A DNA stretch of 33,316 nucleotides from Bacteroidota bacterium (GTDB lineage Bacteria; Bacteroidota; Bacteroidia; UKL13-3): positions 1 through 33,316 of the forward strand of contig CANFSD010000004.1 in the NCBI GenBank assembly GCA_947449515.1, in the 5' to 3' direction. Within the stretch, counting starts at the first letter, position 1. Every line of letters starts with the position of its first letter. Positions 1 to 33,316 of the stretch are shown piece by piece. The translations under genes were made by a program, and so were the position numbers. A model generated the notes under the pieces. That model worked only from the letters and a program-made list of their open reading frames with translations. It was not told the origin of the DNA and made no database searches.

Positions 1-904
1 ATGCTGTTTTAAATTTCTCGTAAATAGCACGTTCAATGTAGATACGTGAACCACATAAACAAATTTCGCCTTGGTTAGTAAAACTGGCACGAACACTTTC
101 TTTTACCGTTTTTTCAAAATCACAATCGGCAAAAATGATATTTGGATTTTTACCACCCAATTCTAAAGACAATTTTTTAAACATGGGTGCAGCTACACGG
201 GCAATTTCTGCACCTGTTTTGGTTCCACCGGTAAATGAAATGGTAGAAATTTTAGGGTGCGCAACCATTGCCGATCCAACATTTGGACCTAGGCCGTGCA
301 CAATATTTAAGACCCCTTTAGGCAAACCTGCCTCAATACAAATTTTACTAAACAGAAAGGCCGTCATGGGCGTAATTTCTGAAGGCTTTGCCACCACACA
401 ATTACCCGCAGCAATAGCAGGAGCAATTTTCCATGTAAATAAATACAAGGGTAAATTCCAAGGACTAATACATGCCACCACGCCAATTGGAGTTCTCAAA
501 GTATAGTTTAAGGCATGGTTTCCCATGGCATGCGCTTCTGAGGCAAAATGTTCAATAGCTGTGGCAAAAAAATGAAAGTTTTCTTGGGCACGTGGGATCT
601 CTCCATTTTTAGCCAACCACAAAGGTTTACCTTGGTCTATTGATTCTGCAAGCGCCAATTCTTCTATATTTTGCTCAATTAACTGCGCAATGCGCATCAT
701 TATTTTGCTGCGTTTATTGCTTGGCATTTCACTCCACAATGGAAAAGCCTTTGCGGCAGCTTGGTATGCTAGTTCTACATCACTTGCATCACTGTTTGGG
801 CATAGGCTATAAACCTCTGCCGTTGCAGGATTAATATTATCCATATATTGACCTGCACTAGGCTCTATCAAGTTACCATCAATATAATTTAAAATCTTTT
901 GCAT
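1..904 (-). CDS. Aldehyde dehydrogenase family protein (2-aminomuconic/2-hydroxymuconic semialdehyde dehydrogenase-like), 3' end cut off by window edge
   Basis: Minus-strand translation starts MQKILNYIDGNLIEPSAGQYMDNINPATAEVYSL... and continues ...SFTGGTKTGAEIARVAAPMFKKLSLELGGKNPNIIFADCDFEKTVKESVRASFTNQGEICLCGSRIYIERAIYEKFK; ALDH motifs SFTGGT, LELGGKNP and catalytic Cys in QGEICLCGSR. Missing from the ORF track because it runs off the window. Confidence 0.93.
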   Translation of the reverse strand, partial: MQKILNYIDGNLIEPSAGQYMDNINPATAEVYSLCPNSDASDVELAYQAAAKAFPLWSEMPSNKRSKIMMRIAQLIEQNIEELALAESIDQGKPLWLAKNGEIPRAQENFHFFATAIEHFASEAHAMGNHALNYTLRTPIGVVACISPWNLPLYLFTWKIAPAIAAGNCVVAKPSEITPMTAFLFSKICIEAGLPKGVLNIVHGLGPNVGSAMVAHPKISTISFTGGTKTGAEIARVAAPMFKKLSLELGGKNPNIIFADCDFEKTVKESVRASFTNQGEICLCGSRIYIERAIYEKFKTA

Positions 905-908
905 GTTT

Positions 909-939
909 CAAACCTATGCAATAGCGATGGATTCTCAAA
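909..939 (-). promoter_or_regulatory. Bacteroidetes-type promoter TTTG-N19-TAGGTTTG upstream of the ALDH gene
   Basis: Minus strand reads TTTG AGAATCCATCGCTATTGCA TAGGTTTG aaac ATG; exact match to TTTG-N19-TAnnTTTG. Confidence 0.6.
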
Positions 940-994
940 ATTGAGTACGCAAAATAATTTCAATAAAATAGGCTGATTTTTTTTGGCTAAACTT

Positions 995-1702
995 TTATTC
1001 TGGCGAATAAAAAAAATCAAATTGATTGGCAATATTGTTTTTCAGTTTCTGCGAAACTTCATTAAAATCAAGGGCATACCCCAATTCCTTTTCCATACTG
1101 GTGACCGCCTTGTCATCTATGCCACAAGGAATAATATTTTTAAAATAAGACAAATCTGTATTTACATTTAAGGCTAATCCATGCATGGTTACCCAACGGC
1201 TGCACCTTACCCCCATGGCACAAATTTTTCGAGCAGTTTTTTTATCCGGTTCGAGCCAAACCCCGGTATATCCTTCAAAACGCCCTCCAACTATGCCGTA
1301 TTCAGCCAAAGTAGTAATAATTGCTTCTTCTAAAAAACGCAGGTATTTATGAATATCTGTAAAGAATTGCTCTAGGTCTAAAATGGGATAAGCCACCAAT
1401 TGGCCCGGACCATGATAGGTAATATCACCTCCGCGGTTAATAGGGTAAAAACTTGCCGCGGCATTACTTAAACCATCCTCGTCAAGCAATAAATTGCTTT
1501 TATTACCGCTTTTTCCTAAGGTAAAAACATGTGGATGTTGGCAAAAAATTAAATTATTGGGAAGGGTAGTTCTAACGCTAGGATCCATTTCGCGCTGGGC
1601 AAATTTTTGATCAACAACCTGCTTAAACAAAGCCTCCTGCTGGTCCCAAGCCAATTGGTAATCTATTAAACCCCAATCGCTAAACTTTACCTCTGGTCGC
1701 AT
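995..1702 (-). CDS. lipB: Octanoyltransferase LipB
   Basis: NRGGDITYHGPGQLVAYPILDL and GVRCSRWVTMHGLALNVNTDLSYFKNIIPCGI are LipB signatures. Confidence 0.96.
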   Translation of the reverse strand: MRPEVKFSDWGLIDYQLAWDQQEALFKQVVDQKFAQREMDPSVRTTLPNNLIFCQHPHVFTLGKSGNKSNLLLDEDGLSNAAASFYPINRGGDITYHGPGQLVAYPILDLEQFFTDIHKYLRFLEEAIITTLAEYGIVGGRFEGYTGVWLEPDKKTARKICAMGVRCSRWVTMHGLALNVNTDLSYFKNIIPCGIDDKAVTSMEKELGYALDFNEVSQKLKNNIANQFDFFYSPE

Positions 1703-1707
1703 AAAAA

Positions 1708-2472
1708 CTACTTATAAATATCCTTTAAAATAACAGGATTCGATTTCTTTTTTCTCATTTTCATGTTCAACAATTCCACCATCACAGAAAATGCCATTCC
1801 AAAATATACATAGCCTTTTAAGTTGTAATGTTCTGCAATCTCATGACTCCAGCCCTCTACCAGCAGCATAATACCAATTACCAATAAAAAGGCCAAGGCA
1901 AGCAATTTAACACTGGGGTGTTTATTTATGAAATCTGAGATAACGCCAGAGAAAAACAACATAATAATCATTGAAAAAATAACTGCCAAAATCATTACTG
2001 GTAATTCTTGCGCCAAACCAACCGCTGTAATTATAGAGTCAAATGAAAAAACTATATCAATCAAAATAACCATAAAAACTACATTCCAAAAACTGGGATG
2101 CGCTTTGGGATTGCTAGCATCTCCGCCATCTTCTAACAATTCAAATATTTCTAGTGTGCTTTTATAAATTAAGAACAATCCGCCTGCTAATAAAATAATA
2201 TCTCTCCAACTAACACCATGTTCTAGGAGTATAAAAATTGGATCTTTTAATTCATTAACAATATAGCTAATGAAAGCCAACAAAATAATACGGATGAACA
2301 AAGCAAAAAACAAACCCAATTTACGTGCTTTGTTTTGTTTCACTTTGGGCAATCGTCCTGTAACAAGTGAAATAAAAATCACATTGTCAATACCCAAGAC
2401 AATCTCCATTACCGTAAGTGTAATGAGGGATAGCCATGTAGAGGCTTTCATAAAAAGTTCTAATAATTCCAT
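1708..2472 (-). CDS. TerC family integral membrane protein
   Basis: Polytopic; MEIVLGIDNVIFISLV and VILIDIVFSFDSIITAVGLA are TerC-type Asp-containing membrane motifs. Confidence 0.93.
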   Translation of the reverse strand: MELLELFMKASTWLSLITLTVMEIVLGIDNVIFISLVTGRLPKVKQNKARKLGLFFALFIRIILLAFISYIVNELKDPIFILLEHGVSWRDIILLAGGLFLIYKSTLEIFELLEDGGDASNPKAHPSFWNVVFMVILIDIVFSFDSIITAVGLAQELPVMILAVIFSMIIMLFFSGVISDFINKHPSVKLLALAFLLVIGIMLLVEGWSHEIAEHYNLKGYVYFGMAFSVMVELLNMKMRKKKSNPVILKDIYK

Positions 2473-2526
2473 GCTTTCTTAATTCGAAGCAAAGGTAATA
2501 TTTTTTTGGAGCATTTAATCCTTACC

Positions 2527-3405
2527 CTATAGGGCTTCTTGAATTTGACTTAGCCCATTCTGCGCATTAATCCATTCAATTTCACCATCCGCCTTAAACC
2601 AAGTCATTTGCCTTTTGGCATAATTACGCGTATGTTGTTTTATGAGGCTTACAGCCTTAGCTAAATCCAATTTGCCTTCTAAATAATCAAACAATTCATT
2701 GTAACCTACCGTTTGCAAAGCATTCAAATTTCTTAATGCATGAAGAGCTGTTGCCTCTTCCAATAAACCTGCCTCCATCATTAAATCTACCCTTTTATTA
2801 ATTCTATCATATAGCGCTTCTCGAGGCATTTCTACACCAAATTTTAGAATCTTAAACGGCCGAATGGCTTTTGGTTTTGGAGCAACTGGCGCCTGACTAG
2901 TTAATTCAATGGCACGCATCAAACGTTGCGGATTGTGGTGATCAACCCGCGCATATTTTTCTGCATCTAATGTTTTTAATTTTTCTTGTAACCAAGTAAT
3001 ACCATGGGTTTCAAAATTGGAGATGAGCGTATTGCGCAATTCCAAATCAACCGCTGGCATTTCATCTAAACCCTCACACAATGCCTTTACATAGAGTCCA
3101 GAACCTCCTACTGCAATTACATATTGGTGACCTGCATTAAACAAGTTATCAATTTTTTTAAGTGCATCTCTTTCAAAATCACCTGCAGAATAATAATCAG
3201 AAACCGTACAATTATTAATAAAATGATGGGGTACTGTTTTCAATTCGTCATCGCTCGGCTTTGCCGTTCCAATTGACATTTCTTTAAAAAACTGTCGTGA
3301 ATCTGTTGAAATAATTTCGGCATTTAATTGCAAGGCAAGATCAATAGCGAGTTTAGTTTTACCAACCGCCGTGGGTCCTGTAATAACTATAAGTGTGGGC
3401 TGCAT
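2527..3405 (-). CDS. miaA: tRNA dimethylallyltransferase MiaA
   Basis: P-loop ITGPTAVGKTKLA, ISTDSRQFFKEMSIGTAKPS, DHHNPQRLMRAIE, QTVGYNELFDYLEG. Confidence 0.97.
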   Translation of the reverse strand: MQPTLIVITGPTAVGKTKLAIDLALQLNAEIISTDSRQFFKEMSIGTAKPSDDELKTVPHHFINNCTVSDYYSAGDFERDALKKIDNLFNAGHQYVIAVGGSGLYVKALCEGLDEMPAVDLELRNTLISNFETHGITWLQEKLKTLDAEKYARVDHHNPQRLMRAIELTSQAPVAPKPKAIRPFKILKFGVEMPREALYDRINKRVDLMMEAGLLEEATALHALRNLNALQTVGYNELFDYLEGKLDLAKAVSLIKQHTRNYAKRQMTWFKADGEIEWINAQNGLSQIQEAL

Positions 3406-3437
3406 ACTGCGAATGAAGACAAAAAGTAGCTACAAAA

Positions 3438-3476
3438 AAAATGCCCTTCAAAATAAATTTCAAAGGGCATTTTCTT
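3438..3476 (-). terminator. Rho-independent terminator downstream of the giant repeat-protein gene
   Basis: Stem ATGCCCTT (3441-3448) / AAGGGCAT (3463-3470) flanked by A-rich and T-rich tracts; 14 bp past the stop of the 3490-9954 gene. Confidence 0.75.
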
Positions 3477-3489
3477 TTTGATAAATATT

Positions 3490-6400
3490 TTATTGCTGTT
3501 CGGTTTGAACCAAACGAATAAATTGGGATTGATCTCCTATTTGTAATCGCAACATATAAACGGCAGCTGCGGTTCCAGCTTGGTTCGCATCAAATACATA
3601 TTCCATTTGACCGGCATGCAATACTTCTTTGTTTACAATGCTATGTACCATTCTTCCTGTTAAATCAAAAACATCTAAACTTACTTTAGCAGTAGTATTT
3701 AATACAAATGAAATTTTGGTTTCACCGCTAAAAGGATTTGGCGTTGCTTTCATTCCAAAATTGGCTGCAAATAGATCTTGCAATCCTACTTGGGTCATAT
3801 CTAAATCCATGCTACTGTCACTTGAACATCCAGCTTTACTTGTAATATGTAATTGAACTGTATATAGTCCATTTAGTGCATAGAAATGTGTAGGAACGCC
3901 AAAAGTACTTGAATCACCATCGCCAAAATACCATTTGTAATTCATACCCGATTGTGATGGATTTAAGGTAACAGCTCCACCTGATTGGAACAAGCTGAAA
4001 TAGGCGCTTGGAAGTAAGTTAACGATTAAATTACGGGAGGCCACCGCCTTACATCCTGTGCCATTCATTGAATCAAGTAAATAAATACTTGTATTACCAC
4101 TATTTGCCCAAGCCACTTGCACATTTGCGGTACCCTGACCGGCAATTACAGTACCTCCGATTGGAGTCCAAATGTATGTTCTATTTGGATTGGCAATTGT
4201 TCCGTAGTTAATAACAGCATTTGCACATACAATATTCGCACCTGAAATTAACGCTGTTGGATTAACGCCTATTGAAACCATAAATGGCAAGGTTTGTGAT
4301 TTACAACCTGTGGCAATTACACTATCTGTTACAGAAACGGATCCTGAACCCAAAGCCCCCCATAGCACATCTATGCTTGAAGTACCCTGACCAGATAAAA
4401 TAGTTCCACCAGTTACCATCCAAGTATAAACCCTTCCGGTATTGTTTGGTGTGGTATAGGTAGCCGTTGCATTCAAACAAACCATGCTTGAACCAGTAAT
4501 GATTGGCGCAGGACTCGCAACTATGCTCACCAAATAATCTGGTGTGGTTGCCATACATCCCGAACCAATTACAGAATCACTTACACTTAGCGTACCAGTT
4601 CCTATTGTACCCCACAATACATCTACACTAGCAGTTCCTTGCCCTGCAATAATTGAACCACCGCTTATTTTCCAAACATATGCCCTTCCTGTGTTTGAAG
4701 GTGTTGTATAGTTTTGGAAGGATCCGTCACAAACTGTATTCGCACCCGTTATCACAGGAGTTGGATTAGGAACCAATAAAATAGTGTATGGAGCTGTAGT
4801 TGTTTTGCAACCACCAATATTATTTGAATCAGATACAACAACACTACCTATTCCTGCAGCCCCCCATGTAATCAATATATTTGGTGTTCCTTGGCCGGCA
4901 ATAATATTTCCACCTGTAGCAGTCCATAAATACGTTCTACCTGGGTTAAATGGCGTTGTGTAGGCTGCAGAATTAGTTGCACACAAGGTGCTAGGTCCAG
5001 AAATTACAGGATTTGGGTCGGACTGAATACTAACTGTTAAAATTGGAGAAGTTCCAATGCAGCTTGATCCATTTATAGAATCTCTAACTTGAACGGTTCC
5101 AACGCCAGCAGCAGCCCAATTCACATCTATGCTTGCTGTTCCTTGACCAAAATTGATAGTTCCACCTGTTACCGACCATTTATAGGTATGTCCAGTAGCT
5201 GAAACAGTTGAATAAGTTTTCACAGACCCGGTACAAACCGTATCTCTGCCAGCTACAATTGGCGCAGGAATTGGATTGATTGTTACACCCAAACTATTTG
5301 AAAAGGCCTTACAACCTGTTGAAATACTTGAATCACTAACTACCAACGAACCAGTTCCAGCAGTACCCCATGTTACAGTAACATTTGAAGTTCCGGCACC
5401 TGCGGTAATTACACCACCAGTGATGGTCCAATTATAAATTCTACCGTTATTAAATGGTGTTGAATAATTATTACTTGCGCCTTCGCAAACATTGGCCAAA
5501 CCAGAAACAACTGGCGTAGGACTGGCATTAACGGTTACAAATACATTTGAAGAGGTGGTTTTACAGCCAGTGGCATTTACAGAATCTTTCACATTTACTA
5601 TACCAAAACCTGCAGTATTCCAGGCAACGGTTAAGCTTGAAGTACCTTGCCCTAAAATAATTGTTCCGTTTGTAACCGTCCAAATATAAGTTCTACCTGG
5701 ATTTGATGGTGTGGTATATGTTTTCACACTTGATACGCAAACATTATTGGCTCCTGTTACAACGGGCGTTGGATTTGCATTAATAGTAACCGCAAATGGC
5801 GCGGTGGTAACCTTACAAGTACTTGCATTGATAGAATCGCTCACTGTTAAGGTACCTGCACCCGCAGCCCCCCATGTTACCCTGATGCTATCAGTTGCTT
5901 GTCCAAAGTTAATAACACCACCCGAAATAGTCCAACGATAAGTATGACCTGCGTTTTTAGGTGTGATATAAGAAGTTGCACTGTTAGCACATACACTATT
6001 CAATCCTGCTATTACAGGCGTTGGCAATGCATTTAATATAACATCTGTTTGTGCACTTAAACCTTTACAACCTGTTGCTATAACAGAATCTAAAACGGTT
6101 AATGTACCCATTGGAATACCTGTATTCCAAGTAATATTGATAGTTGAAGTACCTTGACCAGAATTGATTACACCGCCTGTAACAGTCCAAACATAATACC
6201 TGCCCGTATTTGAACTTGTTGAGTAACTTGCATTACTGCTTGCACACAAGGCAACCGGACCAGCAATTATTGGGTTCGGAACAGGTAAAATGGATACCGT
6301 TAGGCTTGGCGAAATACCCACACAACCACTTGTGGTATTAGAATCTTTTAAACTAATATTACCAGTACCTGGTAAAGTCCAAGACACCAAAATACTTTCG

Positions 6401-9400
6401 GTACCTTGACCAGATACAATGGTTCCACCATTTACAATCCATTCATAAGCATGGCCTAATGCCAAGCTTGTTTGGTAAAATGCACTGCTATTGGCACAAA
6501 CAGAATCTTTACCTGTTACGCCAGGCGTAGGAACAGCATTAATAAATACATTAAATGGTAAAGTACTGCCTTTACATCCGGTAGCATTTATTGAGTCTGT
6601 TACAACCAATGTTCCAGCTCCCGCTGCACCCCAAGTTACATAAACGGTATCAGAATTTTGTCCCGATGAAATTACACCTCCAGTAACAGTCCATTGGTAA
6701 GACATTCCCGCAATTTTATTGGTGGTAAACATGGTATTACTTGAAGCACAAACTTGGCTCGGCCCACTAATTACAGGGCTTGGTAATGGATTGACAGTAA
6801 CAACTAAATTAGAACTTCTACCCTTACAACCAGTAGCATTTAAGGAATCGGAAACGTTTAATGTTCCAAAAGTAACGCCAACATTCCAAGTAACATTGAT
6901 GGCACTTGTGCCTTGTCCTGAAACAATAACACCATTGTTAACCGTCCAGGTGTAGGTATGACCAGCCACTTGTGAGGTGCTATAACCGTATGTTGAACCA
7001 GCACAAGCTCTGTTCGAACCAATTACCAGTGGGGTTGGATTTGCCAAAATACGAATGTCTTTTACAGTAGAATTTCCTTTACATCCAGTAACGGTATTTG
7101 AATCGCTTACCGACATAGTGCGCAGACCAGCTGCACCCCATGAAACATAAATACTATCTGTACCTTGACCGGTAATAATTGTTCCACCAGTAAGTGTCCA
7201 TTGGCAAACATGTCCTGTTGCATTCGGTATTTTATAGGATTGGAAACTTGAAGCACAAACCGAATCTTTCCCTAAAATAACTGGGTTAGGATTTTCGTTT
7301 ATTGAAACATTATAAACAGATGAAATGGCAAAACATCCTGTAGCATCCACAGAATCGCTTACCTGAAGCGTGCCTGTACCTGCCGCTCCCCATGTTACAT
7401 AAACACTATCTGTTGCTTGTCCAGCAGTAATGGCACCTCCTGTAATAGTCCAATTGTAGGTTCGACCCGAATTTTTAGGAGTTTTATAACTAGCACTGGT
7501 ACCAGCGCAAAGTGCAGCACGTCCCGAAACAATTGGTTTTGGAACTTTATTTAAAATAACGAGGGTATTATCTGAGCTAGGGCAACCAAATTCATCGAGT
7601 ACTTGCACAGAATAGGCCATATTCTTCTTTGCATAAATAGAAGATGTTGTTTCGCCAGTACTCCAAATATAACTGGCATAATTAGTTGTTACATCCAATA
7701 TTACACTGTCGCCGCATACTGCAGTGGTATCGCCTAAATTCAATGAGTAAGGAGTACAGAAATTAAAACCAGAAATGGTATCAGACCCAAAGGCATTGAT
7801 AACAATAATATCTCCCGAATTGCCCGAACCTAGCGTAGCACTGATTAAGGTATCTCCAGTAATGATAAATCCTGCCGCAGGTAATCCGCCAAAACTAACA
7901 AAAGAAGCGGTGGTAAAATTGGTACCGCGTATGAATACTGTTTTACCTACACCAATTGAATTGGGCGAAAATGAAATAATATTGGGAACCGCTAAATAAG
8001 TAAATCCAGAAAGCGTTACTCCACCAACAGGCGTTTGAACAAATACATTTCCACTTGCGCCAGTTGAAACAACTGCTTTAATTATACTTGGTGTATTTAC
8101 AATATTATAACTCGAAGGAACACCACCAAAATTAACCACATTAGCGCCAGTAAAGTTTGTACCTGTAATAGTTATGGTATCTCCTGTTTTGGCTGTTTTA
8201 GGGCTAAAAGAAACCAAGGTAGGATTCAGTGGTTTGTCCCAATCTGCAAATGTATACCAAGATTGTGTACCCGAAATAAAATCGGCTGAAGTCTGCGTGG
8301 CAGCAGTAGTAAAGGCAGAAACACCAATACTATCTATATTTTCAAGAACTGAAATTTTGCAGAAAGTATCATTAACCACATTTACAGATTTCGCAAAAAT
8401 TCCAGCAGCGGTACCTCCATAATAAATCTTATAACCAGCCAAATCTTCACCCGTTTTTCTATTCCAATATACCAAAACTGAATCGCCAATGATAGCTTTC
8501 AAGGGCTGAATAACTGCAGAAATTGGACAATCTAAACGAGGATTCGTTTGGTATGGAGAGAAATTGATTTGGCCCTGGTTGATATCATCCAAAACATCAT
8601 AAACAATTGCTTGTATTGCACTACTTGAAAGAACACCAGTTGTTTTCCAAAAACAATTTTGTACAGGAGCTATAATGGTATTGTCGTTATTTAACAATTG
8701 CATGAAATAGGTAAAACCTGTATTGCTCATGAAATTATTTTCAATAGCGCTTGATGGATAAGTACCTTCAAATTTAACCATTGCTGTATTGGTAGAGCCT
8801 GATTTGTTGTTAGAAAAAGCATTACGATTTAAGGCCAAAGTATTGAATGTCCCTGTATAATTCAATACAATTGGTGCACTATTATTTATGTATTGGTTGT
8901 GGTTATTGTATTGATTTCTGTTAACTTTTAAGATATCGTTAACAGCGGAGTTGTAGGCAAAAACATTTTTAGTGGCACTGTCCATTGCGCCAAAAAATCC
9001 TGAACCATTGGTTCCAGAATTTCCAAAAATAAAATTTGAAGAAAGTGAACCACCACTCAAAGTTGAAATATTGGTAATAGAATAAACACCAGCTCCAGTG
9101 GTTGCCGTGTTTTTATAAATCTTATTGTTTAAAATTTTAGCGCGGCAATTGTAATAAATACCACCACCGTTGCCAGTTACGGAATTGTTGTTTTGAAAAA
9201 TCTGGTTGTTTGTAATTCTAGCAAAAAATGCACTGTTATTGACAACAGCAATACCTGCACCGGTATTTTTTGAAATCATGCAATTATCAATGGTAGTAGC
9301 ATTTGTACTGGTTTGAATATTGATACCCGCAGCAGAGTTTGTGTAACTACCTGTACTGGTTCCTGCAGCGCAATCATGCACATAGGTATTTTTGATATAA

Positions 9401-9954
9401 ACTGGACTGGTTCCGTTTTTGGAATAAATACCAGGATAGGCTCCAAATCTAATTTCTGAATTGGTAATATAAGGGGAGGCCAAACCTGTTAGCGCAATTG
9501 ACCCAAAAACACCACTCGTAACACTACCAGCATATTCAATGATTGCATTGTTTACAATAGGACCCGAAACATAGTTGCCATTTGCATCTACCGAGGTAAC
9601 ACTTGAATTGGCTCCAAAGGAAATACCTCCCCAGAAACCTGCACTTGGGCTGTTCGTATTTGCGGTAAAGGTAATAGGTGCAATTGAAGTACCATTTGCC
9701 TTTAGTTGACCTAAAATCAACATGCTTACGTTAGCATTAAATTTAACAGTAACACCAGGGTTAATGGTTAGTGTAAATCCATTTGACATTACCAAATTAC
9801 CTGTAACAATATAGGGGCTTCCAGCCAATGTTAAGGTTGAATCAGCGTTTAGCACTCCGCTAATATTGGTTTGGGCGCTGCTAATTAAATGCTGCGCACT
9901 TAAAATTAACAATAATGAAAAACGAACAATAGTTCTGGTAAATTTTGAATCCAT
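3490..9954 (-). CDS. Giant secreted surface protein: signal peptide, right-handed beta-helix-like N-terminal region, two IPT/TIG-like domains, 14 tandem PKD-like repeats, one canonical PKD domain, type IX secretion C-terminal sorting domain
   Basis: N-terminal MDSKFTRTIVRFSLLLILSAQHLISSAQ; beta-helix-like N-rich region (ITNNQIFQNNNSVTGNGGGIYYNCRAKILNNKIYKN); IPT/TIG NPTLVSFSPKTAKTGDTITITGTNFTGANVVNFGG; YKWYFGDGDSSTFGVPTHFYALNGLYTVQLHI is PKD; C-terminus ATPNPFSGETKISFVLNTTAKVSLDVFDLTGRMVHSI...VYMLRLQIGDQSQFIRLVQ is a T9SS type A tail. Confidence 0.92.
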   Translation of the reverse strand: MDSKFTRTIVRFSLLLILSAQHLISSAQTNISGVLNADSTLTLAGSPYIVTGNLVMSNGFTLTINPGVTVKFNANVSMLILGQLKANGTSIAPITFTANTNSPSAGFWGGISFGANSSVTSVDANGNYVSGPIVNNAIIEYAGSVTSGVFGSIALTGLASPYITNSEIRFGAYPGIYSKNGTSPVYIKNTYVHDCAAGTSTGSYTNSAAGINIQTSTNATTIDNCMISKNTGAGIAVVNNSAFFARITNNQIFQNNNSVTGNGGGIYYNCRAKILNNKIYKNTATTGAGVYSITNISTLSGGSLSSNFIFGNSGTNGSGFFGAMDSATKNVFAYNSAVNDILKVNRNQYNNHNQYINNSAPIVLNYTGTFNTLALNRNAFSNNKSGSTNTAMVKFEGTYPSSAIENNFMSNTGFTYFMQLLNNDNTIIAPVQNCFWKTTGVLSSSAIQAIVYDVLDDINQGQINFSPYQTNPRLDCPISAVIQPLKAIIGDSVLVYWNRKTGEDLAGYKIYYGGTAAGIFAKSVNVVNDTFCKISVLENIDSIGVSAFTTAATQTSADFISGTQSWYTFADWDKPLNPTLVSFSPKTAKTGDTITITGTNFTGANVVNFGGVPSSYNIVNTPSIIKAVVSTGASGNVFVQTPVGGVTLSGFTYLAVPNIISFSPNSIGVGKTVFIRGTNFTTASFVSFGGLPAAGFIITGDTLISATLGSGNSGDIIVINAFGSDTISGFNFCTPYSLNLGDTTAVCGDSVILDVTTNYASYIWSTGETTSSIYAKKNMAYSVQVLDEFGCPSSDNTLVILNKVPKPIVSGRAALCAGTSASYKTPKNSGRTYNWTITGGAITAGQATDSVYVTWGAAGTGTLQVSDSVDATGCFAISSVYNVSINENPNPVILGKDSVCASSFQSYKIPNATGHVCQWTLTGGTIITGQGTDSIYVSWGAAGLRTMSVSDSNTVTGCKGNSTVKDIRILANPTPLVIGSNRACAGSTYGYSTSQVAGHTYTWTVNNGVIVSGQGTSAINVTWNVGVTFGTLNVSDSLNATGCKGRSSNLVVTVNPLPSPVISGPSQVCASSNTMFTTNKIAGMSYQWTVTGGVISSGQNSDTVYVTWGAAGAGTLVVTDSINATGCKGSTLPFNVFINAVPTPGVTGKDSVCANSSAFYQTSLALGHAYEWIVNGGTIVSGQGTESILVSWTLPGTGNISLKDSNTTSGCVGISPSLTVSILPVPNPIIAGPVALCASSNASYSTSSNTGRYYVWTVTGGVINSGQGTSTINITWNTGIPMGTLTVLDSVIATGCKGLSAQTDVILNALPTPVIAGLNSVCANSATSYITPKNAGHTYRWTISGGVINFGQATDSIRVTWGAAGAGTLTVSDSINASTCKVTTAPFAVTINANPTPVVTGANNVCVSSVKTYTTPSNPGRTYIWTVTNGTIILGQGTSSLTVAWNTAGFGIVNVKDSVNATGCKTTSSNVFVTVNASPTPVVSGLANVCEGASNNYSTPFNNGRIYNWTITGGVITAGAGTSNVTVTWGTAGTGSLVVSDSSISTGCKAFSNSLGVTINPIPAPIVAGRDTVCTGSVKTYSTVSATGHTYKWSVTGGTINFGQGTASIDVNWAAAGVGTVQVRDSINGSSCIGTSPILTVSIQSDPNPVISGPSTLCATNSAAYTTPFNPGRTYLWTATGGNIIAGQGTPNILITWGAAGIGSVVVSDSNNIGGCKTTTAPYTILLVPNPTPVITGANTVCDGSFQNYTTPSNTGRAYVWKISGGSIIAGQGTASVDVLWGTIGTGTLSVSDSVIGSGCMATTPDYLVSIVASPAPIITGSSMVCLNATATYTTPNNTGRVYTWMVTGGTILSGQGTSSIDVLWGALGSGSVSVTDSVIATGCKSQTLPFMVSIGVNPTALISGANIVCANAVINYGTIANPNRTYIWTPIGGTVIAGQGTANVQVAWANSGNTSIYLLDSMNGTGCKAVASRNLIVNLLPSAYFSLFQSGGAVTLNPSQSGMNYKWYFGDGDSSTFGVPTHFYALNGLYTVQLHITSKAGCSSDSSMDLDMTQVGLQDLFAANFGMKATPNPFSGETKISFVLNTTAKVSLDVFDLTGRMVHSIVNKEVLHAGQMEYVFDANQAGTAAAVYMLRLQIGDQSQFIRLVQTEQQ
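4015..7545 (-). repeat. Coding tandem array: 14 copies of ~84-aa (~252-bp) PKD-like repeat
   Basis: Each unit follows xPxPVIxGxxxVCxxSxxxYxTxxxxGRxYxWTVTGGxIxxGQGTxxIxVxWGxAGxGTLxVSDSxxxTGCKxxxxxxxVxI; 3531 bp / 14 = 252.2 bp. Confidence 0.9.
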
Positions 9955-9961
9955 ATAGGTA

Positions 9962-9969
9962 CAAATTTA
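9962..9969 (-). promoter_or_regulatory. TAAATTTG, -7-like box upstream of the giant repeat-protein gene (no convincing -33 box)
   Basis: Minus strand TAAATTTGtacctatATGG; matches TAnnTTTG. Confidence 0.35.
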
Positions 9970-10146
9970 TTTTTAAAAAGCTTTGGTTTATAGCATTAAA
10001 CTGAGTTAAAATAACACTCAGGCCAACGCAAAGAATCACGAATCAAAGCTAATGAAAATTATAAAGAATACCATTTTTTATGGCGATTTTGCCCTTTAAG
10101 TATCTTAATAAATACATAAAAATGACCAAAACCAAAGAAAATGAAA

Positions 10147-11325
10147 TTATTGGGCCAATAAATGCCCATACAGTTGAAGTAATTTTTCGGCTTCTAAATG
10201 CCAATTAAATTGGGCTTGGGCAGCCATTAAGTTATTCTTCGAAAGGTTCTTTTGGAGCCTATTATCTAGCAGGATTTGTTTTATTTTATCTGCAATTTCT
10301 GATGCACTTTCTAGATTTACGGCAAAGCCAATTTCAAATTTGTTATTTACATCGGTATAAATTCCCCTGTTACAAAACACAGAAGGCAAACCAATGCACA
10401 TATATTCAAACCATTTGCGTTCATGTGACACCAGCATAGATTCTGGTTGGTTCTTAATGCACAAACCTACTTTACATTTCATGGAAATCTTATAGGCTTC
10501 TGCAGTTTCTAAAAAACCATAAAAGTGAATTTGCTCTTTAATATCGGTCCAAAAAGGAAGGTTTTCAAATGTTGAATGGGTGCGTGATCCAAAATATCCA
10601 ACAAGGTGTAATTCACACACAATACCGTCTTTTTTCAAAAGGTGAATCGCCGCCAAAACTGGATCGATATCGTAATACATATCACGAATCATCCCAACAT
10701 AAAATAGGTGATTACCCGCTAACTCATCACGGTTTTCAACGGCATATGCTTTCCAATCTCTAGGGTCGGCAAAGTTTTGAATAATGGTACATTCCTTTTC
10801 CGAAACAAAAAACTTATTCAAAAATTTTGGATCAGCCACTACAATAATATAATGCATAAACCTTGCTCCAAGTGCCAAAACAACATTGTAGGTTCGAGCC
10901 AAAAACAAACGAAGGCCTTTATTTACCCATGGTTTTAGGAGAATATCATCATAGGTATTTTCGTGAATATCATATATTACTTGCTTACCCAAAATACGCA
11001 ATACCAATCCAAATGGTATCATTTCAGCATCATGCATATGATAAACCTGCGCATCTTCCTTAACGGCTAAGATGAACACTTTAAAAATTGTAATAAAAAA
11101 ACGATAGAATATGTTTTTAGGCATTGAAACCCCTACCACATGAACACCTTGTTTTACAAAATCACCCTCACCAATTGCTATAAGTGTAACATCAAATTGC
11201 TTTGCCAAGGTTACGCATTCTCTGTAAAAAACACGGGTATCCCAAACATGGTGCACAGAAGAAAAATGGCAAACCTTTGCTCGTTTTTTATCTGCTATTT
11301 CACCAATTACTGTCATTAAAAACAA
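10147..11325 (-). CDS. Glycosyltransferase (GT-B fold, GT4-like)
   Basis: VCHFSSVHHVWDTRVFYRECVTLAK..., VYHMHDAEMIPFGLVLRILGKQVIYDIHENTYDDI, FEYMCIGLPSVFCNRG. The track start is TTG; ATG at 11316 is a likely alternative start. Confidence 0.85.
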   Translation of the reverse strand: MFLMTVIGEIADKKRAKVCHFSSVHHVWDTRVFYRECVTLAKQFDVTLIAIGEGDFVKQGVHVVGVSMPKNIFYRFFITIFKVFILAVKEDAQVYHMHDAEMIPFGLVLRILGKQVIYDIHENTYDDILLKPWVNKGLRLFLARTYNVVLALGARFMHYIIVVADPKFLNKFFVSEKECTIIQNFADPRDWKAYAVENRDELAGNHLFYVGMIRDMYYDIDPVLAAIHLLKKDGIVCELHLVGYFGSRTHSTFENLPFWTDIKEQIHFYGFLETAEAYKISMKCKVGLCIKNQPESMLVSHERKWFEYMCIGLPSVFCNRGIYTDVNNKFEIGFAVNLESASEIADKIKQILLDNRLQKNLSKNNLMAAQAQFNWHLEAEKLLQLYGHLLAQ

Positions 11326-12468
11326 CTATTTTAATATAGCTCTTGATATAACCAATTTTTGAATTTCACTTGTTCCCTCTCCAATGGTGCAAAGCTTTGA
11401 ATCACGGTAAAATTTCTCCACTGGAAAATCTTTCGTGTAGCCATATCCACCAAAAACTTGAACGGCTTCATTGCTAACCCAAACAGCTGTTTCGCTGGCA
11501 TAATATTTTGCCATAGCGCCTTCCTTATTTACAGGTAAGTTCTTGTTCTTCCTATCTGCTGCTTGTAAGATTAAGAGTTCTGATGCTTCAATTTTCAAGG
11601 CCATATCAGCCAATTTAAATGATATTCCTTGGAAATTACAGATTGGCTGACCAAACTGTTGTCTTTCTTTTGAGTATTTAAGAGCCGCTTCATAAGCACC
11701 TTTGGCTATCCCTAGAGATAAGGAGGCAATAGAAATTCTGCCGCCATCTAAAACTTTCATCGCTTGCTTAAAGCCGTCTCCTACCTTTCCTAAAATATTG
11801 GCTTTGGGAATTCGGCAATCTTCAAAAATCAACTCAGCCGTTTCGCTTGCGCGCATTCCCAATTTATTTTCTTTTTTACCTCCACTAAATCCAGGTGTTC
11901 CGCGCTCTACAACAAAGGCTGTAATTCCATTGCTGTCTAATAATTCGCCGGTTCGAGCCAAAACCACCACAATTTCACCTGTGATACCATGTGTTATCCA
12001 ATTTTTACTACCATTAAGGATATAAGAATCTCCATCTTCTTTGGCAACACATTGCATTCGCATAGCATCGCTGCCTGTATTGGCTTCTGTTAATCCCCAG
12101 GCGCCTATACTCTCTCCACTAGCCAAACGAGGTAACCATTTCTTCTTTTGTTCCTCATTTCCAAAATACATAATATGTCCTGTACATAAACTGTTGTGGG
12201 CAGCCATGCTTAGGCCTACAGAACCGCACACCTTAGCTAATTCAACAATGGCAGTAACATATTCAAAATAGCCAAAACCAGCCCCACCATATTCTTCAGG
12301 AACCAAAACACCTAACAAACCCAATTTCCCCATTTCTCTGAAAAGGTCAATCGGAAAAATTTGCTTCTCATCCCATTCCATCAAATTTGGTCGAATATTG
12401 CGTTCAGCAAAATCTCGCACCATTTGTGCAATCATGATTTGGTTATCGGTAGTTTCAAAACTTAACAT
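11326..12468 (-). CDS. Acyl-CoA dehydrogenase
   Basis: AWGLTEANTGSDAMRMQ, SKNWITHG, RQQFGQPICNFQGISFKLADMA, QVFGGYGYTKDFPVEKFYRDSKLCTIGEGTSEIQKLVISR. Confidence 0.96.
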   Translation of the reverse strand: MLSFETTDNQIMIAQMVRDFAERNIRPNLMEWDEKQIFPIDLFREMGKLGLLGVLVPEEYGGAGFGYFEYVTAIVELAKVCGSVGLSMAAHNSLCTGHIMYFGNEEQKKKWLPRLASGESIGAWGLTEANTGSDAMRMQCVAKEDGDSYILNGSKNWITHGITGEIVVVLARTGELLDSNGITAFVVERGTPGFSGGKKENKLGMRASETAELIFEDCRIPKANILGKVGDGFKQAMKVLDGGRISIASLSLGIAKGAYEAALKYSKERQQFGQPICNFQGISFKLADMALKIEASELLILQAADRKNKNLPVNKEGAMAKYYASETAVWVSNEAVQVFGGYGYTKDFPVEKFYRDSKLCTIGEGTSEIQKLVISRAILK

Positions 12469-12574
12469 AAAATGCTATTGTGGTTATACAGCAATTATAG
12501 AACATTTAATTGCTTTCAAGAATGTCAAAAATCAGTAAATGACAAAAGGAGTTGAAAAAAATCTTCCATTCACT

Positions 12575-13291
12575 TTATTTATCTATAACACAGTAGGGTA
12601 AAATTAACTGGTATATGGAGTCATTCACCATTTTTAAGTTTTTCAACTCCTCTACTTGCTTAAATGGCCCATGTTGGATGCGGTAATTTACCAAAGCCTG
12701 CGAAAGTGTGTATTTAAAATAGGGATGTTTTTTTAAGTCGACCAATGCAATTGAATTTAATAAAATTGGTTTTGCCAATTTTGGGTCAAGGGTAATTTTC
12801 CCTTCCAAATCGTAAAGAAAATCCTCCTTAAATCCCCAAATTTCTTTCAATTGATTGAGCGAAGTAAATCCCCCTAAACGTTCACGGTAATTTACAATTC
12901 TGCCCGCTAATACGGGCCCAATTTTAGGCAAACGCACCAATTCAACACTGTCTGCAGTATTGATCTCAATTACCAAAGTTGCTTTCTTTTTTTTGTAGTA
13001 ATCAGAATCGTTATACCTGTTTGGTTTATTTTCAAGAAAGGGCTTTTTAAAATAAGCTGATTTGCTATAAATTTTATGGGCCTCATCAAGCTTGTTTTCG
13101 ACAAATAAATGTTGACCATTATTTAAAACACTGACTTCAATTTTTGGCAAATCGGTATTTGAAAAAGCAGCAAACAAAAAATTGCCAATTTGCATCAATA
13201 CAACCAGCATGGCCAAAGACACAATTCCTTTTCGCTCCTGGTTATTAAAATAAAAATAGGTTTTAATAAAATAACTAAACCTCGTCTTCAT
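12575..13291 (-). CDS. Helix-hairpin-helix (ComEA-like) domain protein with N-terminal TM segment
   Basis: IEINTADSVELVRLPKIGPVLAGRIVNYRERLGGFTSLNQLKEIWGF is a ComEA-type HhH; a second, degenerate HhH follows (LVDLKKHPYFKYTLSQALVNYRIQHGPFKQVEEL). Confidence 0.85.
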   Translation of the reverse strand: MKTRFSYFIKTYFYFNNQERKGIVSLAMLVVLMQIGNFLFAAFSNTDLPKIEVSVLNNGQHLFVENKLDEAHKIYSKSAYFKKPFLENKPNRYNDSDYYKKKKATLVIEINTADSVELVRLPKIGPVLAGRIVNYRERLGGFTSLNQLKEIWGFKEDFLYDLEGKITLDPKLAKPILLNSIALVDLKKHPYFKYTLSQALVNYRIQHGPFKQVEELKNLKMVNDSIYQLILPYCVIDK

Positions 13292-13436
13292 CTTTTGGTC
13301 GTGGCTTATTAATCTTCGGATTTTTTACAATAAAAAAATACAAAAGAAATACGACTACTCCTGCAAAAAACAATTCGGTCAAAAACCAAAAGGTGAAACT
13401 TGCAGGCTCTGCTGCTACTAAAATTATTTGATTCAT
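13275..13436 (-). CDS. Small single-TM membrane protein, 53 aa (not in the ORF track)
   Basis: Translation MNQIILVAAEPASFTFWFLTELFFAGVVVFLLYFFIVKNPKINKPRPKDEDEV*; its start overlaps the upstream SDR stop (TAATG) and its 3' end overlaps the HhH gene start (13291) by 17 bp. Confidence 0.65.
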   Translation of the reverse strand: MNQIILVAAEPASFTFWFLTELFFAGVVVFLLYFFIVKNPKINKPRPKDEDEV

Positions 13437-14398
13437 TATTGTGCTTTTAATTGTTGATCCAATAAGGCCAATCCTTCTTCGAAACTTCTAGGATTATAAC
13501 CCAATTCATTGATGGCTTTATCTAACCTAAACCCCGTAATAGGCGGGCGTTTGGCTGGCTGCTTGATTCCTTCGCTGGTAGAAATATTTAAGAGATTTTT
13601 GTCTAATTTCCAAAAGTTTGCAACCCTGTATACCAAATCAAAAACACTCATAAAATCTCTTCCTGAAATATTAAAAATTCCACTGGCTTTTTGTGCTGCA
13701 ATGAGCGCACAACCTTCTGCTAAATCTTCTGCCAAAGTTGGGGTTCTAAATTGATCAGCTACCACATTAATTGGTTTACCACTTTCCAAAGCACCTTTAG
13801 CCCAAAGTACTATGTTACTTCTGCTCATGTCACTCACAATTCCAAATACCAAAACTGTTCTTGCTATTGCCCAACTTTTACTTTCTGCCATCAATAATTC
13901 TTCTGCCTTTAACTTTGACAAACCATAATAACTAATTGGATTAGGCTTTTCCAATTCATCTATCGGACCATGTGTACCTTCAAAAATAAAATCGGTGGAC
14001 AAATGAACCAAATGAGCATTGTTCGCATTGCATGCCTCTATCAAATACCTAACTGCTTCTACATTTAACATATCACACAATTCTTTTTCCGATTCACAGG
14101 CATCTACATTGGTCATGGCAGCAGTATTTATTACCGTATCTGGCTGGTATTTCCCAATTACTTCCAATACCTCTGCTCGTTTGGTAATATCCATCGATTG
14201 GTATTCAAAACCATCCTTATTTCCATACCTGTTTTCGCCTTTTGCAGTGGCAATTAATTGATGCTTTGATTGATTTTTATAATAATCAATTAATTTTTGG
14301 CCCAATAAACCATTACTTCCTGTGATAAGTACTTTCATGAATGAATTGCTGTATTTATGGCGCAATATCCGAAAAAAGAAATGAAAACGTTCCTTCAA
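13436..14398 (-). CDS. SDR-family NAD(P)-dependent sugar-nucleotide reductase, RmlD-like (dTDP-4-dehydrorhamnose reductase family)
   Basis: MKVLITGSNGLLGQKLIDYY, VINTAAMTNVDACE, LVHLSTDFIFEG, YYGLSKLKAEELL. ATG at 14338 (MKVLITG...) is the more likely start than 14398. Confidence 0.85.
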   Translation of the reverse strand: MKERFHFFFRILRHKYSNSFMKVLITGSNGLLGQKLIDYYKNQSKHQLIATAKGENRYGNKDGFEYQSMDITKRAEVLEVIGKYQPDTVINTAAMTNVDACESEKELCDMLNVEAVRYLIEACNANNAHLVHLSTDFIFEGTHGPIDELEKPNPISYYGLSKLKAEELLMAESKSWAIARTVLVFGIVSDMSRSNIVLWAKGALESGKPINVVADQFRTPTLAEDLAEGCALIAAQKASGIFNISGRDFMSVFDLVYRVANFWKLDKNLLNISTSEGIKQPAKRPPITGFRLDKAINELGYNPRSFEEGLALLDQQLKAQ

Positions 14399-14585
14399 AT
14401 ATCCCTAAGAAATGAGCTTTTAGCAAAAAACAATAATAAACAGGGCAAAAGCACCGCAGATAAAGCGCATTAAGAAATTCCTAATTTTAGGATTAAAGAA
14501 GTGAAAAATACAAAAACGCTCAAAATCAGCCTTAAAAACCATTCAATATTTTACAGAAAAACTGCCACTCTGTCATAATATTGCC

Positions 14586-14593
14586 TATATTTG
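14586..14593 (+). promoter_or_regulatory. TATATTTG, -7-like box upstream of miaB (weak -33)
   Basis: TAnnTTTG match 22 bp before the miaB ATG. Confidence 0.4.
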
Positions 14594-14615
14594 TAAGCCC
14601 AATTAATAAGCGCAA

Positions 14616-15998
14616 ATGAAAGGTGTTATTTCAGAAAATATGCCGCTAACGGCAAGCAGAAACCTCTATATTGAAACCTATGGCTGTGCCATGAATTTAG
14701 CAGACAGTGAGGTAGTTGCTTCCATTATGGCCGACCAAAATTTCAAAACAACTAATAATATTGAAGAGGCAGATGTGATTTTTGTAAATACCTGCTCAAT
14801 AAGAGACAATGCCGAGGCGCATATTTGGGGACGACTAAAAGAAATGCGCCCGCACAAAAGAAACAAACCCAATATGATTATTGGCGTTTTAGGCTGCATG
14901 GCAGAACGCTTAAAAACCCAATTACTAGAAAAAGAACAAGTGATTGATTTGGTGGTTGGCCCAGATGCATACCGAGATATTCCGCAATTAATTGCCCAAG
15001 TTGAAGACGGACAAAAGGCTGTAAATACTTTATTATCTAGGGAAGAAACCTATGCAGAAATCTCTCCTGTAAGGTTAAGTTCAAACGGAATTACGGCATT
15101 TATAAGCATCATGCGCGGCTGTGACAATATGTGTTCCTTCTGTGTGGTGCCATTTACCCGCGGAAGAGAAAGAAGCAGAAGTGCCGAATCTATTATTAAA
15201 GAAGCCCTTGAACTTTACCAAGGTGGCTATAAAGAGGTTACCTTATTAGGCCAAAACGTTGATTCCTACAAAGAATTAGATGAAGCTGGAAATACTATTT
15301 GCACCTTTGCCCAATTGCTTGAAAAGGTGGCTCAGATTGCCCCAGACCTACGCGTGCGCTTTAGCAGTTCCCATCCAAAAGACATTACCGACGAGGTATT
15401 GTATACCATGAAAAAGTATAAGAATATTTGCAAGCACATTCATTATCCTATTCAATCGGGAAATACCAGGGTCTTAGAATTAATGAACCGAACTTATGAC
15501 CATGAATGGCTTAAAATGCGTTTGGATAAAATTAAAGAAGTGATCCCTAATTGTGGCATTTCTACAGATTCTATATCTGGCTTTTGCACCGAAACAGAAG
15601 AAGAACACAAAGACACATTAGAATTATTTAGGTATGGCCAATTTAATTTCGCCTATATGTACCAATATAGCGAACGCCCAGGAACACTAGCATCTAGAAG
15701 ATACCCAGATGATATTCCTGCCGATGTAAAACTAAGAAGGTTACAAGAAATCATTTCTCTTCAACACGAAAACAGTAAACGTATTAACGCTGCTTTAGAA
15801 GGTCAAATTGTTACTGTATTAATTGAAGGACTCTCCAAGAAATCGGCAAATGATTTAAGAGGTAGAAGCGACCAGAATGCCATTGTAATTTTCCCGAAAG
15901 AGCATTACGAAAAAGGGCAATATGTAAAAGTGAAAATAGAAAAAAGTACCATCACCAGTTTAATTGGAAAAGTTGTAGAAGTGATACCACACCCATAA
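14616..15998 (+). CDS. miaB: tRNA-2-methylthio-N6-dimethylallyladenosine synthase MiaB
   Basis: [39 protein letters not shown] (radical SAM CxxxCxxC), GQNVDSY, C-terminal TRAM-like region. Confidence 0.97.
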
Positions 15999-16002
15999 AA
16001 AA

Positions 16003-17298
16003 ATGGCAGCCGATATGTTTTTTACCCAATGGGATTCCTTTCTCTACAATTACCATTTGTATTATAGGAATTTAAATGAATCGGGTAAAAAACGCTTTGT
16101 AAAAAGAGTAAATTCAATCCTTAACAACCTAACTATCATAGGCAAAGAGGGATTGCAAGTAACGGCCGAAATAAAAATATTGGTGGTAGCCAATCTGGTT
16201 CAACTCACGTTTGGACTAAAAAACTATTGGCTTTATGGTTATGAATATATTTACCTCTACCCAGAAAGTTTTTCCTTGCCAAATCAAAATGAAGCCGTTG
16301 CGGGATCTACCTTTCAGCAGAAAATAATTGCTTTGTCGTGGCGCAATTTTGCGATCGACCATTTAAAAGCAAACGATGGGCATAATATTAGTTTAGCACA
16401 ATATGCCTTAGGATTAATTCAAACGGTATTTAATGGCAACCGTTACGACCAAAAATTTGGTAGTTATATAGATACTTGGTTCGAGATTATTAACAAAGAA
16501 ATTGCCCTGAAAGTCAATAATGACGGATTTGGAGGATTGGAGTATACCTCGGATAATATTAAACCAACCTTTGCCAAATGCGTTGAATTGTTTTTTGAGA
16601 AACCAAGCTTCTTTAAAAAGGAATTACCTACCTCCTACGCACATTTTTGTTTATTGCTGAACCAAGACCCCTTAAATGTGAGTGAAAACTACGCATATAA
16701 TTTGGAACGCATAAGCAAAAAAAATGTATTAAGTCCCTTACCCAAATTCATTTCAATCCATTATAAATACAAAGATTGGCACTGGATATACAACCTTCCA
16801 TTTATAGGTATTTTCACCACCCCACTGCTATTATTTTACCTAACAGAAAACTTATTGGTTCGAACCGAACACATTTTATTAATAATGTTTATTGTTGGCA
16901 GTGTTTTGGCCATCAGTTTTTATAAACCACTGCAACAAATTTACCTGTTTAAAAATTTTGGCTTATTGTGGTTAAGCAGTATTTGCGGATATGGACCACT
17001 ATTGGTTGGATCGTTATTGAGCATTAACCAAATCCATGGCTATGATTTTTCTGCAGAGTATAGTAAACACCAGGTGGCCAGCTATTACTTAAAGGAAATT
17101 CCCAGCAATCCAAAGGAGGCACGGCAAATTGTATTTAATTTCAGCGACGATTACCTAATAGACTTCCCTAAAGCCAGAACCTTCGATTTCAATTCACAAC
17201 CCCGTACTAATAAACTGACATTTTTTAACGAAATAGGCTATGAAATACGCCATGGATTAATTGGCATACCTATTGTAACAAAGAGAGAATTATTTTAA
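16003..17298 (+). CDS. MtfA/M90-like protein with degenerate active site, fused to C-terminal TM segments
   Basis: Region LSWRNFAIDHLKANDGHNISLAQYALGLIQ...FAKCVELFFEKPSFFKKELPTSYAHFCLLLNQDPL follows the MtfA fold pattern, but HExxH is AQYAL; hydrophobic stretches FIGIFTTPLLLFYLTENLL, ILLIMFIVGSVLAISFY and FGLLWLSSICGYGPLLVGSLL. Confidence 0.7.
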   Translation: MAADMFFTQWDSFLYNYHLYYRNLNESGKKRFVKRVNSILNNLTIIGKEGLQVTAEIKILVVANLVQLTFGLKNYWLYGYEYIYLYPESFSLPNQNEAVAGSTFQQKIIALSWRNFAIDHLKANDGHNISLAQYALGLIQTVFNGNRYDQKFGSYIDTWFEIINKEIALKVNNDGFGGLEYTSDNIKPTFAKCVELFFEKPSFFKKELPTSYAHFCLLLNQDPLNVSENYAYNLERISKKNVLSPLPKFISIHYKYKDWHWIYNLPFIGIFTTPLLLFYLTENLLVRTEHILLIMFIVGSVLAISFYKPLQQIYLFKNFGLLWLSSICGYGPLLVGSLLSINQIHGYDFSAEYSKHQVASYYLKEIPSNPKEARQIVFNFSDDYLIDFPKARTFDFNSQPRTNKLTFFNEIGYEIRHGLIGIPIVTKRELF

Positions 17299-17299
17299 T

Positions 17300-18535
17300 A
17301 TGAACCTACAAGACATAAAACAACGATTTGAAATTATAGGTAACTCCCCCCTATTAAATATTGCCCTTGAAACTGCTGTAAAAGTGGCAGCAACAGATAT
17401 TACCGTTCTTATTAATGGCGAAAGTGGTGTGGGAAAAGAAGCCTTTTCAAAGATTATACATGCCCTAAGCAATAGAAAACATGGTCCGTTTATAGCTGTT
17501 AACTGCGGTGCAATTCCTGAAGGAACTATAGATAGTGAATTGTTTGGCCATGAAAAAGGATCTTTTACGGGTGCCCATGACACACGTAAAGGTTATTTTG
17601 AAACCGTAAGCGGCGGAACTATTTTCTTGGATGAAATTGGAGAACTGCCCTTAGAAACACAAGCCAGGCTTCTCCGCATTTTAGAAAGTGGCGAATTTAT
17701 TAAAGTTGGTTCGAGCAAAGTACAGAAAACAGATGTGCGCATTGTAGCTGCAACCAATAAGGATTTGATGGATTTATCGTACAAAGGTAAATTTAGAGAA
17801 GACCTTTATTACAGGCTTTCTACAGTGCCTATTAAAGTTCCTTCTTTAAGAGACCGCAAAGAGGATATCCATATTCTATTTAGAAAGTTTAGCGCAGATT
17901 TTGCCGAAAAATATCGCTCAAAACCTGTTACTTTAGAAGGAGATGCCTTGCAAATTTTACAACATTATAGTTGGCCTGGAAATATTAGACAATTGAAAAA
18001 TATTGCAGAGCAACTGTCTGTTTTGGATGAGGACAAAATTGTAAATGGTCCAGAACTCAGCAGGGTATTGCCCCCTGAAAAGCCAGGATTACCTATGCTC
18101 ATTGGCTCACATGCGCCTGAACAACAATTCAGCGAACGAGATATTTTCTACAAAGTTCTCTATGATTTGCGCAAAGATTTAAGCGACTTAAAATCGATTG
18201 TTTTTGACCTAATGCAAGGCAATCAAATGGCAAATTCCAATGAAGTTGCCAAAAATTTTAACAGCAATTTTGTAAGGGAAGAAATGAATACCAACCAAAG
18301 CAACAACAACTTTGTTAGTATCCCTACCCCTGTTAGTAATAACAGCAGCCCTCAAATAATAGATATTACAGAGGCGCAGGCAGAGCCTGAGTCATTAAGT
18401 TTAGAAGACAAAGAAATAGAGTTAATTAGAAAAAGTTTGAAGAAGCACAATGGCAAACGCAAGAAGGCCGCGCAAGAATTGGGTATTTCTGAACGAACCC
18501 TCTATAGAAAAATTAAACAATACGATTTAGAATAA
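17300..18535 (+). CDS. Sigma-54-dependent Fis-family transcriptional activator without receiver or sensor domain
   Basis: INGESGVGKE (Walker A), ELFGHEKGSFTGAHD (GAFTGA-type loop), GGTIFLDEIGELPLETQARLLR; C-terminal Fis HTH KKHNGKRKKAAQELGISERTLYRKIKQYDL. Confidence 0.95.
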   Translation: MNLQDIKQRFEIIGNSPLLNIALETAVKVAATDITVLINGESGVGKEAFSKIIHALSNRKHGPFIAVNCGAIPEGTIDSELFGHEKGSFTGAHDTRKGYFETVSGGTIFLDEIGELPLETQARLLRILESGEFIKVGSSKVQKTDVRIVAATNKDLMDLSYKGKFREDLYYRLSTVPIKVPSLRDRKEDIHILFRKFSADFAEKYRSKPVTLEGDALQILQHYSWPGNIRQLKNIAEQLSVLDEDKIVNGPELSRVLPPEKPGLPMLIGSHAPEQQFSERDIFYKVLYDLRKDLSDLKSIVFDLMQGNQMANSNEVAKNFNSNFVREEMNTNQSNNNFVSIPTPVSNNSSPQIIDITEAQAEPESLSLEDKEIELIRKSLKKHNGKRKKAAQELGISERTLYRKIKQYDLE

Positions 18536-18540
18536 AGCAC

Positions 18541-18577
18541 AAAAAAAAAGTCTCGCCAATGGCGAGACTTTTTTTTA
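18541..18577. terminator. Bidirectional intrinsic terminator between convergent genes
   Basis: AAGTCTCGCC (548-557) - AAT - GGCGAGACTT (561-570), perfect 10-bp stem flanked by an A tract and a T tract. Confidence 0.93.
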
Positions 18578-18591
18578 TTATTTAATAGCAA

Positions 18592-21159
18592 TTAGTGTTT
18601 GCATTCTTTTTTTGCATCACCTTCTGCACAACATTTCCCTTTTGGAGCAGCAGCTTCATGTGATTTAACACACTCATCGCCGCAGCTTTTTGTACATGCT
18701 TCTGCAGATTCACATCCTTTTTTGCAATTTTCCATGCAAGCTCCTTCAACAGTTGAATGGTGTTTGCTGCAAGTACTAGATTCCATTGAGCAATCCATTT
18801 TTGCTTTGCACATTTCTTTGCATTTGGCTTCATCAAATTTACCATCTGCGCCATACATGCTTAAGCACATTTCTTTTTGCTCAGCAGAACAAGCATTGCT
18901 ATCGCAATAAGCAGCGCATTCCTCTTTGGTCATGGTCATGCAACGACTTAAATCGCAATTACCCATTTTAACGCCACAATGAGCAGATGCCATTGCATCA
19001 CATTGTTCCATTTGGGCACCGTCCATTTTGCATTGACCTTTAGTCATACCACCTTCTACAGCGATATAAGGAGCAATTACCAATGAAACGATTGACATTA
19101 ATTTAATTAAGATATTCATTGAAGGACCAGAAGTATCTTTAAATGGATCACCAACGGTATCACCAGTTACAGAAGCTTTATGTGGCTCAGATTTTTTGTA
19201 GAACATTTCGCCATTGATCATAACGCCTTTTTCAAATGATTTCTTAGCATTATCCCAAGCACCACCGGCATTTGATTGGAAAATACCCATCAATACACCA
19301 CTAACGGTAACACCTGCCAATAAACCACCTAATACTTCAGGACCAAAAGTAAAGCCTACAATTACAGGAGTAATTAAAGCAATGGCTCCAGGTAACATCA
19401 TTTCACGGATAGAGGCTTTGGTAGAAATAGCAACACATTTTTCGTATTCAGGTTTAGCTTTGTATTCCATGATACCAGGAATTTCGCGGAACTGACGACG
19501 AACTTCTTGAACCATATCCATTGCAGCTTTACCTACCGCTTGAATGCACAATGCTGAGAAAATAAATGGAATCATACCACCTACAAATAAACCAGCCAAT
19601 ACAGGTGCTTTGTAAATATCAATGGCATCAATACCAGCAATACCAACAAATGCAGCAAACAATGCCAATGAGGTTAAGGCTGCAGACGCAATTGCAAATC
19701 CTTTACCAGTTGCAGCAGTGGTATTACCAACAGCATCCAAATTATCTGTACGCTCACGAACTTCTGGAGGTAATTGACTCATTTCTGCAATACCACCTGC
19801 ATTATCAGCAATAGGTCCAAATGCATCAATTGCTAATTGCATAGCAGTTGTGGCCATCATACCGGCAGCAGCAATAGCAACACCATATAAACCTGCAAAA
19901 TGGTAAGATAACATAATACCACCCGCCAAGGTTAAAACAGGAATAACAGTTGATTTCATACCTACTGATAAACCACCAATGATATTGGTAGCATGTCCAG
20001 TAGAAGATTGTTGAATAATAGACATTACAGGTGCTTTACCCATTGCAGTGTAGTATTCTGTTACAATACTCATGATGGCACCTACTACAGTACCAACCAA
20101 GATTGCATAGAAAACACTGATTTTTGAGAATTCATACCCACGTAAATTTAATGTTTCAGGTAACATCCAATTTACTACAAAGTAAGAAGCAGCAACCGTC
20201 AATAACATTGAAGACCAGTTTCCTAGGTTCAAAGCATTTTGTACACTTGACTTATCATCTTTAATGGTAACGAACCAAGTACCAACAATTGAGAACAATA
20301 TACCAAGACCACAAATGATCATTGGCAACAAGATGGGAGATAAACCACCAAAATTATCTGTAACCACTATTTCTTGTCCCAAAACCATGGTAGCAAGAAT
20401 GGTAGCAACATATGAACCAAATAAATCGGCACCCATACCAGCAACGTCACCCACGTTGTCTCCAACATTATCTGCAATAGTTGCAGGGTTACGCACATCA
20501 TCTTCAGGAATACCTGCTTCTACTTTACCCACTAAATCTGCACCCACATCGGCAGCTTTGGTATAAATACCTCCACCAACACGTGCGAATAATGCAATAG
20601 ATTCAGCTCCTAATGAGAAGCCTGTTAATACCTCAATTGCGGTTTTAACAGTATCTGCGCCTAAATCAGCAAAATAACTTAAGAAGGCAATAAATAAGCC
20701 ACCTAAACCCAAAACAGCTAAACCAGCTACACCTAATCCCATTACAGTACCACCTGTAAATGAAACTTTTAAAGCTTGTTTTAAACTGGTACGTGCAGCT
20801 TGTGTTGTACGTACGTTTGCTTTGGTAGCAACCTTCATTCCAATATAACCAGCAGTTGCAGAGAATACTGCACCAATGATAAATGCAATAGAAATTACCC
20901 AACTAGAGTGGATTGGTTTTCCATTTATTTCATGAATAGTACCTGAATAAGCCAATAATGCGGCAGCAAAGGTTACAAAGATGCCCAATACTTTCCATTC
21001 AGCTTTCAAGAAGGCCATAGCACCATCTGCTATGTAACCAGCTAGTTCTTGCATTTTAGCATCACCAGCATCTTGCTTAGAAACCCAAGCACTTTTAATG
21101 GCCATTACAATTAGGCCAACTACCCCAAGGGCAGGAACTAGATAAATCAGTTGCGTCAT
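18592..21159 (-). CDS. hppA: Membrane-bound (sodium/proton-translocating) pyrophosphatase with Cys-rich C-terminal extension
   Basis: [107 protein letters not shown] suggests the K+-dependent subfamily. Residues after ...[10 protein letters not shown] form a Cys-rich tail. Confidence 0.95.
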
Positions 21160-21197
21160 AAGTTTTTCTTATAAGTTGTATTTTCTTTTGAAGGTTG

Positions 21198-21229
21198 CAA
21201 AAATAGGGATTGACAGCCATTTTAAGCAA
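21198..21229 (-). promoter_or_regulatory. Putative promoter of hppA: TTG-N21-TATTTTTG
   Basis: Minus strand TTG CTTAAAATGGCTGTCAATCCC TATTTTTG, ~38 bp upstream of the ATG. Confidence 0.5.
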
Positions 21230-21303
21230 GTAAAAATGAAAATCCTTTTGTTTAGTAATCAGCAACTTAGGATTTATTGCGAAATTGGACACAAATTTTA
21301 GTC

Positions 21304-22131
21304 ATGAAACCCCACATTTTACCCCTTATGGCACTTTTGCTCTGGCAGGAGGCTACTCAAGCTCAATTAATTGAAAGAAGCTATGGCTCCAAATCACAAT
21401 CGATGGGCGGAATAGGCATTCTCAATAACAATGGTTTTGAAGTCATTAACAATCCTGCTTTACTGGCAGATGGCAAAGAAAATAGCCTTTCATTTTTTCA
21501 AGAGTTACCTTTTCTGCAGAAAGATTTAAGCATTTCTGCACTGAGTTACCAAAGAAAACTATCCTCCCTTTCTGCAGGTTTTTCTTTGGTACAATCTGGC
21601 AACACCTATTTTAAACAGCAGCTCATTTCCGCTGCCCTTGGAAAAAAATTAAGTGAACACCTCTTTTTGGGTGCAGCCATGCACTACCAAATGAGTTACC
21701 AATACCAATCAAAACCTATTGGCTATTTAATGGCCTCGTTGGGAGCATTGGTTCGGCTCAAGAAATATTGGACCTTTTCTTTAGTCATGCAAAATATTAC
21801 AGCAAGCACCTACCAATTGGAAGCAAAGCCAAGCCCAACCACCCAACTCCGTTTTGGCTGTGCCTACTTGTTGAATGACAAACTGCAATTTTTAGCCGAA
21901 CAAGAGCAAATCCTTGGCCAGAAAGGCAAATTAAAATTGGGTATGGTTATTCGGTTCGAACCAAATTTTGAATGCTATTTGGGTTGGAATATACACACAC
22001 ATGGTTTCGCATTTGGATGCGCTTATCAAAAGCAACATACGCGCATTTTGATTGGCGCGAGTGTTCATCCAGTATTAGGATTAAGCCCTGGCATTGAAGT
22101 TAATTTCTTACCCTTAAGCAGAAAGAAATGA
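21304..22131 (+). CDS. PorV/PorQ-like (FadL-type) outer-membrane beta-barrel protein
   Basis: MKPHILPLMALLLWQEATQAQLIERSYGSKSQSMGGIGILNNNGFEVINNPALLADG... signal peptide plus SMGG and NPA(L) pattern; alternating barrel strands. The track start at 21277 is TTG/alternative; ATG at 21304 precedes the signal peptide. Confidence 0.65.
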   Translation: MKPHILPLMALLLWQEATQAQLIERSYGSKSQSMGGIGILNNNGFEVINNPALLADGKENSLSFFQELPFLQKDLSISALSYQRKLSSLSAGFSLVQSGNTYFKQQLISAALGKKLSEHLFLGAAMHYQMSYQYQSKPIGYLMASLGALVRLKKYWTFSLVMQNITASTYQLEAKPSPTTQLRFGCAYLLNDKLQFLAEQEQILGQKGKLKLGMVIRFEPNFECYLGWNIHTHGFAFGCAYQKQHTRILIGASVHPVLGLSPGIEVNFLPLSRKK

Positions 22132-24149
22132 AGAAATTTTCAATCCTACTTGTTCTAAGTTTATTAGTGAAATATTCCTGTGCTCAAAGCAAAGATTTAC
22201 CTCATCAATGGATCTTTCAAAACATTCAACATTTATTGGAAACACAGGGTACGGTGCTTGATCCTGCAGATATAGAAATAAGCATCAATGATTGGCTTAA
22301 CGAGCCCCTTTTACTCAATAAAGCAAGTGCTTTTGAATTGGCTAAATTCTTTTTCCTAAACCCACAGCAAGTTAAAAACTTAGGTAAGCACCTTGAAAAA
22401 TTTGGCCCATTTTTAGACAAATATGAATTGCAATCAATAGAAGGATTTGACGAACAAACAGCACAATTGCTGAGCTATTTTGTTCAAATTGAGGAAAGGA
22501 AAGCCATAGATTATTATTCATTAGCAGAGATTTTAGAAAACGGCAAACAAGAAGTAATCATTGGCTGCGAACAGGCATTTCAAGAAAGTAAAGGATTCCA
22601 AAATCCCAAACAATTTGTTGGTTCGAACCAACGCATTGCCTTGCGTTATAGATTTGCTTTGGCAAATAAATTATATTTTGGGTTTAGTGCAGAAAAAGAT
22701 GCGGGAGAAAAATGGGGCCTGTTTGGCGACTTTCAAGGGTTTCATTTACTTTACAAGGGACATGGACTTCTCCAAACCCTAGCTATTGGAGATTACCAAG
22801 CAAATTTTGGAAAAGGCTTGAATATTGGTAGCGCCATGTTTAATGGAAAATCTGCTTTGGTATTTCAAAACCAATATTTAAATGAAGGTATTCGGCCCTA
22901 TCGCTCCTTAAATGAAAGTGGTTTTTTTAGAGGAGTTGCCCTTGCATTCAAGAAAAAACACTTTACCCTCAACCTTATGGGCAGCCTGCTACCTCAAACG
23001 GCAGGCTTGCAATTTGACAGCCTATTGCAAGAAGAGAAATTTGGGAGCATCGTTGCATCAGGCTTGCACCGAACCAATGCAGAATTGGCAAAGAAAAATA
23101 GTTTAATCAATTCTTATTTTGGCATTCACGGCATGTACCAGAAAAGAAAATTACAAATTGGATTGAGCTATAGTAAACAAGAAAATATTAGCAGTCAAAA
23201 CATTGAAAATGGTTTAAAAAACTGGCAATATCCATTTATCAACTGTCATTGGGGATTGGCTGCAAATTATTACCTCCAAAATATTTTATTGGGAACTGAA
23301 TTTTCTGTAATGGAAAATGGTGCAAAGGCAATTTTTGCCAGTATCCTTATCCCCCTTCATGCTAAGCTAGACGCCATGTTTATTGGCAGAAATTATGAAA
23401 AGGGATATGAAAATAATTACGGAAATGCTTGGAGTGCCAGTAGCAGTATTGGCAATGAAACAGGCAATTATTTGGCCTTTAGTTTTAGGCCAAAGAAATA
23501 CCACCAAATAGATTTCTATTATGATATTTTCAAATCGAGCGGACCAAGTTATCAAGCAGCTTATGCAAAAGTAAGCTATGATTATTTTGTGCATTATACC
23601 TGGATGCAATCCAAAACATTTCAAATTGAATTGCGGCTCAGGCAGCTTGAAACAGAAAAAAACACCCCTTTGGAGACAAGTCAAGTAAAAACGATGGCGC
23701 CTGAAACACGCAGCCAATTTAGGTTTCAAGTAAATTTCAGCATCAATAAAAACTTGACATACCAATTAAGGGCCGAGAAAATATTGGCACAAAAAACAGT
23801 TGGATTAAAATATGAAGGTCAGTTAATTTTTCATGATATTAATTTTCATCCCAAAGGTGAAAAATTTAGTTTACATGCGCGGTTTTGTCTCTTTCAAGTA
23901 GCAGATTTTAGCGCCAGGTTATACATGCAAGAATCAGATGTGATGTATAATTATGCGCAAAGTCTAATTAATGGAAATGGCTATAGAACCTATTTAATTG
24001 TAGGATACAGGCTTTTCAAAAACGCGCTATTGCAATTAAAAATTGGCCAAAGTTATTTGCCTGAAAAAACTGAAATAGGGAGTGGAATAGACCAAACAAA
24101 AGGACCTTTTCAAGGTGAAGGGAAAATTCAATTTTACTACAAATGGTAA
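22128..24149 (+). CDS. Secreted helix-hairpin-helix plus outer-membrane beta-barrel protein
   Basis: Signal peptide MKKFSILLVLSLLVKYSCAQ; LLLNKASAFELAKFFFLNPQQVKNLGKHLEKFGPFLDKYELQSIEGFDEQTAQLL is HhH-like; C-terminal ~500 aa barrel-like. ATGA overlap with the previous gene. Confidence 0.75.
   Translation: MKKFSILLVLSLLVKYSCAQSKDLPHQWIFQNIQHLLETQGTVLDPADIEISINDWLNEPLLLNKASAFELAKFFFLNPQQVKNLGKHLEKFGPFLDKYELQSIEGFDEQTAQLLSYFVQIEERKAIDYYSLAEILENGKQEVIIGCEQAFQESKGFQNPKQFVGSNQRIALRYRFALANKLYFGFSAEKDAGEKWGLFGDFQGFHLLYKGHGLLQTLAIGDYQANFGKGLNIGSAMFNGKSALVFQNQYLNEGIRPYRSLNESGFFRGVALAFKKKHFTLNLMGSLLPQTAGLQFDSLLQEEKFGSIVASGLHRTNAELAKKNSLINSYFGIHGMYQKRKLQIGLSYSKQENISSQNIENGLKNWQYPFINCHWGLAANYYLQNILLGTEFSVMENGAKAIFASILIPLHAKLDAMFIGRNYEKGYENNYGNAWSASSSIGNETGNYLAFSFRPKKYHQIDFYYDIFKSSGPSYQAAYAKVSYDYFVHYTWMQSKTFQIELRLRQLETEKNTPLETSQVKTMAPETRSQFRFQVNFSINKNLTYQLRAEKILAQKTVGLKYEGQLIFHDINFHPKGEKFSLHARFCLFQVADFSARLYMQESDVMYNYAQSLINGNGYRTYLIVGYRLFKNALLQLKIGQSYLPEKTEIGSGIDQTKGPFQGEGKIQFYYKW
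22617..22632. repeat. 16-bp perfect palindrome GTTGGTTCGAACCAAC, best example of an iterated DNA word in this window
   Basis: Other GGNTCGAACC copies at 1248-1257, 7459-7468, 10891-10900, 11950-11959, 16857-16866, 21953-21962 and 25968-25977. Confidence 0.6.
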
Positions 24150-24869
24150 TTAGTTTTTCTTGCCAGTTACCATTTTATTGTTGAGTTCTCTTTTCACACG
24201 GGGATGTATAACACTTTCGTTTTTTACGAGAAAGTCCTGTACAGCTTTTTTATCAATTGCAACAAGCATTCTGAGGGCCCATGACTGCGCCTTTACAACC
24301 ATATCATGTTTATCCGAAACCAATAACTGACAAACCTCTAAAGTTTTAGCAACATCACCTTTACCACCACGAGATTTCATATTAAGTGGAATGGTGGCAA
24401 CCAAGGCCAACCTGCGCATCCAAAAGTTGGCATGATTTGTCAATTGATGAATAAATGCAGTACTAATTTGCTGATTTCTCCAGGCTACTCCAAAAACATG
24501 CACCCCAAAAGTATCAACACAAACCCAGTTATCCATTCCCTTCACAAAATCATTGAAATCTGCTTCTGAAAAACAAGCCAAAGTTTTCTTTTCTAATCCT
24601 ATAAATTCATACGCCAATTGCACTGTTTCCATATAGCCTTCGTCTATTAAGCACTTAGCCAATTCCATTTTTCCTGAAACAGGAAAATCTTTACATATCA
24701 CCCGAAGCTCCTTTAAAATTAATTTTAAATCCGGGTTTTTCACTCCGTAAATTTTCAAAATGGTGGGATAAGAAATTATAGCAAATTCCTTTCTGCCATC
24801 ATCTTTAAGCTGCATAAAACTCTGGTGTAAACCCTCAATAATTAATTTATAATCCTGCATATCTTTCAA
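24150..24869 (-). CDS. DNA alkylation repair protein (AlkD-like HEAT-repeat family)
   Basis: FVKGMDNWVCVDTFGVHVFG, WMRRLALVATIPL, DKHDMVVKAQSWALRML, HPRVKRELNNKMVTGKK. Confidence 0.88.
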   Translation of the reverse strand: MKDMQDYKLIIEGLHQSFMQLKDDGRKEFAIISYPTILKIYGVKNPDLKLILKELRVICKDFPVSGKMELAKCLIDEGYMETVQLAYEFIGLEKKTLACFSEADFNDFVKGMDNWVCVDTFGVHVFGVAWRNQQISTAFIHQLTNHANFWMRRLALVATIPLNMKSRGGKGDVAKTLEVCQLLVSDKHDMVVKAQSWALRMLVAIDKKAVQDFLVKNESVIHPRVKRELNNKMVTGKKN

Positions 24870-24940
24870 TTCTACCTCAAATTTTAGTCACTTTACTAAT
24901 GTTCTCCACAAAAAAAGCGAATAAGAGTCATAAATTCACA

Positions 24941-24972
24941 TTTGGAATCACTTTGCGTTTTGGTTACTTTTG
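24941..24972 (+). promoter_or_regulatory. Putative promoter TTTG-N20-TACTTTTG upstream of the SPT gene
   Basis: TTTG (24941-24944) and TACTTTTG (24965-24972), spacer 20. Confidence 0.6.
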
Positions 24973-24996
24973 CCCGCAATTAAAGCAAACAGACAA

Positions 24997-26250
24997 ATGG
25001 ATCTTTTTGAAAAACTACAGAAGAAAGCGGGCCCATTAGGCCAATATGCCGATGATGCCTACGGCTATTACATGTTTCCAAAATTAGAAGGCGAAATTGG
25101 TCCTGAAATGGATTTCCGAGGCCAAAAGATGCTTAATTGGAGCCTTAACAATTATTTAGGTTTAGCCAATCACCCAGAAGTTCGTCAGACCGATGCAGAA
25201 GCCGCAGCCAAATTTGGCTTAGGTTACCCAATGGGTGCGCGCATGATGAGTGGTAACTCTGTATACCATGAGCAATTAGATAGAGAATTAGCTGCATTTG
25301 AATCAAAAGAAGATGCTGTATTATTAAACTATGGATACCAAGGAATGGTGAGTGCCATTGACGCCATGGTTGATAGACATGATGTTATTGTATATGATGC
25401 CGAAAGTCATGCATGTATTGTTGATGGCGTAAGGCTTCACATGGGCAAGCGTTTTGTGTTTGAACACAACGACATGGAAAGCTTAGAAAAGCAATTACAA
25501 CGTGCCACCAGGTTAACGCAAGAATCTGGAGGAGCCATTTTGGTAATTACCGAAGGTGTATTTGGAATGACTGGTGCACAAGGCAGGTTAAAAGATATTG
25601 TTGCTTTAAAATCAAAATACAATTTCCGCTTATTTGTAGATGATGCACATGGTTTTGGCACTATGGGTAAAACAGGTGCTGGAACGGGTGAAGAGCAAAA
25701 TTGCCAAGATGGTATTGATATATATTTTGGAACTTTTGCCAAATCTATGGCCTTAATTGGTGGATTTATTGCTGCCAATAAAGAAGTTGTAAAATTCTTA
25801 CGTTACAATTTACGCTCACAGATTTACGCGAAATCAGTTCCAATGCCTATAGTAATTGGAGCCCTAAAAAGGTTAGACCTTATCCGTAAACACCCAGAAT
25901 TCAGAGAGAATTTATGGAAAGTTGTTACCGCGTTGCAAACAGGCTTAAAGGCAGAAGGCTTTGATTTGGGTCGAACCAACTCTCCTGTATCTCCTGTAAT
26001 TATGCACGGAACGGTTGCCGAATCTACTGCAGTGGTTCACGACTTAAGAGAAAACTTCCATATTTTCTGTTCAGTGGTGGTTTACCCAGTTATTCCAAAA
26101 GGTATGATCTTATTGCGATTAATACCAACTGCCGTTCATACGGTAGAACAAGCAGAAATAACCATTAAGGCTTTCAAAGAAATCAGAGAGAAATTGAAAG
26201 ATGGTTCATACAATAACGACAAAGTAATTAATATGGCAGAAAAAAATTGA
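24997..26250 (+). CDS. spt: Serine palmitoyltransferase / alpha-oxoamine synthase family PLP enzyme
   Basis: LNWSLNNYLGLANHPEVR, YPMGARMMSGNSVYHEQLDRELA, DDAHGFGTMGKTGAGT, FGTFAKSMALIGGFI (PLP Lys). The track start at 24970 (TTG) falls inside the -7 box; ATG at 24997 (MDLFEKLQKK) is preferred. Confidence 0.93.
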   Translation: MDLFEKLQKKAGPLGQYADDAYGYYMFPKLEGEIGPEMDFRGQKMLNWSLNNYLGLANHPEVRQTDAEAAAKFGLGYPMGARMMSGNSVYHEQLDRELAAFESKEDAVLLNYGYQGMVSAIDAMVDRHDVIVYDAESHACIVDGVRLHMGKRFVFEHNDMESLEKQLQRATRLTQESGGAILVITEGVFGMTGAQGRLKDIVALKSKYNFRLFVDDAHGFGTMGKTGAGTGEEQNCQDGIDIYFGTFAKSMALIGGFIAANKEVVKFLRYNLRSQIYAKSVPMPIVIGALKRLDLIRKHPEFRENLWKVVTALQTGLKAEGFDLGRTNSPVSPVIMHGTVAESTAVVHDLRENFHIFCSVVVYPVIPKGMILLRLIPTAVHTVEQAEITIKAFKEIREKLKDGSYNNDKVINMAEKN

Positions 26251-26334
26251 CAAAATATTGTCGATTGAATTTCGTTAGTTTGACAACTTACATCATTGGA
26301 ACTTGAAGAACTAAGCTAAACCAAAATTAAATAA

Positions 26335-26793
26335 ATGACTATTAAAAAAATCGGTTTTCTATTGCTCATTTTTGCAGCAATCTCTTTTAAATCTGCTGAA
26401 GAAATTAAATGGCTTGACTTTAACAAAGGCTATGATTTAGCCAAAAAGAAAAACAAGATCATGTTGGTAGATGTGTACACAGATTGGTGCGGTTGGTGCA
26501 AGCGCATGGACAGAGATGCCTATGCAAAAGAAGGTATCATTAAAGCGGTGAATGCAGATTTTGTTGCCGTTAAATTTAACCCAGAAATTCAAGGTGTAAC
26601 CTATACGTTTGATGGTAAAAATTATACCGGCGAACAATTAGCGGGTGTAATTAGTAACTATCAAATTAATGGTTACCCTACAACTATTTTTATTTACCCT
26701 AAAGGTAAAAAACTAGAGGTTATGGCGGGTTACAGAAATGCAGAGCAGTTGGCTCCAATTTTATCCGACATAAAACAGAAATTCCGTAATTAA
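26335..26793 (+). CDS. Secreted thioredoxin-family protein
   Basis: N-terminal hydrophobic signal MTIKKIGFLLLIFAAISFKSA; VDVYTDWCGWCKRMDRDAY (CGWC); INGYPTTIFIYPKGK cis-Pro loop. Confidence 0.93.
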   Translation: MTIKKIGFLLLIFAAISFKSAEEIKWLDFNKGYDLAKKKNKIMLVDVYTDWCGWCKRMDRDAYAKEGIIKAVNADFVAVKFNPEIQGVTYTFDGKNYTGEQLAGVISNYQINGYPTTIFIYPKGKKLEVMAGYRNAEQLAPILSDIKQKFRN

Positions 26794-26813
26794 TAGTTTA
26801 CAGAACTTTTCAT

Positions 26814-26855
26814 AATAAAAAAGCCGCTCATGAATTCATGAGCGGCTTTTTTATT
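26814..26855. terminator. Bidirectional intrinsic terminator (42-bp perfect palindrome) between convergent genes
   Basis: AATAAAAAAGCCGCTCATGAATTCATGAGCGGCTTTTTTATT is self-reverse-complementary. Confidence 0.93.
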
Positions 26856-26866
26856 GAATAATTCAA

Positions 26867-27733
26867 TTATATATGGCGTTCTGCATGGTAAGAAGACCTT
26901 ACCAATGCGCCAGATTCTACATAATTAAAGCCCATTGCCAATCCAGCTTCCTTGTAATAAGCAAATTGTTCTGGCGTAATAAATGCTTCAACATTCACAT
27001 GCATTTTTGTAGGTTGTAGGTATTGCCCCAAGGTTAATACATCACAGTTGTGTGCTGCCAAATCTTGCATTACCTCAAGCACTTCCTGTTCGGTTTCACC
27101 AAGCCCAAGCATAACACCACTTTTTGTTCTACGTCCGCGCGCTTTGGTTAGTTTAATTTGCTCTAAACTTCTTTCGTATTTGGCTTGTGGACGCACCTTG
27201 CGGTACAAACGTTTTACCGTTTCCATATTGTGAGAAACAACTTCTGGTTTTTCATCTAAAACTTGGTATAACAAATCCCAATGTGAAAGAAAATCTGGAA
27301 TCAAAACTTCCATAGTTGTTCCTGGGCTTTCTTGTTTAACCATTCGAATGGTATCTGCCCAAACTTTTGCACCTTTATCTGGCAATTCATCCCTGTTCAC
27401 CGAAGTGATTACAGCGTGTTTTACTTTCATTAAACGAATGGCATCTGCTACCCTGCGAGGTTCATCTAAATCATAATTATGTGCCCTACCTGTTGCCACG
27501 GCGCAAAAGGAGCAGCTTCGGGTACAAGTATTACCCAAAATCATGAAGGTTGCCGTTCCCTCTCCCCAACATTCACCCATATTTGGGCAATTGCCGCTTT
27601 CACAAATGGTGTGTAATTTATGTTCATCAACCAAACGACGAACATTTCTGTAATTCTCGCCGGTAGGCAATTTCACTTTAAGCCAACTAGGCTTTTTTAC
27701 TTTCTCTTCTCCTAATACTGGTAATTCAATCAT
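26867..27733 (-). CDS. lipA: Lipoyl synthase LipA
   Basis: [41 protein letters not shown] (two Cys clusters), [18 protein letters not shown]. The track start is GTG 27736, directly followed by ATG 27733. Confidence 0.98.
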
Positions 27734-27736
27734 CAC

Positions 27737-28492
27737 TTAATTTCTATTTCCAAAATCGTATGCAATATAAAATCCGTAAAACAGCTGGTTGTAATTGGTA
27801 TGCGCCATAATAGGTATACCTTGCGTAAAGGCATCAACCGTAACTCCCGCCTCCAGGCACCTCATTTCATCGGCATATTGCCCCCACTCTACCTGAAATG
27901 CTGCTCTACCAAAACCGCCTAATTTAACCTGGGTTTCACCAAATCCCCTAAAAAAACTTGAGTTGCCATATATCCTGTAGATGTCTGTATGCTTTTCTGG
28001 ATCATACTTTTCACTTACATAATAGCCTTCTCCAGGCATATTATCATATTGGTACAATACCTCTAAATAAACAGGCTTTAAGAAGGCAACTGTTGCGCCC
28101 AAACTATAAACGAAATTAACGCCAACGGCATTTTTATAGGGCCTATCTGCAATAACTACCGTTTGCCCAAGGCTAGTTCTTAGAAAAAAAGCAACATTCA
28201 TTCTACCAAAAGAATATTGGCTCTGACTTTGGGTATACCCTTGTCTGCGCACCTCCTTAGGATGGCGAATGCGTGAAAAATCAAATTCTAAATGGTTTTG
28301 TTGCTTACCCGTTTTATGCCAACCATAACGGTAATAAAGTCCTGTAGACGCAAATGAATTTCTATCAACCCCAAATAAATGACTTTGGGTATACATCAAT
28401 TGCGGTTCGGTAATAGGCGCATTTTGTGCAATTAGCTGATTTGCTAGTGATAACATGCAAAACAGAAAAAAGAAATTCCTGAACTTTTTCAA
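27737..28492 (-). CDS. Outer-membrane beta-barrel-like protein of unknown function, TTG start
   Basis: Signal peptide MKKFRNFFFLFCMLSLANQLIAQ; aromatic-rich alternating strands; ends ...FYGFYIAYDFGNRN. Stop is immediately followed by the lipA start. Confidence 0.7.
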   Translation of the reverse strand: MKKFRNFFFLFCMLSLANQLIAQNAPITEPQLMYTQSHLFGVDRNSFASTGLYYRYGWHKTGKQQNHLEFDFSRIRHPKEVRRQGYTQSQSQYSFGRMNVAFFLRTSLGQTVVIADRPYKNAVGVNFVYSLGATVAFLKPVYLEVLYQYDNMPGEGYYVSEKYDPEKHTDIYRIYGNSSFFRGFGETQVKLGGFGRAAFQVEWGQYADEMRCLEAGVTVDAFTQGIPIMAHTNYNQLFYGFYIAYDFGNRN

Positions 28493-28497
28493 ATGAT

Positions 28498-28505
28498 TAA
28501 CTTTG
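28498..28505 (+). promoter_or_regulatory. TAACTTTG, -7-like box for the OsmC gene
   Basis: TAnnTTTG match 21 bp before ATG 28527; no clear -33. Confidence 0.35.
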
Positions 28506-28508
28506 CTT

Positions 28509-28516
28509 CAAATCTA
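28509..28516 (-). promoter_or_regulatory. TAGATTTG, -7-like box for the divergent 27737-28492 gene
   Basis: Minus strand TAGATTTG 16 bp before the TTG start; no clear -33. Confidence 0.3.
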
Positions 28517-28526
28517 TAAAAAAAAC

Positions 28527-28934
28527 ATGGCAACTTCAGAAGTAGTTTACCAAGGCGAATTAAGGTGTAAAGCTAAACATTTACAATCAGAAAGCATAAT
28601 TGTTACAGATGCTCCCATTGATAACCATGGCAAAGGTGAAGCATTTTCTCCAACCGATTTATTGGCAACCTCATTAGGTGTATGTATGCTAACCATTATG
28701 GGTATTGAAGCCAATAAACATAAAATTAATATAGATGGAACCCAACTGAGTATTACCAAGCATATGGGCACAATGCCCAGGAGGGTAACAAAAATTGAAG
28801 TAAAAGTGATGGTACCAACCCTTGGGCTGACCGATAGGCAAAAAGCCGCTTTAACAGAGGCTGGAATTAATTGCCCTGTAGCTAAAAGCTTGCATCCTGA
28901 TTTAATTCAGGACATTGAATTTAACTACAATTAG
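28527..28934 (+). CDS. OsmC/Ohr-family protein
   Basis: FSPTDLLATSLGVCMLTIMGIEA and NCPVAKSLHPDL are OsmC-family motifs. ATG at 28527 preferred over TTG 28503. Confidence 0.93.
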   Translation: MATSEVVYQGELRCKAKHLQSESIIVTDAPIDNHGKGEAFSPTDLLATSLGVCMLTIMGIEANKHKINIDGTQLSITKHMGTMPRRVTKIEVKVMVPTLGLTDRQKAALTEAGINCPVAKSLHPDLIQDIEFNYN

Positions 28935-29044
28935 AAGCTAACTCCTATGGCAGGAACTGGAATAGAAAACTTGGGGCAGCTTCCTTTACAAGCACTTAAG
29001 CTCAATAGAGCAAAAATGGCGATGGCATAAATTATCTTTTTCAT
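28931..29044 (-). CDS. Very small lipoprotein, 37 aa
   Basis: MKKIIYAIAIFALLSLSACKGSCPKFSIPVPAIGVSF: n-region KK, hydrophobic core, lipobox LSAC. The track's 71-aa ORF has an implausible N-terminal extension. Confidence 0.6.
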   Translation of the reverse strand: MKKIIYAIAIFALLSLSACKGSCPKFSIPVPAIGVSF

Positions 29045-29061
29045 TCTAAAATTATTAACTA

Positions 29062-30267
29062 TTGAATACAACGAGCTCCATAAGGCAACTATTGCAAACA
29101 TTTGATTTGGAAGGTTTTTTGACCCAAAACAAACAAATGGATGCAAATATATTCTTATTAACCCACAAAAGTAATAAAAATGATTTGAATTGGCTATTAG
29201 CAGAGCAAATCAAATTATATCCCAAGGCAATAAACAAACTTCCTCATTTTGTTAAAAACCATTGTTGGTTCACCTCAAAAAGTTATGAGCAAGCCAGCGG
29301 GGAAGCCTCTGCACAGTTCAAAGCATCCCTGCTAAAGGGTAGGAATTTATTGGATTTATCTGGCGGATTAGGGGTTGATGATTGGGCTTTTTCACAAAAT
29401 TTTGACAATGTAATCTCCTTAGATCCAGATATAAGCCTCAATGATATTGTTAGGGAAAACTTTCATCGACTGCAGCGAAAAAACATAGAAAGAATAAGCA
29501 TTAGCGCAGAAGAATACCTTTTAAATACGCAAGAAAAATTCGACCTCATATACCTAGATGCCGACAGAAGACCAGCCCAAGGGAAAAGTTATTTCTTGAG
29601 CAATGATGCACCCAATTTTTTAGAAATTCAGGATACTTGCTTTTCCCTTACATCCAAAATTCTCCTGAAACTTTCGCCCATGGCAGACCTCCATTACCTT
29701 CAAGAAACCCTTTCACACATAGAGAAAATTATTGTTGTAGGAGACAAAAAGGAAGTAAAGGAAGTATTGGTTTTATTAAACAGCTCCAATGAATCGAAAC
29801 CAATTATTGAAAGTGTATTATTGCTAGAAGGTGAGGAAAACCGCCATTTTTCAAGTAAAAATGATATAAAATTAGGAATTAGCCAGGTTGATTCGGAAGC
29901 TGGCTTTTTCTTTGAACCCCATGTGGTAATCATTAAAGCCCAACTCAGTTTAAATTACGCAAACGCTTGCGGTTTGAACCAATTGGCAATTAATAGCTCC
30001 TTTTATATTGGAAAGCACTTACCAGCAAATTTCATGGGACGTAGTTTTGAAATAGTAAAGGCATTTGAATTTTCCAAAAGTGTCTTTATACAATATTTAA
30101 AATCAGCACAATTGGATCAGGCCAATATTACCAAACGTAATTTTGTGTTAAGTGTTGAAGAAATTAGAAAAGCCTATAAAATAAAAGAGGGTGGCAAAGA
30201 CTATTTATTCTTTAGCACCCTCTCTGATGGAACCCGTATGGTTTATCACTGTATTAAAACAGCCTAG
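29062..30267 (+). CDS. Class I SAM-dependent methyltransferase with THUMP-like domain
   Basis: LLDLSGGLGVDDWAFSQNFDNVISLDPD (SAM motif I), FDLIYLDADRRPAQGKSYFLSNDAPNF; C-terminal KRNFVLSVEEIRKAYKIKEGGKDYLFFSTLSDGTRMVYHC. TTG start. Confidence 0.85.
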   Translation: MNTTSSIRQLLQTFDLEGFLTQNKQMDANIFLLTHKSNKNDLNWLLAEQIKLYPKAINKLPHFVKNHCWFTSKSYEQASGEASAQFKASLLKGRNLLDLSGGLGVDDWAFSQNFDNVISLDPDISLNDIVRENFHRLQRKNIERISISAEEYLLNTQEKFDLIYLDADRRPAQGKSYFLSNDAPNFLEIQDTCFSLTSKILLKLSPMADLHYLQETLSHIEKIIVVGDKKEVKEVLVLLNSSNESKPIIESVLLLEGEENRHFSSKNDIKLGISQVDSEAGFFFEPHVVIIKAQLSLNYANACGLNQLAINSSFYIGKHLPANFMGRSFEIVKAFEFSKSVFIQYLKSAQLDQANITKRNFVLSVEEIRKAYKIKEGGKDYLFFSTLSDGTRMVYHCIKTA

Positions 30268-31517
30268 ACCTTATTGGAATATATTTTTAGTTTTTGTCCG
30301 CGTGAGACCTTGTTTTTCCTAATTACACCTTTGTTCCAGCGCTTTAAATCGGCCACACTTACATCAAACTTCCGTGCAATTTTTGCCAAGTAATCTCCAC
30401 TTTTAACCTTATAAACAATTTTCTCCGGACGGGCATTTTCAATTTCACGGTTCATCGCAATCAGGTCTTGGTTCAACTGATTGCTCAAATTAGTGTCATT
30501 GCGCAAGGCTGCAACTTTTACAGCCATGTGGTATGGCAAGGTAAGTACCACACCGTTGCTAGAAAAAGGTATTACCCCACGACGAAGAGATGGGTTGTAA
30601 TTGCGAATTTCTTCTGTTGTTGTATTGAGGGCTAAAGCCAATTTTTCAATTGACATCCTATTATCTACAATAACCGTATCTAGGTGAAAATACATTTCAT
30701 CTTCAGCAGGATAAATATTATGCTCGCTGGCATAGTTCATTACATAAGCTGCTGCTATGAATGCCGGCACATAACCTCGGGTTTCACGAGGTAAATAAGG
30801 CATTATTTCCCAAATATTACGTTTACCACCAGACCTACGAATGGCTTTAGAAACATTACCCGGACCGCAATTATAACTTGCTATTACGAGCAACCAATCG
30901 CCATAAATACGGTATGAATTTTTAAAATATTTTACAGCCGCCTCGGTAGATTTGATAATATCTTTTCTATCGTCAATGTAAGAATCTGAACGCAAACCGT
31001 ACATTCTTCCGGTTGGAGCCATAAACTGCCATAGACCGGCTGCACCTACAGGAGAGATGGCCCTTTGGTTCAAAGCACTTTCAATAACTGCCAAATACTT
31101 CAATTCCATTGGCACATTTTCACGATCGAAAACCTCTTCAAAAATGGGAAAGTAGAACTTAGAACTGCTTAATACTTTACTTACCAATTTGCGCTTGCGG
31201 TTGGCATATAAATCAATATATGCTCTAACTTGTTGGTTATATTCAAGCGGAATTTCAGTTTCTAAAAGACTTAAACGGAAGGCATATGTTGAATCAGAGT
31301 AAACAGGAATATCACCTTCATCAAAACCATAAATATTTAACTCTCCAGCATCTGTAACTGGGTATAATTTGTTTCTCCAATGAAGGGTATTGCTATCAAT
31401 TTTAGCCACCAGCGCGTCTCGGTCCGAACCAAAACCGCCCACAAGTGGTTGAGCAGCAAGGCCAGTAACCACAGTAGTTAGGACTAAAATTAAATATTTT
31501 ATTTTCTTATTCAACAT
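30264..31517 (-). CDS. mltD: MltD-like lytic murein transglycosylase with C-terminal LysM
   Basis: ESALNQRAISPVGAAGLWQFMAPTGRMYGLRSDSYIDDRKD, ASYNCGPGNVSKAIRRSGG; LysM YKVKSGDYLAKIARKFDVSVADLKRWNKGV...VSRGQKLKIY. Confidence 0.93.
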   Translation of the reverse strand: MLNKKIKYLILVLTTVVTGLAAQPLVGGFGSDRDALVAKIDSNTLHWRNKLYPVTDAGELNIYGFDEGDIPVYSDSTYAFRLSLLETEIPLEYNQQVRAYIDLYANRKRKLVSKVLSSSKFYFPIFEEVFDRENVPMELKYLAVIESALNQRAISPVGAAGLWQFMAPTGRMYGLRSDSYIDDRKDIIKSTEAAVKYFKNSYRIYGDWLLVIASYNCGPGNVSKAIRRSGGKRNIWEIMPYLPRETRGYVPAFIAAAYVMNYASEHNIYPAEDEMYFHLDTVIVDNRMSIEKLALALNTTTEEIRNYNPSLRRGVIPFSSNGVVLTLPYHMAVKVAALRNDTNLSNQLNQDLIAMNREIENARPEKIVYKVKSGDYLAKIARKFDVSVADLKRWNKGVIRKNKVSRGQKLKIYSNKV

Positions 31518-31539
31518 GTGTATTTGACAGTAGGAATCC

Positions 31540-31547
31540 CAAATATA
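31540..31547 (-). promoter_or_regulatory. TATATTTG, -7-like box upstream of mltD-like gene
   Basis: TAnnTTTG on the minus strand 22 bp before the ATG; weak -33. Confidence 0.4.
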
Positions 31548-31619
31548 CGTAGGATAACCATCATAACTTTATTTCTACAAAGGTAAGTATCCACAGCATA
31601 TTTTCCTAATAAACGCCAA

Positions 31620-31709
31620 ATGAGCAGTTTAGAGTACACTTTACGAGATTTTTCTAAAAAATTGACACAAAAAGGGGAACTTGCATGTCTAAAATTGTTT
31701 GAATTTTGA
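31620..31709 (+). CDS. Putative 29-aa upstream ORF (leader peptide) overlapping the lpxK start
   Basis: ATG AGC AGT ... GAA TTT TGA encodes MSSLEYTLRDFSKKLTQKGELACLKLFEF*; stop TGA (31707-31709) overlaps lpxK TTG (31706-31708). Confidence 0.45.
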   Translation: MSSLEYTLRDFSKKLTQKGELACLKLFEF

Positions 31710-32770
31710 ACTTATTTCAACTCCTTCTATTACCCTTATCACTTCTTTACCAATTGGTTCTGCGCCTCAGAAACAGTTTGTATTCGCGTGGTATTTTTGG
31801 AGTAACCACTTTTGATTTACCCATCATTAATGTGGGTAATTTGGCATTTGGCGGAACTGGTAAAACACCCCACATTGAATACCTTATCAGACTATTAAAG
31901 GAAAAGCATAAAGTTGCCGTTTTGAGCCGAGGTTACAAGCGAAAAACAACAGGATATTTATTTGGAGATGAACATGCCACTGCCATGAGTTTGGGCGATG
32001 AGCCTTACCAAATATTTAGAAAGTTCAGAGATATTGTGGTGGCAGTTGCTGAAAACAGGGTTTTGGGCGTTCCCTATTTATTATTTGATGCACCAGAAAC
32101 AGAAGTCATCTTATTAGACGATGCCTACCAGCACAGGGCAATAAAACCCGGCTTAAACATTTTATTAACCGAACAAAATCGTTTGTATATTAACGACCAT
32201 TTGGCTCCAGTCGGATACTTAAGAGAATATGCCAGCGCTGCAGAACGTGCCGATTGTATTGTTGTTACTAAATGTAAAACAGACCTTAGCCTAGAAGAAA
32301 GAAAAAGTATCATTGCTCAATTGAAACCATTGGGCCACCAAAGTGTCTATTTCTCCTTTTTAAAATACGGTGAATTGGTTTCCTATTTTGAGCCCTCAGT
32401 GGCAAATGAAACAAATGCAGTTCTTGCTTTTGCTGGAATTGCCAACCCGCAACCTTTCTTCCAATACCTTGAATCAAAATATCAACATGTAATTACCAAT
32501 TCATTTCCTGACCACCACCAGTTATCAGAAATTGAAATTGAGCGATTGCTTGAAACTTTTGATGAAATAAAAAGTGACCATAAAATAATTGTATCCACTG
32601 AAAAAGATTTTCAAAAATTGGTTCAAGGTCCACAAGCAGAAAAATTAAAACAATATCCCTTCTATTTTATACCCATTGAAGTTGCTTTCTTTGCAGAGGA
32701 CAGCAGCAATTTCAATCAAAAAGTAATTCAATATGTTAGCGAAAATAGCACAAACACATACGTACCTTAA
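31706..32770 (+). CDS. lpxK: Tetraacyldisaccharide 4'-kinase LpxK, TTG start
   Basis: LLLPLSLLYQLVLRLRNSLYSRGIF, NVGNLAFGGTGKTPHIEYLIRLL (Walker A), AVLSRGYKRKT, GDEPYQIFRKF, LLDDAYQHRAIKPGLNILL. Confidence 0.96.
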   Translation: MNLFQLLLLPLSLLYQLVLRLRNSLYSRGIFGVTTFDLPIINVGNLAFGGTGKTPHIEYLIRLLKEKHKVAVLSRGYKRKTTGYLFGDEHATAMSLGDEPYQIFRKFRDIVVAVAENRVLGVPYLLFDAPETEVILLDDAYQHRAIKPGLNILLTEQNRLYINDHLAPVGYLREYASAAERADCIVVTKCKTDLSLEERKSIIAQLKPLGHQSVYFSFLKYGELVSYFEPSVANETNAVLAFAGIANPQPFFQYLESKYQHVITNSFPDHHQLSEIEIERLLETFDEIKSDHKIIVSTEKDFQKLVQGPQAEKLKQYPFYFIPIEVAFFAEDSSNFNQKVIQYVSENSTNTYVP

Positions 32771-33316
32771 TTCATTTTACAACCAAGCAAAAATTGGGAT
32801 CATCCTAGGAACTGGCTTAGGGGCATTGGTAGATGAAATGGAAATTGAATACAGCCTACCTTATGGGGGTATTCCAAATTTCCCAATTAGCACCGTAGAA
32901 AGCCATCAAGGCCGTTTGCTAATAGGTAAATTAAATAATGTACCCGTGCTTGTTATGCAAGGAAGGTTTCATTATTACGAAGGATATAACATGCAAGAAC
33001 TTACATTTCCTGTGAGGGTGATGAAGCAATTGGGCATTGAAAATTTATTTATTTCCAACGCATCTGGCGGCCTAAATCCAAGTTATGAGGTGAGTGATTT
33101 AATGATTTTAAACGACCATATCAATTTGTTACCTGAGCATCCATTAAGAGGGAAAAATGAAGATACTTTAGGACCAAGGTTTCCAGATATGAGTGAGGCT
33201 TACGACCCAAAACTAATTGCATTGGCGCATGAAATTGGATCGGAATTAGGTATTAAATTACAAGAAGGCGTATACGCTGCTGTTCAAGGACCAACACTTG
33301 AAACAAAGGCAGAATA
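32733..33316 (+). CDS. Purine-nucleoside phosphorylase, 3' end cut off by window edge
   Basis: Translation MLAKIAQTHTYLNSFYNQAKIGIILGTGLGALVDEMEIEY...HQGRLLIGKLNNVPVLVMQGRFHYYEGY...FISNASGGLNPSYEVSDLMILNDHINLLPEHPLRG...QEGVYAAVQGPTLETKAE; PNP family motifs. Overlaps lpxK by 38 bp. Confidence 0.93.
   Translation, partial: MLAKIAQTHTYLNSFYNQAKIGIILGTGLGALVDEMEIEYSLPYGGIPNFPISTVESHQGRLLIGKLNNVPVLVMQGRFHYYEGYNMQELTFPVRVMKQLGIENLFISNASGGLNPSYEVSDLMILNDHINLLPEHPLRGKNEDTLGPRFPDMSEAYDPKLIALAHEIGSELGIKLQEGVYAAVQGPTLETKAE

Follow-up and report, generated by a model that had tools for sequence, protein, structure and literature searches.

MtfA (YeeI, Mlc titration factor A; MEROPS family M90, PF06167) sequesters the regulator Mlc in E. 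coli. The gene mtfA is named as the Mlc titration factor (PMC5798407). The group 4 sigma-54 activators (bEBPs), such as PspF and HrpR/S, have no regulatory (R) domain, and a review tabulates them as regulated in trans through the binding of another protein (PMC7175178, table). In the case of PspF, stress brings PspA to the membrane and the activator is set free; the Trp56 loop of PspF contacts PspA (PMC6003685). Among metallopeptidases, pseudoenzymes are described in the ADAM, M14 and M16 families, where the zinc ligands are lost, the fold is kept and purifying selection acts, and pseudopeptidases often act on active relatives (PMC11266112). M90 and MtfA are absent from that review, and a literature search on M90 pseudo-peptidases found nothing directly relevant.

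Here, a pseudo-M90 gene carried by freshwater Bacteroidota is described. It lies in a 33,316-nt stretch of DNA (the window; contig CANFSD010000004.1, assembly GCA_947449515.1) of a Bacteroidota bacterium (UKL13-3), between miaB and a sigma-54 activator gene:

14616..15998, plus strand: miaB (tRNA methylthiotransferase), upstream operon gene, conserved class-wide as a pair with the activator
16003..17298, plus strand: pseudo-M90 (MtfA-fold) membrane protein, 431 aa (ORF, Pfam, phmmer, model, Foldseek)
16012..16647, plus strand: M90 domain, residues 4-215, predicted cytoplasmic (Pfam; side from flanking-loop charge)
16396..16410, plus strand: former HExxH, now AQYAL, residues 132-136 (alignment of 24 dead homologues, 86 HExxH homologues and E. 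coli MtfA)
16564..16566, plus strand: third zinc ligand position (E212 of MtfA), now Pro188 (same alignment)
16783..16842, plus strand: TM helix 1, residues 261-280 (model)
16864..16938, plus strand: TM helix 2, residues 288-312 (model)
16957..17028, plus strand: TM helix 3, residues 319-342 (model)
17050..17295, plus strand: C-terminal beta-rich domain, residues 350-431, predicted periplasmic (model; loop charges)
17300..18535, plus strand: sigma-54 activator (bEBP), 411 aa, without N-terminal regulatory domain (Pfam; GSFTGA and Walker A motifs)

The pseudo-M90 ORF runs from an ATG at 16003 to a stop ending at 17298. It starts 4 bp after miaB, and a single base pair separates its stop from the activator ATG at 17300, the same spacing as in the first-pass annotation of this DNA. 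Three matches to sigma-54 -24/-12 promoters occur in the window where 3.1 are expected, which is no signal. Two minus-strand genes elsewhere in the window deserve mention. The first (18592-21159) encodes an 855-aa protein resembling membrane pyrophosphatases, whose C-terminal tail is rich in Cys (20 after residue 720, many in CxxxC-type spacings). The tail is kept in relatives L052-L055, L059, L077 and L079, which have 11-22 Cys among their final 150 residues, and it may be a domain, fused to the pump, that binds metal or forms disulfides. The second (3490-9954) encodes a 2154-aa protein with many repeated domains of ~85-90 residues and a C-terminal tail that, by eye, resembles a type IX secretion signal.

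The relation to MtfA was first proposed from the letters of the DNA, and homology and fold now place the protein in the M90 (MtfA-fold) family beyond doubt. The Pfam profile PF06167 (Peptidase_M90) matches residues 4-215 (E 6.6e-18; 65.6 bits against a cut-off of 26.2), and phmmer against solved MtfA chains gives 4e-05 and 2e-04. An AlphaFold model built with 24 homologues (pLDDT 87, pTM 0.78) retrieves in Foldseek the Klebsiella MtfA structures 3dl1 (E 1.4e-8) and 3khi (9e-8) as the sole significant PDB matches, with a TM-score to 3dl1 of 0.71 normalised on the target (~0.7 for the MtfA entries). The homologous fold covers the M90 domain. Differently from MtfA/YeeI, pseudo-M90 lacks both the HExxH motif and the Glu ligand, carries three TM helices and a C-terminal domain, and has another gene neighbourhood. 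It is neither an M90 peptidase, its ligands being gone, nor MtfA proper, since it misses the cut-off of the NCBIfam MtfA equivalog NF011939 (35.7 against 400 bits).

In the model, the three TM helices precede the beta-rich C-terminal domain. Across the clade of dead homologues, the K+R/D+E counts of the loops are 3.5/0.6 before TM1, 0.5/1.5 in loop 1 and 2.0/0.8 in loop 2, which puts the M90 domain on the cytoplasmic side of the inner membrane, where the protein is predicted to sit, and the C-terminal domain on the periplasmic side. The first-pass annotation had seen two to three hydrophobic segments and an unfamiliar C-terminal domain. The segments are now modelled as three helices, but the domain is no peculiarity of this protein, because the same full-length architecture is seen in HExxH relatives belonging to other families in the class (e.g., L026-L030, L076). 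The M90-TM-C-terminal arrangement is therefore ancestral, a trait of the wider group rather than of the dead branch. These Bacteroidia HExxH proteins keep all ligands and lie away from the activator, and in many of them a further TM helix stands at the N-terminus. For L076, a Flavobacteriales MAG, the HExxH M90-TM gene (3406-4857) overlaps at its stop with a gene for an NfeD1b membrane protease (4857-6248); the two products may form a functional pair.

The active site is lost completely. In the MtfA numbering reportedly used by Xu et al. in 2012 (H149, E150, H153, E212), which was re-derived by counting along solved MtfA chains, the zinc ligands and the catalytic Glu are all replaced relative to E. 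coli MtfA: H149 by A132, E150 by Q133, H153 by L136 and E212 by P188. The alignment thus bears out the earlier reading that HExxH had become AQYAL and that the later Glu ligand was missing. HExxH is retained by none of the 24 clade homologues, 20 of which have Gln at E150, and Glu stands at the E212 position in 3/24 of them as against all 86 HExxH relatives. Relatives that keep the motif had been proposed as a point to check, and elsewhere in the class 86 of the 88 M90 homologues fetched do so. The two exceptions (L126:395-1693 and L159:464-1879) are independent M90 proteins without HExxH, encoded in other families within the class. In L126 the later Glu ligand (EFFA) is still present, and the same genome carries another M90 copy; neither of the two dead copies adjoins the activator.

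The 24 usable homologues from the miaB-activator slot are all dead and form one clade in a maximum-likelihood tree (support 100/100). Sequence comparison within this clade indicates purifying selection on the dead gene: dN/dS is 0.03-0.14 for pairs with dS < 0.75, and 34 columns are invariant across 23 sequences. New invariant residues appear in the dead M90 domain (N144, G145, S154, A213), although the list of residues more conserved in the dead set compares one family with a whole class, is biased to the dead set and is only indicative. A monophyletic dead clade under purifying selection argues that pseudo-M90 is functional without catalysis.

What could such a protein do beside an activator? 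The activator itself consists of Sigma54_activat (residues 12-178) and HTH_8 (368-408) in Pfam, with the AAA+ region starting at residue 12, a GSFTGA motif (a variant of GAFTGA) and Walker A GESGVGK. The Pfam search finds no receiver, GAF or PAS domain, in agreement with the original description of a sensorless activator, and by sequence the protein fits the architectural definition of bEBP group 4 (no R domain). The segment that we take to be the equivalent of the PspF Trp56 loop, RKHGPFI, does not look conserved, which counts against a regulator of the PspA kind. A literature search on the Bacteroidota activator beside miaB found no known input.

Every clade homologue is paired with this activator, lying directly upstream of it wherever the contig reaches far enough, as the first-pass annotation would predict. 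In 22/22 measurable loci the distance from pseudo-M90 to the activator lies between -20 and +4 bp, and the distance from miaB is 1-75 bp; the activator reading frame of L022 is broken in the assembly, and this locus stands outside the 22. From the fixed close spacing, translational coupling of pseudo-M90 and activator is likely. In L051-L077, miaB and the activator also flank the gene where the contig reaches, the exception being the HExxH relative L076. A Fic gene is inserted between miaB and pseudo-M90 in L071, and pseudo-M90 stayed beside the activator.

The converse does not hold. Activator orthologues occur in 91/98 relatives (rpoN in 59/60) and the miaB-activator pair over a large part of the class, whereas pseudo-M90 is limited to part of family f1 and is hence no constant partner of the activator. 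The class-wide pair is far older than the pseudo-M90 insertion. Outside family f1 it is followed by lptE in both genomes checked (L096, L097), and in family f1 genomes without pseudo-M90 the two genes abut, usually with 2-60 bp between them. The activator tree has at least six presence/absence changes of pseudo-M90 on well-supported branches, eight in all. As the dead clade has a single origin in the same slot, these changes are read as losses, so that, judging from the sequences, a single insertion of the gene was followed by at least about six losses. It is dispensable, and the activator is barely changed by its absence: sister activators with and without pseudo-M90 are nearly identical (G043 and G053), and no consistent substitutions accompany loss, the only activator sites that change being variable linker positions. 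Median genome size is 3.4 Mb with and 2.6 Mb without pseudo-M90 (Mann-Whitney p 0.001, uncorrected for kinship); smaller genomes on loss are expected of an accessory function. The slot accepts unrelated genes too, since a Fic gene fills it in G038, and insertions seem to have hit the miaB-activator junction repeatedly. Fic-domain genes follow miaB in two genomes (L071:3281-4678, L089:2400-3749).

The first-pass annotation suggested that pseudo-M90 could be the membrane-bound regulator of its neighbouring activator. Part of this proposal stands, namely a dead, membrane-anchored M90 protein tightly paired with a group 4 bEBP, and neither outcome named beforehand as fatal to it (a predicted structure unrelated to M90, homologues never next to the activator) came about. 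However, pseudo-M90 cannot be the sole, obligatory regulator, because the pair exists class-wide without it and repeated losses leave the activator barely changed; rate covariation, too, is unspecific. The reading that we favour, at a probability of roughly 0.45, is by analogy that of a membrane protein which regulates the activator in trans as an accessory input, similar to PspA for PspF. A cytoplasmic domain of binding type, a periplasmic domain and close coding to a sensorless activator all fit PspA-PspF logic. Both systems have a sigma-54 activator without a regulatory domain, and here there is a candidate gene for a membrane-associated partner. Differently from PspF-PspA, the candidate is an M90 pseudo-peptidase rather than a coiled coil like PspA, its absence does not cost the genome the activator, and the partnership is proposed from gene pairing.

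On this reading, a Bacteroidia-type M90 metallopeptidase, with its M90 domain, three TM helices and C-terminal beta domain, entered the miaB-activator operon once, in the family ancestor, and lost its zinc site to become a neofunctionalised pseudo-peptidase. Since then it has been retained as a membrane protein, presumably coupled in translation to the sensorless activator. The cytoplasmic pseudo-M90 domain most likely binds the activator, holding it at the membrane or inhibiting it; inhibition as the sign of the effect is a guess by analogy with PspA. The periplasmic C-terminal domain may pass on a signal from the envelope, in the way that PspA and PspBC serve PspF, and this input to the activator would be accessory rather than obligatory. 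The more specific proposal, that a membrane pseudo-metallopeptidase with a periplasmic sensing domain receives signals in trans for a sigma-54 activator that has no sensor, is put forward tentatively, as somewhat less than an even bet.

Alternatively, pseudo-M90 may be a passenger of the operon, with an envelope or scaffold function of its own, co-expressed through one insertion into an old operon and making no contact with the activator. This is the main rival and a substantial possibility. One insertion and vertical inheritance thereafter would be enough to yield perfect linkage, and the passenger explanation also accommodates an activator indifferent to the loss of its neighbour, the smaller genomes that accompany loss and the Fic genes held by the same slot in two other genomes. 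Rate covariation points the same way. A mirror-tree signal between M90 and activator (partial r 0.82 given miaB) was dropped after a tree-corrected re-test with a fixed species tree and three control genes, in which the M90-activator covariation has a rho of 0.31 (p 0.08) and that of M90 with miaB 0.53; rate covariation gives no link specific to the activator. However, pseudo-M90 is never found apart from the activator where the contig reaches, down to ~30% identity. Its spacing is much tighter to the activator than to miaB, and it remained with the activator when the Fic gene came in.

It is also conceivable, though unlikely, that pseudo-M90 serves some other target as sensor or adaptor, for instance a ROK-type repressor (the MtfA-Mlc arrangement) or a different regulator, which it would bind through the retained M90 surface. 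The MtfA-Mlc precedent in E. coli and the retained fold speak for this role, but the missed MtfA equivalog does not, and no ROK repressor is recognised among the genes next to dead copies at the slot. Control or scaffolding of an active M90 cousin, the usual role of a pseudo-protease, is very improbable: an HExxH copy is also present in 7/25 host genomes, but 18/25 have no other M90 (some of these genomes are incomplete, the window's own being at 68%), which largely refutes it. A decaying pseudogene, or a misread or frameshifted peptidase, could be suspected from the repeated losses and the missing catalytic motif, but is refuted by ORFs that are intact in relatives, the low dN/dS and the invariant residues outside the active site.

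The accessory regulator remains our preferred reading. Compared with the ADAM, M14 and M16 pseudopeptidases, whose loss of zinc ligands, kept fold and purifying selection it shares, pseudo-M90 is bacterial, belongs to M90 and is linked to a transcription activator. If it binds that activator, one lineage would have a concrete, testable input to it, and the repeated natural losses provide ready-made comparisons with and without the partner among close genomes. A transmembrane pseudo-protease would then join the short list of trans-acting bEBP regulators, as a protein family new to bEBP control and the first pseudo-M90 with a regulatory role.
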